Shown piece after piece: positions 1 to 64,000 of a stretch of DNA of 64,000 bases (positions within the stretch are counted from its first letter, which is position 1; each line of letters opens with the position of its first letter). The stretch is from Natronomonas salsuginis (lineage in GTDB: Archaea > Halobacteriota > Halobacteria > Halobacteriales > Haloarculaceae): NCBI RefSeq assembly GCF_005239135.1, contig NZ_QKNX01000001.1, forward strand, positions 682,001 through 746,000, given 5' to 3'. Under the pieces are notes generated by a model that saw only the letters and a list, made by a program, of their open reading frames with translations, was not told the DNA's origin and ran no database searches. The position numbers were made by a program, and so were the translations under genes.

Positions 1-431
1 CGTCGGCGTCGATGCTCGGCGGCGTGACCGTCACCGACAACACGACCGACGAACTGCTCCGGCGCGAGGAGCCCGACTGGGACGTGCTCGTGTACACGCC
101 GGACGAACAGGGGTTTTCTGCCGACGCGGACGTCTCGCGGTGTGAGCGAATCGCGCCGATGGCGGACGTCGTCTACGACCTCGCGATGGATGGGGCGTAT
201 CTCGACGCGATGTGCGTCAACGGGTTCGCTTTCTGTGCGGCGCTGGACCACTCTCCGGAACCGCTGGTCGAGGCACTGCCCGACGCGGCCGCCTCGCTGT
301 CGGGGACCGGACCGAGCTACACCGCGGTCGGCGACCGCGAGACGCTCGAGGAACTGGCTGCGATCTGGAGTCAACGAGAGGGACACACATGGCTAACAAC
401 GACACAACGGACGGGAGCAACGAGACGATGA
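1..431 (+). CDS. aroK: Shikimate kinase, archaeal GHMP type (C-terminal part)
   Basis: The reading frame is already open at the window edge, so only about the last 143 residues are seen. The archaeal shikimate kinase belongs to the GHMP kinase superfamily, unrelated to bacterial AroK, and phosphorylates shikimate in the aromatic amino acid pathway. The visible part carries a Gly/Ser-rich loop (LSGTGPSYTAVG) typical of the GHMP C-terminal motif. The stop codon lies inside the start region of the chorismate mutase gene (TGA at 429-431 overlaps ATG at 428), which indicates one operon with translational coupling. The family call rests on the C-terminal half only. Confidence 0.85.
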   Translation, partial: SASMLGGVTVTDNTTDELLRREEPDWDVLVYTPDEQGFSADADVSRCERIAPMADVVYDLAMDGAYLDAMCVNGFAFCAALDHSPEPLVEALPDAAASLSGTGPSYTAVGDRETLEELAAIWSQREGHTWLTTTQRTGATRR

Positions 432-760
432 TGCGCGACGATCCCGCGGAGATGGATCTCGACGAACTCCGAGACGAGATCAGATCGATCGATCAAGAGA
501 TCGTCGAACGGATCGCCCAGCGGACGTACGTCGCCGAGAGCATCGCCGCAGTCAAACGCGAAAAGGGGCTGCCGACGACGGACGAATCCCAGGAGGAAGC
601 AGTAATGGAACGGGCCGGAGCGAACGCCGAACAGTTCGACGTGGACGCGAACCTCGTGAAGGCGATCTTTCGGCTGCTGATCGAACTGAACAAGATAGAG
701 CAAAATCAACACGGGATAAACGACGGACAGCAGTCGAATTGGGATTCTGACGAAGGGTAA
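389..760 (+). CDS. aroQ: Chorismate mutase, AroQ class
   Basis: Converts chorismate to prephenate for phenylalanine and tyrosine synthesis. The 123-residue product is one AroQ helical domain: MDLDELRDEIRSIDQEIVE, an Arg/Lys-bearing helix (RTYVAESIAAVKREKG) and a C-terminal helix KAIFRLLIELNKIEQ. The in-frame ATG at 389 follows a purine-rich stretch (gagaggga). The ATGs at 428 and 431 are alternatives, and 428 would form an ATGA overlap with the shikimate kinase stop. The neighbour in the same pathway supports the role. The last dozen residues are polar and probably disordered. Confidence 0.9.
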   Translation: MANNDTTDGSNETMMRDDPAEMDLDELRDEIRSIDQEIVERIAQRTYVAESIAAVKREKGLPTTDESQEEAVMERAGANAEQFDVDANLVKAIFRLLIELNKIEQNQHGINDGQQSNWDSDEG

Positions 761-1200
761 TTTATCTAGGGTTTATACGCCGATTGTGTAAAACTATTTG
801 ACAGCGGCGACTCTGAGAGCAACCCCTATCTATCTTTGTTCAAGGAGAGAACCCCGTCGTTCACGACGGGCGTGAATCGGACAACGCCGACACGAACCTT
901 GTTCAACAGCAATACGGATAGGTACGTGGAATCGTTAGGTACCATGACGTACACCGAAGCGGTCAGACCGCCCACTCAAATGCACAATATCGGGACTCCG
1001 AGGCCCAGAACGTTCGAGACACCCTCCCGAACCGCTGTGATGTCTCCATCAAAATACCTCCGAGTCCCCAGCCGGGAGAGGAGTACCGGCGGTGTGGCCC
1101 CGCCATCGGCCCGTCATGCCGACAGCTCCTAAACCAGCAAACATCCCAACCCAGCGGTGCGGTGCAGTGGGAAGTCCCGCCGGCTGCCGCGAGGAGAAGG
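761..1200. other. Gene-free stretch with one strong hairpin
   Basis: I see no convincing gene in these 440 bases. The forward frame open over 836-1132 has no acidic bias, no recognisable motif and no promoter-like element placed for it. The stretch separates the chorismate mutase operon from the convergently oriented Gar1 gene. A perfect hairpin at 853-870 is the main feature. The rest may be the decayed footprint of an inserted element, which is an inference. Confidence 0.5.
853..870. repeat. Perfect inverted repeat, possible IS200/IS605-type end
   Basis: CCCGTCGTTCACGACGGG is fully self-complementary apart from a short central loop. It sits in a gene-free stretch and is flanked by agaac on one side and cgtgaatcgg on the other. 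Subterminal hairpins of this kind occur at the ends of IS200/IS605 (TnpB-type) elements in haloarchaea. No transposase or TnpB reading frame is nearby, so this would be a solo end. It could also be a transcription-termination hairpin for the chorismate mutase operon. Confidence 0.35.
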
Positions 1201-1428
1201 TCACCTGGCGTACAGCTTCTCGCCGAGCAACGTCGCCAGCGCGACGTTCCGATCCGGTGAGACGGCGACGTACGGGCGATCGACGGGGCCGAACACGTCC
1301 ACGACGCGACCGACGGCGTCGAGGTCCGAACTGAGGAGTTCCGTTCCGATCTTCGGGTGTGAGTCGTCCGGCGACCGGACGATGGCCAGTCCCTGTGCGG
1401 TCCTGACGACCTCGCCGACGCGCTTCAT
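1201..1428 (-). CDS. gar1: H/ACA RNP component Gar1
   Basis: Small RNA-binding beta-barrel protein of the H/ACA guide RNP, which directs pseudouridylation of rRNA and tRNA together with Cbf5, Nop10 and L7Ae. The 75-residue sequence begins [19 protein letters not shown] and carries the Gar1 core ([17 protein letters not shown]). That pattern matches archaeal Gar1, which lacks the Gly/Arg-rich tails of eukaryotic Gar1. The ATG at 1426-1428 overlaps the stop of the SRP19 gene by four bases (ATGA), so the two are cotranscribed with SRP19 first. This pairing is common in haloarchaea. Confidence 0.88.
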
Positions 1429-1703
1429 TCGCGGAGGGCGGCGACGTACGCGGCGACCGCCCCGAGCAGATCGGACTTCGACGCGTCGTCGGCCCCCTTG
1501 ACGACGACGCGTCCGCGCGGTTCGTACTCTCGGGGGTACGTTCGATCCCGATCGATGACGGCGTCGTAGCCGACCTGTTGGACCGCGCTCGCGATCTCGT
1601 CGACGGTCGGCTCCGAGACGGCGAGATCCAGCGGGACCCGTCTCCCCTCGCTCCGAGAGCGCTCGGCGTCGAGGTAGGCGGGCCAGATGACGTTTTCGAC
1701 CAT
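1425..1703 (-). CDS. srp19: Signal recognition particle protein SRP19
   Basis: Binds the 7S RNA and prepares it for SRP54, so that the particle can target membrane and secreted proteins. The 92-residue product begins [20 protein letters not shown] and contains GRRVP and [13 protein letters not shown], which are typical of archaeal SRP19 RNA-contacting segments. A T-rich element at about 1723-1732 (read on the minus strand) lies some 27 nt before the ATG at 1703, which fits a leaderless mRNA and supports this start over longer in-frame alternatives. Gar1 follows with a 4-base overlap. Confidence 0.92.
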
Positions 1704-1761
1704 ATCCGAGCCTGCGCGTTGGGAACCTAAAAAGCGGGCGGTCCGCGGTCGCCGTCGAGCG

Positions 1762-2826
1762 CTATCGACGCCGGGCGAACAGCCCGAGCGCCGTGAGCGC
1801 GACGAGCGCCGAGAGGACGCCGAACCCGGTCTGGTCTTCAGGTGCGGAAGCCATGGGCGTCGGCGTCGATGTCCGGTCGTCGATCGCGTCGGTCTCCGCG
1901 GCATCGTCGCTTTCGAGTGTCGCGTCGCTCAAAGCTGTCGCGAGTTCTTCGATCGCGATGGCGATCCGCGGTCCCGGCTGACTCAGGTAGTTGCCGTCGA
2001 CGACGACGACCTGCTCGTTTCTGACGGCGAACGTCGACTCGAACGCGGCCGTCTCGGGGACGCCCGGTCCGTCGTCCGCGACGAGGATGACCTCGGGGTT
2101 CCACCGAACCACCGCTTCGTCGTTCACCCGTCCGTAGCCCTCGATGCCGTTTTTCGCTGCGACGTTTTCGCCGCCCGCGGCCGCGATGATCTCGTCAATG
2201 AACGTCCCCGACCCGGCCGTGAAGTTGTCCGTGTAGTGGAGTACGCGCGGGGCGTCGCCGCCCTCGGTAGCCGCCCGCGCAGATTCGATGCGATCCCAGT
2301 ACGCCTCGTTCACGTTGGCGGCCTCCTCGCAGGAGCCGATCAGTCGCCCGGTCAACTCGGTCTTGTCAGCGATGAACTCCAGCGACGTTCCGACCCCGAA
2401 TTTGAACACGGTCTGATTCGCCCCTCGGAGTTGCTCGACGGTCTCGTTCGGAACGATGTTCGGTGCGAGCACGATATCGGCGTCCAGCTCGACGACCGCC
2501 TCGCGGTTGACGCTGAACTCGTCGAGGTTCAACACGTTCTGTTTCTCGTCGATCCCTTTGAGGTAGTCCGTGTAGGGCGCGACCGGAGCACCGACGACGC
2601 GACCTTGGGCACCAAGTTCCCAGACGGTCTGTGCGGCACTCGGCTGTAACACGACGATTCGTTCGGGGCGCTCCTCAACGGTCACCGTTTCGCCGGTCGC
2701 GTCGGTCTCCGACACCGGGAACGAACAGGCCGACGCGTGCGTGTCGGCGGCCGCCATCGGGACGGTTGCGGCGATCGACGCGACAACGAGTATCGAGACG
2801 AGAAGCAGCGAGGTTCGAGAACGCAT
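1762..2826 (-). CDS. btuF: Cobalamin-type ABC transporter substrate-binding protein with C-terminal sorting signal
   Basis: Extracellular receptor that would hand corrinoids (or possibly a siderophore) to the BtuCD importer encoded divergently. The 354-residue product has an N-terminal signal peptide (about 1-27), then a periplasmic-binding fold beginning [20 protein letters not shown], typical of the BtuF/FhuD class. After a Thr/Pro-rich linker the protein ends in a hydrophobic helix and Arg cluster ([21 protein letters not shown]). That tail resembles the PGF-CTERM signal processed by archaeosortase A, though here it reads TGF. Archaeosortase A is encoded at 9-10 kb in this window. Confidence 0.88.
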
Positions 2827-2848
2827 CGTTCGGACACAGCGACGAGGA

Positions 2849-2863
2849 CAATAAGTATTTGAC
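2849..2863. promoter_or_regulatory. Shared divergent TATA-like element between btuF and btuC
   Basis: The stretch acaataagtatttga is the only A/T-rich patch in the 59-bp gap between the two start codons. Its centre is about 30 nt from each ATG (2826 on the minus strand, 2886 on the plus strand), which is the spacing of haloarchaeal TATA boxes for leaderless mRNAs. One element, or two overlapping ones, would serve both directions. Confidence 0.55.
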
Positions 2864-2885
2864 TAATGCAAACGCAGTTGCGAAC

Positions 2886-3932
2886 ATGTCCCTTCCGCGG
2901 ACGCTCATCTGGTCGAGTGCGTTGAGCGCGCTGCTCGTCGCGGTCGTCGTCGTGAGCGCCGCCCTCGGGTATGCCGATATCGGCCCCCTGGAGGTCGCGT
3001 ACGTTCTGTTGAACGCCATTCGGCTCCCCGGGCTGGACGGAACGTCGCCGGTGTGGACGCGGCCGTTCCACTTCGAGGTCGCATCGTCGACCGCGCTCAT
3101 CGTTCGGCAGATTCGGCTCCCGCGAATCGTGTTGGGGGCGATCGTCGGTTTCGCACTTGCACTCGCGGGAACCGTCATGCAGGGCTTTTTCCGGAATCCG
3201 ATGGCCGATCCCTCCATCATCGGGGTCTCCTCGGGCGCGGCCGTGGGTGCCGTCGCGTTCATCGTGCTTCCGCTTTCCGTGCCGTTCGGTCGAGCCGCAT
3301 TCGCTTTCTGCGGCGCGCTCGTCGCTGCCTTCGCAGTGTACGCCATCGCCACCGAAGGCGGCCGGACGCCCGTCGCGACGCTCCTGTTGGCTGGCGTCGC
3401 CCTCCAGACGTTCCTCGGGGCGGTCATCTCGTTTCTGCTGTTGAACGCGGGCGACAACCTCGAAACAGCGGTCTACTGGCTCATGGGCCATCTCCACGAC
3501 AGCACGTGGGGTCGTGTTCGGCTGGCGCTGCCCGTCGTCGTGCTCCTCTTCGCGATTCTGATTGCGTATGCGCGAGACCTCAACGTCTTGCTGTTGGGCG
3601 AAGACGACGCCCATACCCTTGGTATTGAGGTCGAACGGACGAAGCGGGTCCTGCTCGCGACGTCGAGCGTCGTCACGGCGGCGGCGGTCGCGGTCGCCGG
3701 CGTGATCGGGTTCGTGGGACTCATCGTCCCGCACATGATGCGACTCGTCGTCGGACCGGACCACCGGGTTCTCCTCCCGACGAGCGCGCTCGCGGGCGCG
3801 ACGTTCCTCGTGGCGACCGACACGGTCGCCCGGTCGGGGCCGGCCGAGATCCCCGTCGGGATCGTCACCGCGGCGCTCGGCGCGCCGTTCTTCCTGTATC
3901 TGCTCCGCAAGCGGGAGGTGCACGCGCTGTGA
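2886..3932 (+). CDS. btuC: Cobalamin-type ABC transporter permease
   Basis: Membrane subunit of the BtuCD-F importer, in the FecCD/BtuC family. The 348-residue protein is almost wholly hydrophobic with about ten predicted membrane helices. It carries family hallmarks: [41 protein letters not shown] and the late [20 protein letters not shown] segment that contacts the ATPase. The ATG at 2886 is chosen because a TATA-like element lies about 30 nt before it. The stop overlaps the GTG start of the ATPase gene by four bases (GTGA). Confidence 0.93.
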
Positions 3933-5107
3933 TCGAGTTCGACGATGTTGGCGTCGATTTCGGGGGCGTAACCGTCCTCGACGACATCGAACTGTTCGTC
4001 GACGGGGGGGAATTCCTCGCGTTAGTCGGGCCGAACGGCGCGGGGAAAACCACGCTGTTGCGAACGTGCAACGGACTGCTCTCGCCGGATCGCGGCGACG
4101 TCTACGTGGGGGGCCGACCCGTCGCCGAGTGTTCGGCCCGTGAGATCGGACAGTTGGTCGCGACGGTCCCACAGGAGACGACGGTCGCGTTCGAGTTCCC
4201 GGTCGCCGACATCGTCGAGATGGGCCGGACGCCGCATCGATCGCGGTTCGAACCGGCGGACGACGCTGACCGCGCAGCCGTGGACGACGCGCTCGAACGA
4301 ACGGACACGGTGCGCTTCGCCGAACGGTCCGTCGAGGAACTGAGCGGCGGCGAGCGACAGCGCGTTATGGTGGCGCGCGCGCTCGCACAGGACGCACCGA
4401 TACTGCTCCTCGACGAACCGACCGCCAGTCTCGATATCAATCATCAGGTCCGGATGCTCGCGCTGGCGAGAGCGCTCGCCGACGACGGGCGAACGGTCGT
4501 CGCGGCGATTCACGATCTCGAACTCGCGGCGCGCTTCTGTGACCGGATGGCCCTCCTCTCGGACGGGGCGCTTCTCGCGGAGGGATCGCCCGAGACGGTG
4601 CTCACGTCGGGGCGACTCGAGGCCGCCTTCGACGTTCGGACGGCCATCGCGACGAATCCCGTCACCGGGACGCCAGCGGTGACGCCGCTTTCGGACGAGC
4701 CGCCAGGGGACACGCACGTCCACGTTCTCGGTGCCGGCGAGAGGGCGGCGCGAACGATCGGCCGACTCGTCGATACGGGCGTGTCCGTCACGGCCGGCGT
4801 GCTCCCCGAGGGTGACGTCGCCGCGATCACCGCTCGTGGCCTCGCCCGCGACGTCGTCACGGCACCGGCCTTCGAACCGATCCCCGACGACCGCCTCGCG
4901 GCCGTCGAGTCACACGTCGCGTCGGCTGACGCGACCGTCGTCGCGGGGTCGCTCGACGGCCCGAACGAACGATTCGTGCAGATGTCGAGTCCGGTGTTCG
5001 CGCTCGAAGAGGTTTCTGATCCCCCGATCGGGGTCCACGCAGTCGGTGAGCGCGATCTACTCGATCGGGTCGGCTCGATGATGGCCGAGCCGACGCCGCC
5101 ACAATAA
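3929..5107 (+). CDS. btuD: Cobalamin-type ABC transporter ATPase with extra C-terminal domain
   Basis: Energises BtuC. The first 250 residues are a complete ABC ATPase: Walker A GPNGAGKT (34-41), signature LSGGE (138-142) and Walker B ILLLDEP (158-164). Start is GTG, overlapping the btuC stop. The protein then continues to 392 residues, about 130 longer than a plain BtuD. The added part (about 262-385) looks like an alpha/beta Rossmann-like domain with [18 protein letters not shown] and [10 protein letters not shown]. Similar tails are known on some archaeal and clostridial relatives, but their function is not known to me. The substrate could be a corrinoid or an iron-siderophore. Confidence 0.92.
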
Positions 5108-5116
5108 AACGGTCGG

Positions 5117-5275
5117 TCAGTTCTGCCGCGTCGAACGGGCCTCTCGGACTTCCGCACCGTCTCGAAGTTTATCCTCGCAATTCGGACAGACGCGAACCGT
5201 CGACATTCCCTGCGGAGCGAACACGCGCACGTAGTTGTCCGTCACGAACGCGTCGCAGTTGCGGCAGTGTGGCAT
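5117..5275 (-). CDS. Small zinc-ribbon protein (haloarchaeal, DUF7563-like)
   Basis: A 52-residue protein with two CxxC knuckles, C4-x2-C7 (MPHCRNC) and C30-x2-C33 (VCPNC), separated by the short strand pair TDNYVRVFAPQG. This is a typical one-zinc ribbon, and many such proteins of unknown function occur in haloarchaea. The start is set by a TATA-like element (gatatttg on the minus strand, 5300-5309) 27-30 nt before the ATG. An 8-bp perfect palindrome lies between that element and the start codon. Likely roles are nucleic acid or protein binding, which is inference. It ends ten bases from the btuD stop in convergent orientation. Confidence 0.8.
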   Translation of the reverse strand: MPHCRNCDAFVTDNYVRVFAPQGMSTVRVCPNCEDKLRDGAEVREARSTRQN

Positions 5276-5280
5276 ACCAT

Positions 5281-5309
5281 ACACTCTCGAAGAGAGTGTC
5301 AAATATCTT
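5281..5309 (-). promoter_or_regulatory. TATA-like element and palindromic operator candidate for the zinc-ribbon gene
   Basis: The sequence acactctcgaagagagtgt (5281-5299) has perfect 8-bp arms around GAA. Reading the minus strand, the order is TATA-like gatatttg (5300-5309), then the palindrome, then ATG at 5275. The palindrome therefore covers the expected transcription start. This is the classic place for a repressor to block initiation in archaea. It could alternatively act as a hairpin at the very 5' end of the mRNA. Confidence 0.55.
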
Positions 5310-5376
5310 TCCCCATCCCGTGAACCATACGTCCCGGTGGTCCGATCGGTGTGACGTCGGGGGGATGGATCTTCGC

Positions 5377-5728
5377 TTAGATCGCAAACTGGTTGCCACA
5401 CGTCAGACAGGTGTACTCGAACGCTCCCCCGTCGCTCAGCGAGACGCCGTGACCGGTTTCCTCGCCGCACGCTTGGCAGGGGATCGCCGCCTCTATCTCG
5501 TCCCAGTCGTGTTTCGGTGCCGGCGCGCCGAGGGCGAACCCGACGACCGGCTCATCGTTTGTCTCCTCGTTGTATCCCGTCTGGAACTCCCCGGCGGGAA
5601 ACCGGATCACTTCGCCCGCACCGACGCTGACCGCTTCGGCCGCCTCGGTGTCGGGCGCGTCGGTCACCTCGAAGGTCGCTTCCCCCGATTGGACGTAGAA
5701 TACTTCCTCTTGGTCGTGGTGGGTGTCG
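5377..5728 (-). pseudogene. Cupin protein with zinc-ribbon tail, 5' end lost
   Basis: The surviving part has cupin motif 1 (HHDQEEVFYVQSGEATFEV), motif 2 (VIRFPAGEFQTGYN) and a C-terminal CxxC...CxxC ribbon (CQACG, CLTCG). Intact haloarchaeal relatives have about 35-50 more residues before motif 1, including the rest of the first sheet. Here the homology stops abruptly at an IS-like palindrome (5736-5755). Upstream I find no matching N-terminus in any frame. A short in-frame ATG inside the palindromic end could still start a 130-residue product, but it would lack part of the cupin barrel. Broken gene is the best reading. Confidence 0.65.
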
Positions 5729-5764
5729 GATTCCCCCCACGGCTGAAGCCGTGGGCTTCCTCCT
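5729..5764. mobile_element. Solo end of an IS200/IS605-type element
   Basis: The segment ggattccccccacggctgaagccgtgggcttcctcct contains a perfect palindrome with 9-bp arms, CCCACGGCT-GA-AGCCGTGGG (5736-5755). In haloarchaea, hairpins reading GGCTTCAGCC with flanking CCCAC/GTGGG and gaatcc are characteristic of the ends of TnpB-carrying IS200/IS605 elements and of the guide RNA they encode. No transposase or TnpB gene is present, so this is a relic. It truncates the cupin gene. Confidence 0.6.
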
Positions 5765-5916
5765 TGCACCTTTGTGAGTGTCCCGCTTCACGATCGCGTG
5801 CGGATCGGGACGCTTCGCGGAATCGCTGCGGACGCCGGCGCGAAGGACTTTTGTGAGTTCTGCAAGTGGATCGATCGAAACCGATGGCGACCGCTGTTCA
5901 TATATCCGAATCGCAA

Positions 5917-5932
5917 GGAGGATTTGAACCCT
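5917..5932 (-). repeat. Partial copy of a tRNA 3' half (possible attachment-site scar)
   Basis: GGAGGATTTGAACCCT at 5917-5932 repeats the T-arm and acceptor flank of the neighbouring tRNA-Thr (GGAGGGATTTGAACCCT) with a single-base deletion. It lies just beyond the 3' end of that tRNA. Integrating elements often use the tRNA 3' end as attB and leave a partial copy. The core of this match is the near-universal T-arm sequence, so a fragment of another tRNA is also possible. Confidence 0.4.
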
Positions 5933-5940
5933 TTTACGCA

Positions 5941-6013
5941 AGCCGGAGGAGGGATTTGAACCCTCGACCTAATCCTTACGAAGGATTCGCTCTGCCAGCT
6001 GAGCTACTCCGGC
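5941..6013 (-). tRNA. tRNA-Thr(CGU)
   Basis: On the minus strand the sequence folds as a full cloverleaf of 73 nt. The acceptor stem is GCCGGAG pairing with CTCCGGC, and the discriminator is U. The D arm contains AGCTCAGCTGGCAGAGC. The anticodon stem AATCC/GGATT closes the loop TTCGTAA, giving anticodon CGU for ACG codons. The T arm is GAGGG-TTCAAAT-CCCTC. No intron is present and CCA is not encoded. The 3' flank holds a partial tRNA copy, an IS-like relic and a broken cupin gene. Confidence 0.95.
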
Positions 6014-6076
6014 ACGTATTCGACACTGGGGGCATACGCCAAATAAGGGTTGCGAACTCGTCCGGCCGCCCTCGGG

Positions 6077-7066
6077 TCATCGCTGCCGCAATCGAGCGTC
6101 GAGGCAGACGTTTAGTTCGTGGGGGGCGTACGAACGAACCTCGTGTCGCGTCTCGATCTCGACGTCGTAGTCGGGCTCCGCGGCGTCGCGGATCGCCGCC
6201 TCGCCGGGACCGAACGGGTCCGCATCGTGTTGGATGTCGTAGTAGTGAAGCCGGCAGTCGTCGCCAGCGAGTTCGACGGCGGTATCGAGGAACTCGTCCG
6301 CGCTGTGGGGGAGGTTCATCACGAGCCGCTCGGCCCAGCCGTCGTAGCCGGTGATCGACCGAACGTCACCGTGAATCACGTTCACTCGATCGGCGACCCC
6401 GTTTCGTTCGGCGTTTCGTCGGAGATACTCAATCGCCGCCGCGTTCAGATCGACACCCACGCACTCCGCGTCGCGCTTCGCTGCCGGAACGACGAACGGG
6501 CCGACCCCGGCGAACATGTCGAAGAAGTGCTCCTCAGGGGCGACCTGCTCGATCACGCGGTGGCGCTCGGTCGCGAGCCGCGGCGAGAAGTAGACCTCGG
6601 AGATATCGAGTTCGAACTCACAGCCGTACTCGCGGTGGACGGTTTCGGTCCCGTTGCCACCCAGCACGTCCCACCGGCGCACGCGGAGTTCACCCTCGAT
6701 CGGCGACGCTCGGTTGACGACCGTCCTCGCTCGCACGTCCGACGCCAGTATCGCGTCGGCGATGGTGCGGGCGGTCGCGTCGTCGTCCTCGTCGACGATG
6801 ACGATGTCGCCGAGGCGCTCGTAAGAGGGCTCGAAGCCGAGGATATCCGCCGGAAACGTCTGTGACTGCCGGCGCGCCAGGTCGCGCTCGACGACCTCCA
6901 GATCGGGGTCAATCGACCTGGGATCGGCTGCCGGATCGAGCGGGATGTAGATCTCGCCGTCGACGACTTCGATCTCGTACTCCGCCGACAGCGCGTCCAC
7001 TTCGACGAGCCGCTGGCGGATCTCCTCGCCGTCTTCGCGGGCCGCGCGAACGCAACGAACCGGCAT
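6077..7066 (-). CDS. trm5: tRNA (guanine-37-N1)-methyltransferase Trm5
   Basis: Methylates G37 next to the anticodon, which protects against +1 frameshifting, using S-adenosylmethionine. The 329-residue protein has the archaeal Trm5 layout. An N-terminal D1/D2 region (VRAAREDGEEIRQRL ... PADILGF) is followed by a class I methyltransferase domain. Motif I is FDMFAGVGPFVVPAAKR, then GVDLNAAAIEYLRRN, and the catalytic NLPHSADEF motif replaces the usual NPPY. Length is normal for the family. The ATG at 7066 faces the divergent diphthine synthase gene across about 105 bp. Confidence 0.93.
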   Translation of the reverse strand: MPVRCVRAAREDGEEIRQRLVEVDALSAEYEIEVVDGEIYIPLDPAADPRSIDPDLEVVERDLARRQSQTFPADILGFEPSYERLGDIVIVDEDDDATARTIADAILASDVRARTVVNRASPIEGELRVRRWDVLGGNGTETVHREYGCEFELDISEVYFSPRLATERHRVIEQVAPEEHFFDMFAGVGPFVVPAAKRDAECVGVDLNAAAIEYLRRNAERNGVADRVNVIHGDVRSITGYDGWAERLVMNLPHSADEFLDTAVELAGDDCRLHYYDIQHDADPFGPGEAAIRDAAEPDYDVEIETRHEVRSYAPHELNVCLDARLRQR

Positions 7067-7171
7067 ACCGATCCGTCAGAGAGCGTGGGCGGTAAGTGTA
7101 CCGCTCCGTCTCGGCGTCTCAACCGACTCGAAAAACGCGGGGCTTTTGCCCGCCGCCGATCGAACGGACGT

Positions 7172-7972
7172 ATGCTCACGTTCGTCGGCCTCGGACTCTA
7201 CGACGAGCGGTCGATCACGGTCGAGGGCCGCGAGGCCGTCGCCGACGCCGACCGCGTCTTCGCGGAGTTTTACACCAGCAAACTCGTCGGCGCGACCGTC
7301 GAGGATCTCGAATCGTACCACGACACCGCGATCGAAGTACGAGATCGCCCAGGCGTCGAGGAGGATCCCGAGCCGATCCTCGACGCCGCGGCCGACGGCA
7401 ACGCCGTCTTTCTCACGGCCGGGGATACGATGATCTCGACGACCCACGTCGACTTGCGCCTCCGGGCGGCCGAGCGCGGAATCGACACCCGGGTGATCCA
7501 CGGGACGACCGCCGAGGCGGCCGCGGCCTCGCTGACTGGGCTGCAGAACTACCGATTCGGGAAGGCTACGACGCTGCCGTTCGCCTACGCCCACGGCGGC
7601 GACGGCGTTCCCGGGAGCGTCGTCGACACCGTCACTGACAACCGCGATCGCGGCCTCCACACGCTCGTCTACCTCGACATCAAGGTCGGAATCGGCCCGA
7701 AGGGGCGAGATCCCGATCACGAGGAGTACATGACCGCCGACCACGCGGCGGGCCGGCTGGCCGACGAACTCGATGCGCTCGGCGTGGCCGTTGCCCGGGC
7801 GGGGAGTCCGAATCCGGTCGTCGCCGCCGATCAACTCTCCGCGCTCGCGGGTCGGGCGTTCGGCGAGCCGCTGCATCTGCTGATACTCCCCGGCGATCTC
7901 CACGTTATCGAACGGGACGCCCTCGCCGAACTCGCCGGCGCACCCACGTCTGCACTTCCCGACCCCGTCTGA
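7172..7972 (+). CDS. dphB: Diphthine synthase
   Basis: Methylates the modified histidine of elongation factor 2 in diphthamide synthesis, using S-adenosylmethionine. The 266-residue product has the tetrapyrrole-methylase fold with MLTFVGLGLYDERSITVEG at the N-terminus, the AGDTMISTTHVDLRLRA loop and LYDIKVG-like YLDIKVG. The ATG at 7172 is selected because these family residues begin there and because a T-rich element (gggcttttgcc) lies about 27 nt upstream. Any longer in-frame start would add a basic stretch not seen in relatives. It is divergent from Trm5, and both act on translation. Confidence 0.93.
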   Translation: MLTFVGLGLYDERSITVEGREAVADADRVFAEFYTSKLVGATVEDLESYHDTAIEVRDRPGVEEDPEPILDAAADGNAVFLTAGDTMISTTHVDLRLRAAERGIDTRVIHGTTAEAAAASLTGLQNYRFGKATTLPFAYAHGGDGVPGSVVDTVTDNRDRGLHTLVYLDIKVGIGPKGRDPDHEEYMTADHAAGRLADELDALGVAVARAGSPNPVVAADQLSALAGRAFGEPLHLLILPGDLHVIERDALAELAGAPTSALPDPV

Positions 7973-8007
7973 CGCTTTCGGACCGTCGTCTCAGGACTTC
8001 TATCGAC

Positions 8008-9051
8008 TCACCAGTAGATCTCGTCCGCGCGGTGGCTGTCGTCGTACGCCGCGAGTCCCTCGCCCAAGATCCCGGTCAGCCGGAAGTCGTCGTACATCGT
8101 CGTGTGGGTGTAGTCGAGAAACGTCATCGGGAACCGGAGGTCGCCGTCCACTCTGAGCGCGCCCACGAGCCCGGTGAAGGCGTGTTTGTGCCGCCGGTCG
8201 CTCACGTAGCAGGCCGCGACGGGGACCGACTGCTCGATCGGCCGAAGCGCCTGTAACGCCTCGATGGACCGGTACACTAACTCCCAACAGAAGATGCCGG
8301 TTTCGCCGGCATCCAACAGCGCCTCGAACGAAACGTCGTCTTCGAAGTACTTCCGGAGATCGACCGCCCCGAAGATGACGTTGTCCTCGACCGATCCGGC
8401 GAGGTAGCGTGGGACGTCGTAGTCGGTGTGTTTTCGAAAGCCCCTGACGAGTCCCTCGACGAGCGCGTCGATCGCCGCCGGATCCTCGCCGGTAAAACGT
8501 TCGACGACCGCTGGATCGACCGTCCGATCCGCGTACCGCCGCATCGCGGTGACGACCTCGACTCGTGGGTCGCCGTCACCGAAGCGCTCGAAGAACGTCG
8601 CCGGATCGTGGAACTCGAAGGCGTACTCGTCGGCATGAAACGCCGAGAGATCGGCGAAGAGCGACTGAAACCGGCCGTCGAGGCCGAACTCGACATCAAG
8701 GTCGGCGGCCTCGTCCGCCGTCCCCGTTTCGAACGACACCCACTCGTCGCCGACGAAGACGGCGTTGGTGTCCGCTTGAACCCGTGTCCCCTGTATCTCC
8801 TCGTCGTACCGCGGCGTCAGATGCTCCGTTGCGACCGACTCTATATCCTGGTCTTCGAGGTTCGTGCCCATCCCCAACTGGCCGTAGCCGAGGATCGTGT
8901 TGTAGATAGCCCGCACTCCCCCGATCGTGGCGAGCGACGCGCCGCCGCCAAGCAGCATCCGTCGCCGAGTGATTTCGCCGTCGTCGGTTTCATCGGCCTC
9001 GTTCCCGCCGTTGCCGCGACCGTCCGTCCCGTCGGCTCGATCCTCGCTCAC
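8008..9051 (-). CDS. Haloarchaeal conserved protein cotranscribed with archaeosortase A, Tat-type N-terminus
   Basis: Unknown function. The 347-residue protein starts with an acidic, disordered stretch (1-27), then ITRRRMLLGGGASLATIGG, a twin-arginine signal-like segment with a hydrophobic core. The remainder is a soluble, acidic alpha-rich domain with conserved-looking Trp/Tyr/Phe patches and an ending rich in Thr/Tyr (YTHTTMYDDFRLTG). The GTG start overlaps the archaeosortase stop by four bases (GTGA), so the two are translated together. An exported partner or accessory of the sortase is an inference from that coupling. I recognise no catalytic motif. Confidence 0.75.
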   Translation of the reverse strand: MSEDRADGTDGRGNGGNEADETDDGEITRRRMLLGGGASLATIGGVRAIYNTILGYGQLGMGTNLEDQDIESVATEHLTPRYDEEIQGTRVQADTNAVFVGDEWVSFETGTADEAADLDVEFGLDGRFQSLFADLSAFHADEYAFEFHDPATFFERFGDGDPRVEVVTAMRRYADRTVDPAVVERFTGEDPAAIDALVEGLVRGFRKHTDYDVPRYLAGSVEDNVIFGAVDLRKYFEDDVSFEALLDAGETGIFCWELVYRSIEALQALRPIEQSVPVAACYVSDRRHKHAFTGLVGALRVDGDLRFPMTFLDYTHTTMYDDFRLTGILGEGLAAYDDSHRADEIYW

Positions 9052-10001
9052 GACTCTCGTTCACCCCCATCGGGGGCGGTCTCTGGCGATCGGAGCGTCA
9101 CGTTGCGGCCCAACAGCACCGAGAGGAGTTCCTCGCCGACGTCGAGCAGCTCCGGCACCCACCGCGAGACGAGAAAGGCGATCCCGACGAGCGCGAACAC
9201 TGCGAGCCCTTGGGAGATGACCCGATCCGCGACGAAAAACGAGACGCGCGCGGGATCGGAGATGCCGAACAGGAACATCACCGGCCCTTCGAGCCACGAG
9301 CCGGCGAACCACTGGTAGCCGTTCGCGACCGCGATGAAGACGTTTCGGCCGATGTTGAGCACCCAGATAATCGCGATCGAGACGGCGATCCCGATCGCCT
9401 TCTTGCGCCGCGACGCGTCGACGGCCCCGATGAGGCCGCCGAAGATCGCCATCGCTTCGATACCCGTACACGCGAAGACGATCCGCGACGCCTGGCCGGT
9501 CTCGGGGACCCAGAAGGTGTTCATCACTGTCGAACCCGGGGCAGGGTCCTGGATAAATTGAATCCCATCGCCGATCCCGAGCAGATCGATCACGACGGAC
9601 GTCTGGACGGCGACGGTCTCGATCAACATCGTCCGGGCGAACGCGGACGTCTCGAAGGGAAGGTAGATGATCGTCATGAACGCGATCGCCCGAGAGAGGG
9701 TCAAAAGCGAGTCGCGGCCGTTGTAGACGCGCCAGCCGACGTAGAGACACGCCGGGACGGCGATGACGATGAGGACGGTCTGGATCGCGCTTCGATGAAT
9801 GAACGCGAAGTGATGAATCAAGAGGAACCAAAAGATCGCGAACAGCCCCCAGGCGGCGGTCGTCACGCGGAGTGCGAGGTCCCGTCGTCCGCGCCGGTCA
9901 GCGATGACGCCGCCGACGAAGACGGCCATTATGATCCACGCGAGCACGTCGGTGTAGGGCAGCACCGAAAACTCGGTGAGCGACTGCAGCGGGAACGCCA
10001 T
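9048..10001 (-). CDS. artA: Archaeosortase A
   Basis: Membrane cysteine protease/transpeptidase that cuts PGF-CTERM proteins such as the S-layer glycoprotein and links them to a prenyl lipid. The 317-residue protein is mostly membrane helices. It carries the exosortase/archaeosortase catalytic pattern: Cys178 in VFACTGIEAM, Arg219 in LNIGRNVF, and a third Arg in ARVSFFVADR. The spacing of 41 residues between Cys and the first Arg fits the family. The ATG at 10001 lies 27 nt after a gcatatac element, which favours it over the ATG at 10019. A PGF-CTERM-like substrate (BtuF) is encoded in this window. Confidence 0.92.
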   Translation of the reverse strand: MAFPLQSLTEFSVLPYTDVLAWIIMAVFVGGVIADRRGRRDLALRVTTAAWGLFAIFWFLLIHHFAFIHRSAIQTVLIVIAVPACLYVGWRVYNGRDSLLTLSRAIAFMTIIYLPFETSAFARTMLIETVAVQTSVVIDLLGIGDGIQFIQDPAPGSTVMNTFWVPETGQASRIVFACTGIEAMAIFGGLIGAVDASRRKKAIGIAVSIAIIWVLNIGRNVFIAVANGYQWFAGSWLEGPVMFLFGISDPARVSFFVADRVISQGLAVFALVGIAFLVSRWVPELLDVGEELLSVLLGRNVTLRSPETAPDGGERES

Positions 10002-10092
10002 TACCGAAAAGATGCGCAACGATCCGTATATGCTTTATTGTCGGTGGCGGTGTGTCCGCACGATCGCCCGGTCCGGATCGGACGATTGACGC

Positions 10093-11208
10093 CTACTTCG
10101 TGGCGACGATTCGCAACACGTCCTCGTCTCGCAGTTCGTGGCCGCGCCCGACCTGCTGTTCGTCGTGCTTCGCGGAGGGTCCGCTGACGCGGGCGAATCG
10201 GAACCGGTCGTCGAAGCTGCCGCCGAGTTTCCGCAGCGCGTCGTCGACAGTGTTCTCGGTTTCGGTCAGGATGAGGGGTTCGTCGTAGTCGACGCCGCGG
10301 CCCGGTTTGTCCATGTAGATCCGGATCAGTCCGAGTCTGTTCCAGATCGTCTGCTTGAGTGAATCGAGGCCCCGCCCGTCCTCGGCGCTGATGAAGACGG
10401 CCTTTTCGGGGTCGATGTCGTGAGCGCGGAGGTTCTCTTTGACGGTGTCGACGTAGCTCGGATCGATGAGATCGACCTTGTTGACCGCGACAGCGGAGGG
10501 GAGGTACTCGCGGTTGTCCTGAAGCGAATCGACGAGCTGGTCGATCGTGAGGTCGTCGCGGATCGTCACGTCGGCGTTGATGTAATCGTACTGTCTGAGC
10601 ACCGCCATGATCGTCTCGTCGTCGAGCGTCACCCGGTCGGAGGTGGTGAGATTGATCCCGCCCTTGTGGGTCTTTCTGACCGTAACTTGAACCGGTTCGG
10701 TGTCGAGTCTGACCTTGTTGTTGTACAGCTCCGTGCGGAGCCGCTCGTACTGGTCGATCTCGAACGCCGAGAGGACGAAGAGCACGAGGTCAGCGGTTCG
10801 AACGACGGAGAGAACGGCCTGGCCGCCGCCGCGGTTGTCTGCCGCCCCCTCGATGAGCCCCGGCACGTCGAGCAGTTGGATGTTCGCCCCACGGTAGTCG
10901 AGCATCCCGGGATTGACGTCGAGCGTGGTGAACTCGTAGGAGCCGGTTTCGCTCTCGGCGTTCGTGAGGGCGTTGAGGAGCGTCGACTTTCCGACGGACG
11001 GAAAGCCGACGAGCGCGACCGTCGCGTCGCCGTGTTTCTCGACCGCGTACCCGCCGCCGCCGCTCCCGGAGGACTGTTGACGTTCGAGTGTCTCCTTTTT
11101 TTCCGAGAGCTTGGCCTTCAGCCGACCGACGTGCTGTTCGGTCGATTTGTTGTACGGGGTGTTGGCGATCTCCTCTTCGATCGCCTCGATCTCCTCTTTG
11201 AGCCCCAT
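10093..11208 (-). CDS. drg: Drg-family GTPase with TGS domain
   Basis: OBG/DRG translation-associated GTPase found in archaea and eukaryotes and thought to act on stalled or elongating ribosomes. The 371-residue protein has an N-terminal helical segment, then G1 GFPSVGKST, G3 DVPGLIEGA and G4 NKVD, followed by SAEDGRG, and finishes with a TGS domain (IRIYMDKPGRGVDYDEPL to VLRIVATK). A CCTTTTTCGG element about 27 nt before the ATG fits a leaderless mRNA. It is divergent from ribosomal protein L11. Confidence 0.94.
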   Translation of the reverse strand: MGLKEEIEAIEEEIANTPYNKSTEQHVGRLKAKLSEKKETLERQQSSGSGGGGYAVEKHGDATVALVGFPSVGKSTLLNALTNAESETGSYEFTTLDVNPGMLDYRGANIQLLDVPGLIEGAADNRGGGQAVLSVVRTADLVLFVLSAFEIDQYERLRTELYNNKVRLDTEPVQVTVRKTHKGGINLTTSDRVTLDDETIMAVLRQYDYINADVTIRDDLTIDQLVDSLQDNREYLPSAVAVNKVDLIDPSYVDTVKENLRAHDIDPEKAVFISAEDGRGLDSLKQTIWNRLGLIRIYMDKPGRGVDYDEPLILTETENTVDDALRKLGGSFDDRFRFARVSGPSAKHDEQQVGRGHELRDEDVLRIVATK

Positions 11209-11325
11209 TAGGTGTGACGTGTCGCCGATACCGAAAAAGGCGTTCGATTGTGCGTCGCGGGGGAGTGGCTACCACGCCGAGGCGAATCGGTAACGCTTAA
11301 ACTCGCCGCGACACTCGGTCGGTGT

Positions 11326-11817
11326 ATGGCTGGAACTATCGAAGTGCTCGTCCCCGGCGGGCAGGCCAACCCTGGGCCGCCGCTCGGCCCCGAGCTTGGT
11401 CCGACACCGGTTGACGTGCAGGCGGTCGTCAACGAGATCAACGAACAGACTGCGGCGTTCGACGGCACCGAGGTCCCCGTGACCGTCACGTACGATGACG
11501 ACGGCTCCTTCGAGATCGAGGTCGGCGTCCCGCCGACGGCCGCGCTCATCAAGGACGAAGTCGGCTTCGAGACCGGCTCCGGCGTACCGAACGAGGACTT
11601 CGTCGCCGACATCACGGCCGAACAACTGAAGAAGGTCGCAGAGCAGAAGCTCCCCGACCTACTGGCGTACGACGCGCGGAACGCGGCGAAGGAAGTCGCT
11701 GGTACCTGTGCCTCTCTCGGCGTCACGGTCGAGGGCGAGGATGCCCGAACGTTCAACGAGCGGCTCGAGCGCGGCGACTTCGACGATACGTTTGACGGAG
11801 CGAAGGCGGCAGCCTGA
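11326..11817 (+). CDS. rpl11: 50S ribosomal protein L11
   Basis: Binds the GTPase-associated centre of 23S rRNA with the L10/L12 stalk. The 163-residue product begins MAGTIEVLVPGGQANPGPPLGPELGPTPVDV, the invariant L11 N-terminus, and ends with the archaeal extension DDTFDGAKAAA. The ATG at 11326 follows a cttaaac TATA-like element by about 27 nt. L1, L10 and L12 are not next to it, which is known for haloarchaea, where L11 is transcribed alone. A T-tract hairpin and a related repeat follow the stop. Confidence 0.97.
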   Translation: MAGTIEVLVPGGQANPGPPLGPELGPTPVDVQAVVNEINEQTAAFDGTEVPVTVTYDDDGSFEIEVGVPPTAALIKDEVGFETGSGVPNEDFVADITAEQLKKVAEQKLPDLLAYDARNAAKEVAGTCASLGVTVEGEDARTFNERLERGDFDDTFDGAKAAA

Positions 11818-11822
11818 GCGAG

Positions 11823-11936
11823 TCAAACGGCTTAAAACACGAGCGAAGCGAGTGTTTTTGTGACTTCGCTGAGGCAGAGCCTGAAGCGTAGCCGAGACAA
11901 ACGGCGTAAAAAGCGAACGGAACGGGCGTTTTTGTG
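11823..11936 (+). repeat. Tandem terminator-like repeats downstream of L11
   Basis: Two 40-nt units, 11823-11862 and 11897-11936, are identical at 31 of 40 positions by my alignment. Both run caaacggc-taaaa, then a short GC hairpin, then gtttttgtg. The first forms AAAACAC/GTGTTTT arms followed by a T run, as expected for an archaeal intrinsic terminator of the highly expressed L11 gene. The second could be a duplicated backup or the promoter-proximal side of ribH. Confidence 0.5.
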
Positions 11937-12022
11937 GCCCCTCCCCCGGATCACGTCGAACAGGTGGTCTCGGCGGGGCGCGTTTCGGCACTTCTTTTAC
12001 GTGGCAAAACCGACCGTCCGGT

Positions 12023-12439
12023 ATGGTAGCGCTCGGACTGGTCGTTGCGCAGTTCAACAAAGAACGGCCGGTGACCCGCGAAATGGCGTCTCGCGCCCGC
12101 GACGCGGCGGCCGAGGCCGATGCGAAGATCGTCGAGACGATCGAGGTCCCCGGCTCCTACGACACGCCGCTGGCGGCGGATCGGCTCGCGCGTCGTGACG
12201 ATATCGACGCCGTCGCAGTTCTCGGCGCGATAATCACGGGTGACACCGACCACGATCAGGTGATCGCCGACGCGGCCGCCGCCGGACTCACGGACGTGTC
12301 GCTGAACCGCGATACGCCCGTCACGCTCGGGATCATCGGCCCCGGCATGAGTCAGGCCGAGGCCGAAGAGCGGGTCGACCACGGCGCGAGCGCCGTCCGA
12401 AGCGCTATTTCACTTGCGGAGGAACTCGATACACAATGA
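12023..12439 (+). CDS. ribH: 6,7-dimethyl-8-ribityllumazine synthase
   Basis: Penultimate step of riboflavin synthesis: condenses the ribitylaminouracil with dihydroxybutanone phosphate. The 138-residue protein carries the substrate pocket residues of the family, including VAQFNKE at the start, VPGSYDTPLAA, GAIITGDTDHDQVIAD with the usual catalytic His region, and PVTLGIIGPG. Length is normal for the short archaeal form. TATA-like cttcttttacg lies about 27 nt before the ATG. The stop overlaps the start of the aminotransferase gene (ATGA). Confidence 0.93.
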   Translation: MVALGLVVAQFNKERPVTREMASRARDAAAEADAKIVETIEVPGSYDTPLAADRLARRDDIDAVAVLGAIITGDTDHDQVIADAAAAGLTDVSLNRDTPVTLGIIGPGMSQAEAEERVDHGASAVRSAISLAEELDTQ

Positions 12440-13584
12440 CAATGGAATTCACGGAGCGCGTCGGCCGGGTCGAACCCAGCGCGACGCTCGCGATCAGCAA
12501 CCTCGCATCGGAACTGGAAGCCGACGGCGTCGACGTCGTCGATCTCTCGGTCGGCGAACCGGACTTCCCGACCCCCGAAAACGTCGTCGAAGCCGCCAAA
12601 GACGCCCTCGACGCGGGTCACACCGGCTACACGCCGTCGAACGGCATCCCCGAACTGAAAGAAGCGATCGTCGAGAAACTCGACGCCGACGGGCTCGACT
12701 ACGGCACCGACGAACTCATCGTCACGCCCGGCGCAAAGCAGGCGCTCTACGAGACGTTCCAGACGCTCATCGACGACGGCGACGAGGTCGTCTTGCTCGA
12801 TCCCGCGTGGGTCAGCTACGAGGCGATGGCCAAACTCGCCGGCGGCAGCCTCTCCCGTGTCGACCTCTCGGAAACCGACTTCCAACTCGAACCCGCACTC
12901 GACGAGCTTGCGGAGACCGTCTCGGATGACACCGAACTGCTCGTGATCAATTCGCCGTCGAACCCGTCGGGGGCCGTCTTCACCGACGCGGCGCTCGAGG
13001 GCGTACGAGACCTCGCCGTCGACCACGATATCACGGTCATCTCCGACGAAATATACGACGCGATCACGTACGACACGGCGCAGACCTCGCTCGGCTCCCT
13101 CGACGGGATGGGCGATCGCACGGTCACGATCAACGGGTTCTCGAAGGCGTACTCGATGACCGGCTGGCGGCTCGGCTATCTCGCCGCGCCGAAACCGCTG
13201 ATCGAGCAGGCCGGCAAGCTCCACTCGCATTCGGTCTCTTGTGCGGTCAATTTTGTTCAACACGCCGGTATCGAGGCGCTGCGAAACACCGAGGAGACGG
13301 TCGCGGAGATGCGCGATGCGTTCAACGGCCGTCGCGACATGCTCGTCGATCTGTTCGCCGAACACGGAATAGACGTTCCCGTTCCGGACGGCGCGTTCTA
13401 CATGATGCTCCCCGTCGGCGACGACGATCAGGCGTGGTGTGAGGGCGCGATCGAGGAGGCGCACGTCGCGACGGTCCCCGGCAGCGCGTTCGGGACGCCG
13501 GGCTACGCGCGACTCTCCTACGCCGCCAGCGAGGAACGGCTTCGCGAGGGCGTCGAGCGACTCGCCGACGCCGGATACCTGTAA
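12436..13584 (+). CDS. Class I/II pyridoxal-phosphate aminotransferase (aspartate aminotransferase-like)
   Basis: Transfers amino groups between an amino acid and a 2-oxoacid, with pyridoxal phosphate. The 382-residue sequence has the subgroup I-gamma features DLSVGEPDFPTPENV, GYTPSNGIPELKEAI, the NSPSNPSG substrate loop, SDEIYDAITYD and the Schiff-base lysine in INGFSKAYSMTGWRLGY. The ATGA overlap with ribH shows an operon. The exact substrate (aspartate, aromatic or other) cannot be told from sequence. Confidence 0.92.
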   Translation: MTMEFTERVGRVEPSATLAISNLASELEADGVDVVDLSVGEPDFPTPENVVEAAKDALDAGHTGYTPSNGIPELKEAIVEKLDADGLDYGTDELIVTPGAKQALYETFQTLIDDGDEVVLLDPAWVSYEAMAKLAGGSLSRVDLSETDFQLEPALDELAETVSDDTELLVINSPSNPSGAVFTDAALEGVRDLAVDHDITVISDEIYDAITYDTAQTSLGSLDGMGDRTVTINGFSKAYSMTGWRLGYLAAPKPLIEQAGKLHSHSVSCAVNFVQHAGIEALRNTEETVAEMRDAFNGRRDMLVDLFAEHGIDVPVPDGAFYMMLPVGDDDQAWCEGAIEEAHVATVPGSAFGTPGYARLSYAASEERLREGVERLADAGYL

Positions 13585-13795
13585 AGAACGATCCGCAGCG
13601 CCGCCGATCGACCGGCCGGTCCGACGCCGAATGGCCACTCGATCGATGCCGCGGGTGGTGCATCCCCGGCCCTCACTGGACCGTCGGCGGAAGTCTTCGC
13701 CGCGTCAGGCGGATCGATGACGATGCGTCCCGACGGGCGTCAGGCTCACGCCCTCCCACGTATCGATGCGTCTCGGACGTGTATCAACCGTCGCT

Positions 13796-15379
13796 CTAGT
13801 CTTCTAGATTATCGAAGTACGCCTCGACGAGCGCCCGCTGTGCGTTCCGGATGTGGTAGTGAAACGTGGGCGAACTGATGCCCATCGAACTGGCGATCTC
13901 CTCAGCGGTCGCATCGCGCGGCCACGAGAAATATCCGCGAAGATGCGCGTGCCGGAGTGCGGTTCGTTGCCGCTCGGTGAGCCGATCCGAGACAGTCTTC
14001 CAGAACTCTCCAGCCGTGCGCACGGGCCGATCGAGGTCGTGTTTCGAAACGAGGGTCGCATCGTAGCGGGACTGCGCCATCTCGACGAACGTTCGAGTGT
14101 CCGCGTCGCCGGGAGATTCGACGACGAACGTCGCCACACCGTCCTGTGCGGTGATGGAAGCCAGCACCGCGCCGGCATCGAAGAACTGCTCGATGAGCGG
14201 GTTCGTCAGAACGAACTCGTAGATCCCTTCCTCGCCGTCCCCCGAGACGTGGGAGATCTCCTCGACATCCGGCCGGCTTCTGGCGATTTCGAGGACTCTG
14301 TCAGGTTCCAGTCCACGTACGGTAATCAGATGTCGATACGTGCCGACGCCCGTCGACTGCGACCACTCGTACGTACACTCGCCCGTCGCCTCCAACGACA
14401 GTTCCCCGAGAAGCGTCTCCAGCTTTTCGGTCCGAAGCGTCAGCTCCGTCGCCGTCTCGGCGAGCACCACCCGTTGTGTCCGAATGACGTGAATGCCGAA
14501 GCCGATGATCTCTCCGAGCCGTTCGAACGCGGCCCGTTCGCGCTCGTTGAACGCACGCGACCGGGTCGAGTAGACAACGAGCACGCCGAGGGGCGTCTCA
14601 TTGTACCTGACCGGAACGCAGATCGCCGACCTGATCTCGAAGTCGTCCGTGATATCCTTTATTTCCTCCGGCAGCTCACTATCCGGGATCTCCCGCACGG
14701 TCTGGGTCATCCCCGTCCGGAGTGCCCTCTGTGCTGGACGTTCCCAGTCGAGTTCGTTGATCGATTCCACTCGGGAGAGAAAATCGTCCGACGGACCCAC
14801 GCCCGTGGTGGGTTCGATCTCCGAATTGGGTTCGTTTCGACCGATCCAAACGGACTGGTATAGATCCGACGAGACGAGGCCCTCACAGACGGCCGCCTCG
14901 AGTTCGTCACGGTCCGCAGCCTCGATCACCGCGTGTATTACCTCGTACACGGTTTCGCTGATCCGGTTCAGCGTCTCGAGTTCGTCCCTTTGTCGACGTA
15001 TCTCGATTTCGCGCTTGTCTCGGCCGGTGAGTTCACGACCGATGCAGATGATTCCCGAGCCGCGAGCGGTCTCGATGGGTCGTCCGCTGAACTCGTACGG
15101 TCGTCGGTCGCCGTCCTTCGTGAGAACGTCGATCGCGACCGTTCGACCCGGCGATTCCTCGTCGATCCGGTCGATGGCGGTGCGGACGACCGTTTCGTCA
15201 TCCGGTGTGACGAGATCGAAGACGTCGCCGTCGGCTAGCGTGTCCGCCTCGTAGCCAGTCACCGTCTCAAAACGGCCGTTCCACCACAGCAACCGTCCGC
15301 TACGATCGACGATACACGCCAGATCAGGCGTGGCTTGGAGCGCTTCGATCCCCGACATCCCCAGCTTCCCCTTTGACAT
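13796..15379 (-). CDS. PAS/GAF sensor regulator with HTH-10 domain (bacterio-opsin activator-like)
   Basis: Single-protein sensory transcription factor of the haloarchaeal Bat class. The 527 residues show a PAS domain (about 5-125, LLWWNGRFETVTGY), a linker coiled coil, a GAF domain (about 155-300, with RSAICVPVRYNETPLGVLVVYS), a bacterioopsin-activator GAF-associated region, and a C-terminal HTH-10 (LTERQRTALRHAHLRGYF ... IASSMGISSPTFHYHIRNAQ). No kinase or receiver domain is present. It stands alone, with a 211-bp gap downstream in which I see nothing. Its ligand and targets are unknown. The start could also be the ATG at 15358. Confidence 0.88.
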   Translation of the reverse strand: MSKGKLGMSGIEALQATPDLACIVDRSGRLLWWNGRFETVTGYEADTLADGDVFDLVTPDDETVVRTAIDRIDEESPGRTVAIDVLTKDGDRRPYEFSGRPIETARGSGIICIGRELTGRDKREIEIRRQRDELETLNRISETVYEVIHAVIEAADRDELEAAVCEGLVSSDLYQSVWIGRNEPNSEIEPTTGVGPSDDFLSRVESINELDWERPAQRALRTGMTQTVREIPDSELPEEIKDITDDFEIRSAICVPVRYNETPLGVLVVYSTRSRAFNERERAAFERLGEIIGFGIHVIRTQRVVLAETATELTLRTEKLETLLGELSLEATGECTYEWSQSTGVGTYRHLITVRGLEPDRVLEIARSRPDVEEISHVSGDGEEGIYEFVLTNPLIEQFFDAGAVLASITAQDGVATFVVESPGDADTRTFVEMAQSRYDATLVSKHDLDRPVRTAGEFWKTVSDRLTERQRTALRHAHLRGYFSWPRDATAEEIASSMGISSPTFHYHIRNAQRALVEAYFDNLED

Positions 15380-15461
15380 AGATACCTCACTTCCGGCTAT
15401 TTACTACTGTGCTAGCGGAGAACAAAAAACACCTTGTTGAGTCTCTCGACGGGTTTAACAA

Positions 15462-15866
15462 CTACTCCTCGAGGGCGTCGGCGATCCGCTGGATCTCTCG
15501 CCGGATGTCGTGGAGCTCGTCTCGAACTTTCCGGACCTCCCGAACGACCTCCTCGTTGCCGCCTTCCTCTTCGGCTGCGCCGGGACGACCGCCGGGGGCA
15601 CCTGGGCCGCCACCCATGCCGCCGGGGCCGCCACCACCCATCATACCGCCCATCATCTGTGCGAAGGGGCTTCCGCCCATGCCGCCGCCCATGCCGCCGG
15701 GGCCGCCACCGCCCATCATTTCCTGCATCTTCTCCTCACGGCTCAGCTCCTCGCCGTCCTCGCCTTCGCCCTCCTCGGCTCGCTGTTGTCGGATCTCCTC
15801 GACGCGCTCGCGGAACGATTTCTCCTCGCCTTCGCTGTCGGTCTCTGATTTTTCCTCGTCCGTCAT
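15462..15866 (-). CDS. Gly/Met-rich acidic protein with C-terminal coiled coil
   Basis: Unknown function. The 134 residues fall in three parts: a very acidic N-terminal helix (1-48), a low-complexity block of repeated GGMGG, QMMGG and GGGGPGG units (about 50-95), and a C-terminal amphipathic helix (VVREVRKVRDELHDIRREI) likely to oligomerise. The GGM block resembles the flexible tails of group I and II chaperonins and some Hsp70s. A TATA-like ctttttta element about 27 nt upstream supports the start. A chaperone-associated or metal-binding role is a guess. Confidence 0.72.
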   Translation of the reverse strand: MTDEEKSETDSEGEEKSFRERVEEIRQQRAEEGEGEDGEELSREEKMQEMMGGGGPGGMGGGMGGSPFAQMMGGMMGGGGPGGMGGGPGAPGGRPGAAEEEGGNEEVVREVRKVRDELHDIRREIQRIADALEE

Positions 15867-15920
15867 AGCCCTCCCTTTCGGCTCACGATAAAAAAGTCCA
15901 CAGGTTATGGAACCGGCAGG

Positions 15921-16691
15921 CTACGTACCGAATGATCCGAGGTCGGATTGCAGCGCTCGCGGCGTCGCTCCGGGCTCCACGTCGTGGCCGACCAACGACC
16001 GCATGTCGACGGCGAACCGCGCGCGGGATCGTTCGAGCACGAGGAGACGCCCCTTCGTTCCGAGGACCGTCCCCGACGCGAGCGTTTCGGCGATGGGCGC
16101 GGCGTCGAGATCGAAGCCGTACTGGAAGTCGTGGATCGCCTCGACGTCGAACCGGTCGAGAAGACGCCGCCACGCGTCCTCGTCGATCGAGCGACTCATC
16201 CCGTCGATCTTCCTCGATACGCGGACGGCGTCCGGAAGCGGGGTCTCCGCGGCGATCCGGGCTTCGATCTCTCTCGCGATCCGACCGTCCTCGACGTACT
16301 GGAGTATCGCGCCTCGATCCGCGCCCTGCTCGCGAAGTCGAACGGTCGGATCGGAGCGCCCGGTCACGCCGACTTTGAACGTTGCGGGGGCGAACGCCGC
16401 GATGTATATCGCGTGCTCGCGATAGCAGTCCATCTCCGCCTTGAGACACGTCCCGGTGCAGCGCGCACAGATCCACGTCGAGTCGTGAGACTCGCAGTAC
16501 GGTGCCGCCGGGTCGTCACACGAAACGTGTCCGGTTCCGTCCACTGCTCCGGCGCAGTGGCGATCGCCGAGCGTGTAGGCGAGTTCGTGACCGACTGCGA
16601 GCGACTCGTGTTCGATATCGCCGCCGTTCGAGACGACGAGCGACGGCTCCCGGTCAGTTCCAGCGCCCGTCTCGTAGCCGACGATCTGCAC
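15921..16691 (-). CDS. DUF2797 family protein
   Basis: Conserved archaeal protein of unknown biochemical role. The 256-residue sequence has a Cys/His-rich middle part (HVSCDD, YCESHDSTWICARCTGTCLKAEMDC) likely to bind zinc. It is followed by a GIY-YIG-like fold signature, AIYIAAFAPATFKVGVTG, and by VRLREQGADRGA, which are the hallmarks of DUF2797. Whether it cleaves DNA is not known; the fold resemblance is the only hint. It lies in the same direction as the Gly/Met-rich gene with a 54-bp gap. Confidence 0.82.
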   Translation of the reverse strand: MQIVGYETGAGTDREPSLVVSNGGDIEHESLAVGHELAYTLGDRHCAGAVDGTGHVSCDDPAAPYCESHDSTWICARCTGTCLKAEMDCYREHAIYIAAFAPATFKVGVTGRSDPTVRLREQGADRGAILQYVEDGRIAREIEARIAAETPLPDAVRVSRKIDGMSRSIDEDAWRRLLDRFDVEAIHDFQYGFDLDAAPIAETLASGTVLGTKGRLLVLERSRARFAVDMRSLVGHDVEPGATPRALQSDLGSFGT

Positions 16692-16784
16692 GTGATCTCC
16701 CTAGTCGACCGAACGGTTTATCGGTTGCTGCCGACCGTTCCCGAATCGGGGCAATCCTTTTGCTCGACGGCTCGAATGGGCGTT

Positions 16785-17111
16785 ATGCTCGAGACGGCGC
16801 TGGAGGTGACCGTCGGCGATGGCGTCAGTTTTCGCTTCTCCATCGTCAACGCCGGTGATACGCCCATCGAACTCACCTTCGCCGATGCGTGCAGGGCCGA
16901 CTTCGCGGTGTTCGCCGACGGCGTCGAAGTCTGGCGATACAGCGACGGACGCGCGTTCGCCCAGACGCTCACCGACGCGGAGCTACAGCCCGGCGAGACG
17001 GCGGCCTTCGAGGAGGTGTGGCCCGACCCAACGCCGGGCGATTACACCGCTGAGGCGACGCTGCGAGTCCGCGAGCGAGCGGTGTCCGCTCGAACGCCCT
17101 TTTCAGTGTGA
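16785..17111 (+). CDS. BsuPI-domain protein (putative intracellular proteinase inhibitor fold)
   Basis: A 108-residue single-domain beta-sandwich. The pattern LEVTVGDGVSFRFSIVNAGDTPIELTFADACRADFAVF, then GVEVWRYSDGRAFAQ and ELQPGETAAFEEVW, matches the BsuPI family named after a Bacillus intracellular proteinase inhibitor. No signal peptide is seen, so it is likely cytoplasmic. ATG at 16785 is used; an in-frame ATG at 16776 would add three residues. It converges on the epimerase gene, with stops only a few bases apart. The inhibitor function is not proven in archaea. Confidence 0.78.
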   Translation: MLETALEVTVGDGVSFRFSIVNAGDTPIELTFADACRADFAVFADGVEVWRYSDGRAFAQTLTDAELQPGETAAFEEVWPDPTPGDYTAEATLRVRERAVSARTPFSV

Positions 17112-17117
17112 ACCCCA

Positions 17118-18038
17118 TCAGAGCAGTTCGCGAACCGCCCGTCGAACGGCGTCGTCAGACGACAGGTCCGGGGTCCAGCCGGTCGCCGCGAGCTTCTCGA
17201 TCGAGAGCCGCATTCTCGGCACGTCGCCGACCCAGCCGCGCTCGCCGCCGGTGAACTGATACGTCGGCTCGACGCCCATCTCGTCGGCGACGATGTCGGC
17301 GATTCGGCGGACCGAAGTCGTGGTTCGCGTGCCGAGGTTGTACGTGTTCATCGGGGCGTCCGCGTGTTCGACGACGTGTTCGATCGCATCGAGACACTCC
17401 TCGATGTGCATGTAGGACTTCTCCTGGCGGCCGTCGCCCAATATCTCGAGTTCGGTCGGATCCTCGCGGAGTTTGTGGATGAAGTCCGGGATGACCGCGC
17501 CGAGTTGCAGTCTCGGCCCGACGATGTTCGCGAAGCGGAAGTTCCAGACCTCGAACCCGTAGCTGTGGGCGTACACCGACAGCAGCGACTCCTCGGCGAG
17601 CTTTGCGGCCCCGTACATACTGATCGGCTCCAGCGGGGCGTAGTCCTCCGGCGTCGGGCGCGGGGCCTCGCCGTACACCGTCGACGACGACGTGAACACG
17701 ATCCGATCGCAGCCGACCTCGCGCATGCGTTCGAGGACCGACGCGGTCATCGACGTGTTCTCGCGGAACTGCGCGTTCGGATCGTCGCTGTCGACGGCCT
17801 TGTCGGCGGCGAAGTGAAAGACGGTGTCCGTCTGCTCCGTGATCGCCGCGTCCAGAACGGCCGACTCCGCGAGATCGCCATCGACGACCGCTACGCCGTC
17901 GGGAACCCACTCGCGCCGGCCGTTTTCGAAGTGATCAGCGACCAGGACCTCCTCGTCCGCGGCGAGTCTATCTGCCAGATGCGATCCGACGAATCCGCCG
18001 CCGCCCGTGATGCAAACGCTCGACCCGGTTTTCTCCAT
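17118..18038 (-). CDS. NAD-dependent nucleotide-sugar epimerase/dehydratase
   Basis: Extended short-chain dehydrogenase of the GalE/UDP-glucose epimerase kind. The 306-residue protein has the NAD-binding GGGGFVGSHLADRL, the SSSTVYGEA serine region and the catalytic YGAAK (Tyr-x3-Lys). Later motifs FRFANIVGPR and EKSYMHIEECLDAI are typical of sugar epimerases feeding glycan synthesis. The ATG at 18038 begins just before the Rossmann motif; longer in-frame starts would add a non-homologous, non-acidic stretch. The substrate sugar is not predictable here. Confidence 0.88.
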   Translation of the reverse strand: MEKTGSSVCITGGGGFVGSHLADRLAADEEVLVADHFENGRREWVPDGVAVVDGDLAESAVLDAAITEQTDTVFHFAADKAVDSDDPNAQFRENTSMTASVLERMREVGCDRIVFTSSSTVYGEAPRPTPEDYAPLEPISMYGAAKLAEESLLSVYAHSYGFEVWNFRFANIVGPRLQLGAVIPDFIHKLREDPTELEILGDGRQEKSYMHIEECLDAIEHVVEHADAPMNTYNLGTRTTTSVRRIADIVADEMGVEPTYQFTGGERGWVGDVPRMRLSIEKLAATGWTPDLSSDDAVRRAVRELL

Positions 18039-18135
18039 TGGCGTGAGTTCCCTTGGCGCTGGTAAGTCGGTTTCGGCGACGGTGTGTGTGCCCGCCGACC
18101 GAAACCCCCTAACGCGTTCCGGCGAAAGGGAGCCC

Positions 18136-18678
18136 ATGCAAGCCGAACACGAGGTCGTCGTCCTTCGTTTGGGGCATCGTCCGGGGCGGGACAACCGGAT
18201 GACGACCCACGTGGGTCTGACCGCTCGGGCGCTCGGCGCGGACCGGGTCGTCATCGCCGGATCGGCGTCAGGGTCCAAAGAGACGATCGAGGACATCACG
18301 GATCGGTTCGGCGGCCCCTTCGACGTCGAACTGACCGACAGTCCACGGGCAGTGATCCGCGAGTGGGGCGGGACGACGGTTCATCTGACGATGTACGGAC
18401 TGCCGATACAGGACATCGAGGACGACGTTCGGCGCGACCTCACAGACGGGCCGCTTTTGATCGTCGTCGGTGCCGAGAAAGTTCCCTTCGACGTCTACGA
18501 ACGAGCGGAGTACAACGTCAGCGTAACCAACCAACCGCACTCGGAGGTGGCGGGGCTGGCGGTCTTTCTCGATCGGCTCTTCGAAGGCCAGGAGTTAGCG
18601 CGCGAGTGGGAGAACGCGACCCATCGGGTCGTTCCGAAGGAGACCGGGAAAAAAGTCGATCCGGTCGACGAGACGTGA
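18136..18678 (+). CDS. trm56: tRNA (cytidine-56-2'-O)-methyltransferase Trm56
   Basis: SPOUT-class enzyme that makes the archaeal-specific Cm56 in the T loop of tRNAs. The 180-residue protein begins EVVVLRLGHRPGRDNRMTTHVGLTARALGAD, then HLTMYGLPIQD, and the knot motif LLIVVGAEKVPFDVYERAEYNVSVTNQPHSEVAGLAVFLDRL. These are diagnostic of Trm56. The start at 18136 follows a purine-rich aaagggag, a plausible ribosome-binding site. It converges on the IscA-type gene. Confidence 0.93.
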   Translation: MQAEHEVVVLRLGHRPGRDNRMTTHVGLTARALGADRVVIAGSASGSKETIEDITDRFGGPFDVELTDSPRAVIREWGGTTVHLTMYGLPIQDIEDDVRRDLTDGPLLIVVGAEKVPFDVYERAEYNVSVTNQPHSEVAGLAVFLDRLFEGQELAREWENATHRVVPKETGKKVDPVDET

Positions 18679-18685
18679 CGACTGT

Positions 18686-19042
18686 TCAGGTCCGGAACGA
18701 TTCGCCGCACCCACACTCGCTTTCGACGTTCGGGTTCTCGACGCTGAACCCCTTGCCCTGGAGACCGCCCTCGAAGTCAAGGACCGAACCGTCGATGTAC
18801 TTTTGGCTCGCCGGATCGACGAACACTCTGAGCCCGTGGTGGCGAGTGATGGCATCGTCTTCCTCCGGTTCTACGTCGAAGCGAAGTCCGTAGGAGAGTC
18901 CGGCACAGCCGCCTTGCTGGACGAACAAGCGGAGCCCGGCCTCGTCGGTGTCGTACCCCTCGTTTTCGATGAGAGAGATTGCTTGATCGGCCGCCGCCTC
19001 GGTCACGGATACGGGGTCGTCCGGCTGGACGCTTTGGCTCAT
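18686..19042 (-). CDS. HesB/IscA/ErpA-type iron-sulfur carrier
   Basis: A-type carrier that delivers Fe-S clusters. The 118 residues contain the three family cysteines: Cys46 in QQGGCAGLSYG and Cys110/Cys112 in ESECGCGESF. The FVDPASQKYIDGSVLDFEGG segment is typical as well. A tgttattg element about 27 nt before the ATG supports a leaderless start at 19042. It shares its upstream region with the divergent 89-residue protein gene. Confidence 0.92.
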   Translation of the reverse strand: MSQSVQPDDPVSVTEAAADQAISLIENEGYDTDEAGLRLFVQQGGCAGLSYGLRFDVEPEEDDAITRHHGLRVFVDPASQKYIDGSVLDFEGGLQGKGFSVENPNVESECGCGESFRT

Positions 19043-19174
19043 ATCCCACTGTATAGTGGCGAGGTCAATAACACTAACGCCCACCGACGCGAGAGTGCCG
19101 AACGTTCGATCGATACGATACGTCAACGCCGCCACAACCGTTTTATTCGTTCTCGTCGTATTTCTGCACGTATT

Positions 19175-19444
19175 ATGAATAAACATTTCCAGGACGCCAA
19201 ATACTACCTGAAACGGGCCGGTGAGACCGCCAAAGCGGGCGTCTCAGAGGAACTGGAACCGATCCGCGAACGGGTCGACGAACTCGTCGACCGCGAGGAA
19301 GAGGAGCCGGAACCGGGGCGCTTCGACGAGGTCCGACAGGATCTCAAGGAGCTACAGGCCAAAGCGGAGGGCGAGACCCGCGAAGCCATCGCCGACGCTC
19401 GCCAGCGGATCGACAGCTACCGCGGCGACCGAAGCGACGCCTGA
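19175..19444 (+). CDS. Haloarchaeal helical protein (DUF7553-like)
   Basis: An 89-residue, highly charged and probably all-helical protein, MNKHFQDAKYYLKRAGETAKAGVSEE at the start, with Glu/Arg heptad-like patterns to the end (AIADARQRIDSYRG). Such proteins are widespread in haloarchaea and have no known function. TATA-like cgttttattcg lies about 27 nt before the ATG at 19175. It precedes tRNA-Val by 61 bp. The charge pattern suggests a coiled coil or helical hairpin. Confidence 0.78.
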   Translation: MNKHFQDAKYYLKRAGETAKAGVSEELEPIRERVDELVDREEEEPEPGRFDEVRQDLKELQAKAEGETREAIADARQRIDSYRGDRSDA

Positions 19445-19505
19445 TCGGACGCCCGATCCTCGCTTGAAAAGGGTTAAGTCTGGGGCGGCGATACTCTCGA
19501 CCGCT

Positions 19506-19580
19506 GGGTCGGTGGTCTAGCCCGGTTACGACGCCGCCTTCACACGGCGGAGGTCACCGGTTCAACTCCGGTCCGACCCA
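19506..19580 (+). tRNA. tRNA-Val(CAC)
   Basis: A 75-nt cloverleaf: acceptor GGGTCGG/CCGACCC with discriminator A, and anticodon stem CCGCC/GGCGG around TTCACAC, giving anticodon CAC for GUG. The T arm is CCGG-TTCAACT-CCGG. No intron, CCA not encoded. The 3' side borders about 1 kb of debris (hairpin and broken P-type ATPase), as often seen at tRNA integration sites. Confidence 0.96.
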
Positions 19581-19648
19581 CTTTTGTTGTTCGGTTATAT
19601 AAACTACTGACGAGACGTTTCAGACCGAATTTAACTCGAATCGAACGC

Positions 19649-19665
19649 CCCCGGTCGCACCGGGG
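19649..19665. repeat. Perfect inverted repeat downstream of tRNA-Val
   Basis: CCCCGGT-CGC-ACCGGGG has perfect 7-bp arms and a 3-nt loop. It is flanked by gaacg and gaacg-like copies and by a later gaggcgttcaagcgg. It lies in 166 bp between tRNA-Val and the broken ATPase. It may be an IS200/IS605-type end, a terminator for the tRNA, or both. No associated transposase is present. Confidence 0.35.
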
Positions 19666-19746
19666 TGAACGCCTTCCCGTTTCGTTCCCTCCTCGTACAC
19701 CCCACCGAGGCGTTCAAGCGGAACTCCTGACAACTGACCGCCATTC

Positions 19747-20532
19747 ATGCGTCAGCCGTCCGGTTCCGCTCCCGACGACGCCTCGTCGGGAACGGCCGCC
19801 GGTTGCGGCGACGGCTCGATGCCTCCCGGAATCGGGTCGGTCGAAGTGGACACGGAGCGTGGTCGAATCTCCGTCGCGTACGACTCCACACACCTGACGA
19901 GCGGGGATGTCGAACAGTTCGCTCGGCGAATGGCGACGGTCGCGACTGATCGAGACGCCCACTGCACGATGCACGTCGATGGGATGGGCAGTCGAAGCTG
20001 TGAATCGTGCGCCATCGCGCTCGAGCGGAGGGGAAGGCGAGCGTGTTGGTCGCCGTGGAGTCTGACGATCGGCTTCGGCGATAGCGAGCGGGTCGCCAGA
20101 CGGGTCGGTGAGTAAGTCGGTGTCGACGAGGTCTGTGCGGAACTGCTCGTCGAGCAGAAGGTCACGAGCATCGAGGAGTTGATCGCCCGCTACGGCGCGG
20201 TCGCAATGGTCGGCGGCGTCGTCAACGACGCGCTGGCGCTGGCGACCGCCACGCTCGGCATCGGGATGGGCGGTGCTGGCACGGACGTCGCGCTCGAAAC
20301 CGCCGACGTCGTGTTGATGTCCGACGAGCTGGACGGGATCCCGTCGGCGTTCGGGTTGCGTCGCGCAACCCGACGGCGGCTCGTGACCACTCTCGCCATC
20401 ACCTCCGGCGCGATCATGGTGGTCGCGATACTCACCCGGGGCATCCAGCTCCCGCTGGCCGTCGTCGGGCACGAGGGATCGACCGCTCTCGCCTCCCTGA
20501 ACGGCCTCCGACTGCTGGGCTTTCGAAACTGA
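19747..20532 (+). pseudogene. Heavy-metal P1B-type ATPase, extensively degraded
   Basis: The 5' part (19747-20040) encodes the N-terminal acidic region and the metal-binding domain end HCTMHVDGMGSRSCESCAIALERR. The membrane, actuator and phosphorylation (DKTG) segments are missing. A shifted frame then reads GKASVLVAVESDDRLR, matching the nucleotide-binding domain. After another gap GDSERVARRVGE is followed by an in-frame TAA at 20113 where relatives have Glu. The frame continues VGVDEVCAELL to the hinge, where the invariant GDGVND reads GGVVND, and ends with the last membrane helices (LPLAVVGHEGSTALASLNGLRLLGFRN). With deletions, a frameshift, a stop and a lost catalytic motif, it cannot work as a pump. 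The C-terminal fragment is itself open over 20179-20532. Confidence 0.85.
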
Positions 20533-20577
20533 GTCGTATCGCCTCCCTTTTGTCCGGGCGAGGCGAACCCTGACGCA

Positions 20578-21060
20578 ATGACCGAGCGAAGCGACATCGC
20601 ACCGCAGACGCTTCACGTTTCCCTCGAACCCGAAGGCGTCGAAGTGGAGTATCTCGACGGCCGATCGGTGTTCTACCACGGCGTCCCACAGAAACGCGAC
20701 GAAAGCGTCGTCTGCCCACCCGGTCGTGACGTGCACGTGCTCGTCACGTCCCCCGCGGAGACGGAGGGTGTCATGGTGTACGTCAACGATCGAAGCACCC
20801 ACGACGAGATCCTCGAATCGACCGGCGTCGGGCGAGTCATCCTGGAACGCGGTGAGGAGACCTCGCTCTTTCCGGGCGTCGAGGCGGCGAATCACGGATA
20901 CCGGATCGAGGTCACTGCCGACCCGACGGTTGCCCGCGGTCGCGTGTTCGTCTTCGCGGAGGATCAGACCGGGGAGGCGTCCTACGAACTCGTCGCATCG
21001 GACGACGGGGCTGAAGCGTCCGACTCCAACGACACGATCGAGACGACGGGGGAAGCGTAA
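20578..21060 (+). CDS. Haloarchaeal conserved protein (DUF5796-like)
   Basis: Unknown function. The 160 residues are acidic and beta-rich with motifs VEYLDGRSVFYHGVP, HVLVTSPAETEGVMVYVNDR, and THDEILESTGVGRVIL, which I associate with a haloarchaeal family of unknown function (DUF5796). The last 25 residues are disordered. The TAA stop at 21058-21060 shares one base with the ATG of the next gene (TAATG), so the two are translated as a pair. No membrane segment or signal is seen. Confidence 0.78.
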   Translation: MTERSDIAPQTLHVSLEPEGVEVEYLDGRSVFYHGVPQKRDESVVCPPGRDVHVLVTSPAETEGVMVYVNDRSTHDEILESTGVGRVILERGEETSLFPGVEAANHGYRIEVTADPTVARGRVFVFAEDQTGEASYELVASDDGAEASDSNDTIETTGEA

Positions 21061-21311
21061 TGCCGCTGAAAAAGGCCTGGGAGCCGCTCGAACGATCGAC
21101 GGTCGCCGGAGTTCCCGACCGGTACGGTGTCTATGAACTCGGGGATGACGACGGCGTCGTCATCGCCGTCGAACACGGCCCGTTGCGCGACGAGTTGAAG
21201 GAGGCGCTCGCCTACGGGGACGGACGACGGGTTCGGTGGCAAACGACACAGAACCGCGCGGAAGCAGAGCGCCTAGCTGACGAACACCGCGATCGATTGG
21301 CCTCTCGGTGA
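21060..21311 (+). CDS. Small GIY-YIG-like haloarchaeal protein (DUF7508-like)
   Basis: An 83-residue protein reading GVPDRYGVYELGDDDGVVIAVEHGPLRDELKEAL and ending in a charged helix. The YGVYEL...VVIAVEHG spacing resembles the first two strands of a GIY-YIG fold, but the catalytic Arg/Glu pattern is incomplete. Function unknown. The start overlaps the preceding stop by one base (TAATG), so it forms an operon with the DUF5796-like gene. Confidence 0.75.
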   Translation: MPLKKAWEPLERSTVAGVPDRYGVYELGDDDGVVIAVEHGPLRDELKEALAYGDGRRVRWQTTQNRAEAERLADEHRDRLASR

Positions 21312-21312
21312 G

Positions 21313-21447
21313 TCACTGAATGTAGCTCGGCCCCTCGGCGTCGCAGTTCTCCTCGTGTTGTGCTGCGTCCGTCCGGTCGTCGAAGAGTAGTCCGCACTTT
21401 TCGCACTCGTACCACGTCGAACCGTCCCGCTCTGTGGTCGCGACCAT
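21313..21447 (-). CDS. Small C2H2-type zinc-finger protein (DUF7128-like)
   Basis: A 44-residue protein: WYECEKCGLLFDDRTDAAQHEENCD gives a C-x2-C-x12-H-x4-C zinc-finger pattern. Proteins of this size and pattern are common in haloarchaea, some needed for biofilm or membrane traits, though the role of this one is unknown. A ttatac element about 25 nt before the ATG at 21447 supports this short gene over the longer open frame around it. It converges on the DUF7508-like gene with one base between stops. Confidence 0.8.
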   Translation of the reverse strand: MVATTERDGSTWYECEKCGLLFDDRTDAAQHEENCDAEGPSYIQ

Positions 21448-21579
21448 ATCTAATGGTGCGATATGATCCCGTATAACCGTTGCCCCGAGACGGCGCGACG
21501 ACGACGCCCGGTCTGACCGAGCGGTAGTGGGCTGCAGCGCGGCGGAACGGTAAAGCGTCCGGCGAACGGAGTGACTTGC

Positions 21580-23709
21580 ATGGCCCGGCAGGTCACGCTG
21601 ACGGTGAAGGGTGCGGAAAAACGGGATGCGGGGCGCGGCGTCGCCCGCCTGCCGGAATCCGCGCGGCGCTCGCTCGGCGTCTTGAGTGGTGACACGGTCG
21701 TCATCGAGGGGGGTCGACCGACCGTTGCGAAGGTGTGGCCCGCGGGCGGGACAGACGGGATCGTACGGATCGACGCCGAAACGCGCGCCAACGCCGACGC
21801 CACAATCGGCGAGACGGTGACCGTCGCCCCCGTCTCGATCGCCGAGGCTGACCGGGTCGTCGTCGAGATCCCCGTGAGCGCCGACGACGAGTTGCTCGAT
21901 GCGATCGCGAGCGATCTTCGTGATCGACCGCTTCGGACGGGGGAAACGATCCGCCTCGAACGCCCCGGCGTTCGGGCGACAGTCGTCGAGGCGGCACCGG
22001 ACGGAACCGTCCGCGTCACAGGAAAAACCTCCGTACGAGTACGAGAACGACCCCCACACGACGCCAAAACGGATCGCGTGCAGACGGACGCGGCGGAGCG
22101 TGCCGCCCCCGAGCCAACCTCGGACGTCACGTACGAGGACATCGGCGGTCTGGACGACGAACTCGAACAGGTCCGCGAGATGATCGAACTCCCGCTGTCC
22201 GAACCCGAGCTGTTCCGGAAACTGGGCGTCGAGCCGCCGTCCGGCGTGCTTCTGTACGGGCCGCCCGGGACCGGCAAGACACTCATCGCGAAGGCCGTCG
22301 CCAACGAGGTCGACGCGCACTTCGAGGTTATCGACGGCCCGGAGATCGTTTCGAAGTACAAAGGCGAGAGCGAAGAGCGACTCAGAGAGGTGTTCGAGCG
22401 CGCGGTCGAGAACCAGCCCGCGGTCGTCTTCATCGACGAGATCGACTCGATTGCCGGCACCCGCGACGAGGACGCCGACATGGAGAATCGGGTCGTCGCC
22501 CAGCTGTTGACGCTCATGGACGGGCTCGATGATCGGGGCCAAGTCATCGTCGTCGGCGCGACGAATCGGGTGGACGCGATCGATCCCGCGTTGCGGCGCG
22601 GCGGTCGATTCGATCGGGAGATCGAGATTGGCGCGCCCGACGAGCGGGGGCGACGTGAGATCCTCGACGTGCACACCCGCACGATGCCGCTGGCCGACGA
22701 CGTCGACCTCGAATATCTAGCCACTAGAACGCACGGGTTCGTCGGTGCGGACATCCACTCGCTCGCCACCGAGGCGGCGATGCGCGCGCTCCGCGATCGG
22801 GACGCTCGCGAGGAACTGTCGATCACGAGGGCCGATTTTGAGGCCGCGCTGACGGCCGTCGATCCGTCGACGATGCGGGAGTACGTTGCGGAGACGCCGC
22901 ACGCGACGTTCGAGGACGTCGGGGGGCTCGAGGAAGCCAAGCGGGTCCTCACCGAGGCGGTCGAGTGGCCGCTCTCGTACGCGGCGCTCTTCGAGGCGAC
23001 GAACACCGATCCACCCTCCGGGATCCTGCTGTACGGGCCGCCCGGGACCGGTAAGACGCTGTTGGCCCGAGCGCTCGCGGGCGAGAGCGACGTCAACTTC
23101 GTCTCCGTCGCGGGGCCGGAACTGCTCGATAAGTACGTCGGCGAGTCCGAAAAGGCCGTCCGCGAGGTGTTCGACCGCGCGCGCCAGGCGGCCCCGGCGA
23201 TCGTCTTCTTCGACGAGATCGACGCGCTGGCCGGGGTTCGAGGCAACGCGAGCGAAGCCACTGAACGCGTCGTCTCGCAGCTGCTCGCGGAGCTCGACGG
23301 GCTCTCCGAGAACCCGAACGTCGTCGTCATCGCGGCGACGAACCGTCGCGACGCGCTCGATCACGCGCTGTTGCGTCCCGGTCGACTCGAATCACACGTC
23401 GAGGTTCCGACCCCCGACGTCGATGCCAGACGCGAGATACTGGCGGTTCACACCGCCGGAAAACCGATCGGTGAGGACGTGTCGTTCGACGATCTGGCCG
23501 ATCGAACGGACGGCTTTTCGGGGGCGGAGCTCGAATCGCTCGTCCGCGATGCATCCATGCGAGCGATCCGCGAACTGGCTGACGAAGTCGGCCCGGAGGC
23601 GGCTACGGAGCGGGCCACCGAGATCGAGATCGGGTCGGCTCACTTCGAAGCGGCGCTCTCGGCGGTGGAAAACAAACGGTTCGAAAAGTCCGCTCAGACC
23701 AGCAGTTGA
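21580..23709 (+). CDS. CDC48/VAT-type AAA+ ATPase
   Basis: Two-ring unfoldase that extracts and unfolds proteins, often for the proteasome. The 709 residues comprise the double-psi barrel N domain (1-180) and D1 with Walker A GPPGTGKT at about 227 and Walker [10 protein letters not shown]2 follows with Walker A GPPGTGKT at about 487, IVFFDEID and an arginine-finger region (ALLRPGRLE). Haloarchaea have several paralogues, so this may not be the main CdcH. The ATG at 21580 is preferred; an in-frame GTG at 21571 is possible. Its last 16 bases overlap the convergent DsrE-like gene. Confidence 0.94.
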
Positions 23710-24278
23710 ATGTCGGCGTCGACCATCTCTTGGAACGCCGAGGCGGCGCCGACGCCGGTCGTGACGCCGTCGTAGAAGTCGTTCTCGTCGTAGCCAAGCA
23801 GATCGATCGTCATCTGGCAGGCCTGCAGATCGACGCCGCTGTCGAGGGAGATATCGATCAGCTCCTCGACGCTCGCGACTTCGTTGTCGGAGATCTTATT
23901 CCGCATCATCCGGGTAGTCATCCGGTCCATCCCCGGAAGGGCGGCGATCGCGTTCGGGACGGGCATGTTCGGGTTCCCAACCGAGCTCAACTGGAGGTCC
24001 TTCGAGTTCTCCTCGTGAAGGATCTCGAGCCCCCAGAACGTGTGGAAGACGGTCACATCGTAGCCGAACGCGGCGGCTGTGCTCGCGAGGATGAGCGGCG
24101 GGTACGCCATGTCGAGCGTTCCCTTCGTCGCGATGATGACCATCTTCTTCGTGTCGTCGTCGACCGCCGTTCGAACGTCCGACAGCTCGGATTCGAGATC
24201 GTCGACGCGGGCCTGTAGTTCGGCGACCTCCTCGGCCGAAAGCGTCGCGTCCGATCCCGGTTGTGTGTCCGTACTCAT
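23694..24278 (-). CDS. DsrE/DsrF-like sulfur carrier protein
   Basis: Peroxiredoxin-like DsrE/DrsH-family protein, expected to accept and pass persulfide sulfur. The 194 residues begin with a short coiled coil (about 15-40), then the DsrE fold: [41 protein letters not shown]. The sulfur-bearing cysteine is Cys154 in [15 protein letters not shown]. The TusA gene lies immediately upstream in the same direction with two bases between them, so they form an operon. The divergent gene encodes a rhodanese-MBL fusion. Confidence 0.9.
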
Positions 24279-24280
24279 GC

Positions 24281-24535
24281 TCACTCCGCCTTCTGGATGT
24301 AGTGTTTGTACACCGATTCGCCGCCCTCGGTCGCTTCGACTTGATCGAGCAACTCGGCGTCGTCGGTCGAGTTCGCCCATCCGGCGATGTCGCTCATGCT
24401 TCCGGAGTCCGTTGAAACGACTTCGAGGGACTCGCCCGCAGCGAGCTCCTCGAAGGCGCCTTTCGTCTTGATGACCGGCATCGGGCAGTTCTGTCCTTTC
24501 ACGTCGAGCGTCTCGGATGTGGTTTCCGTACTCAT
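24281..24535 (-). CDS. tusA: TusA-family sulfur carrier
   Basis: Small persulfide shuttle. The 84 residues carry the defining CPxP motif, Cys17 in GQNCPMPVIKTKGAFEEL, and the two-layer fold typical of TusA/SirA/YedF. It is first in an operon with the DsrE-like gene. Together they would move sulfur from the rhodanese-MBL protein or imported thiosulfate to thiolation or Fe-S pathways. The latter is inferred from neighbours. Confidence 0.93.
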   Translation of the reverse strand: MSTETTSETLDVKGQNCPMPVIKTKGAFEELAAGESLEVVSTDSGSMSDIAGWANSTDDAELLDQVEATEGGESVYKHYIQKAE

Positions 24536-24627
24536 TGTTCTGATTCCCCTGTATTGGGGTTATTGCACAATATCGGCTCGGCCGTCATAAGTGTGTCGAT
24601 GTTTGCAGAGTATTTGAACAACCAAAA

Positions 24628-24656
24628 TATACTGCTACCAGCTGTCCGGTAGTATA
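24628..24656. promoter_or_regulatory. Imperfect inverted repeat in the divergent promoter region of the sulfur genes
   Basis: The 239-bp gap between tusA and the rhodanese-MBL gene is markedly A/T-rich for this genome. It contains TATACTGCTACC-AGCTGTC-CGGTAGTATA, whose arms pair apart from a short bulge. TATA-like elements follow on the plus strand near 24737-24748 (actcttaagtt). The repeat could be the site of a repressor or activator that controls both directions. Confidence 0.4.
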
Positions 24657-24774
24657 CTCACGCACGAGCGCTCTAAGAGTGGCTCAACGCGACAGTAATG
24701 GGATGTTGTATTGTGGAGTAGTTGAATAACTATGCAAACTCTTAAGTTGGTCTGGTGAATACTGGGTAGTACAG

Positions 24775-25974
24775 ATGGACATAGAAGCGATGGACTTCCC
24801 GACCCCCGAATCGAACGTCGAATCGATCACGCCGGAATCACTCAAGGCACGCATCGATCGCGGCGAGGACGTGACGGTCCTCGATGCGCGCATGGCGGGC
24901 GACTACGAGGAGTGGCGAATCGACGGCGAGACCGTCGAGTCTATCAACGTTCCGTACTTCGAATTCCTCGACGAGGAGATCGATGATGACGTGCTCGCAT
25001 CGATACCCGACGACGAGCACGTGACCGTTCTTTGTGCGAAAGGCGGCGCGAGCGAATACGTCGCGGGTGCGCTTGCGGACCGAGGATACGACGTCGATCA
25101 CCTCGAGGAAGGCATGAACGGCTGGGCGTCGATCTACGAGGCCCACGAGGTCTCCGAGTACGACGGTAGTGGGACGCTCCTGCAGTACCAACGCCCCTCG
25201 AGCGGCTGTCTCGGCTACCTCGTCTACGACGATGACGAGGCCGCTGTGATCGATCCGCTTCGAGCGTTCACCGACCGCTATCTCGCGGACGCCGAGGAAC
25301 TCGGCGTCGAGCTCAAATACGCCTTCGACACCCACATTCACGCCGACCACATCTCCGGACTTCGCAATCTCGGTGCAGCGGGCGTCGAAGCGGTCCTCCC
25401 CGAAGCCGCCGCCGATCGAGGCGTCACCTACGCGGACGATGTCACGCTGACGACCGACGGCGACACCTTCGAAGTCGGCGACGCGACCATCGAGACGGTG
25501 TTCACCCCCGGACACACGACCGGGATGACCTCCTACCTCGTCGACGGATCGTTACTCGCGACCGGCGACGGCCTCTTCATCGAGAGCGTCGCTCGTCCTG
25601 ACCTTGAAGACGGCGACGAGGGCGCACCCGACGCGGCGCGCATGCTGTACGACTCCCTGCAGAATCGCGTCCTCACTCTCGACGACGACGTGCTCGTCGG
25701 CGGTGCCCACTTCAGCGACGCCGCAAAAGCGGCCGAAGACGGTACCTACACGGCACCGATTGGCGAGCTGAAGTCACGGATGGATGCGCTCTCGATGGAC
25801 GAAGCGGACTTCGTCGAACTGGTACTCTCGGATATGCCGCCCCGCCCGGCCAACTACGTGAACATCATCGCGACCAACCTCGGCCAAGAGGAGATCGACG
25901 ACGAGGAAGCGTTCACGCTCGAGTTGGGGCCGAACAACTGCGCCGCAAGCCAGGATGCGCTCACGAGTGACTGA
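24775..25974 (+). CDS. Rhodanese-metallo-beta-lactamase fusion (persulfide dioxygenase-like)
   Basis: The 399 residues join an N-terminal rhodanese domain (about 15-125, active cysteine Cys87 in VLCAKGGASEY) to a metallo-beta-lactamase domain (about 140-380). The metal motif is THIHADH (His187, His189, Asp191, His192), with His247 in TPGHTTG and Asp265. Such fusions oxidise glutathione-like persulfides to sulfite or move sulfane sulfur. Haloarchaea use gamma-glutamylcysteine rather than glutathione, so that thiol may be the carrier. TATA-like ctcttaagtt lies some 30 nt before the ATG. Confidence 0.9.
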   Translation: MDIEAMDFPTPESNVESITPESLKARIDRGEDVTVLDARMAGDYEEWRIDGETVESINVPYFEFLDEEIDDDVLASIPDDEHVTVLCAKGGASEYVAGALADRGYDVDHLEEGMNGWASIYEAHEVSEYDGSGTLLQYQRPSSGCLGYLVYDDDEAAVIDPLRAFTDRYLADAEELGVELKYAFDTHIHADHISGLRNLGAAGVEAVLPEAAADRGVTYADDVTLTTDGDTFEVGDATIETVFTPGHTTGMTSYLVDGSLLATGDGLFIESVARPDLEDGDEGAPDAARMLYDSLQNRVLTLDDDVLVGGAHFSDAAKAAEDGTYTAPIGELKSRMDALSMDEADFVELVLSDMPPRPANYVNIIATNLGQEEIDDEEAFTLELGPNNCAASQDALTSD

Positions 25975-26013
25975 GGGCGCGATACCGATGACGGCTAAGA
26001 TGGGTGCACATCG

Positions 26014-26526
26014 ATGATCACGCAACTCCTCGGATCCGGGGCGGTCGAGACGCTGTTTCCGAACGGGATCTACCGCTACGCTGTCGGCGGGATCCTCGTC
26101 GGTGCAGCGACCGCGTTGATCTACTTCGGCACCGGGATCGCTGCCGGGGCGAGCACGTTTCTCGAATCGACGCTGTCGTACGTTTCGGATCAAGAGCGGT
26201 TCCAGCAGTATCGACCGTCCCGCGATTGGCGGGTCGTGTTCACGATCGGTATCATTGGCGGCGCGGCGATCTACGCCCTGATCTATCAGGGTGAGCCGTG
26301 GTCGCTGACGGGCAGCGCGTGGGTCACCGAGATACAGCCGTGGCGGCTGTTCTTCGGCGGGATCCTCGTCGGCATCGGAACCCGGATCGGGAAGGGGTGT
26401 ACGTCCGGTCACGGGATCTGCGGCGTCGGATCGGTCTCTCGAACCTCGCTAGTCGGGGTCGCGACCTTCCTGATCGTCGCGATTATCACCGCGAACCTCG
26501 TCGCGGCCGCGGGGGTGACGCCATGA
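26014..26526 (+). CDS. YeeE/YedE family thiosulfate-type transporter, N-terminal half protein
   Basis: Membrane protein of 170 residues with about four helices. It carries the family motif GIGTRIGKGCTSGHGICGVG near residues 121-138, with Cys129 and Cys136. In the bacterial relative TsuA, membrane cysteines in such motifs bind thiosulfate for uptake. Haloarchaea often encode the two repeats as separate polypeptides, as here. The stop overlaps the start of the second half by ATGA, so a heterodimer is likely. Confidence 0.88.
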   Translation: MITQLLGSGAVETLFPNGIYRYAVGGILVGAATALIYFGTGIAAGASTFLESTLSYVSDQERFQQYRPSRDWRVVFTIGIIGGAAIYALIYQGEPWSLTGSAWVTEIQPWRLFFGGILVGIGTRIGKGCTSGHGICGVGSVSRTSLVGVATFLIVAIITANLVAAAGVTP

Positions 26527-26984
26527 CATCCGATCGCAATCCGCTGTTCATGCTGTTGATCCTCGTCGGCGGGCTGATCTTCGGGTTCGGACTCGGATTT
26601 AGCCACATGGCGCGTCCGGAGGTCGTCATCAACTTCCTGACGTTCGAGGACTTCGGCCTGCTGTTCGTGATGTTCGGCGGTTCGATCGTCGCCGGAATCG
26701 CTTTCTGGACCCTCCCGCGGCTTCGGGACAGTGCGCCGCTGACCGGCAAACCGTACGGACGCCGGCTGAAGCCGTTCGACCGGAACGTCCTGATCGGCGG
26801 GTCGGTCTTCGGCGTCGGTTGGGGACTGGCGGGAATCTGCCCCGGCGCGGCCTACGCCAGCCTCGGCGTCGGCAACTGGGTGATCCTCTACGCGATCGGC
26901 GGGATGTTCCTCGGTGCGTACGCCCAGGGCGTCTGGCGGAGCCGGAACGTGACCACGAACGCCGCCGTTCCAAGCGACGACTGA
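26523..26984 (+). CDS. YeeE/YedE family thiosulfate-type transporter, C-terminal half protein
   Basis: Partner of the preceding gene, 153 residues and about four helices. It reads GGLIFGFGLGFSHMARPEVV at the start and has the second repeat motif VFGVGWGLAGICPGAAYASLG with Cys106. The two halves together equal one full-length YeeE/YedE protein. The 4-base overlap speaks against a frameshift because each half has its own start and complete ends, and the split form is seen in other haloarchaea. Confidence 0.88.
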   Translation: MTSDRNPLFMLLILVGGLIFGFGLGFSHMARPEVVINFLTFEDFGLLFVMFGGSIVAGIAFWTLPRLRDSAPLTGKPYGRRLKPFDRNVLIGGSVFGVGWGLAGICPGAAYASLGVGNWVILYAIGGMFLGAYAQGVWRSRNVTTNAAVPSDD

Positions 26985-27007
26985 CAGCGAACATCTTCAT
27001 TTTCGAC

Positions 27008-27127
27008 ATGAGTAGCGAGAGACGAGCGTCTATGCCACCGGTCGATAGCGGCGGTGAGGTCACGGACACGGGACCCGCCGACGAACACGTCCGCTCATAC
27101 TGTGGCGGGAGGGGCCGTACCGAATGA
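27008..27127 (+). CDS. Possible 39-residue leader peptide before the PiT/CysP-like gene
   Basis: The frame starts MSSERRASMPPVDSGGEV and ends YCGGRGRTE. Its TGA overlaps the ATG of the permease gene (ATGA), as true coupled genes do here. It fills most of the 139-bp gap after the YeeE pair. No homologue comes to mind, and the composition is only weakly acidic, so chance is quite possible. Confidence 0.25.
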   Translation: MSSERRASMPPVDSGGEVTDTGPADEHVRSYCGGRGRTE

Positions 27128-28290
27128 CGGGGTTCATCCTCCCGTTTGCAATCGCCCTCGTCGCCAGCGCGTTCATGGCGTGGGCGCTCGGCGCCGGTTC
27201 CAGCGGTTCGACGCCGTTCGCTCCGGCCGTCGGCGCGAACGCGATCTCGATCATGCGCGCGGCGTTTCTCGTCGGCTTTCTCGGGTTCGCCGGCGCGAGC
27301 CTACAGGGGGCGAGCGTCTCCGAAGCGGTCGGCAGCGAGTTGATCGTCGGGCTGACACTCCCGACCGTCGCGGTGATCGTCGTGTTGGTGACCGCCGCCG
27401 GGTTGATGGCCATCGGCATCGTGACCGGCTACCCGATAGCGACCGCCTTCACCGTCACGGGGGTCGTCATCGGGTCCGGGCTCGCGCTCGGCGGCGATCC
27501 AGCGTGGGAGAAGTACGCCGAGATCGCGACGATGTGGCTGCTCGCTCCCATCGTCGGCGGCGGACTCGCGTTCGGGATCGCACGTATTCTCCCGAGAGAC
27601 GACGTTCCAGAGCGGTTCAGCGTTCCGATACTCGCGGCCGCCGTCGGCGCGATTGTCGTCAACGTCGAGTTCGCGCTGCTCGCGTCCGGCGAGGAGATGG
27701 CGTCGGTGGCCGCCACCGTCGGGACCGCGTTTCCAACGCCGTGGATCGGTTGGATCGTGGTTACGAGTGCGGCCGCGGGCGTCGCGCTCGCGGTCGTTTA
27801 CTGGCGCATCGCCGTCGCCATCGACAACGGACTCCGGTCGTTTTTGCTCGTCCTCGGCGGTCTCGTCGCCTTTTCGGCTGGCGCGAGCCAGGTTGGACTC
27901 GCCGTCGGACCGCTCGTGCCGTTGGTCGACGGGACGATGATCACGGTGACGGCGCTCGCGACCGGCGGCGGTGTTGGGTTGCTCCTCGGCTCGTGGACCG
28001 CCGCCCCGCGGATGATCAAGGCGGTCGCACAGGATTACGCGTCGCTCGGACCGCGTCGGTCAATCGCGGCGCTGTTTCCCTCGTTCGCCATCGCTCAGGT
28101 CGCCGTCCTGTACGGGATCCCCGTCTCGTTCAACCAGATCGTCGTGAGCGCGATCGTCGGTGCCGGCGTCGCCGTCGGCGGCTCCGACGTCATCGGCAAG
28201 CGAAAGATCGGCGTCACCGTCGGCGCGTGGATCGGTTCGTTCCTCCTCGCGTTCGCGATCGGATACGGCGTGTTGAGCGTCTACCCGTGA
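27124..28290 (+). CDS. PiT-family permease, possibly for sulfate or thiosulfate (CysP-like)
   Basis: 388 residues with about ten membrane helices in two inverted repeats. The PiT signature is present in altered form: VGANAISIMRAA in the first repeat and GGSDVIGKRKIGVTVGAW in the second. The family includes phosphate carriers and the Bacillus sulfate permease CysP. The location next to YeeE, rhodanese-MBL, TusA and DsrE genes points to a sulfur oxyanion, but phosphate cannot be ruled out from sequence. Confidence 0.82.
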   Translation: MTGFILPFAIALVASAFMAWALGAGSSGSTPFAPAVGANAISIMRAAFLVGFLGFAGASLQGASVSEAVGSELIVGLTLPTVAVIVVLVTAAGLMAIGIVTGYPIATAFTVTGVVIGSGLALGGDPAWEKYAEIATMWLLAPIVGGGLAFGIARILPRDDVPERFSVPILAAAVGAIVVNVEFALLASGEEMASVAATVGTAFPTPWIGWIVVTSAAAGVALAVVYWRIAVAIDNGLRSFLLVLGGLVAFSAGASQVGLAVGPLVPLVDGTMITVTALATGGGVGLLLGSWTAAPRMIKAVAQDYASLGPRRSIAALFPSFAIAQVAVLYGIPVSFNQIVVSAIVGAGVAVGGSDVIGKRKIGVTVGAWIGSFLLAFAIGYGVLSVYP

Positions 28291-28330
28291 CGGCGTTCGC
28301 AGCCGACTCGACGCGCGAACCTCCGACGAG

Positions 28331-28340
28331 CATTTATATG
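28331..28340 (+). promoter_or_regulatory. TATA box of the thioredoxin gene
   Basis: catttatatg is centred about 30 nt before the ATG at 28366, as in haloarchaeal leaderless promoters. It lies after the permease stop, so the thioredoxin has its own promoter. Confidence 0.65.
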
Positions 28341-28365
28341 CGTTCGCCGCGTAGTATTGTACACA

Positions 28366-28743
28366 ATGGGCAACAGTGAGTCCGCGAAGCGACCGTCGTC
28401 GGTGGATCGGCCGGCGAGGATCACCGACGAAGACGACCTCGACGCCTTCATTTCGGGGTCAGACGTCGCGTTGGTCGAGTTCTACACGGAGGGATGTGGC
28501 ATCTGCCGGAGCATGGAGCCGGTGCTCGGTAACCTCGCCCGCGAACTCGACGCCGCAGTCGGCCTGATAAACCCCCGAGATGATCCGCCCCTCGTCGAAC
28601 GGTTCGACGTCCGGAGCGTCCCACTTTTCGTCCTCTTCGTAGACGGTTCACCGGCGGCTCGGCGCGCGGATGGATTCATCAGCGGCGACGATCTCGCGGC
28701 GTGGGTTTCGGAGAATTCGCCCACCCCAGCGTCGGGTCGATGA
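28366..28743 (+). CDS. Thioredoxin family protein
   Basis: A 125-residue thioredoxin fold with active site C44-G-I-C47 (EFYTEGCGICRSMEPVL) and the cis-proline segment RSVPLFVLFVDG. CGIC differs from classical CGPC and suggests a less reducing or specialised role. It lies directly after the sulfur transport genes, where a thiol reductant for persulfides or thiosulfate would make sense. The ATG at 28366 fits the TATA box; an in-frame TTG at 28357 is less likely. It converges on the reductase gene. Confidence 0.9.
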   Translation: MGNSESAKRPSSVDRPARITDEDDLDAFISGSDVALVEFYTEGCGICRSMEPVLGNLARELDAAVGLINPRDDPPLVERFDVRSVPLFVLFVDGSPAARRADGFISGDDLAAWVSENSPTPASGR

Positions 28744-28749
28744 ACTCAG

Positions 28750-30123
28750 TCAGTACTTCGGGTCAGCGCCGGTCAACTCGTAGAGATCGTCCATGAGCGA
28801 ATCCCGCCGAGACTGCCAGTTGTCAAATCCGTTGCTCGTCGTCGGATAGTCGTCGTACACCGATTTGAGTTCGGTCGCGAGGTCGTTGAGCTTTTTCAGC
28901 TCGAAGAGCGTTCCCCAGTGGCCGAACGTCTTTACCGCGGTCTTGATCTTCAGCGGCCAACTCATCGAGGCCGTTCCTTCGAGCGCCAGCGCGTCAGCGA
29001 GCTGTTGGCCCGGCATCGCGCTCACGATGTCGACGAGTTCGTCGACGTCGTAGGTGCCGCCCCAGATGTTGTACAGATCCATCGCGGCGAAGCGCTTGCC
29101 GAAGTCCGTCTGGACGCGACGGTTGTACTCCCAGAGTGCGTCCTCGTCGTCGGTCGTCCCGTCGGCGATGGCCTCCATCGCCGCCTCCGCGGCCCACGTC
29201 CCGGCCTTCGCCGCGCCCGGGATTCCGCCACCGGTACAGGGATTGACGTGTGCGGCCGCGTCGCCGACCGCCATGTAGCCCGGTGCGACCGCCGAATCGA
29301 GCGGGCGACGGGTCGGGAGGGCGGCCCCGAGTTTGTCCTTCACCGTCGCGCCCTCGAACTCCTCGCGGCTTTGGACATCGCGTTTGAGGTGTTCGACCAG
29401 CTCCATCGGCTCTTTGTTCATCTGAAAGCCCAATCCGACGTTGATTTCAGTCGGCGTGCGCGGGAAGTACCACAGATAGCCGAGCTCGGCGGTCGGTTTG
29501 AACACGATCGCGTTGTGCCAATCGACGGGATCGTCCAGTTCGATCACTTCGCGATAGGCCGAACAGAACTGCTGGTAGTTGACGTTCGTGTCGAACGTCG
29601 TCCCGTCGAAATCGGCCTTGTCCTGCAGGAGCGACAGGGATCCGGCGGCGTCGATCACCACGTCCGCTTCGTACTCGACGACCGAGCCGCGCTTCGTCGC
29701 CGTGACGCCGCGAACCGCGCCGTTTTGGACGACGTCCTGGACGACGGTCTCGTAGTGGATCTCCGCGCCGGCGCGTTCGGCCTCCTCCAAGAGCACCTCG
29801 CCGTATCGCTTTCTGTCGACGATCGCGCCGCTTCCGCCACGGAAGCCGATATCGAGGTTCTCGTTCGTCTTCGGGTTCTCGAAGCGCGCGAGCGTGATCC
29901 CCTCGTTGGTGAACGACTCCTCGCGGAGGTAGTCGAGATCGATCACGTCGGGGAACGTACTGGTTCCTTTGATCGCATCGCCACAGGCGATTCGGCCACC
30001 TTCTTCGGCTGTCTTCCGCTCGAGGACGGCCACGTCAAGGCCTTTCTGGGCCGCCGTCGCCGCGGCGAAACACCCGGATGTTCCGCCACCGACGACGACG
30101 ATGTCGTACGATTCGGGGGACAT
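28750..30123 (-). CDS. Geranylgeranyl reductase family FAD-dependent oxidoreductase
   Basis: Flavoprotein of the family that saturates geranylgeranyl chains of archaeal lipids or related isoprenoids. The 457-residue protein has the FAD-binding VVVGGGTSGCFAAATAAQKG at the start, CGDAIKG, and the late FAD motif GYMAVGDAAAHVNPCTGGGIPGAAKAG. The C-terminal helical part contacts the membrane in relatives. Haloarchaea have several paralogues with roles in lipids, menaquinone or dolichol, so the substrate is open. Confidence 0.88.
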   Translation of the reverse strand: MSPESYDIVVVGGGTSGCFAAATAAQKGLDVAVLERKTAEEGGRIACGDAIKGTSTFPDVIDLDYLREESFTNEGITLARFENPKTNENLDIGFRGGSGAIVDRKRYGEVLLEEAERAGAEIHYETVVQDVVQNGAVRGVTATKRGSVVEYEADVVIDAAGSLSLLQDKADFDGTTFDTNVNYQQFCSAYREVIELDDPVDWHNAIVFKPTAELGYLWYFPRTPTEINVGLGFQMNKEPMELVEHLKRDVQSREEFEGATVKDKLGAALPTRRPLDSAVAPGYMAVGDAAAHVNPCTGGGIPGAAKAGTWAAEAAMEAIADGTTDDEDALWEYNRRVQTDFGKRFAAMDLYNIWGGTYDVDELVDIVSAMPGQQLADALALEGTASMSWPLKIKTAVKTFGHWGTLFELKKLNDLATELKSVYDDYPTTSNGFDNWQSRRDSLMDDLYELTGADPKY

Positions 30124-30189
30124 ATTGTCGGATTACACGGTCTGGCATAAATAACCCATCCGTTATCGACGTTTCATTGTGGGGTCGAC

Positions 30190-31350
30190 TCACGGTCGGT
30201 CGCGGAGTGTCAACAGCACCGCGAGCAGACACTCGAACACCAACACGGCCACGACCGCACCGAACGCGGCTTGCCACCCGAACACGTCCGCGAGCGTCCC
30301 GACGACGACGCTTCCGAGCGCGCCAACCATCATGTAACCCGTTCGGACGAGTCCGAACCCGGTGGCCTGTTCGCTGGCACCGAGGACGTCGATGAATCGC
30401 GATTGGACCGGCGCCCCCCACGACATCGCGATCCCCACGAGTGGGATAGCTGCAAGCACGACAGCTTCCGCGCCGGCCACGAGCGATCCGTAGCCGACCA
30501 CGCCGCTTCCGAACGCGAGCGCGGCGATCCCGTCGCGGCCGAATCGATCCGAGAGCGTTCCCAAGAGCGGTTGTGTGGCCCCGTGCACGACGAAATACCC
30601 CGAAAACAGGAGGCTCGCGCCCGCCGCCGAGTATCCGTGATGCTCGATGAGAAAGGTGGGGAGGAACGACGCCGTCGCCTGCCAGGAGAACGCGCCACCG
30701 ACCGAGAGGAGCATCGTGTATCTGATCTGCGGTCGGCCGAGTAGCTCGCGGAGCGGGCCGATCTCGAGTTGCGAGCGCATTCGAACGTCGGGTCGTGCTG
30801 GCGGCGTCCGGTCGATTTGAAGCCAAAACAGCGCGAAGATCGGGATCGCGACCGCCGCGCCCAACAGTAGCGCCGGCCGCCACCCGTAGCGCACGCCGAC
30901 CGCCGCCGCCGCGACGGGCGCGACAAGTCCGGCGATTGGGGCCCCGGTCACGTGGATTCCGATCGCCCGACCCACCTGATCGAAGTGTCGGGCGAAAAAC
31001 GAGGTCGCCACACTGTAGTGCAGGCCGGCACCGGCACCGAGAACCACCGCCGTGATCGCGAACACCGGATACGAAGGCGCGAGAGCCAACAGGACGCTCG
31101 TAGAGGCGGTCAGCCCGAGTGCGGCGAGGATGACCCGACGCTCGCCGAGTCTATCGGAGAGGATGCCGCTCGGGAACTGCGAGACGGCATACGCCGCCCA
31201 CATCCCCGACAGCGCGAGGCCGACGGCCCCCTTCGAGACGGCGAAGTCAGCCGTGATCTGCGGGACGACCGGACTGATGACGAGGCGGGCGACCATCGTC
31301 GCGGTGAACGCGAGGGTGCACAGCGCCAAGGCGACGTATCGATACTGCAC
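30190..31350 (-). CDS. Major facilitator superfamily transporter
   Basis: 386 residues with twelve predicted membrane helices. The MFS loop-2/3 signature is present (SGILSDRLGERRVILAAL), and a related one in the second half (PLLGTLSDRFGRDGIAALAFG). No substrate-specific motif is recognisable; multidrug or organic-anion export is a common default for this type. Divergent from the aldo/keto reductase across about 130 bp. Confidence 0.85.
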   Translation of the reverse strand: MQYRYVALALCTLAFTATMVARLVISPVVPQITADFAVSKGAVGLALSGMWAAYAVSQFPSGILSDRLGERRVILAALGLTASTSVLLALAPSYPVFAITAVVLGAGAGLHYSVATSFFARHFDQVGRAIGIHVTGAPIAGLVAPVAAAAVGVRYGWRPALLLGAAVAIPIFALFWLQIDRTPPARPDVRMRSQLEIGPLRELLGRPQIRYTMLLSVGGAFSWQATASFLPTFLIEHHGYSAAGASLLFSGYFVVHGATQPLLGTLSDRFGRDGIAALAFGSGVVGYGSLVAGAEAVVLAAIPLVGIAMSWGAPVQSRFIDVLGASEQATGFGLVRTGYMMVGALGSVVVGTLADVFGWQAAFGAVVAVLVFECLLAVLLTLRDRP

Positions 31351-31481
31351 GACACCCCACGTTTCCCGCCCGCGAGAAACACCCTTTCGGTCCTCTCGTC
31401 ATCTCGCCGGTTTGAGTGGTCCGTTCGAACCGATCGTCCCGTATCCACAATCGTTTTCAGACCGACGGCCCCACTTTCCCT

Positions 31482-32309
31482 ATGGCAAATCAACACCGCG
31501 AGATACCCGATCGGAACGGCATGCCGGGATTCGGCCTCGGCACGTGGCAGAACGACGACCCGGACGCCTGTGCCGAGTCGGTCCGAACCGCGCTCGATAT
31601 CGGGTACCGACACGTTGATACGGCCCAGATCTACCGCAACGAGGCCGCGGTCGGTCGCGGCCTCGCCGCGGCGGACGTCGACCGCGAGGAGATCTTTTTG
31701 GCGACGAAGGTGTGGACCAACAAGCTCGCACACGACGACGTGATCGAGTCGACTGAAGAGAGCCTCGAACGCCTCGGGACCGACTACCTCGACCTGCTAT
31801 ACGTCCACTGGCCCTCCGGCGAGTACGATCCCGAGGGCACGCTGTCGGCGTTCGAACAACTCCAAGCCGACGGCCGCATCGAGCGGATCGGCGTCTCGAA
31901 CTTCGAACCGGAGCATCTCGAAGCTGCCCGCGACGCCATCGACGCGCCGATCTTTGCGAATCAGGTCGAGATGCACCCGCTGCTCCAACAACGTGAACTC
32001 CGCGAGATCTGTGCCGACGCGGGAATCGAGCTGGTCGCGTACTCGCCGCTGGCCCGCGGCGACGTCTTCGACGTCGACGTACTGTCGGAGATCGCCGACG
32101 CGAACGGCGTCAGCGAAGCGCAGGTCAGCCTCGCGTGGCTCCGCGAGAAGGCAGTGACGCCGATCCCCAAAGCGACCGGCTCCGATCACATCCGCGACAA
32201 CTGGGCATCGCTATCGCTCGAACTGAGCGACGACGAGATCGAACGCATCGATTCGATCGACACCGAGCGCCGGAAAGTCAATCCCGACTTCGGTCCGAGC
32301 GCGTGGTAG
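31482..32309 (+). CDS. Aldo/keto reductase
   Basis: NADPH-dependent carbonyl reductase of the 2,5-diketo-gluconate reductase type. The 275 residues show the complete catalytic tetrad: Asp46 and Tyr51 in HVDTAQIYRNE, Lys76 in ATKVW, and His109 in YVHWPSG. IGVSNFEPEHL and the NADP-binding IPKATGSDHIRDN are also present. A cgttttcag element about 28 nt upstream supports the ATG at 31482. The physiological substrate is unknown. Confidence 0.93.
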   Translation: MANQHREIPDRNGMPGFGLGTWQNDDPDACAESVRTALDIGYRHVDTAQIYRNEAAVGRGLAAADVDREEIFLATKVWTNKLAHDDVIESTEESLERLGTDYLDLLYVHWPSGEYDPEGTLSAFEQLQADGRIERIGVSNFEPEHLEAARDAIDAPIFANQVEMHPLLQQRELREICADAGIELVAYSPLARGDVFDVDVLSEIADANGVSEAQVSLAWLREKAVTPIPKATGSDHIRDNWASLSLELSDDEIERIDSIDTERRKVNPDFGPSAW

Positions 32310-32393
32310 CCCGCTCGAGGCGTGAGCGCGTTCGGACGATCCACCGAGTGAGGAGGCCGGAACCTATTTTTACGCCCCACGGAAGGAAGTAGT

Positions 32394-33158
32394 ATGACCG
32401 ATGGCGGCCTCATCGAGGGACTGAAGATCGACGTCGTGCGGCTCCACGAGACCTGGATGGAACTCGTCTTCCCCCGACAGCGGACGGCCGTCCATCGGGT
32501 GCTCGGCAAGTGGAAGCCTCGGACGCGGGGGGACGCGATCAAGTATCGGATCTGGGCCGCGATCGGGGTCCCGCTCGTCGCGCTGTTGTACCCGTTCTTG
32601 CTCGTCGGCTTCGCCGCGCGGTTCAACGCGCGCCGCTTCAACACGGCCACGACCCGACTCGGCGTCGTTGGCGTGGTGCTCCTCACGGCGCTGCTGTGGG
32701 GCGGACTGACGGCGCTCGCTCGCGTACGGCTCGAATTCGACGGCTTTCTCGCGGTCGGCGCAGCGAGCGCCGTCGCCGTGGTGTCGGCGGGACTGGCCGC
32801 CATCTTCACCCGCGTCGGCGGGCGCGGGACGACGGTCGTCTTCGGCTATCCGTTCGCGATGAACGCCGTCTTCCTCCCCCCGGTCGTCGCGGCGCTGTAC
32901 GATCCCTCGCTCAGCGGCGTGCTCCAACGAAGCGAGTCGCTCGCGATCTTCCTCCTCGACAACCTCCTGTACGTGTACGACGCCAACGAGTATCTCCGAG
33001 CGAACTTCAGCCTCGAAGGGATCGGCGTTGTCCTGATGTGGGTCGGCATCGCGACCCCGCTCGGGTGGTTCCTCGGATTCGTCGTCACGCTCGCCGACCT
33101 GATTCGGCCGCGATCGAACGGCAATGAGGGCGGCGGGAACGGCAGCAACGCCGAGTGA
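32394..33158 (+). CDS. Membrane protein of unknown function
   Basis: 254 residues. A soluble N-terminal segment (1-55, with ETWMELVFPRQRTAVHRVLGKWKP) is followed by about five membrane helices and a short Gly/Asn-rich tail. Tandem helices at about 90-140 and a final one near 215-240 are clear. No family motif is recognised. A ctatttttacg TATA-like element lies 25 nt before the ATG. It converges on the M42 peptidase gene. Confidence 0.7.
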   Translation: MTDGGLIEGLKIDVVRLHETWMELVFPRQRTAVHRVLGKWKPRTRGDAIKYRIWAAIGVPLVALLYPFLLVGFAARFNARRFNTATTRLGVVGVVLLTALLWGGLTALARVRLEFDGFLAVGAASAVAVVSAGLAAIFTRVGGRGTTVVFGYPFAMNAVFLPPVVAALYDPSLSGVLQRSESLAIFLLDNLLYVYDANEYLRANFSLEGIGVVLMWVGIATPLGWFLGFVVTLADLIRPRSNGNEGGGNGSNAE

Positions 33159-33170
33159 ACGGGACGGAGC

Positions 33171-34232
33171 TCAGAGTGTGTAGTCGTGCGTGCCGTCCTC
33201 GGTTTCGAGGGTGGCGACGAGGAGGTCGATCGTCGCCGCTAGATCGTCACGGTGAACGCTCTCGGTCGGCGTGTGCAGATACCGCGTCGGCACGGAAATC
33301 GCACCGGCGGGTCGCGCACCCCCGGCCCGCTGGAGGCTTCCCGTGTCCGTGCCGCCGGCCGGGAGCACTTCGAGTTGGTAGTCGATATCCCGTTCCTCGG
33401 CGATTCGGCGGATCCGGCGGTGCAGCTTGTGGTTCGTGATGACGCTCGAGTCCTTCAGCTTGATCGCGGCCCCCTCTCCGAGTTGGGTGACGCGCTCGCC
33501 TGGTTCGAACCCGGGGACATCGTTCGCGACCGTGGTGTCGATCGCGAGCACGAGGTCAGCGTCCAGATCGACACCGAGCGCCGACGCGCCGCGGAGACCC
33601 ACCTCCTCTTGAGCCGTCGCGGCGAAGTGCACGGTGACGTCCGGGGCGTCGAGGCGACGCGCGGCCTCGATCATCGCGAGTACCGACACGCGGTTATCCA
33701 GCGATTTTCCCGTGACGAACTCGCCAACGCGCGCGAGCCGACCGTCCATCGTGACGAGGTCACCGACGGAGACGCGCTCTGCGACCGCCTCGGCGTCGAG
33801 TCCGAGGTCGATACGGACGTCTTTGATCTCCGGTTTCGACTCCTTTTGTTCCTCCGTGAGCGTGTGCGGCGGGACCGCGCCGATGATTCCCGGCAGGTGT
33901 TCGTCGTCGGTGTGGACGGTGACGCGCTGAGCGCGGAGGATCCGCGGATCCCAGCCGCCGAGCGCGTCGAGTTCGAGGAACCCCTCGTCGTCGACGTACT
34001 TGATGATGAACCCGATCTCGTCGACGTGGGCGGCGACGACGACATCGTACGCCGGATTCGCCCCCTCGATCGTTCCGACGAGGGTGCCCATCGCGTCGGA
34101 GCGAATTCGATCGACGTGCGGTTCGAGTTCGGCGCGAACGAGCGCCCGAATGCGGTCTTCGTACCCCGGGACGCCCGGCGTTTCGACGAGGTCCGCGAGC
34201 AGTTCGTGATCGAAATCGAAGTCGCCAGACAT
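33171..34232 (-). CDS. M42-family aminopeptidase
   Basis: Self-compartmentalised (tetrahedral) metallo-aminopeptidase that trims peptides left by the proteasome. The 353-residue protein has the metal and catalytic motifs in order: AAHVDEIGFII (His and Asp), AATAQEEVGLRGA (two Glu), LAIDTT (Asp) and RYLHTPTESVHRDDL (His). GGTDTGSLQ marks the substrate loop. Length and motif order are normal for M42. Older names endoglucanase or deblocking aminopeptidase refer to the same family. Confidence 0.92.
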   Translation of the reverse strand: MSGDFDFDHELLADLVETPGVPGYEDRIRALVRAELEPHVDRIRSDAMGTLVGTIEGANPAYDVVVAAHVDEIGFIIKYVDDEGFLELDALGGWDPRILRAQRVTVHTDDEHLPGIIGAVPPHTLTEEQKESKPEIKDVRIDLGLDAEAVAERVSVGDLVTMDGRLARVGEFVTGKSLDNRVSVLAMIEAARRLDAPDVTVHFAATAQEEVGLRGASALGVDLDADLVLAIDTTVANDVPGFEPGERVTQLGEGAAIKLKDSSVITNHKLHRRIRRIAEERDIDYQLEVLPAGGTDTGSLQRAGGARPAGAISVPTRYLHTPTESVHRDDLAATIDLLVATLETEDGTHDYTL

Positions 34233-34346
34233 ACGACACGCTGCGATCCCGCGGGTGATAAACGCAGTCGTCGCGCGTCGGACGAACTCGTGTCGGCTAC
34301 AGTTCCCGCTTGCGACGGATCGGCGAGCGCCACACGTCGATCCCCG

Positions 34347-35087
34347 TCAGTCCCCGTCCGTCCCGGTCCAATCCCCGAACGCCCCCGTCGCCCCTGGAGG
34401 GGCGTACGTCTCGATCGTTCCGGCCGTCGACAGCGCGATCGCATCGTCGGCCGCGACGGGCAGCTCCCGGCGTCCGTCGGCGAGCAGTTCGACCGGCGTT
34501 TCGTCGCGCTCGACGCGGAGTTCGACGTCGTCGATCGAAAGGACCCAGTCGCCGGCCGCCGTTGCGAAGGGGGCGATAGGCACGATCGAGGCGACGCCGG
34601 TACCCAGTGCGACGGTCGGCCCACCGGCGTTACGGTTGTAGCCGACGCTTCCCGCTGGCGTCGACGCGACGACGCCGTCCGCTCGGAATCTGGAGATCTC
34701 CTCACCGGCACAGTGAACCGAGAACTCCGAGATCCGGGCCGGCTCGGCGGCCATAAGTGCGACGTCGAAGACGGCTCCGATCGGATCGAACGAACCAGCG
34801 GCGGTGACGACGGGATGACGCATCGTCGGCACCGATCCGTGACGGATGCGCTCGATGGACGCTTCGAGGCGATCGATCGGGACCGACGGAATCCCCTCGA
34901 CCTCGACCGCCAGTATCGGGGCATCGAGGCCGTCTCTGGCGAGATCGGTGATCGCCGACTCCGTCTCCGCGACGACGAATGCCACGGTATCGAATGCTCT
35001 GTCGTCGTCGACTGGCTCTCCCCCCGCGGCTTCGATGGCCTCGGTCACTCGTTCGCTGCCGACGATCCCGACGCGCTGTCCGCTCAT
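34347..35087 (-). CDS. NAD kinase-like protein without the GGDGT motif
   Basis: 246 residues. The C-terminal half matches the NAD kinase (PpnK) domain, with FRADGVVASTPAGSVGYNRNAGGP and an all-beta tail. The N-terminal half is shorter than usual, and the GGDGT loop that binds phosphate and carries the catalytic Asp is replaced by AFVVAETESAI. Haloarchaea usually hold one standard NAD kinase besides such a divergent paralogue. It may bind NAD without being a kinase, which is inference. It is divergent from the GGPP synthase gene. Confidence 0.8.
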   Translation of the reverse strand: MSGQRVGIVGSERVTEAIEAAGGEPVDDDRAFDTVAFVVAETESAITDLARDGLDAPILAVEVEGIPSVPIDRLEASIERIRHGSVPTMRHPVVTAAGSFDPIGAVFDVALMAAEPARISEFSVHCAGEEISRFRADGVVASTPAGSVGYNRNAGGPTVALGTGVASIVPIAPFATAAGDWVLSIDDVELRVERDETPVELLADGRRELPVAADDAIALSTAGTIETYAPPGATGAFGDWTGTDGD

Positions 35088-35178
35088 CGACCCGACCGAG
35101 GGTCGGGGGGATGAAAAGTCTCTCCGTCGATGCCGGGGGGCGTTTGCGCCTCGCTCGCGGCCACGGTGACACGGGAGA

Positions 35179-35188
35179 GTTTTTATTC
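35179..35188 (+). promoter_or_regulatory. TATA box of the GGPP synthase gene
   Basis: gtttttattc is centred 27 nt before the ATG at 35210, typical of leaderless haloarchaeal transcripts. This decides the start among several in-frame candidates upstream. Confidence 0.6.
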
Positions 35189-35209
35189 TGTCACCGCAAG
35201 CCTCGTGAC

Positions 35210-36271
35210 ATGTACGGCGTGCTTGAGGAGTGGCGGCCCGTTGTCGACGAGACCATCGAGTCGTTGCTTCCTCGAACGATCGACGACGCCTATCTCGCGG
35301 ATTTCTTCGGTGAGCCGACCTACTCGTACGATTCGGCGGCATTGCAGGGGGCGCTCTCGGATCCGATCTGGGAGCTCCTCGATCGGGGGGGAAAACGCTG
35401 GCGTGCGATCCTATTCTTGCTGTTCGTCGAAGCGTTGGGGGACGACCCGGAGGCGTATCTCGAATACGCCGTGATCCCGGAAGTGTTACACAACGGCACG
35501 ATCATCGTCGACGACGTCGAGGACGGCGCGACGCACAGACGGGGTGAACCGGCGCTCCACCACACTCACGGGATGGATATCGCGCTCAACGCCGGTAACG
35601 CGATGTACTTTCTGCCGCTGAAGATCATCACGCGGAATCCAGGCGATCTCAGAGCCGACGTTCGGCTCGACGCCTACGAGATGCTGATGTACGAACTCAA
35701 CCGAACTCACCTCGGCCAGGGGATGGACATCCGGTGGCACAATCAAAAGGAGATCGAGATCACCGACGCGGAGTACCTCGAAATGTGCGCGTGCAAGACT
35801 GGCTGTCTCAGTCGCATCGTGGCAAGACTGGCCGCGATCGTGACCGACAATCAGGGCGTCGAGCAGGCCGTCGCGAAGTACGCCGAAGACATGGCTATTG
35901 CCTTCCAGATCGCCGACGACGTGCTCGACGTGGAGTACGCCCTCGAGGAGGGCGGCGACTTCGGTAAGGGCGTCGGGAACGACATTCGGGAGGGAAAGAA
36001 GACGCTGATGGCGATCCACGCTGCGGAGAACGCACCCCCAGAGGACGCCGCGCGCCTCGAGGAGATTCTGTGGGCGGACGAGAACACGGACGAGGACGTC
36101 CGCGAGGTCGTCGAGATATTCGAGTCGGTGCGGAGCGTCGAGTACGCCCGATCGGTCGCCGAAGAGCTCTCGGAGTCGTCGAAAGCCCGCCTCGAGGGGC
36201 TCGATCTCGAACCCGAACCGGCGTCGAAGCTCGCCGCCTTCGCCGAGTTCGTCGTCGATCGTGACGTGTGA
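35210..36271 (+). CDS. idsA: Short-chain (E)-prenyl diphosphate synthase (GGPP synthase)
   Basis: Makes geranylgeranyl diphosphate (and farnesyl diphosphate) for archaeal ether lipids and carotenoids. The 353-residue protein has both Asp-rich magnesium motifs: DDVED (101-105) followed by THRRGEPALHH, and ADDVLD at about 225-230 followed by GNDIREGKKT. The spacing and C-terminus fit haloarchaeal IdsA. It opens a run of isoprenoid-related genes (two cis-prenyltransferase homologues and DUF92) on this part of the chromosome. Confidence 0.94.
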   Translation: MYGVLEEWRPVVDETIESLLPRTIDDAYLADFFGEPTYSYDSAALQGALSDPIWELLDRGGKRWRAILFLLFVEALGDDPEAYLEYAVIPEVLHNGTIIVDDVEDGATHRRGEPALHHTHGMDIALNAGNAMYFLPLKIITRNPGDLRADVRLDAYEMLMYELNRTHLGQGMDIRWHNQKEIEITDAEYLEMCACKTGCLSRIVARLAAIVTDNQGVEQAVAKYAEDMAIAFQIADDVLDVEYALEEGGDFGKGVGNDIREGKKTLMAIHAAENAPPEDAARLEEILWADENTDEDVREVVEIFESVRSVEYARSVAEELSESSKARLEGLDLEPEPASKLAAFAEFVVDRDV

Positions 36272-36275
36272 AGGG

Positions 36276-36680
36276 TTACTCGCCCTCGACGCCCGTCGCG
36301 CCGAATCCGAGTTCCTCGACGCCGCGAACGATCGCCGCCTGATCGGCGTCGGCCTCGTAATAGAAGACGATGTCGTACGTCGAGTCGCGAATCAGTTGTT
36401 GGCACTCCCAGACGAACTCCTCGCCGTCGAGCGTGAGCCCTTGGTGTTGGTTGACACCGAACCGATCGTCGTCGTTCCCCGAATAGACGTACGTGTCCGT
36501 CGGCTCGATGCCTGCGGCCTCGGCGATGACGTCGCCGATGTCGAGCGTCGCCTGGTGGAGTGTTGGCTCCTCCTCGTTCGTCAGTTCGGTGTCGACGATG
36601 ACGCCGTTGAGCCGGATATCGCCGGGTTCCAACAGCGCCTTCGTCCGCTGATACAGATCGTCGTCGATGGCCTCGCTCAT
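36276..36680 (-). CDS. Haloarchaeal conserved protein (DUF5778-like)
   Basis: 134 residues, acidic and soluble, with no known function. Landmarks are LYQRTKALLEPGDIRLNGVIVDTEL, VYSGNDDDRFGVNQHQG and VFYYEADADQAAIV. I associate these with a haloarchaeal family of unknown function (DUF5778). It converges on the GGPP synthase gene with four bases between stops. Confidence 0.75.
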   Translation of the reverse strand: MSEAIDDDLYQRTKALLEPGDIRLNGVIVDTELTNEEEPTLHQATLDIGDVIAEAAGIEPTDTYVYSGNDDDRFGVNQHQGLTLDGEEFVWECQQLIRDSTYDIVFYYEADADQAAIVRGVEELGFGATGVEGE

Positions 36681-36787
36681 ACCGAACCCATCGCTATCCG
36701 GAGTAATACAGGTCACGGTCCGTGGCGGTACTGCCCGCACCGCGCCGCTATCGAAGTGCTGTGCCGTTACTGGGGTCGAACGCCGCC

Positions 36788-36982
36788 TTACAGCCGATTG
36801 AGGTTCTTCGCGCGCGGGCCCTTGTCGGCCTGCTCGATGTCGAACTCGACCTCGTCACCCTCCTCCAGATCGGGGCCGCCAACGTCCTCCATGTGGAAGA
36901 ACACGTCCTCGTCGGAGTCCTCGGTTTCGATGAAGCCGTAACCACCAGTATCGTTGAAGAAATCAACCACGCCTTTCGCCAT
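36788..36982 (-). CDS. cspA: Cold-shock-domain protein
   Basis: A 64-residue single cold-shock domain: [22 protein letters not shown] has RNP1 (GYGFI), and [11 protein letters not shown] holds RNP2-like VFFH. It binds single-stranded nucleic acid and melts RNA structure. Haloarchaea carry several such genes, often highly expressed. A strong TATA element lies 28 nt before the ATG. Confidence 0.94.
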
Positions 36983-37005
36983 TGCGTCCGGACGGACGGC
37001 GTTAT

Positions 37006-37016
37006 GATATAAAAAC
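37006..37016 (-). promoter_or_regulatory. Strong TATA box of the cold-shock gene
   Basis: Reading the minus strand, gtttttatatc is centred 28 nt before the ATG at 36982, and is among the most A/T-rich TATA elements of the window. A high basal level and a leaderless mRNA are expected. Confidence 0.65.
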
Positions 37017-37106
37017 TCTGCGGCAGTCGCGACGGTGACGGTATGTTGCCCCGCACAACCGACGAAAAACAACACTCATCCGTTCGCCCGCCCTCAGGCC
37101 GGATAG

Positions 37107-38012
37107 ATGCGCCACCGGCTCCGGGGAGCGGTTCGACGGCTCTACGAACGACTGCTCGAGCGCGAGGTATCCGGCGTGCCGACGCACGTAGCCGTCATTC
37201 AGGACGGTAACCGCCGATACGCGCGCGAACACGGTGAGGAGAAGACGGCGGGACACCGCGCCGGTGCGGACACGACCGAACGGATGCTGGAGTGGTGTGC
37301 CGATCTCGGCGTCGAGGAGTTGACGCTGTACGCATTCTCCACGGAGAACTTCGACCGCCCCCGCGAGGAGCGGGAGGCGCTCTTCGATCTGATCTCAGAG
37401 AAACTCCGCGGGTTCGCGGACCGCCCCGAAGTGCACGACCGCGAGGTCAGGATCCGCGCGATCGGCGAGATACAGCGGCTCCCCAAACGCGTTCGCGAGG
37501 CGATCACCTACGCCGAGGAGCGCACCGAAGGCTACGACTCGCTCCGCTTGAACGTCGCGCTCGCCTACGGCGGGCGCGCCGAGTTACTCGGCGTCGCCCG
37601 CGAGATCGCCCACGAAGCCGCGAGCGGCGCGTGCGACCCCGAAGATGTCACCGTTTCGGAGATCGAAGCTCGTCTGACGACGGGGCCGACGCGGGTGGTC
37701 GATCTCATCATCCGGACCGGCGGCGACGAGCGAACGTCGAACTTCCTGCCGTGGCACGCGAACGGGAACGAGGCTGCGGTGTATTTTTGCACCCCGTACT
37801 GGCCCGAGTTCTCGCGCGTGGACTTCCTGCGGGCGATTCGGACGTACGAGTCCCGACAGGAATCCTGGCGGCAGACGCGCGCTCAGCGGGCGGCCGCGCT
37901 TATCCGGGCGGCCGGTGATATCGAGCGTAACGATACTACCGGGCTCGACGACGCGACGCACGGCGGAGAGGAGATCGAGGACCCGACCGATCCGGATTCC
38001 TCCGTCATCTGA
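37107..38012 (+). CDS. uppS: cis-Prenyltransferase, catalytic type (UppS-like)
   Basis: Builds the polyprenyl diphosphate chain that becomes dolichol-type carrier for N-glycosylation. The 301 residues have the catalytic Asp33 in HVAVIQDGNRRYAR, then HRAGADTTERMLEWC, LYAFSTENFDRP and the downstream substrate motif IIRTGGDERTSNFLPWHANGNEAAVYF. After that motif the end reads YESRQESWRQTRAQRAAAL and a 40-residue acidic tail. The usual C-terminal RxG motif of homodimeric enzymes (RRFGG-like) is missing. The convergent gene encodes a relative with the opposite defect. Confidence 0.9.
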   Translation: MRHRLRGAVRRLYERLLEREVSGVPTHVAVIQDGNRRYAREHGEEKTAGHRAGADTTERMLEWCADLGVEELTLYAFSTENFDRPREEREALFDLISEKLRGFADRPEVHDREVRIRAIGEIQRLPKRVREAITYAEERTEGYDSLRLNVALAYGGRAELLGVAREIAHEAASGACDPEDVTVSEIEARLTTGPTRVVDLIIRTGGDERTSNFLPWHANGNEAAVYFCTPYWPEFSRVDFLRAIRTYESRQESWRQTRAQRAAALIRAAGDIERNDTTGLDDATHGGEEIEDPTDPDSSVI

Positions 38013-38019
38013 TCGGCAG

Positions 38020-38628
38020 TCACCGGCCGAACCGACGCTTCCGTTCTTGAAACTCGCGGACGGCACGCAAGAAGTCGCGCCGCCTGAGGTCCCGCCAGTT
38101 GACGTCGGTGAAGTATAGCTCGGAGTACACCGACTGCCAGATCAGGAAATCGGACAATCGTTCCGCGCCGGTTTTGATCACGAGATCCGGTGGCGACTGA
38201 AACACGAGCCGCCGTTCGATCTCGGATTCGTCCACGTCCTCTGGATCCAACGTTCCGTCCGCCGCGTCCCTCGCGATTCGACGGACTGCGGCGGCGAACT
38301 CCTGGCGACCGCCGAGTCCGATACTCACCTGTACCGGTGCGTCGGCCACGCTCTCCGCGCCGGGTTCGCGAATCGCGACGCTGCGCGGACTGTCGAGTTT
38401 CGACAGCGCCGCTCGAAGCGTCGGGATCACCGCCTCGTCGAGCACGCTGACATAAATCAACACCTCCTCGCCGCCAATCTCGAACGCCCACCGGAGGAAC
38501 GACGCGAGCGTGTCGTACGCGCCCTGTTCGAGGAGGTCGTGCTCGGTGATGACAAGCGCGATCCGTTTCGGAACCCCACCGTCGCTCAGGCGGATCCGTG
38601 CGGCGAGATAGCGATCGTACAGTCCCAC
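38020..38628 (-). CDS. cis-Prenyltransferase homologue lacking the catalytic Asp (NgBR/Nus1-like)
   Basis: 202 residues of the UPP synthase fold. Where the catalytic subunit has QDGNRR, this one reads VITEHDLL, so the essential Asp is gone. The later part is well kept: DLVIKTGAERLSDFLIWQSVYSELYFTDVNWRDL, and the protein ends ERKRRFGR, which holds the RxG motif. That mix is the pattern of the accessory subunits NgBR and Nus1 in eukaryotic heteromeric enzymes. It ends seven bases from the UppS-like gene in convergent orientation. A heteromer with it is an inference. Confidence 0.85.
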   Translation of the reverse strand: MGLYDRYLAARIRLSDGGVPKRIALVITEHDLLEQGAYDTLASFLRWAFEIGGEEVLIYVSVLDEAVIPTLRAALSKLDSPRSVAIREPGAESVADAPVQVSIGLGGRQEFAAAVRRIARDAADGTLDPEDVDESEIERRLVFQSPPDLVIKTGAERLSDFLIWQSVYSELYFTDVNWRDLRRRDFLRAVREFQERKRRFGR

Positions 38629-38711
38629 GAGCGGACGTTCGTCCCCGTCGGCCTGAACGTGTCGGTCCGCTCTTCGGGAAGGTTAAGTGATCAACGGGGA
38701 TATCTCGGTGC

Positions 38712-40040
38712 GTGACCGGAGACATAGCGCGCGCCATCGGCTACCTCCTCGTCGGGAGCGCGACGCTCCTCGCTCCGGTCTTGGACGGGCGAGTACACGA
38801 AACGATCGCAGCCATCGGGACCATCGCTCCCTTCGCGCTGCTCGCAGCCGTCGCGCTCGTTTCGACTGATGGACCGCTGTTCGAACTCTTCGCCCGCGAC
38901 GGCGATCGAGACGAGGACCGGCTACACAGTCTCGCATCGTTCTGCTTCGCCGTCGCGGCGTTGGCGTTCCTCTTCGTCGCGCTCGATCTTCCACTCGCCG
39001 CCTTCGTCGCCGCGGTGTTCGTCCTGACTGCGGGAAATCTCGGACAACGCGTCGTGGTCTCTCGCATTCCCACACCCGTCGCGGGAGCTTCGGCCTTCGC
39101 GGCGCTCGGAACGGTCGCCGCGACCGCGGCGGTGTTCGCCGCCGGACGGCTCGGTGGGACGGTGCCCACATCGCCGACCGTCCTCTTCGTCGTCGCGAGC
39201 GGCGCACTCATCGGTGCGCTCGTTCGGACGACGCTGTCACCGTTCGACGATTCGTTGGTGTTGCTGTCGGTCGGGCTCGTCATATGGTTCCTGCTCGGAC
39301 TGGGTGTCGAGCCGTCCCTCGAACGGTTGGCAATCGGCTTGTCGGTGACGATCGCGCTGGGATACGTGGCCTACGCGCTCGGGACGGCCTCTGTCACCGG
39401 TACCCTGAGTGGGGTGTTGCTCTCGCTTTGGGCGATCGTCCTCGGCGGCTACGGCTGGTTCGCGCTCCTTATCACGTTCTTCGGCCTCGGCGGGCTGGCG
39501 TCGAAGTATCGATACGACGAAAAACTCGCCCGCGGTATCGCACAGGAGAACGAGGGTGCGCGCGGAGGCAGCAACGTACTCGCAAACTCCGCGGTCGCCC
39601 TCGTCGCCGTGGTCGCGTACGTCGCCGCAGAGGGAATGGGTATAGCCCCGGTCGTCTTCCAGTTCGCCTTCGCCGGTGCGGTCGCGGCCGCGCTCGCCGA
39701 CACGTTCTCCAGCGAGTTCGGCGGCCTCTTCGACTCCCCACGGCTGATCACGACGCTCGAACCCGTCGCCCCGGGGACCGACGGCGGCGTCACGTGGCAG
39801 GGCGCAGTCGCCGGGGCGACCGGCTCGGGCCTCATCGCTGCGCTCGCGCTGTTCTTCTTCGATTTCGGCCCCTTGGCCACGTTCACCGTCTTCGGTGCGG
39901 GCGTCCTCGGGATGGTCGTCGATAGCCTTCTGGGCGCGACACTCGAGGGGGATCGAGTTGGAAACCAGACGGTCAATCTGCTCGCGACGCTCTCGGCCGG
40001 ACTCGGGTGCGCGACGGTGGCACTCGTTCGCTTCGTATGA
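38712..40040 (+). CDS. DUF92 family membrane protein
   Basis: 442 residues with about twelve membrane helices and a GTG start. The second half has the DUF92 core: SKYRYDEKLARGIAQENEGARGGSNVLANS, ADTFSSEFGGL and MVVDSLLGATLEG. Relatives include plant VTE6, a phytyl-phosphate kinase, and animal TMEM19, so phosphorylation of a prenyl phosphate is a reasonable expectation. The neighbouring cis-prenyltransferases make dolichol-type substrates plausible. The N-terminal 200 residues appear specific to archaea. Confidence 0.85.
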   Translation: MTGDIARAIGYLLVGSATLLAPVLDGRVHETIAAIGTIAPFALLAAVALVSTDGPLFELFARDGDRDEDRLHSLASFCFAVAALAFLFVALDLPLAAFVAAVFVLTAGNLGQRVVVSRIPTPVAGASAFAALGTVAATAAVFAAGRLGGTVPTSPTVLFVVASGALIGALVRTTLSPFDDSLVLLSVGLVIWFLLGLGVEPSLERLAIGLSVTIALGYVAYALGTASVTGTLSGVLLSLWAIVLGGYGWFALLITFFGLGGLASKYRYDEKLARGIAQENEGARGGSNVLANSAVALVAVVAYVAAEGMGIAPVVFQFAFAGAVAAALADTFSSEFGGLFDSPRLITTLEPVAPGTDGGVTWQGAVAGATGSGLIAALALFFFDFGPLATFTVFGAGVLGMVVDSLLGATLEGDRVGNQTVNLLATLSAGLGCATVALVRFV

Positions 40041-40444
40041 TTCGCCCGCTGGAGCCGGCCGATCGTCCGACAGTCCGGGCACTACAAAGCCATCTTCAGT
40101 ACGCGGATCCGGACTGCATCGACGCCGCAGTTCGCGGGCCGTTTCTCGGTCGCGTTGCCGTCGCCTGCGACTGGCTCGTCGGATACGCCCTCGCGTTCCC
40201 TGGCGATCCGGCGACCCTCACGGAACTCGTCGTCGCGCCCGACGCCCGTCGGGAGGGACACGGTCGAGAACTCGTCGAATCGGTCGTCTCTGCGATCGAT
40301 ACGGACCGGATCGTCGTCACGACACCGACCGGAAACCGCGGGGTGAGACGGTTCTACCGGAGACTCGGATTCGAGTGCGACGCCACGTGCGACGGATTTT
40401 ACGCCGACGGCGCGGACGCGTTACGCCTCGCTCGGCGCGAGTAG
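40037..40444 (+). CDS. GNAT-family N-acetyltransferase
   Basis: 135 residues with the acetyl-CoA binding signature LVVAPDARREGHGRELVESVV and the C-terminal TGNRGVRRFYRRLGFECD, typical of RimI-type enzymes. The ATG overlaps the DUF92 stop (ATGA), so they are cotranscribed. The target (protein N-terminus, small molecule) is unknown. Its last 24 bases overlap the convergent dnaG gene. Confidence 0.88.
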   Translation: MIRPLEPADRPTVRALQSHLQYADPDCIDAAVRGPFLGRVAVACDWLVGYALAFPGDPATLTELVVAPDARREGHGRELVESVVSAIDTDRIVVTTPTGNRGVRRFYRRLGFECDATCDGFYADGADALRLARRE

Positions 40445-41695
40445 CTGATCGACGGTCCGGATCCGGACGCTCGTCGGACGCTTGACGAACTCGCCCATCG
40501 ACGCCGCGACCACGTGATCGACGCCGCGCTGGGCGGCGACGTCGAGGAGTTTCTGGCTCAACTCGGCGTCGACGACGATCGCCGTCGGCACCGTGGCTTC
40601 CTCGACCACGAGATCGAACGCGTCCGCCGCGTCACCGTCGGCGATCACGCCGAACTCTTCGTCGAGGAGTCGAACGCGCCCCGTCTCCTCGCCGATAACG
40701 GCGCGCGTGTGCTCCCGAAGCGTCCCCGAGTGCGACGCGTCCACCATCCCGTCGGTTTCTCCGTCGCCGACGTTACCGAGGGCTTCGACGGTCGATTCGG
40801 TAGCCCCCGTATCGTCGGATTCGGCATCCGCTTCGATCGGCTCCTGCTCGTCGCCTTCGGGGTCGCCTTCGGGCTCCGAGGGCGCGTCCGACTGTTCGAG
40901 TTGGTCGTACGGAATCTTCTCGCGGAGCGCGGTCATCACCTCGTGCCGGGCGAGGTCCTCGACGGAACGTCCTTCGGGGGCGGACGCGACGTGATCGATG
41001 TCGCCGACCTGGGCGAGTTCCCGCCGGATGAGCTCGCCGCCGCGATCGCCGTCGAGGAAGGTGGTAACGGTCTTCGATTCGGTCAGTTTCGCGATCGCGT
41101 CCGGAACGTCGGTCCCCTCGACGGCGACGGCGTTTTTGATGCCGTACTGGAGGAGTGTGAGCACGTCCGAGCGCCCCTCGACGACGATGATTGCGTCCGA
41201 GTCGGTGACGCGGGGGCCCGCGGGGAGCCCCTCGTAGTCGGTGATGTCCTCGATTCGGACCGACTCACGGACCTCCTCGACGAGGTCCCGACTGGAACGC
41301 ATGGATTCGTCGAATGCGCTTCCGAGGAGCGATTTCGCGCGCTCGACGACCTCCCGGCGCTTGGCCGCTCGCACGTCCTCGATCTTTCGGACCTCGATCG
41401 TCGATCGGCACGGACCGACTCGGTCGATCGTTTCGAGCGCCGCCCCCAAGATTGCCGTTTCGACCTGGTCCAGGCTCGTCGCGATCGTGATTCGGCCGAA
41501 CGACTGCCCGTTTTGGGAGTCGATTTCGACGTCGATCCGGCCGACTTTCGAGGCGTCCTGTAGCTCCCTGAGGTCGAGTTCGTCGCCGAGGAGGCCCTCG
41601 GTCTGTCCGAAGACCGCCCCGACGACGTCCGAGCGCTCGACGATCCCCTCCGCCGTGATATCCGCGTGTACGAGATATTTCGCTGTGTCTTGCAT
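40421..41695 (-). CDS. dnaG: Archaeal DnaG-type primase/exosome protein
   Basis: Archaeal DnaG is an RNA-exosome subunit with some primase activity. The 424 residues have an N-terminal domain (1-160), a TOPRIM domain with catalytic EGRSD (Glu173) and DGDRGG (Asp215, Asp217), a long acidic linker (about 268-330), and a C-terminal domain ending in RIRTVDQLLAPSEA. The archaeal form lacks the bacterial zinc-binding and helicase-binding domains. Two TATA-like elements (atttaaaa near 41760, tttatac near 41782) precede the start, so a short leader of 40-60 nt is likely. Confidence 0.94.
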   Translation of the reverse strand: MQDTAKYLVHADITAEGIVERSDVVGAVFGQTEGLLGDELDLRELQDASKVGRIDVEIDSQNGQSFGRITIATSLDQVETAILGAALETIDRVGPCRSTIEVRKIEDVRAAKRREVVERAKSLLGSAFDESMRSSRDLVEEVRESVRIEDITDYEGLPAGPRVTDSDAIIVVEGRSDVLTLLQYGIKNAVAVEGTDVPDAIAKLTESKTVTTFLDGDRGGELIRRELAQVGDIDHVASAPEGRSVEDLARHEVMTALREKIPYDQLEQSDAPSEPEGDPEGDEQEPIEADAESDDTGATESTVEALGNVGDGETDGMVDASHSGTLREHTRAVIGEETGRVRLLDEEFGVIADGDAADAFDLVVEEATVPTAIVVDAELSQKLLDVAAQRGVDHVVAASMGEFVKRPTSVRIRTVDQLLAPSEA

Positions 41696-41847
41696 TGATG
41701 AACTGCCCGTCTCCGGGCGATGGTGGTGAATGTCGTTCCACGAGTCTCCTCATGGCCGTTTTAAATACGGCCGCTCGGACGTATAAATGATGCGGCCTGA
41801 GTCGAAACGCGTCGCTGTCGGCGCTGGCCGTCGCTGCACCGACTGCG

Positions 41848-42273
41848 CTACTCCTCGAGTTCCTCGTCGATGAACTCGTGTGCCCCCTCGAGTATCTCGC
41901 GCGGTCCGTCCTGAGTGATCGTGTTGATCGCCTGCTCGTAGTCGCGCCACTGCAGATCGCGGTGTTCCGACGAGAGCTCGGCCGACGCCTCGTAGGACTT
42001 CGCGATGAACAGGTGGACCGTCTTGTGGATCGTATTGCCGTTCGCTTCGAATACGTAGTCGTAATCGTCACGGAAGCCGTTCAATAGCCGGAAGTCGTCG
42101 ATTCCGGCCTCCTCTTTCACCTCGCGGATAGCGGTCTGCTGTAGTTCCTCGTCGCCCTCGACGCCGCCTTTGGGAAACTCCCAATCACCGGGTCGGGACT
42201 TGAGTAGCAGGTACTCACGCCGGCCACGCGTATCGCGAAAGAGGATGGCTCCCGCGCTCGTGGCCTCTATCAT
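41848..42273 (-). CDS. Nudix hydrolase (bis(5'-nucleosyl)-tetraphosphatase-like)
   Basis: 141 residues with a full Nudix box, GGVEGDEELQQTAIREVKEEAGI, preceded by KSRPGDWEFPKGG. That arrangement matches the Ap4A hydrolase type, which clears dinucleoside polyphosphates. A ttataaat element is 27 nt before the ATG at 42273, so this start is chosen; the in-frame ATG at 42294 would lie within the promoter. It is divergent from the S10 paralogue. Confidence 0.92.
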   Translation of the reverse strand: MIEATSAGAILFRDTRGRREYLLLKSRPGDWEFPKGGVEGDEELQQTAIREVKEEAGIDDFRLLNGFRDDYDYVFEANGNTIHKTVHLFIAKSYEASAELSSEHRDLQWRDYEQAINTITQDGPREILEGAHEFIDEELEE

Positions 42274-42295
42274 TACCCAGTCGTAAACGGTCATG

Positions 42296-42303
42296 TTATA
42301 AAT
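42296..42303. promoter_or_regulatory. TATA box of the Nudix gene
   Basis: ttataaat, read on the minus strand as atttataa, is centred 27 nt before the ATG at 42273. It makes the longer reading from 42294 unlikely because that ATG would sit upstream of the expected transcript start. Confidence 0.6.
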
Positions 42304-42399
42304 GGGTGTCGGAGGGCCGTGGTGACGGTGATTCGGATCGCCATCGACACGCCAACGACGATGGATGCGTTTTTAGCGGTCGAGCGTCCACGGATGCAC

Positions 42400-42729
42400 A
42401 TGCCTTTCGTCACCACGCTGATGCTCCAAAGCGGAGATCGAGACGTCCTCGAACGGATCGTCGGGGATATAAAACACCGAGCCGAGCGTAAAGGAGTCGA
42501 ACTCCGCGGCCCACACGCCGAGTCACCGGCGGATATCTCGGTTCCGCAGTCAAAGCGACTCGACGCGGGCGGGCGGTCGTTTCGACACTGGGCGTATACG
42601 GTTTATGAACGCCGCATGGAGATCGTCGGCCACGACGAGTTCGCCCGCGATGTCGCCGGACAGGCGTTCCCCGAGGGGATTCACCTCGACGTCGACGTCG
42701 AACGCGTCTCCGCCCCCGGCAGTCGCTAG
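42400..42729 (+). CDS. Ribosomal protein uS10-like paralogue
   Basis: 109 residues with the uS10 fold: MPFVTTLMLQSGDRDVLERIVGDIKHRAERKGVELRGPH, then SVPQSKRL, a Trp/Tyr-bearing strand HWAYTVYERRMEIVG and the C-terminal HLDVDVERV. It differs strongly from the standard haloarchaeal S10, whose gene sits elsewhere next to EF-1A. So this is a paralogue, probably with its own role or as an alternative subunit. The start at 42400 follows a gtttttagc element by 27 nt; GTG starts at 42319 or ATG at 42394 are alternatives. Confidence 0.78.
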   Translation: MPFVTTLMLQSGDRDVLERIVGDIKHRAERKGVELRGPHAESPADISVPQSKRLDAGGRSFRHWAYTVYERRMEIVGHDEFARDVAGQAFPEGIHLDVDVERVSAPGSR

Positions 42730-42782
42730 CTCGGGGGTGCCGAACCGCGGGGGCTTATACTGTGCGGGAACCACCTCCCTCC

Positions 42783-44054
42783 ATGAGCGTCGAACGCGAC
42801 CGATTGGTCGAACTGCGTAGGGAGTTTCACCGTCACCCCGAGCCCGGCTGGCGGGAGTTTTGGACCACCGCCAAAATCGTCTCCGAGGTCGAACGGATCG
42901 GCGTCGACGAACTCCACGTCGGCCGCGACGCGCTGGCCGACGAACGACTCGCGGTTCCGGATAAGGACGAACTGGAGGTGTGGATGGACCGCGCCCGTGA
43001 GGCCGGTGCCGACCCCGACGTGCTGGACGAACTTTCTGGGGGCTGGACCGGTGCCGTCGCGGTGGTGCATCAGGGCGACGGCCCGACCGTCGGGGTGCGG
43101 GTCGACATCGACGGGCTCCCCCGCGAAGAGTCGACCGACGAGCGGCACGAACCCGCACGTGAGGGCTTCCGATCCGAGACGGGCGCGATGCACGCCTGCG
43201 GCCACGACGCGCACGCGACGATCGGCCTCGGCGTCCTCGAATCGGTCAAAGAGAGCGACTTCTCGGGGACGTTCAAGCTGTTCTTCCAGCCCGCAGAGGA
43301 GATCATCGGCGGCGGCAAGCCGATGGCCGATTCCGGCCACCTCGACGACGTCGACTACCTCTTTGCGATCCACATCGGCCTCGACTATCCGACCGGCGAA
43401 ATCATCGGCGGGATCGACGACTTCCTTGCAGTCACCCAGTTCTACACCACGTTCGAGGGGCATCCGGGCCACGCCGGCGCGCGCCCCGAGGAGGGCAGAA
43501 ACGCCGTGCAGGCGATGGCGACGGCCATCGGCAACCTCTACGGTATCGAGCGCCACAGCGAGGGCGAATCGCGCGTCAACGCCGGTCGCGTCGGCGGCGG
43601 CACCGCGACGAACATCATCCCCGAGGAGGCGTTCATCCACGGCGAGGTTCGGGGCGAGACGACCGACATCCGCGATTACACCTTCAGACGGGCCAAACAG
43701 GTCTTCGAGGGTGCGGCCATCTCCCACGACTGCAGCGCGGACGTGACCATCGAGGGGGAGGCCCCCTCGGCCGAAAGCGACGAGGAACTGGTCGAGTCGA
43801 TCCACGACGCCGCCCGAGCGCACCCGGACGTCGAGCGCGCGACCCGACGCGGCTCGATCGGCGGGAGCGAGGACGCGACGTTTCTCATGCAGCGCGTCCA
43901 GCAACACGGCGGGCTGGCGACGTACGCCTGCATCGGAACCGACCACCCCGGTGGTCACCACACGTCGACGTTCGACGTGGACGAGGATTCGCTCACGCTG
44001 GGCGTCGACGTCCTCACCGAGGCGATCGTCGAGGCTTCGAAGACGCGGCCGTAG
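42783..44054 (+). CDS. M20D-family amidohydrolase (AbgA-like)
   Basis: Di-zinc peptidase/amidohydrolase, 423 residues. The metal motif MHACGHDAH, the FFQPAEE glutamates and HPGHAGARPEEG of the dimerisation lid are clear, and the end has HHTSTFDVDEDSL. An insert after residue 50 (about 60 residues) makes it longer than common hippurate or IAA-amino acid hydrolases. That arrangement is seen in p-aminobenzoyl-glutamate hydrolase relatives. The substrate remains unknown. Confidence 0.88.
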   Translation: MSVERDRLVELRREFHRHPEPGWREFWTTAKIVSEVERIGVDELHVGRDALADERLAVPDKDELEVWMDRAREAGADPDVLDELSGGWTGAVAVVHQGDGPTVGVRVDIDGLPREESTDERHEPAREGFRSETGAMHACGHDAHATIGLGVLESVKESDFSGTFKLFFQPAEEIIGGGKPMADSGHLDDVDYLFAIHIGLDYPTGEIIGGIDDFLAVTQFYTTFEGHPGHAGARPEEGRNAVQAMATAIGNLYGIERHSEGESRVNAGRVGGGTATNIIPEEAFIHGEVRGETTDIRDYTFRRAKQVFEGAAISHDCSADVTIEGEAPSAESDEELVESIHDAARAHPDVERATRRGSIGGSEDATFLMQRVQQHGGLATYACIGTDHPGGHHTSTFDVDEDSLTLGVDVLTEAIVEASKTRP

Positions 44055-44552
44055 CTACAGCAGGTATCGCTCTTGATCGTCGCTCATGTCGACGACTGAA
44101 TCGGCGGCCTCGACAAGCTCCTCGGCCATCGATCCGCCGAACCCGAACACCTCCGTCCGGACGCCCTCGTGCCGGAGGTGCGTACACAGCCGCGCGAAGT
44201 CCCCGTCGCCGCTACACAGGACGAACGTGTCGATCTTCCCCGCGAGCGTGACCGCGTCGAGACACATTCCGAGATCCCAGTTAGCTTTCTGTGAGCCGTC
44301 GGCGAACGTCTTGATGTCCTTAATTTTTGTTTCGAATCCGATGCCGCGGAGCGCGTCGAAGAAGTCCTCCTCAGAGGGCGATTCGGCCCGAATCACGTAG
44401 GCGAGCGCCCGGACCAGTTCGCGGTCGTCGACGGCGGCGTCGAGCATCGCGGTGTAATCGACGTTACGCGAGTAAAGGCTGTGCGCCGCGTGATAGAGAT
44501 TTTGTGAGTCCGCGAGAACGGCAACGCGCTGAGCCGCATGGATCGGTCGCAT
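44055..44552 (-). CDS. NYN-domain (LabA/DUF88) protein
   Basis: 165 residues of the PIN-like NYN nuclease fold: VAVLADSQNLYHAA gives the first acidic strand, DLGMCLDAV the second, and VLCSGDGDFARLCTHLR the third, with the Asp residues expected at a metal site. RNA cleavage is the role usually proposed. A TATA-like catatagc lies 27 nt before the ATG. Its stop follows the amidohydrolase stop directly, in convergent orientation. Confidence 0.88.
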   Translation of the reverse strand: MRPIHAAQRVAVLADSQNLYHAAHSLYSRNVDYTAMLDAAVDDRELVRALAYVIRAESPSEEDFFDALRGIGFETKIKDIKTFADGSQKANWDLGMCLDAVTLAGKIDTFVLCSGDGDFARLCTHLRHEGVRTEVFGFGGSMAEELVEAADSVVDMSDDQERYLL

Positions 44553-44606
44553 ACTCGGACTCGTCCCGCGTCGGCTATATGTCTTGGCGTCCAGCGGCGT
44601 CGCGGG

Positions 44607-45347
44607 CTACTGGAAGCCGCGGATCGGCTGCGCCTGCGTGCTCTCGTCGCGATCGACTTCTTGGAGCCGCTTCGCTAACTGCTCTCTGGCCGCTTGGATC
44701 TCGTCGGCTTGGTCGACCAGTCGGTCGGTGCTCACGTCGATGCCCGCGATCGGCGTGATCCCGTCCTCGAGGACGACCCGCGCGGCCTCCGGATCGGGGA
44801 ACCGCGGATCGGTCTGGGCGATGAGGCCGACTGCATCGAGCTCCGTCTCCACGGCTCGGTGCAACAGCGCCCCGGTCGGCCCCGAGATCAAGCCACCGCC
44901 GCTCGGTGGGACGATGTCGACGTCATCGAGCATCGACGCACCGTTTCCGGCCGCGACGCCGTAGAGTTTCGGAACGTCGGCTTTCTCCTCGGCCAGCCCG
45001 CTGATGTACAGCGGAAACGCGTCGCTCGTGTCGATCCAGCCGGTGACGCAGCTGGCGAACTCGGTCGCCTGTTTCGGCGACACCGGAACGTCGCTCTGGA
45101 GGACGACGAGATCCCGCGTCTCGTCGGCGTACAACCGCACCGGCGGCAGCAGGTCCGGCGAGTCCCCGCCGTAGACGGCGACGCGCGGCAGCCCCTCACA
45201 GAGCAGCGCGCCGTAGTACGCCATGTCGAACTCATCGACGAGGTGATCGGCGGCGATCTTCCCGACGAGACCGGCACCCGGAAGGCCTTCGATGAGCGTC
45301 GGCGACTCGAGTTCGATCCCCTCGTCGATAATCTGGATGCGTGCCAT
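44607..45347 (-). CDS. PAC2-family proteasome assembly chaperone-like protein
   Basis: 246 residues of the PAC2 (proteasome assembly chaperone 2) fold: LIEGLPGAGLVGKIAADHLVDEFDM, then YISGLAEEKADVPKLYGVAAGNG and GGGLISGPTGALL. Archaeal members are thought to help proteasome alpha-ring assembly or to bind a small ligand; direct evidence is limited. The C-terminal 40 residues form a charged helix. The ATG at 45347 has a tattatg element about 27 nt upstream. Confidence 0.87.
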   Translation of the reverse strand: MARIQIIDEGIELESPTLIEGLPGAGLVGKIAADHLVDEFDMAYYGALLCEGLPRVAVYGGDSPDLLPPVRLYADETRDLVVLQSDVPVSPKQATEFASCVTGWIDTSDAFPLYISGLAEEKADVPKLYGVAAGNGASMLDDVDIVPPSGGGLISGPTGALLHRAVETELDAVGLIAQTDPRFPDPEAARVVLEDGITPIAGIDVSTDRLVDQADEIQAAREQLAKRLQEVDRDESTQAQPIRGFQ

Positions 45348-45468
45348 ACGCCGACCGACGTGACCGAGCATCATAATAGTGAGCCGATCAGGGCATCGCC
45401 ACGCCGGATCGCCGTTCCACGCGATCCGTGATCGACACCGACAAACCACCTCGGGGTCGACTGTGCGC

Positions 45469-46380
45469 ATGGAGCCGCTTTCGAGATACGACCCCATCGT
45501 CGGCGACCCGTCGGCGTTTCACTCCGCCTGTGAGCGCCCGTTGCCGTCGGTCGTCCGGGTCAACGAGATCAAGGCGACGCCCGATCGGGTTCGACGGGCG
45601 TTCGACGAGGCGGACGTCGAGTACGCCCCCGTCGACTGGCACGACGGCCTCTTTCGACTCGGCGACGGCGAGTCGCCCGGGAACTCCTGGCCGTTCGTCC
45701 ACGGCTGGGTGTACGGTCAAGAGGAGGTGTCCGCCGTTCCGGCGATCGCGCTCGACCCATCACCGGGCGAACGCGTCTTGGATTGCTGTGCGGCACCGGG
45801 AAGCAAGACCACGCAACTGGCCGCGCGGATGGACGACCGCGGCACGCTCGTCGGCAACGACAACAACCTCGGACGCCTGTCTGCGCTCCGGTCGAACGCC
45901 GAACGCTGCGGCGTGACGAACCTCGTCGTGACCAGACAGGACGCGCGGAACTTCTCGTTGAAACCGTTCGGTGCGGAGCCGTTCGATCGGACGCTCGTCG
46001 ACGTGCCCTGCTCCTGTGAGGGGACGATCCGAAAGAATCCCGACGCGGTCGACAGCTGGTCGATGGATCACGTCGAGGGGATCGCCGGCGTCCAGAAGGG
46101 GATCCTCGAACGGTCGATCGAGATCACCCGGCCGGGCGGCACCGTCGTCTACTCGACGTGTACGTTCGCTCCCGAGGAGAACGAGGCGGTGCTCCAGTAC
46201 GCGCTCGACCGCACCGGCTGTCGGCTCGTCGAGTACGACCTCCCGCTCGAACACGTCTCGGGACTCGTCGAGTGGGACGACGAGACGTTCGACGAGTCGA
46301 TGCGGAAGGCCAAGCGGATCTACCCACACCACAACGACACCGGCGGATTCTTCTGTGCGAAACTGGAGGTGGGAGAATGA
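45469..46380 (+). CDS. RNA m5C methyltransferase of the RsmB/NOP2/Sun family
   Basis: Makes 5-methylcytosine in tRNA or rRNA with S-adenosylmethionine. The 303 residues have the SAM motif DCCAAPGSKTTQLAA (105-119), the two catalytic cysteines Cys181 (VPCSCEGT) and Cys231 (STCTF), and the C-terminal FFCAKLEVGE. There is no PUA domain at either end, but the next gene, joined by ATGA, encodes a small domain that may take that part. Target RNA unknown. Confidence 0.92.
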   Translation: MEPLSRYDPIVGDPSAFHSACERPLPSVVRVNEIKATPDRVRRAFDEADVEYAPVDWHDGLFRLGDGESPGNSWPFVHGWVYGQEEVSAVPAIALDPSPGERVLDCCAAPGSKTTQLAARMDDRGTLVGNDNNLGRLSALRSNAERCGVTNLVVTRQDARNFSLKPFGAEPFDRTLVDVPCSCEGTIRKNPDAVDSWSMDHVEGIAGVQKGILERSIEITRPGGTVVYSTCTFAPEENEAVLQYALDRTGCRLVEYDLPLEHVSGLVEWDDETFDESMRKAKRIYPHHNDTGGFFCAKLEVGE

Positions 46381-46910
46381 GCGGTGGCGACGGGGGCGGA
46401 ACTGACGACGACGGCAACGTCGGACAACGATTCGATCGATTGCCCGAAACGGCAGCCGACCGCGAGGTCGAGGGCCGAGCGACCCGCGAGGCGGTCGTCG
46501 GCTGGTGGGTCGAACGCTTCGATCTCGACCCCGAGCGGTTCGCGGGGCACACGTTCTGGGAGAAGGGGTCGGGGAAGATCTGGGCGTTCGCCGGTGAGAT
46601 CGACTCGCCGGCCGAAGTCGAGGGGCTCGGGATGACCTTTCTCCGAACCAGACAGGAACACTGGAAACCCACCACGGACGCGGTCCAGCGGTTCGGTCGC
46701 GGGGCGACGAAGAACGTCGTCGTCCTCGACGACGAGGACGCGCGAGCCTTCCTCCGCGGCGAGGACACCGAGCCCGAGTGGGACGGCGACTGGGGTTACC
46801 TCATCGCGGCCCACCGGATCGCGGGAGCGATCGAACCGATCGGCGTCGGGCTGTACATCTACGACGAGCTCCGATCGCAGATGCCGAAAGGGCGGCAGCG
46901 CGACCTCTAA
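46377..46910 (+). CDS. Small partner of the m5C methylase (DUF7122-like, PUA-like)
   Basis: 177 residues. After an acidic, Gly/Asp-rich leader (1-18), the domain reads WWVERFDLDPERFAGHTFWEKGSGKIWAFAG, GMTFLRTRQEHWKPTTDAVQRFG and ends YDELRSQMPKGRQRDL. In bacterial RsmF-type enzymes a C-terminal PUA-like domain follows the methylase in one chain. Here it is separate but overlaps the methylase stop by four bases, so both proteins probably work together on RNA. The function of this family is not established. Confidence 0.75.
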   Translation: MSGGDGGGTDDDGNVGQRFDRLPETAADREVEGRATREAVVGWWVERFDLDPERFAGHTFWEKGSGKIWAFAGEIDSPAEVEGLGMTFLRTRQEHWKPTTDAVQRFGRGATKNVVVLDDEDARAFLRGEDTEPEWDGDWGYLIAAHRIAGAIEPIGVGLYIYDELRSQMPKGRQRDL

Positions 46911-48409
46911 TCTCGCTCGGCGATCGTCCCGCCGCTGAGCCCCTCCCACTCGACCCGGTACCCGAGGCGGGCGAGAACCGCGCTGGTTTCCTCGATGCCG
47001 CGCTCGCCGAGCACCGTCTCCACGTCGTCGAGATCCATCCCTGCCTCCAGCTCCTCGGCAAGCGTCTCCAACACTGCGGGCCTGAGGAGCGTCCGGCCGA
47101 CGCGTTCGTGGTCGGGAAAATCGACGGTCTCGATCGCGCGCTCGGGGACACCGCGTTCCTCGGCTAACACGGAGATGGCGATCACGTCAGCGTCGGGCGT
47201 CATCCGCGCTGGGAGCGTCGCGGCGCTTTCCGCGTGCAGTTCCGACTCGTAGGAACGCAAGGCGTCCCGAACGTCGGCGACGCTAACCGTCCCCGTGTAC
47301 GGGATCGCGCGGTGGCCGAGCGCCTCGATGGCCTCGCCGACGCCGAGCGACTCGTCGTAGGCGACGAGGAAGGCAACGTCCTCCAGCGCCTCGAACCGCG
47401 AGAGTTTCTTTTCCACGTACTCCGGCGTCCAAAACCCCATGATCTCGAAGAAGACGCGGAAGTCGCCGTAGCGCCACTCGAAGGCGAAGTCGGGGATCAC
47501 TGCGAACTCGCCGGCCTCGAGTGCATCTGGCTCCCGACGGAGTCGCCAATCGAGATCGAGCGCATCGAATCGGGCGTAAAAGTCCGACTCGACGCCGCTG
47601 TCGAAGGTCGGTTCGACGACCGGTTCGGCCGTCGGATGGGTGAGATCGTCCGAGTCGAGCCGGAGCGTCCGCTCGGTGCCTCGATCGTCGATCGTCGCTT
47701 CGAGGGTCCACTCGGCGGCCTTCGTGACCGTTCGGAGTAGCCGAGCGAACCGCGTCCCGTAGCGCCTCGACCGGCGAAAGAGTGCGTCGGGACCGGTAAC
47801 GATCACGGTCCGCCCCTCGTCGGTTCGTCGGATCTCGTACATCAGCCGGAGCCGCTTGATCGCCGAGACGAGCGCCTTCGGCTCCGAGGTTTCGACCCGC
47901 ACCGAGACAGCGTTGAACAGCGCCGTCTGCGCCAGCGAGAGGTCGTACTGCTCGCGGAGCGACTCGGGATCGTAGTTCGTTTCGATCGCGTAAAGAACCG
48001 ACTCGATCTCCCGATCGGCGAACAGCGACGCGTCGACCTCGTCCGGGGACGCGTCGAGCCGGTCGGCGGCCGCGGCGAGCGCCTCGGTTCGATCCGCATC
48101 TGTCACGACGCCGACCGCCTCAGCGGCCTCGAAGGCGGCGGTTCGCGCGCGCCGCGGCGAGACGGGGGCCTCGACGGCGAACCGTGCGTCGCGGTGGATA
48201 AGCTTCGCGAACCCCCGGACCAGCTTGAAATCGTCGGCTTCCCGTTCGAGTTCGGCGAGCGCGTCGTCGAGGTCGCGCTTCGACTCGCCGACGTGCCCCT
48301 GATAGACGCCGAGGACCCGCGCAGCGAGTGCCTCGTCGGACGGGTCGGTGAATCGGGGCTGGTACCCCCCGCCGGCCCGCGAAACGCGGAGCAGGTCCTT
48401 GGTGAGCAT
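46907..48409 (-). CDS. DUF790 / Bax1-like nuclease
   Basis: 500 residues of the archaeal Bax1 family, a nuclease that in other archaea works with the XPB helicase in DNA repair. The N-terminal region starts MLTKDLLRVSRAGGGYQPRF. The nuclease core has the restriction-like motif VIPDFAFEWRYGDFRVFFEIMGFWTPEYVEKKL, where Asp, Glu and Lys are the expected catalytic residues. No XPB gene lies in this window, unlike the gene pair in many archaea. Its stop overlaps the preceding gene by four bases in convergent orientation. Confidence 0.9.
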   Translation of the reverse strand: MLTKDLLRVSRAGGGYQPRFTDPSDEALAARVLGVYQGHVGESKRDLDDALAELEREADDFKLVRGFAKLIHRDARFAVEAPVSPRRARTAAFEAAEAVGVVTDADRTEALAAAADRLDASPDEVDASLFADREIESVLYAIETNYDPESLREQYDLSLAQTALFNAVSVRVETSEPKALVSAIKRLRLMYEIRRTDEGRTVIVTGPDALFRRSRRYGTRFARLLRTVTKAAEWTLEATIDDRGTERTLRLDSDDLTHPTAEPVVEPTFDSGVESDFYARFDALDLDWRLRREPDALEAGEFAVIPDFAFEWRYGDFRVFFEIMGFWTPEYVEKKLSRFEALEDVAFLVAYDESLGVGEAIEALGHRAIPYTGTVSVADVRDALRSYESELHAESAATLPARMTPDADVIAISVLAEERGVPERAIETVDFPDHERVGRTLLRPAVLETLAEELEAGMDLDDVETVLGERGIEETSAVLARLGYRVEWEGLSGGTIAERD

Positions 48410-48514
48410 ACCGGCGTTCGGTCGCGGGTGGACAAAAACGCCGCGGGACGAGGACCGACTGCGACTGCCGCGGTCGCCCGTGGATTGATATCCAAGTCGG
48501 CCCGTACCTCGGAT

Positions 48515-48871
48515 ATGGAATCGATCGCACTGCCCCTCCAGGCGGCCGGCGACTGGATCGAGTACCCGGAGTCCGTGCTGCTGTTCGCCGTCCTCGCGCT
48601 CGCGGGGATCGGGACCGGGGTTCTCCTGGTGCTTTCGCTCGTCGTCTACAACCGCCGCCGGACACGGACGTACGCGCTCGTCACCCTCGCCATCGGAATG
48701 CTGTTCTTCCGGTCGATCGTCGGGTTGGGTACCGTCTCCGGGGCCGTTTCGATGCCCGTTCACCACCTGATCGCCCACTCGATCGACTTCGTCATCGCCG
48801 GGTTGATACTTTATGCGGCCTACGGGAGCGGTCCGAGCAGCTCGACTGCGAGCGTCGGACACTCAGACTGA
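48515..48871 (+). CDS. Small membrane protein of unknown function
   Basis: 118 residues with three membrane helices: about 21-43, 54-76 and 83-105. The loop VYNRRRTRTYALV is basic and probably cytoplasmic; the C-terminus is short and polar. It resembles small haloarchaeal membrane proteins found near regulators (DUF7471-like), but I am not sure. A TATA-like gattgatatc lies 25-30 nt before the ATG. Confidence 0.7.
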   Translation: MESIALPLQAAGDWIEYPESVLLFAVLALAGIGTGVLLVLSLVVYNRRRTRTYALVTLAIGMLFFRSIVGLGTVSGAVSMPVHHLIAHSIDFVIAGLILYAAYGSGPSSSTASVGHSD

Positions 48872-48873
48872 CG

Positions 48874-49020
48874 TCATCGGCCGGATTCGGGCGCGTCGAC
48901 CGGACCGGCGACTTCTCCGCTCTCGGGGGAGACGCCGACCTGGTCGCGGAGGTCCGCCATCGGACAGGTGTCTGTATCTTCGCCGTGTGGCCGAAGCCTC
49001 ACTTCGAAAGGGTTCTGTTT
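48874..49020 (-). pseudogene. Remnant resembling the 3' end of an endonuclease III gene
   Basis: The minus strand reads TDTCPMADLRDQVGVSPESGEV and then a stop at 48874-48876. This closely resembles the end of the intact endonuclease III gene a kilobase away (CPLYDLCDRVGVYPETGEV), including the last cluster region, but lacks the other cysteines. Upstream (to about 49020) the frame has no further similarity. It looks like an old nth 3' end left behind when the CPBP gene and the present nth were placed beside it. A short unrelated protein is the alternative. Confidence 0.45.
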
Positions 49021-49130
49021 CGGTCCTGACACCGTTCACTCGGAAACCGACCACCGACCGCTGAATCGAGCCGACTATCGGGACTCTGTCGAAACCGACA
49101 TATTTTGTCGATTACACCGAAATCGCCCTT

Positions 49131-49964
49131 ATGGAACCTGCTCCGAATCGTGGCGACGGGGCGGACTGGCGAGCCATTGCGGCGTTCCTCGCGCTCGCGT
49201 TCGGCTGGTCCTGGGCGTTCTGGGTTCCGAAGGCACTCGCGGGCCTCGGTCTTCTAGACGGCCTGCCAGTCCTGCCAGAACTCGGTGCGTTCGGCCCGTC
49301 TGTCGCAGCGGTCGTACTTGTCGCATACGCAGACGGGATCATGGGTGTCGGCCGCCTTTTTGCCCGCGCCGTCCAGGTTGACTATCCCACACGGTGGCTG
49401 GCGGTTGCCCTACTGCTCCCGATTGGCGTCGTGGCTGCAGCACTCGCCGTCGCCTACGTCACGGGCACAGAGCCATCGTACCCATGGGCAGAGACGCCCA
49501 GCGTCTTGCCCATCGCGTTCGTCTTCATCTTCTTCCTCGGAGGCCCCGTCCAGGAGGAGTTCGGCTGGCGGGGATACCTGTTGGACCCGCTCCAGGACCG
49601 TCTCGGCGCTACCGTCGCCGGCCTCTCCATCGGTCTCGTCTGGGCCGTCTGGCACCTTCCGCTGTTCTACATTCCGAGTCAGACCATCTACTACAACGTC
49701 CCAATGTTCGGCTTCTTCGTCTCCACCGCCTTCCTCTCGGTCCTCCACACGTGGCTGTACAACAACACCAATCGCAGCCTCTTGCCTGCCCTCCTCATGC
49801 ACACGGCGTTCAATTGGGCGAACGGAATGTTCCCGGTGCTCGAATCAGACCCAGCGAGCGTTACGCTCTTGATCGCACTCGCCGCGGCGACCGCTGCAGT
49901 CGTCGCCTACTGGGGACCGTCGACGCTGTCGCGACCACGCTCACGGTCCGATATCACAGACTGA
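49131..49964 (+). CDS. CPBP-family intramembrane metalloprotease
   Basis: 277 residues, about eight membrane helices, of the Abi/CAAX-protease-like family. The three catalytic motifs are visible: EEFGWRG (Glu142, Glu143, Arg147), then AVWHLPLFY, and MHTAFNW. Members cleave prenylated or membrane proteins, or give bacteriocin immunity. The target here is unknown. A catattttg element lies 27 nt before the ATG. It sits between a nth-like remnant and the intact nth gene, which suggests insertion. Confidence 0.88.
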   Translation: MEPAPNRGDGADWRAIAAFLALAFGWSWAFWVPKALAGLGLLDGLPVLPELGAFGPSVAAVVLVAYADGIMGVGRLFARAVQVDYPTRWLAVALLLPIGVVAAALAVAYVTGTEPSYPWAETPSVLPIAFVFIFFLGGPVQEEFGWRGYLLDPLQDRLGATVAGLSIGLVWAVWHLPLFYIPSQTIYYNVPMFGFFVSTAFLSVLHTWLYNNTNRSLLPALLMHTAFNWANGMFPVLESDPASVTLLIALAAATAAVVAYWGPSTLSRPRSRSDITD

Positions 49965-50012
49965 CCGCCGCAGTCGACCATCCCTCTACAACGAACGATG
50001 AATATCCGGCAC

Positions 50013-50939
50013 TCAGTCGGTTATTTTCGTTTCAGAAGGGTCGAAGACCTCGCCAGTCTCGGGGTAGACACCGACGCGGTCGCATAAATCGTACAGCGGG
50101 CAGGATTCAGGTCCGTCGAGACAGGCCGGCTTACGGGCAGTGCAGTACTCCCGTCCGAACTGTATCGTCGCCGTATGCCCGAATCCGCATTTTTCCGGAG
50201 GGACACCGCCATGAGCGAACGTGATCTCCGCTCCGCCAACGTCGTACGTCCCGCCATTCGAGAACTCCTCTTGGTGTACGTCGGTATACTGGCTCGATGA
50301 GGCGTGACGTTCCTCCGCCGGAACGGCGGCTTCGAGCGCTTCGCGAACCCCCTCGTGGTCGGCGTCGGCTAGCGCCAGTCCCATCCGGCGCGCAATGCGG
50401 TGAACGTGTGTATCGACGGGGAAGACGCCTCCACGCCCGCCCGCAAAGAGGAGCACGCAGTCGGCCGTCTTGGGACCGACGCCGTTCATGTCGAGCAGCG
50501 TTCCCCGGACCTCGCTCGGCGACTCCTCGCGAACGAAGCGATCGAACGCCTCGGTGCTTCCGTACTCGTCGACGACGCGCTCGGCGATCGCGATGATCCG
50601 TTCGGACTTCTGATTGTACAGCCCGGCCGAGGAGATCGTCTCGGCGAGTTCGGACTGTACTGCCTCGGCGAGCGCGGTTGCGAGGTCGTCGTGGCCGTAG
50701 TGGTCCATCAACGCGTCGTGGGCCGGTTGGCTCGCCACGTCGGAGGTGTTCTGGCTGAGGATCGTCCGGACGAGACACTCGAAACCGTCGCGGCCGCCGT
50801 AGCGCTTCCGCCAGTACAGTTCGCCGAGCCGATCCACGACGGCTTCCGCTCGCGTCCTCGAACCCGCGGAATCGAACTGGGCGACCGCGCCGCCGCCCGA
50901 TTCTCCCCCGGAGATGTTCTCGGCTGGTTCGTCGTCCAT
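50013..50939 (-). CDS. nth: Endonuclease III with an in-frame internal insert
   Basis: Base-excision DNA glycosylase/AP lyase for oxidised pyrimidines. The 308 residues show the helix-hairpin-helix LLDMNGVGPKTAD with catalytic Lys157, catalytic Asp176 in PVDTHVHRIARR, and a [4Fe-4S] site (Cys266, Cys273, Cys280, Cys286). Two oddities stand out: a 30-residue Gly/acidic N-terminal extension, and about 39 extra residues (210-248, GGTYDVGGAEITFAHGG inside) between AAVPAE and VPPEKCGFGHT, a join that is continuous in relatives. The start at 50939 is preferred; an in-frame ATG at 50981 exists. Both extras keep the frame. Confidence 0.9.
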   Translation of the reverse strand: MDDEPAENISGGESGGGAVAQFDSAGSRTRAEAVVDRLGELYWRKRYGGRDGFECLVRTILSQNTSDVASQPAHDALMDHYGHDDLATALAEAVQSELAETISSAGLYNQKSERIIAIAERVVDEYGSTEAFDRFVREESPSEVRGTLLDMNGVGPKTADCVLLFAGGRGGVFPVDTHVHRIARRMGLALADADHEGVREALEAAVPAEERHASSSQYTDVHQEEFSNGGTYDVGGAEITFAHGGVPPEKCGFGHTATIQFGREYCTARKPACLDGPESCPLYDLCDRVGVYPETGEVFDPSETKITD

Positions 50940-51008
50940 GCGTGGCGTTGTGTTCCCTCCCGAAAAAGCGCTCCGTACCAATACGCATTCGTGCCGGTCG
51001 GCTCGACG

Positions 51009-51428
51009 CTACTCGACGTCGACTCGGAGGACGCACTCCAGTTCCGCGCCGGCTTCGAGTTCGGTGACGAGGTCGCGATCGATCTCCGCCGCGGCGGTAT
51101 CCGCACCGACCATCACGGTCCTGTCGTCGACGTACTCGCTTGTTCGAACGACCATGCTCCGATCGTTCTCGAAGCGGAGGTCCGGGTGGCCGTGCCCCTC
51201 GATCGTCTGCTCGAACTCGCCCGCGCAGAGTGTGGCGGTGATCGCCGCCTCGTGCGATCGACACGCGGCCACGAACGCGTCGTCGAACGCCACCGGCGTC
51301 GTGTCGGCCCCGATGCCGAGGATGCAGTCCCCGGCGGGTGTCAACCAATCGTCGCTCGTCAACTCGAACGTGCTCGTGTGCTCGGCGCTGACGTGTTCGT
51401 GGCCGAGCGCCCGAATCCGTTGTTCCAT
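51009..51428 (-). CDS. DUF371 family protein
   Basis: 139 residues of a conserved archaeal family of unknown function. The start EQRIRALGHEHVSAEHTSTFELT, then DCILGIGADTTPVAFDDAF, and CAGEFEQTIEGHGHPDLRF, with DRTVMVGADTAAAEIDR later, are typical of DUF371. No catalytic pattern is recognised. A strong TATA box is 26 nt before the ATG, giving a leaderless mRNA. Confidence 0.85.
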   Translation of the reverse strand: MEQRIRALGHEHVSAEHTSTFELTSDDWLTPAGDCILGIGADTTPVAFDDAFVAACRSHEAAITATLCAGEFEQTIEGHGHPDLRFENDRSMVVRTSEYVDDRTVMVGADTAAAEIDRDLVTELEAGAELECVLRVDVE

Positions 51429-51449
51429 GACCGTTCGAACGGGAGTCTC

Positions 51450-51457
51450 ATTTATAT
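51450..51457. promoter_or_regulatory. TATA box of the DUF371 gene
   Basis: atttatat (minus strand atataaat) is centred 26 nt before the ATG at 51428, and settles that start against longer in-frame readings that would run through the promoter. Confidence 0.6.
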
Positions 51458-51534
51458 ACTCGTGGAAGGGGTGTGTGAAACCTTGTCGAAGGCGTCTCTC
51501 CCACTGTGGTTGCTGTTTACACGGGGTTCTGGCC

Positions 51535-51565
51535 ACCAAAATATTTAAATACAAATATATCATAA
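51535..51565 (+). promoter_or_regulatory. A/T-rich double promoter element upstream of the coiled-coil gene
   Basis: The stretch from 51535 holds two TATA-like cores, atatttaaat (51541-51550) and aaatatatca (51553-51562). It is one of the most A/T-rich patches of the window. The next plus-strand start is at 51708, so transcripts beginning near 51570-51590 would have a leader of about 120-140 nt, unusual among the mostly leaderless genes here. Elements may serve both directions. Confidence 0.45.
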
Positions 51566-51707
51566 GCCCATACACCAGAACGCATCCGGCGTTCGGCAGC
51601 ATCGTCAGCCGACCAGAATGACAGGGAACCTTCCTCATACGGCGACCGATTTTTCAGCAGCGGTTGCTGTCCGCGGCCGGAGCGGTAATGGAGTAACGTG
51701 ATCAACC

Positions 51708-52598
51708 ATGGCAGAGTCAATTGACAAATCCGACAACGTAGAACTGACAGACGACGACCTCGACAACAAATCCAAGGGCCAGCTCATCAAGAAAGCCGGC
51801 CAGCTCCGTGACCGGCGAAACGAGCTGAACCAGATGGCCTCAGAGCGCGCCTCCAAACGCGACGAATTCAACGCGAAGACGCGAGAGAAGGTCGACGAGG
51901 CTCAAGAGCACCGCGAGAAGCGCGACGAGCTCAACGAGCAAGTCCAAGAGCACAAAGAACAGCGCAACGAGCTCAACGCGAAGGCAAACGAGCTTTTCGA
52001 CGAGGTCGACGGACTCAAGGACGACCTCGAGCTCAATGAGGGCAAAAGCGTCGACCAGCTCAAAGAGGAGATCGAGGATCTGGAGTTCAAACAGCAGACC
52101 GAGGTGCTCTCCAGCGAGGACGAGCGCGAACTGATCGAGAAGATCGAGGAGAAACGCGAGAAGCTCTCCGACAGAAAGGAGAAGCTCGATCAGGGCGGCG
52201 ATCTCGAAGAGATTAAATCCGAGGCACAGGAGGTCCGCGCCGAAGCGTCGACCCACCACCAGAAGGTCACCGAACTGGCTGACAAGGCCCAAGAGCACCA
52301 CAACAAGATGATCGAGGCCTACCGCGAGGCCGACGACATCCGCGACGAGGCCGACGAGTGGCACGACAAGTTCGTCGAGGCCCAAGAGGCCGCCGACCGC
52401 CACCACGAGGACTTCGTCCGCGTGCAAAAGCGGCTGCGCGAACTCGACAAGGAAGAGGAAGCTGAGCGCAAGGACGAGCGCGCCGAGAAGCGCGAGGCCG
52501 CAAAGGAGGAAGCAGAGGAGATCTACCAGAAGTTCAAGGAAGGCGAAACCCTCGACACCGAGGACCTGATGAAGCTGCAGAAGGCCGGCAAGCTGTAG
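51708..52598 (+). CDS. Coiled-coil protein (COG1340-like)
   Basis: 296 residues, almost entirely heptad repeats rich in Glu, Lys, Arg and Gln: the segments RNELNQMASERASKRDEFNAK and HREKRDELNEQVQEHKEQRNELN repeat the same phrase. It ends with a short globular stretch (EEIYQKFKEGETLDTEDLMKLQKAGKL) that is well conserved in the archaeal family COG1340. No ATPase head is present, so it is not an SMC. Function unknown; a structural or ribosome/membrane-associated role has been suggested for relatives only by inference. Confidence 0.85.
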   Translation: MAESIDKSDNVELTDDDLDNKSKGQLIKKAGQLRDRRNELNQMASERASKRDEFNAKTREKVDEAQEHREKRDELNEQVQEHKEQRNELNAKANELFDEVDGLKDDLELNEGKSVDQLKEEIEDLEFKQQTEVLSSEDERELIEKIEEKREKLSDRKEKLDQGGDLEEIKSEAQEVRAEASTHHQKVTELADKAQEHHNKMIEAYREADDIRDEADEWHDKFVEAQEAADRHHEDFVRVQKRLRELDKEEEAERKDERAEKREAAKEEAEEIYQKFKEGETLDTEDLMKLQKAGKL

Positions 52599-52690
52599 AC
52601 GTCTCGGACGCACTTTTCGCGATTGTTGCTCCCGCCGAGTCCGACCCAAAGCGGGGGGTTCATACAGTCGGGGACGCTACGACCGCGTAG

Positions 52691-53539
52691 ATGCGCGTCG
52701 AGACGCTGGGGGACGGCGAGCCCGAATTCGCGATCGTCGGGGGAATCCACGGTGACGAGCCCTGCGGTCGGATCGCCGTCGAAACGCTCGCCGAGGAGAA
52801 ACCGGATGTCGAGCGCCCCGTCAAGCTGATCATCGCGAACGAACGCGCCCTCGAGCGCGGCGTCCGATACGTCGACGAGGACCTGAACCGCGCCTTCCCC
52901 GGTTCGCCCGACGCCGAGACGTACGAGGGGCGTCTCGCCCACGAACTGCTCTCGGAGCTTCGCGGCTGTGAGATCCTCTCGTTGCACTCGACGCGTTCCC
53001 ACGCGGCCCCCTTCGCGCTCGTCGACGAGCTCGACGGCCACGCGCGAGCGGTCTGTCCGTACCTGTCCGTCGAAGCGCTGGTAGAGACGGCAGAGTACAG
53101 CGACGGACGACTGATCGCCTATCCGGACGTCGTCGAACTCGAGTGTGGACTCCAGCAGTCGGCCGCCGCCGCCGATAACGCGACCCGACTCGTCAGGGAG
53201 TTCCTCGTCGCTGTCGGAGCGCTCACCGGGGAGTCGACACCGCCGCGACACCACCCGCTTCCGGTCTTTCGGCTCGACGAACAGATCCCCAAACGCCAAG
53301 CCGACGCGTACGAGGTCTTCGTCGAGAACTTCGAACGGGTCGCGACGGGCGAACGGTTCGCCGCGATCGATGGCGAACCGCTGGTCGCCGAGTCCCCGTT
53401 TTACCCCATCTTGTTGTCGGCGTACGGCTACCGGAACGTGTTCGGATACAGGGGCTCGCTCGTCGGGCGACTCGACGGCGAACCGCCAGCGCACCGGGCT
53501 GACGGCACGTCAGCGCAGGTCGAGAGCGGAACGCGCTGA
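52691..53539 (+). CDS. Succinylglutamate desuccinylase/aspartoacylase family protein
   Basis: Zinc carboxypeptidase-fold amidase, 282 residues. The zinc ligands His20 and Glu23 in VGGIHGDEPCG and His99 in SLHSTRS, and the substrate residue Arg67 in DLNRAFPG, are all present. Haloarchaeal members are widespread with unknown substrates (N-acyl amino acids are likely). Length is normal for the family. A small 92-bp gap separates it from the coiled-coil gene. Confidence 0.88.
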   Translation: MRVETLGDGEPEFAIVGGIHGDEPCGRIAVETLAEEKPDVERPVKLIIANERALERGVRYVDEDLNRAFPGSPDAETYEGRLAHELLSELRGCEILSLHSTRSHAAPFALVDELDGHARAVCPYLSVEALVETAEYSDGRLIAYPDVVELECGLQQSAAAADNATRLVREFLVAVGALTGESTPPRHHPLPVFRLDEQIPKRQADAYEVFVENFERVATGERFAAIDGEPLVAESPFYPILLSAYGYRNVFGYRGSLVGRLDGEPPAHRADGTSAQVESGTR

Positions 53540-53553
53540 CGCCGGTTCACGCG

Positions 53554-54000
53554 TTACTCCCCTTCCGGCGCGAACTCGACGAGCGTGAGTTCTCGGTCGA
53601 GCATACAGTGGTCGTGCGGCGGTTCGCCAATTACCTCCGCGATCTGATACTCGGTGTCGAACTCCGCACCCGCGGGCTCACAGAGGTCGTGGCTCGGACA
53701 TTCGGTGTAGGGACACGGCCCTTGCAGTTCGGCCTTACTCCCCGCGTAGGCCGCGTTGGAGGCGACGTTCGCGAGCACCGGTGCCGGCTCGACTTCGACG
53801 GCCGTCACGCCGGTCGCGTGGACCGCACACTCGAGCGTTCCGGAATCGCGGGTTTCGGTCACGCGATATCGCCGTCCTTCGGTCAGGTTGAGACACTGAT
53901 TTCGGTACGGACAGCCCTCGCACGCCGTCGACTCGCCGCCGTATACGAACTCGGTCCCCACCGACGCGAGATGCTCACCGAGCAGCGTGACCTTCGCCAT
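53554..54000 (-). CDS. UPF0179 family cysteine-rich protein
   Basis: 148 residues of a conserved archaeal family of unknown function. Ten cysteines occur, mostly in CxxC-like or CPxxxC groups: ACEGCPYRNQCLN, LECAVH, GPCPYTECPSHDLCEPAG and DHCMLD. Such a layout suggests zinc or an Fe-S cluster. It stands alone with 58 bp to the next minus-strand gene. It converges on the desuccinylase-like gene. Confidence 0.85.
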   Translation of the reverse strand: MAKVTLLGEHLASVGTEFVYGGESTACEGCPYRNQCLNLTEGRRYRVTETRDSGTLECAVHATGVTAVEVEPAPVLANVASNAAYAGSKAELQGPCPYTECPSHDLCEPAGAEFDTEYQIAEVIGEPPHDHCMLDRELTLVEFAPEGE

Positions 54001-54058
54001 ACCCCCCGTTTCGGTGGTGACGTGTTAAGACCGTCGCCGAGCGGCTCCGGTCCAGGGC

Positions 54059-54499
54059 TCACTCGACGCGTTCGAAGACGTGGAACGGCCACTCCTGTTC
54101 GTGTTCCAACGCGAGCGATCGTTCCCCCTCTGTCTGCTCGCGGACACGCAGTTCGACCCGATCGCCGATCTCGACGGCGTCGTACGGGGCGTCGACCCGT
54201 CCAGTAAGTCGGCCGCCGGAGTCGAGTTCGACGATCGCGATCGTGTACGGCGCGTCGTCTTCCAGCGCCGGTGGAGGCGTGTTGACCTCGGTGTAGGTGT
54301 AGATCCGCCCGGTTCGGGGTTGTGCCTCGACGTCGATCGATCGACTTCCGCAGTTGTAACAGGCGGGACGCGGAGGAAGCAACACCTGCCCGCAGTCGGC
54401 GCACACGCCACCCAGGAGCTCGCCGTCGGCGAGCGCGTCGAAGAAGCCGGGGAGCGTGAGGGGGCTGTCGGCGTCGAGCGCGACGTCGTTGTCGCTCAT
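54059..54499 (-). CDS. DUF35 OB-fold/zinc-ribbon protein, partner of the thiolase
   Basis: 146 residues: a zinc ribbon (CADCGQVLLPPRPACYNCG) followed by an OB fold (GRIYTYTEVN ... RVELRVREQ). In archaea, DUF35 proteins bridge thiolase and HMG-CoA synthase and channel acetoacetyl-CoA. The ATG overlaps the thiolase stop by three bases, so they are made together. Here no HMG-CoA synthase is adjacent, and the neighbours are acyl-CoA enzymes, so beta-oxidation or another acyl-CoA route is as likely. Confidence 0.9.
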   Translation of the reverse strand: MSDNDVALDADSPLTLPGFFDALADGELLGGVCADCGQVLLPPRPACYNCGSRSIDVEAQPRTGRIYTYTEVNTPPPALEDDAPYTIAIVELDSGGRLTGRVDAPYDAVEIGDRVELRVREQTEGERSLALEHEQEWPFHVFERVE

Positions 54500-55665
54500 C
54501 GTACCCCCTCCGCCGAGAGGACGTGCGTAACCGTTATCGCGTCCGCGACGCCGCCCTCGTTGAGCAGCAAGGCGCGCTCTGCGCCCGGAACCGCACGATC
54601 ACCCGCCGCCCCGGTCAGTTGCTCGTACGCCTCGGTCGCCTGCAACAGCCCCGTCGCCCCGATCGGGTGGCCGCGGGCCTTGAGCCCGCCGCTCGTGCTC
54701 ATCTCGACGTCGGTCCACCCGTCGCTGCGTTCGCCGGCCGGCCGATAGCTCTCGAAGCCGCGGCCCGTCGGCGCGAACCCGACGGCTTCCGCCAAAAGCG
54801 CCTCGCTGACGGTGAACGCGTCGTGGACCTCCGCGATATCGATGTCTGCCGGCCCGACATCGGCCTCCTCGTAGGCGGTCTCGGCGGCGATCGCCGCCCC
54901 CTCGATATCGGTCAAGTTCCGTTCGGCGACGGCGATGTTGTTCGCCGCCGCGCCGGTCCCGTCGACCGTCACCGCGGGAAGGCCGAGCTCGTCGGCGATC
55001 TCGGCGGTCGTCACGAGCACCGTCGCGGCCGCGTCGCCGACCGGGGCGCAGTCGTACAGCTTCATCGGCGGTGCGACCGGCGGGGAGTCAAGCACCGTCT
55101 CGACGTCGATCTCCTGTTGGAACTGCGCCCGCGGGTTCGCGGCTCCGTTGCGGTGGTTCTTGACCGCGATCCTCGCGAGGTCTTCCTCGGTCGCGTCCGT
55201 CTCGTGGAGATATCGCTGGGCGAGGAGCGCGTACTGGCTCGGCGCGGTCACGCCCGACCGCTGTTCGATCGCGCGATCGAAGGCCGCCGAGAGCGCGTCG
55301 GTCGCGCCGCCCGTTCCGCCGGCGGTCATCTTTTCGACGCCGCAGGCGAGGACGCCGTCGTGCTCGCCGTTCCGGACATCCTTGACCGCGTGTCGAAGCG
55401 CGAGCGCGCCCGCCGCGGCACAGCCTTCGACGCGCTCGGCGGGAACCGTCCCAACGCCGGCCCACTCGGCCAACAGCGTACCGTACATGATCTGGTGCTC
55501 GTAGCTCTCGGATTGGCTGCCGACGTAGACCGCCTCGACGAGTTCAGCCGGATCGGGCAGTCCGTCAAACGCCTCCGCGAGCGCGATCGAGAACAGATCG
55601 CGGCCGGGGAGCTCCGATCGGCCGATCGGCGAGGAGCCGACGGCAGCGATTACTGGTTGTGCCAT
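54496..55665 (-). CDS. Thiolase family acetyl-CoA acetyltransferase
   Basis: 389 residues, SCP2-type thiolase fold. The nucleophilic cysteine lies in VEGCAAAGALALRHA, and the later histidine motif GGLKARGHPIGATG is intact. The C-terminal Cys-x-Gly motif of biosynthetic thiolases is replaced by NEGGVADAITV, as in many archaeal members. It overlaps the DUF35 gene. Across about 110 bp lies the divergent acyl-CoA ligase gene. Confidence 0.9.
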   Translation of the reverse strand: MAQPVIAAVGSSPIGRSELPGRDLFSIALAEAFDGLPDPAELVEAVYVGSQSESYEHQIMYGTLLAEWAGVGTVPAERVEGCAAAGALALRHAVKDVRNGEHDGVLACGVEKMTAGGTGGATDALSAAFDRAIEQRSGVTAPSQYALLAQRYLHETDATEEDLARIAVKNHRNGAANPRAQFQQEIDVETVLDSPPVAPPMKLYDCAPVGDAAATVLVTTAEIADELGLPAVTVDGTGAAANNIAVAERNLTDIEGAAIAAETAYEEADVGPADIDIAEVHDAFTVSEALLAEAVGFAPTGRGFESYRPAGERSDGWTDVEMSTSGGLKARGHPIGATGLLQATEAYEQLTGAAGDRAVPGAERALLLNEGGVADAITVTHVLSAEGVR

Positions 55666-55775
55666 CGTGTCACGCGATACCGATCGCCCTCCGATAATTC
55701 TTTGGTCAAACGATCGGCGTTCCGCGAGCGAGTACCTACATGAATTATTACGGCGGACTCCGAGACGTGCGGTGT

Positions 55776-57389
55776 ATGCGAAAACCACTACTGACGACGC
55801 AGTTTCTCGACCGGGCACGTCGCGATTACGGCGATCACGAGGCCGTCGTGGCGACGACCGGAGAGCGTTTCACCTACGAGGAAGTCGGTGACCGCGCGGA
55901 CCGCCTCTCGGCGGCGCTGCAGGAACGCGGCATCGAGAAGGGCGATTCGGTCGCCGTCCTCGACCCGAACACCCACTACCAGCTCGAATCGGCCTACGGG
56001 ATCATGCAGTTGGGCGCGATCCACACGCCGCTGAACTACCGGCTGCTGCCCGAGGACTTCGAATACATCCTCAACGACGCCGACGTGCAGGCGATCATCG
56101 CCGACTACGAGCTGGCCGAGAAGGTCGAGGCCGTCCGCGACTCGGTCCCGACCGAGGTGTTCATCACGAACGACGGCGACGCGGTCGAGGGCGAGTGGGA
56201 GGACTTCGACACGGTCATCGGTGAGGTCGAACCGACGTACGACGCCCCTGAGATGGACGAGGACGACGTGATCACGATCAACTACACGTCGGGGACGACC
56301 GGCGATCCGAAGGGCGTCATGCGGACCCACCGAACGGAGACGATCCACGCGTATCTCGTCTCGATCCACCAGGAGATCCGCGACGACGACACCTACCTGT
56401 GGACGCTGCCGATGTTCCACGTCAACGGCTGGGGGCACATCTACGCCGTCACCGGGCTGGGCGCGAGACACGTCTGCACGCGCGGCATCGACGCCGAGTG
56501 GATCTTCGACACCATCCAATCGGAGGACGTCTCGTATCTCTGCGCCGCGCCGACGGTGTTGAACATGCTCCTCGATTACTATGGGGACCACGACGTCGAG
56601 ACGAGCGGCGACGCCGATGTCCGCGTCGCGACGGCCGGTAGCGCGCCGCCGGAGGCGACCATCCGAACCGTCGAGGACGAGTTCGGTTGGTATCTCAAAC
56701 ACGTCTACGGCGCGACGGAGACAGGGCCGCTCATCACCACATCGGACGCCCGCCGGTACTTCGACGACGACTCGCCGGACCGGTTCGCGGTCAAAAAGAC
56801 CCAGGGGATCGGCTACCTGGGCACCGAGGTCCGCGTCGTCGACGAGGACGGCAACGACGTGCCCGAGGACGGCCAGACGATCGGTGAGATCGTCGTTCGC
56901 GGCAACCAGGTCATGGACCGCTATCTTGGCAAGCCCGAGGCGACCGAGGAGGCGTTCAACGACCGAATCGAGGGCTACTACCACATGGGCGACCTCGCCG
57001 CAGTCGACGAGAACGGGATGATCAAGATCCAGGACCGAAAGAAGGACATCATCATCTCCGGCGGCGAGAACATCTCCTCGATCGAACTCGAGGACACGCT
57101 GTTCGAACACCCCGAGGTGTCCGACGTGGCGATCATCCCCTCCCCGAGCGAGGAGTGGGGTGAGACGCCGAAGGCGTTCGTCGTCCCCGCTAGCGGCGAT
57201 CCGGACGATCCGGGCATCTCCGAGGACGAGCTCACGCAGTTCACCCGCGACAACCTCGCGAGCTACAAGGTCGTCCGCCGAGTCGAGTTCGTCGCACAGT
57301 TGCCGACGACGGCGACCGGCAAGGTCCAAAAGTACGAACTCAGAGAGCGCGAGTGGGAGGACGAGGACTCGATGGTCGGGCAGGGGTAG
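55776..57389 (+). CDS. AMP-dependent acyl-CoA ligase (long-chain fatty-acid type)
   Basis: 537 residues. The adenylate-forming signature YTSGTTGDPKG is present, as are YGATETGPL, GYYHMGDLA and the C-terminal catalytic lysine in PTTATGKVQKYELRE. Activates a fatty or other organic acid to its CoA thioester. The ATG at 55776 lies 27 nt after a gaattattac element that contains the earlier ATG at 55740, so the later start is preferred. Thiolase and enoyl-CoA hydratase genes on either side suggest one acyl-CoA pathway. Confidence 0.92.
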   Translation: MRKPLLTTQFLDRARRDYGDHEAVVATTGERFTYEEVGDRADRLSAALQERGIEKGDSVAVLDPNTHYQLESAYGIMQLGAIHTPLNYRLLPEDFEYILNDADVQAIIADYELAEKVEAVRDSVPTEVFITNDGDAVEGEWEDFDTVIGEVEPTYDAPEMDEDDVITINYTSGTTGDPKGVMRTHRTETIHAYLVSIHQEIRDDDTYLWTLPMFHVNGWGHIYAVTGLGARHVCTRGIDAEWIFDTIQSEDVSYLCAAPTVLNMLLDYYGDHDVETSGDADVRVATAGSAPPEATIRTVEDEFGWYLKHVYGATETGPLITTSDARRYFDDDSPDRFAVKKTQGIGYLGTEVRVVDEDGNDVPEDGQTIGEIVVRGNQVMDRYLGKPEATEEAFNDRIEGYYHMGDLAAVDENGMIKIQDRKKDIIISGGENISSIELEDTLFEHPEVSDVAIIPSPSEEWGETPKAFVVPASGDPDDPGISEDELTQFTRDNLASYKVVRRVEFVAQLPTTATGKVQKYELREREWEDEDSMVGQG

Positions 57390-57390
57390 C

Positions 57391-57411
57391 GGCTCGAAAC
57401 GGCTTTTTTAC
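57391..57411 (+). terminator. T-tract terminator between convergent acyl-CoA genes
   Basis: ggctcgaaacggcttttttac forms a small GC hairpin followed by six Ts. It lies between the converging acyl-CoA ligase and enoyl-CoA hydratase genes, and the T run is on the strand of the ligase transcript. Confidence 0.5.
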
Positions 57412-57440
57412 GGGAAATCGTCGCGATCGTCGAAGAACGG

Positions 57441-58208
57441 TTACTCGAAGTCCGGCTCGCGGTTCTCGACGAACGCGTCCATCCCCTCGCGCTGATCGGG
57501 CGTGCCGAACAGACCGCCGAACGTCCGTTTCTCGTAGTCGAGCCCACCGATGTCGCTGTACCCCTGTGCGATCGCGTCTTTCGCGGCCTGGAGCGCGAAG
57601 GCGGGTTTCTCGGCGAGTTCCGCGGCGAGTTCCGCGACGCGGTCGTCGATCTCGTCGTCAGGGACCACCTCGCCGAGAAGCCCCTCCTCGCGGGCGGTCT
57701 CGGCGTCGAGACGCTGGCCGAGGTAGATCATCCGCTTCGCCGTCTCCTCGCCGACGAGTCGCGGGAGCCGCTGGGTGCCGCCCCAGCCTGGGATAATGCC
57801 GAGATCGATCTCGGTGTTGCCGATGAGCGCGGATTCGCTGCCGACCCGGATGTCGCAGGCCATCGCCATCTCGCAGCCGCCGCCGAACGCGTAGCCGTCG
57901 ACCACGGCGATCGTCGGCGCCGGGAATCGTTCGAGCGCGTTCGCGACGCTGTGACCCAGTTCACCCCAGGCCTGCCCCTCGGGGGTCGAAAGGTCTTTCA
58001 TGTACTTGATGTCCGCCCCGGCGATGAAGGCGTCGTCACCCGCCCCGCGGACGACGAGCACCCGCGCCTCCTCGGTCCTCGCCTCGGCGATGGCTTCACC
58101 CATTGCTTCGATCGTCTCGACGTTCAGCGCGTTGAGTGCCTCGGGACGGTCGACGGTCACCGTTGCGATGTCACCGCTCCACTCGAGATCGACGGTATCC
58201 CACGTCAT
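57441..58208 (-). CDS. Enoyl-CoA hydratase/isomerase family protein
   Basis: 255 residues, crotonase fold. Oxyanion-hole segments are FIAGADIKYMKDL and DGYAFGGGCEMAMACDIRV, and the two catalytic Glu positions (GGGCEMAMA and EIDLGIIPGWGGTQRLPRLVG) are kept. Hydrates 2-enoyl-CoA or isomerises a related acyl-CoA. Neighbours (acyl-CoA ligase, thiolase, DUF35) suggest a degradative acyl-CoA module. The ATG at 58208 begins right at the family domain. Confidence 0.92.
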   Translation of the reverse strand: MTWDTVDLEWSGDIATVTVDRPEALNALNVETIEAMGEAIAEARTEEARVLVVRGAGDDAFIAGADIKYMKDLSTPEGQAWGELGHSVANALERFPAPTIAVVDGYAFGGGCEMAMACDIRVGSESALIGNTEIDLGIIPGWGGTQRLPRLVGEETAKRMIYLGQRLDAETAREEGLLGEVVPDDEIDDRVAELAAELAEKPAFALQAAKDAIAQGYSDIGGLDYEKRTFGGLFGTPDQREGMDAFVENREPDFE

Positions 58209-58254
58209 GTCCGCGGATTTACGCGGCGGCTGGATAAAGCTACCTGACCGCGGC

Positions 58255-58641
58255 TCACCCGTCGAGCAGCGCATCGAGCGCGTCGAGGTACGATTCACGA
58301 GGCACCTCGTACAGCGAGCGGTAGTCGATCTCGCCCGTCGAAAATCGGTGCGTCAGTCGCTCGGTTCCCTCGATGGCGTCGCCTCTCGATTCGTACGCAT
58401 CGGGCGCGCGTTCGACGTCCGGTTCCAGACGAAGCCTGACGAGCCACGGGGCGTCCGGCGGGAGGTTCCGGTTCCCTTCGGGCCGACGCGTCAGGCGGCC
58501 GCGACTGACGTACACCGTCGGCAGACACGGGGCGGGGAACGTCGAGCCGTCGAACACGTCCGGTCGGTACGCGAGGACTGCCCGTTCGTCATCGGCGTTC
58601 CAGACCTGCCAGCCGGTTCCAAGCGTCGCGTCCTCGAACAT
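58255..58641 (-). CDS. Haloarchaeal conserved protein (DUF5820-like)
   Basis: 128 residues, unknown function. The sequence has WQVWNADDERAVLAYRPDVFDGSTFPAPCLPTVYVSRG, and ends with TGEIDYRSLYEVPRESYLDALDALL; I associate both with a haloarchaeal family (DUF5820). A TATA box (tttataaa at about 58679-58686) sits some 40 nt before the ATG, leaving a short leader. Confidence 0.78.
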   Translation of the reverse strand: MFEDATLGTGWQVWNADDERAVLAYRPDVFDGSTFPAPCLPTVYVSRGRLTRRPEGNRNLPPDAPWLVRLRLEPDVERAPDAYESRGDAIEGTERLTHRFSTGEIDYRSLYEVPRESYLDALDALLDG

Positions 58642-58980
58642 GGGCTTTCTTAGATACGACGGCGTATCACGTTCGTGGTTTATAAATCCCCGTCGACGCT
58701 CGTCAAATCAGCGATCGTCAGGCCGGAGAAAAAACGGGCTTCGTTTGCCGGTTTTCACGCCGTATTGGTCTTCGATGTCATGTCCAGCGGTAACAATACT
58801 TAAATGTATCCGGTACTCATGTACAAGACGGTACCGGTATCGAATCGCCATCTGCCGTCGGTCGTTGTTGCGTCGTCACGTCGCCTAAGGCTGAGTCCGT
58901 CCAGACGGCGAGCGTGATTCGATATCGCTGCGGCCAGCCCGGAATCCCGGGTGGGACGCCCTGTGCGTCTCCGTGATAGA
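58642..58980 (+). promoter_or_regulatory. Promoter region and long leader of the prkA operon
   Basis: This 339-bp gap serves the divergent DUF5820-like gene and the PrkA operon. On the plus strand, acttaaatg (58798-58806) is the best TATA element; it is followed by an inverted repeat CCGGTAC (58810-58816) and GTACCGG (58831-58837) that straddles the expected transcript start near 58826. The PrkA start is at 58981, so the mRNA would have about 155 nt of leader. An in-frame GTG at 58951 is possible. I see no gene within. Confidence 0.5.
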
Positions 58981-61053
58981 ATGAGCGATATGGAAACCCT
59001 CGAGGAACTCAGCAAGGAGTACAGAAGTACGATCCCATCGGACCTCCGTCGAACGCATTCGTTCGGATGGTATCTTGAAGAGCTGTACGAGGACCCGAAG
59101 GTCGCCCGCAACGCCCACCAGCGGTTGGCGGACATGTTCGACCACTACGGGACCTCATACGATGAGGAGGCCGGAATCGTCGAGTACGAGATCGCCTCCG
59201 CGGATCCGCTCGGCGACGGCCAGAACACCTTCTACGGCCGCGTCATCCACGAGGCGATCCACGAGTTCACCAACAAGGTGAAATCCGGCGCTCGGGGATT
59301 GGGCCCGGAAAAGCGGATCAAGCTCCTGCTCGGCCCCGTCGGCTCCGGGAAGTCCGACTTCGACCGGCAGATCAGACGCTACTTCGAGGATTACACGACC
59401 ACCGACGCGGGCCGGATGTACACCTTCCGCTGGACGGGCCTCTGCGACGTGCTCCCCGATCAGGACCCGGCCGACGACGTCGTGCGCTCGCCGATGAACC
59501 AGGACCCGATCGTCCTCCTTCCCCACGAGGGCCGCCAGCGAGTCATCGACGATCTGAACGAGGTGCTCGACGCGCCGTACACGATCCGAAACGAGCAGTC
59601 GCTCGATCCGGCGAGCGAGTTCTACATGGACGCGCTCTTGGAGCACTACGACGACGACCTGCAGGCCGTCCTCGAAAACCACGTCGAGGTGATCCGACTG
59701 CTGGCCGACGAGAATAAGCGACAGGCCGTCGAGACGTTCGAGCCGAAGGACAAGAAGAACCAGGACGAAACCGAGCTCACCGGCGACGTCAACTACTCGA
59801 AGATCGCCGTCTACGGCGAATCCGACCCGCGGGCGTTCGACTACTCGGGGGCGTTCTGTAACGCCAATCGCGGAATCTTCTCCGGCGAGGAGCTGTTGAA
59901 GCTCCAGCGGGAGTTCCTCTACGATTTCCTCCACGCCACCCAAGAGCAGACTATCAAGCCGAAGAACAATCCCCGGATCGACATCGATCAGGTGATCGTC
60001 GGCCGGACGAACATGCCGGAGTACCGCGACAAGAAGGGCGACGAGAAGATGGAGGCGTTCAACGACCGGACCAAGCGGATCGACTTCCCGTACGTCCTCC
60101 AATACGAGGAAGAGGCGAAGATCTACCGGAAGATGCTGAACAACGCGGACGTGCCGGACATACATGTCGAGCCGCACACCCTGGAGATGGCCGGCCTGTT
60201 CGGCGTGTTGACCCGGATCGAAGAGCCCGACGGCGGCACCGTCTCGATCGTTCAGAAGGCGAAAGCCTACAACGGCGAGATCGACGAGGGCGAAGATATC
60301 GACGTGAAGAAGCTCCGCGACGAGGGCGCCGAAACCGCCGACATCGGCGAGGGGATGGACGGCGTCTCACCGCGGTTCATCGGCGACGAGATCGCGGAGG
60401 CGATCATGGACTCGATGCATCGCGGTCGGTTGTTCCTCTCGCCGCTGACGGCGTTCAACCACCTCGAAGGCAACCTCGAGAATCACGGTTCGATCCCCGA
60501 AGAGAACTTCGAGGACTACTACCGATACCTCGAGTCGGTCCGCGAGGAGTACAAAGACCGGGCGATCGAGGACGTTCGCCACGCCCTCGCGTACGATCTC
60601 GACGAGATCCGGAGACAGGGCGAAAAGTACATGGACCACGTCATGGCCTACATCGACGACGACACGGTCGAGGACTCGATCACCGGCCGCGATCAAGAGC
60701 CTGACGAGACGTTCCTGCGCGCCGTTGAGGAGAAACTCGACGTGCCGGCCGACCGGAAGGACGACTTCCGACAGGAGGTCGCAAACTGGGTCAGCCGACG
60801 CGCCCGCGAGGGGGAGACGTTCGAACCGCAGGACAACGATCGGCTCCGCCGGGCCCTTGAACGGAAGCTCTGGGAGGACAAAAAGCACAACATCAATTTC
60901 TCGGCGCTCGTCTCCAGCGGCGACCTCGACGACGACGAACGGAACGCCTGGATCGACGCGCTCGAGGAGCAGGGGTACAGCACGGACGGGGCGAAGGAGG
61001 TGCTCGAGTTCGCCGGTGCCGAAGTCGCGAAAGCGGAGATGGAAGACGAATGA
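58981..61053 (+). CDS. prkA: PrkA-type AAA/serine protein kinase, first paralogue
   Basis: 690 residues. The N-terminal AAA domain has Walker A GPVGSGKS (118-125), and the C-terminal region resembles the PrkA kinase-like domain. NARGIFSGEELLKLQREF-like text (here NANRGIFSGEELLKLQREFLYDFL) and MDSMHRGRLFLSPLTAFNHLEGN are typical of PrkA/YeaG. In bacteria PrkA works with YeaH and YcgB/SpoVR in starvation and stationary phase. The ATG at 58981 follows the leader described above. A second PrkA gene overlaps its stop (ATGA). Confidence 0.92.
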   Translation: MSDMETLEELSKEYRSTIPSDLRRTHSFGWYLEELYEDPKVARNAHQRLADMFDHYGTSYDEEAGIVEYEIASADPLGDGQNTFYGRVIHEAIHEFTNKVKSGARGLGPEKRIKLLLGPVGSGKSDFDRQIRRYFEDYTTTDAGRMYTFRWTGLCDVLPDQDPADDVVRSPMNQDPIVLLPHEGRQRVIDDLNEVLDAPYTIRNEQSLDPASEFYMDALLEHYDDDLQAVLENHVEVIRLLADENKRQAVETFEPKDKKNQDETELTGDVNYSKIAVYGESDPRAFDYSGAFCNANRGIFSGEELLKLQREFLYDFLHATQEQTIKPKNNPRIDIDQVIVGRTNMPEYRDKKGDEKMEAFNDRTKRIDFPYVLQYEEEAKIYRKMLNNADVPDIHVEPHTLEMAGLFGVLTRIEEPDGGTVSIVQKAKAYNGEIDEGEDIDVKKLRDEGAETADIGEGMDGVSPRFIGDEIAEAIMDSMHRGRLFLSPLTAFNHLEGNLENHGSIPEENFEDYYRYLESVREEYKDRAIEDVRHALAYDLDEIRRQGEKYMDHVMAYIDDDTVEDSITGRDQEPDETFLRAVEEKLDVPADRKDDFRQEVANWVSRRAREGETFEPQDNDRLRRALERKLWEDKKHNINFSALVSSGDLDDDERNAWIDALEEQGYSTDGAKEVLEFAGAEVAKAEMEDE

Positions 61054-63350
61054 GCGGCGAGTACGGACGACGAACGAGCGGCGAGGCGTACGTCCGGCGT
61101 GCGGACGAGGCGCTCGAGGAGACCTACGAACCGCCGATGTCGCTCGCCGAGTACGTCGATCTGGTCATCGAGCGGCCCGGATCGGCCGCCCACGCCTCGA
61201 AGTACCTCCTGGCGGCCATCGAAGCCGCGGGCACGCGCACCGTCGTCGAGGAAGGCGAACGAAAGGAGCGCTATCGCTTCTTCGACGATCCGCACAACGA
61301 CGGCGAACACGCCATCCTCGGCAACACGGAGGTGCTGAACGCCTTCGTCGACGACCTCCGGTCGATCGCCGCACGCCGGGGCAAAGAGGAGAAGATCCTC
61401 TGGCTCGACGGCCCGACGGCGACCGGCAAATCGGAACTCAAACGCTGTCTGATAAACGGGCTTCGCGAGTACTCGAAGACCGATCCCGGCCGTCGCTACA
61501 CGGTCGAGTGGAACATCGCGGGTGCCGACGCGTCGCCGGGGATGACCTACGGTGACGTCTCCGCGCCGGACGAGGACGACTGGTACGTCTCGCCCGTCCA
61601 GTCACACCCGCTTTCGGTGTTTCCGGAGTCGGTCCGCGACGAGCTCCTCGCGGAGTTGAACGACGCTCTCGACGACCACATCCCGATCCACCTCGACACC
61701 CGTCTCGATCCGTTCAGTCGCGAAGCCTACGACCACCTCGAAGAGCAGTATCGCCGGCGAAACACGGACGAGCTGTTCTCCGCGGTCACCGACGAGCGAC
61801 ACCTCCGGGTGAAGAACTACGTCGTCGATGTCGGCCAAGGGATCGGCGTCCTCCACAGCGAGGACGACGGTTCGCCGAAGGAGCGACTGGTCGGTTCGTG
61901 GATGGCCGGCATGCTCCAACAGCTCGATTCGAGGGGCCGGAAGAACCCCCAGGCGTTCAGCTACGACGGCGTCCTTTCACAGGGGAACGGGCTCCTCACA
62001 ATCATCGAGGACGCCGCCCAACACGCGGATCTGCTCCAGAAGCTGTTGAATGTCCCCGACGAAGGGACGGTGAAGCTCGACAAGGGGATCGGGATGGATC
62101 TCGACACCCAGATGGTCATCATCTCGAACCCCGATCTCGAAGCGCAGCTGAACCAACACACCGGCATGGAGGGGTCCGATCCGTTGAAGGCGCTCAAACG
62201 CCGGCTGGACAAACACGAGTTCGCCTATCTGACGAACCTCTCGTTAGAAGCGGAACTGCTCCGTCGCGAGCTCACGAACGAGACGTCGATCTGGGAGGCC
62301 GACAGCTACGAGGAACTCGAATCGATGGTCCGCGAACCCGTTAGAATATCCGTCCGCGGGGCCGACGGCACCGTCCGTAACCGTGAACTCGCCCCGCACG
62401 CCATCGAGGCGGCGGCGCTGTACGCCGTCGGCTCGCGTCTCGACATCGAGGTGTTGCCGCCGGGCGTGGATCTCGTCGACAAGGCGCTGCTCTACGACCG
62501 AGGCTACCTACAAGACGGCGACGAACGGCGCTACCGCGAGGAGTTCGACTTCGGCGCGCCCGACGACGGAACCCGCGGCATCCCAGTCACGTACACGCGC
62601 GACGTCCTCGCCGACTTGCTCCACGAGGACCCCGAGCGTCGGCACCCGTCGCTCGCCGTCGAGGACGTCATCATGCCGCGGGACGTGTTGAACGCGATGG
62701 TCGACGGGCTCGACGACGCGCCGGTGTTCTCGCCGAACGAACGGACCGAGTACGAGAACCGGCTCGTCCCGGTGAAAAACCACGTCTTCGGCTGTCAGGA
62801 AGCCGATGTCATCGACGCGATCATGCGCGAGAAGCGAGTCGACGAGGCGACCGTCGAGGAGTACATCGAACACGTGTACGCGTGGGTCGAGGGCGAACGA
62901 ATCGAGAACGACCGCGGCGAGACCGTCGATCCGGATCCGCTGAAGATGAAGGTGTTCGAGATCGAACACCTCGGCCGATTCGACGGGAGCGACTACGACG
63001 GCTCCGAGCCGACGGAGGACGTCGAAGCGTTCCGCGCTGAGAAGATCATCACGGCGTTGAACCGCCACGCGTGGCGGAACCGCGACGAGGACTTCCGCGT
63101 GTCCGACGTCGATCCAAGGGAGATCCCGGTCATCAGAACCGTGCTTGGCAGCCACGATTGGGACGCCGTCGGTCGAACGTTCGAGGACTTCGACCCGGAT
63201 CAGTGGGACGACCCGCCCTCGGGGACTGAGACGGAGGCGATCAAGGCGCGAACGCTGCGGAACCTCCAGGAGATGTTCGGCTACTCCGCGGCCTCCGCGG
63301 AGCTGACGAGCCGGCACGTCATGGGCCAGGTGAGCTACAGATGGGACTGA
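61050..63350 (+). CDS. PrkA-type AAA/serine protein kinase, second paralogue
   Basis: 766 residues, the same family as the preceding gene but clearly diverged and 76 residues longer. Walker A is GPTATGKS (121-128), preceded by EKILWLD. The AAA core goes on with AFSYDGVLSQGNGLLTIIEDAAQHADLLQKLLN and VIISNPDLEAQLNQH. The C-terminal part has no Ser/Thr kinase motif I can name. Both genes overlap by four bases, so a 1:1 complex is plausible. The divergence suggests specialised halves rather than redundancy. Confidence 0.9.
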   Translation: MSGEYGRRTSGEAYVRRADEALEETYEPPMSLAEYVDLVIERPGSAAHASKYLLAAIEAAGTRTVVEEGERKERYRFFDDPHNDGEHAILGNTEVLNAFVDDLRSIAARRGKEEKILWLDGPTATGKSELKRCLINGLREYSKTDPGRRYTVEWNIAGADASPGMTYGDVSAPDEDDWYVSPVQSHPLSVFPESVRDELLAELNDALDDHIPIHLDTRLDPFSREAYDHLEEQYRRRNTDELFSAVTDERHLRVKNYVVDVGQGIGVLHSEDDGSPKERLVGSWMAGMLQQLDSRGRKNPQAFSYDGVLSQGNGLLTIIEDAAQHADLLQKLLNVPDEGTVKLDKGIGMDLDTQMVIISNPDLEAQLNQHTGMEGSDPLKALKRRLDKHEFAYLTNLSLEAELLRRELTNETSIWEADSYEELESMVREPVRISVRGADGTVRNRELAPHAIEAAALYAVGSRLDIEVLPPGVDLVDKALLYDRGYLQDGDERRYREEFDFGAPDDGTRGIPVTYTRDVLADLLHEDPERRHPSLAVEDVIMPRDVLNAMVDGLDDAPVFSPNERTEYENRLVPVKNHVFGCQEADVIDAIMREKRVDEATVEEYIEHVYAWVEGERIENDRGETVDPDPLKMKVFEIEHLGRFDGSDYDGSEPTEDVEAFRAEKIITALNRHAWRNRDEDFRVSDVDPREIPVIRTVLGSHDWDAVGRTFEDFDPDQWDDPPSGTETEAIKARTLRNLQEMFGYSAASAELTSRHVMGQVSYRWD

Positions 63351-63362
63351 CGGTGTGTGATC

Positions 63363-64000
63363 ATGGGACGTAAAGACGACCTCGAACGGTATCGCGAAGT
63401 CGGCGAGGCGAAGCGACAGGACCTCGCCGAGTTCATCCAGTACGGCGACCTCGGGAACTCCCGTCCCGACGAGATCAAGATCCCGATCAAAATCGTCGAC
63501 CTGCCGGCGTTCGTCTACGACCCGCGAGACCTGGGCGGCGTCGGCCAGGGACAGGGCGGGACGCCGGGCGTGGGCGACCCCGTTGGCGAGCCGCAACCCG
63601 GTGACGGCGATGGGGACGGCGACGAGTCGGGCGACCCGGGCGAAGAGGGCGGCGAGCACGAGTACTACGAGATGGATCCCGAGGAGTTCGCTCGGGAACT
63701 CGACGAGGAACTCGGCCTCGACCTCGATCCGAAGGGCAAGAAGGTAATCGAGGAGAAGGAAGGCGATTACACCGACATCACCCGTACCGGTCCAGCGAGC
63801 ACCCTCGACTTCGAACGGCTATTCAAGCAGGGACTCAAGCGGACGTTGGCGATGGACTTCGACGAATCGTACGTCGAGGAGGCGCTCCGCGTGAACGGGT
63901 GGGGACCGGCGACGGTCTTCGAGTGGGCGCGCGGCGAACGCATCCCGGTTTCGCGGGCGTGGATCGAGGATGCCTACGAATCCATTCCCGAGTCAGAGCG
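63363..64000 (+). CDS. YeaH/YhbH (DUF444) family protein (5' part)
   Basis: About 212 residues are visible and the frame continues beyond the window. The opening [30 protein letters not shown] and the Gly/Asp-rich linker (about 60-100: [18 protein letters not shown]) match YeaH. Members have a C-terminal von Willebrand-type domain and usually follow prkA genes, which is the case here. A SpoVR/YcgB gene is expected next but lies outside. The start is 12 bases after the second PrkA stop. Confidence 0.9.

Follow-up and report, generated by a model that had tools for sequence, protein, structure and literature searches.

Two convergent genes of the haloarchaeon Natronomonas salsuginis very probably encode a single heteromeric cis-prenyltransferase of the DHDDS/NgBR type that makes a glycosyl-carrier polyprenyl diphosphate. 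We infer the physical complex, the need for the RxG tail, the substrate, and the product from motif states, conservation, co-occurrence in genomes, predicted fold, and gene order. Both genes lie in the window, the 64,000-nt stretch of DNA that was analyzed (GCF_005239135.1, NZ_QKNX01000001.1, positions 682,001–746,000 of the forward strand; table 1). An earlier sequence-only reading had assigned QDGNRR with Asp33 and a C-terminus without RxG to the plus-strand protein, and VITEHDLL and a terminal RRFGR to the convergent protein; the translated sequences bear out these assignments, and the genes are indeed separated by the seven bases that it placed between them. In particular, the plus-strand protein ends in RTYESRQESWRQTRAQ, with no RxG at the position of E. 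coli R242-x-G244, and the minus-strand protein ends in KRRFGR. DGNxR and RxG together on one chain, as in a homodimeric UppS, are found in neither protein. PF01255 is covered at full length by the plus-strand protein (301 aa; positions 1–216 of 219; 2.4e-69) and at positions 115–219 only by the minus-strand protein (202 aa; 3.8e-27); the second subunit is easily overlooked because only half of the family model is matched. These two are the only PF01255 genes in the whole genome. A trans-polyprenyl synthase gene (PF00348; window positions 35063–36271, plus strand), the product of which could supply a GGPP primer, precedes the catalytic gene by about 0.8 kb on its upstream side.

Table 1. Positions in the window of the cis-prenyltransferase gene pair, its motifs, and the neighboring DUF92 gene
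Feature	Position	Strand	Match or support
Putative catalytic subunit of cis-prenyltransferase, DHDDS-like, 301 aa	37107..38012	+	PF01255 2.4e-69; AF2 model
QDGNRR, residues 32-37, with catalytic Asp33 (E. coli D26)	37200..37217	+	D26/G27/N28/R30 in 113/114 catalytic-type proteins
STENFDR, residues 78-84, equivalents of E. coli S71/E73/N74/R77 and DHDDS E81/N82/R85	37338..37358	+	
C-terminal tail of catalytic subunit, 66 residues after WPEF, without RxG; long low-confidence predicted helix	37812..38009	+	
7-bp gap between convergent stop codons	38013..38019	.	
Putative non-catalytic RxG subunit, NgBR/Nus1-like, 202 aa, GTG start	38020..38628	-	PF01255 C-terminal half 3.8e-27
VITEHDLL, residues 26-33, at place of catalytic DGNxR motif	38530..38553	-	
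RFG, residues 199-201, C-terminal RxG motif	38026..38034	-	R242/G244 equivalents in 137/137 partner proteins
DUF92 (PF01940) membrane protein, head-to-head with RxG subunit	38712..40040	+	PF01940 1e-52

Across the phylum Halobacteriota, each of the two motif states goes almost without exception with one of two kinds of protein, which rules out chance as the cause of the split. Loci from the whole phylum supplied 114 proteins of the catalytic type and 137 of the partner type, which were aligned with eight bacterial UppS sequences, human DHDDS, and NUS1. Equivalents of E. coli D26, N28, R30, S71, E73, N74, R77, R194, R200, and S202 are each present in 113 or 114 of the 114 catalytic proteins; for D26, N28, R30, S71, E73, N74, and R77 the count is 113, that of the window included. 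The DGNxR motif was found in none of the 137 partner proteins; R30 is replaced by leucine and G27 by glutamate (126/137 in each case), and the S71–R77 segment is missing. Every one of the 137 partners retains R242 and G244 of the RxG motif. Among the catalytic proteins, RxG is found near the right place in three of the 114 and at the tail of none of the 64 from haloarchaea. That partners which have lost their own active-site residues invariably keep RxG is most sensible if the motif acts on another chain. E. coli Glu213 was considered as a further complementary residue, being invariant in the RxG subunit and NUS1 and Cys in DHDDS, and was rejected because most catalytic subunits carry a two-residue insertion there, which leaves its aligned state ambiguous. 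In one haloarchaeal genus (g17; G011, G037, G064, and others), the RxG subunit was matched as two pieces, which suggests that an insertion interrupts the protein near its middle.

The human complex suggests what the tail might do. There, the tail of NgBR reaches across the dimer interface, and its RxG motif contributes to the two substrate sites of DHDDS and contacts E81, N82, and R85 (PMC7573591). Such contacts between subunits also occur in homodimers. The motif cannot be taken as an absolute marker, since yeast Nus1 is functional although it lacks a canonical RxG (PMC7573591). The haloarchaeal catalytic protein retains the E-N-F-x-R segment that the tail contacts in the human complex. It has the tail contacts but no such tail and its partner has the tail but no active site, for which an obligate heteromer is the simplest account. 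In the mechanism that we propose, the plus-strand protein would provide the active site, with Asp33 and basic residues binding the allylic diphosphate and IPP, and the minus-strand protein would act as a pseudo-prenyltransferase, joined to it at the usual cis-prenyltransferase dimer face. The RRFGR tail of the minus-strand protein would cross the interface and complete the substrate sites of its partner, in the manner of NgBR with DHDDS. The complex would add IPP units in cis, probably onto geranylgeranyl diphosphate, and the resulting polyprenyl diphosphate of roughly C55–C60 would become the dolichyl phosphate that serves as the carrier in the N-glycosylation of haloarchaea. The carrier length (about C55–C60) and the geranylgeranyl diphosphate primer in this scheme are general background.

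Predicted structures and sequence profiles are consistent with this assignment. The AF2 models of both proteins have the cis-prenyltransferase fold, with a pLDDT of 83 and a pTM of 0.81 for the RxG partner and a pLDDT of 72 and a pTM of 0.69 for the catalytic subunit, the tail of which is poorly predicted. In Foldseek searches against the PDB, the nearest solved folds of the partner model were DHDDS chains of the human cis-prenyltransferase complex (8e-13), and those of the catalytic model were UppS and DHDDS. The best solved match of the catalytic-family profile was human DHDDS (8e-65, 222 bits), above E. coli UppS (211). The partner profile reached human NUS1 at 2.2e-7 over its length, and bacterial UppS scored better.

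The two-part gene set is nearly universal in the phylum Halobacteriota. A full-length catalytic gene is present in 291 of the 292 haloarchaeal genomes, the exception being a 120-contig draft (G071), an RxG gene is present in all 292, and both occur together in 291. The partner profile matches 290 of the 292, missing one divergent copy (G217) and one copy apparently cut by a contig end (G235). Across 247 genomes of the phylum, at least two PF01255 genes are found in 239, one in five, and none in three. G298, G307, and G316, which all belong to family f18, are without PF01255; this suggests that the lineage does without this carrier-lipid synthase or that the assemblies are incomplete. Each of the 14 non-haloarchaeal genomes that were read in detail has one catalytic and one RxG gene, to which a Methanosarcina-like genome adds an MM_0014-like gene. 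PF01255 genes outside such pairs include a third, distant one at L133 (G002:C1:478925-479599), with a reading frame some 600 residues long and a protein unlike either subunit, and a catalytic-type gene on the Methanohalobium evestigatum plasmid pMETEV01 (L235), with no RxG partner among the annotated genes within about 4 kb on either side. The co-occurrence across haloarchaeal genomes that the sequence-only reading proposed to check is found, and independent variation of the two genes, which it had named as evidence against a complex, was looked for and is confined to a few genomes with extra catalytic copies.

These extra copies accompany a single RxG gene at ratios of 3:1 (G225) and 2:1 (G104 and G067), and another genome (G194) has two complete pairs. 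Where catalytic genes outnumber RxG genes, a single partner may be shared by several catalytic proteins, or a catalytic protein may function by itself. It is nevertheless improbable that the plus-strand protein is a self-sufficient homodimeric synthase that operates without RxG while the minus-strand protein tunes chain length, stability, or membrane attachment. Against such an enzyme stand the absence of RxG from all haloarchaeal catalytic proteins (0/64) when every partner has it (137/137), the joint occurrence of the genes in 291/292 genomes, and the poor activity of DHDDS without NgBR (PMC7573591), even though the plus-strand protein has all catalytic residues, a few genomes do carry unmatched catalytic copies, and RxG lies near the right place in the three catalytic proteins noted above. 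We strongly favor the heteromer.

Gene order was compared in 72 haloarchaeal genomes with coordinates listed for both genes; these genomes are the top-scoring entries of the list, and percentages drawn from them are indicative. The genes are convergent within 1 kb in 36 of the 72 and at 1–5 kb in 13; all 49 pairs within 5 kb are tail-to-tail, and no other orientation was found at that distance among these best-scoring genomes. The remaining 23 have retained both genes unlinked. Tail-to-tail pairs also occur beyond the haloarchaea (L097, L099, L100, L103–L105; Methanoperedens and Methanocellales loci). Since unlinked genomes keep both genes and other families have the tail-to-tail pair, adjacency is either ancestral or recurrent and is not required. 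Therefore, the adjacency of the two genes, on which the sequence-only reading drew, holds for the window but does not stand as a requirement.

On its other side, the RxG gene has a conserved neighbor. DUF92 is single-copy in all 39 haloarchaea searched and stands head-to-head with the RxG gene in each of the best-scoring 30 loci (L033–L062). The same arrangement is found in Methanoperedens, ANME-2, Methanocellales, and other families of the phylum, and it is absent from the Methanosarcinaceae and ANME-1 loci examined. Further head-to-head loci are L107–L109, L118, L187, L192, L195, and L223. PF01940 includes plant VTE6, a phytyl-phosphate kinase, and our guess is that the DUF92 protein is a candidate for polyprenol or dolichol phosphorylation, a role that the conserved linkage makes worth testing. 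DUF92 linkage often persists where the catalytic gene is unlinked (e.g., L045, L047–L049, L118, G017, and G033), as might be expected if the minus-strand protein were a degenerate paralogue with a separate job, such as binding polyprenyl lipids for the DUF92 protein, and did not pair at all. We consider this highly improbable given that the only known role of the invariant RxG tail is in the active site of a partner, that the RxG and catalytic genes, when near each other, are tail-to-tail in every case, and that the RxG subunit retains the fold and the dimer half.

The phylogenetic analysis bears on when the enzyme was split. The tree has 55 rows, its archaea come from the phylum Halobacteriota only, without Asgard, Thermoproteota, or other archaeal UppS, and its NUS1 row consists of the letters of PDB 6w2l_B, which residues 3–164 of the NUS1 query match exactly, the first two being unmatched. 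In this sampling of one archaeal phylum, the archaeal catalytic subunits form one clade (97/91), and human DHDDS adjoins them (93/87). The RxG subunits of the same tree form one group with weak support (87/57), and the NUS1 branch, with a length of about 6, is too long to place. For archaea of one phylum, the tree fits a single ancient split common to archaea and eukaryotes. We tentatively raise the possibility, which we regard as rather doubtful, that the eukaryotic heteromer came from an already-split archaeal ancestor, with DHDDS derived from the catalytic subunit and NgBR/Nus1 from the RxG subunit, and that the split predates eukaryotes; the archaeal enzyme would be linked to a DUF92 membrane protein that is possibly a polyprenol or dolichol (phosphate) kinase.

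A heteromer of this kind has a precedent in the same phylum. Methanosarcina mazei MM_0618 and MM_1083 are reported to form a heteromeric cis-prenyltransferase whose C45–50 products are probably precursors of glycosyl carrier lipids (Emi et al. 2019, doi 10.1016/j.bbrc.2019.09.143, as cited in PMC8131916). Both systems are archaeal and consist of two different cis-prenyltransferase paralogues, so the haloarchaeal pair extends a known kind and is not the first archaeal case. The proposal of a heteromeric dolichol-type synthase is accordingly supported by motif states, co-occurrence, and predicted fold, but not as an archaeal first. In a Methanosarcina genome there is exactly one gene each of the MM_0014-like, catalytic, and RxG types, and MM_0618 and MM_1083 should be the latter two, an assignment made by exclusion from Methanosarcina genomes other than that of M. 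mazei. In the Methanosarcinaceae loci examined, the pair is unlinked and has no neighboring DUF92 gene, whereas the window pair is adjacent and convergent. MM_0014/MA1831, also an archaeal cis-prenyltransferase paralogue, is a separate enzyme, made of a single chain and relaxed in its choice of acceptor, and is not close to either window subunit. HVO_2535, guessed to be a haloarchaeal uppS locus, was rejected as an unrelated glycoprotein.

Like the window pair, human DHDDS/NgBR (NUS1) combines a catalytic chain without RxG and a non-catalytic chain with it. NgBR, however, has an N-terminal membrane domain (PMC7573591), whereas the haloarchaeal RxG subunit (202 aa) begins directly with the cis-prenyltransferase domain, and compared with DHDDS the C-terminal extension of the window catalytic protein is short and its helix poorly predicted. 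The bacterial homodimeric UppS (E. coli IspU) has the same fold and catalytic residues but carries DGNGR and RRFGG on one chain, the motifs that are divided over two chains in the window.

In a search that covered few subscription journals, no publication or assay of the haloarchaeal pair was found. What is new here is the near-universality of the pair in the phylum, its tail-to-tail order, the conserved DUF92 neighbor, and, with one archaeal phylum sampled, the position of DHDDS beside the archaeal catalytic subunits. The enzyme in question would build the long lipid that supports the assembly of sugar chains, and haloarchaea are among the best-studied archaeal N-glycosylation systems. If our reading is right, their carrier-lipid synthase would be identified as a two-gene enzyme, which would account for any failure of assays that use only the catalytic protein. 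Small soluble pairs would also become available for studying how an RxG tail completes an active site, and a possible archaeal origin of the split human enzyme, defects in which cause disease, would become testable.
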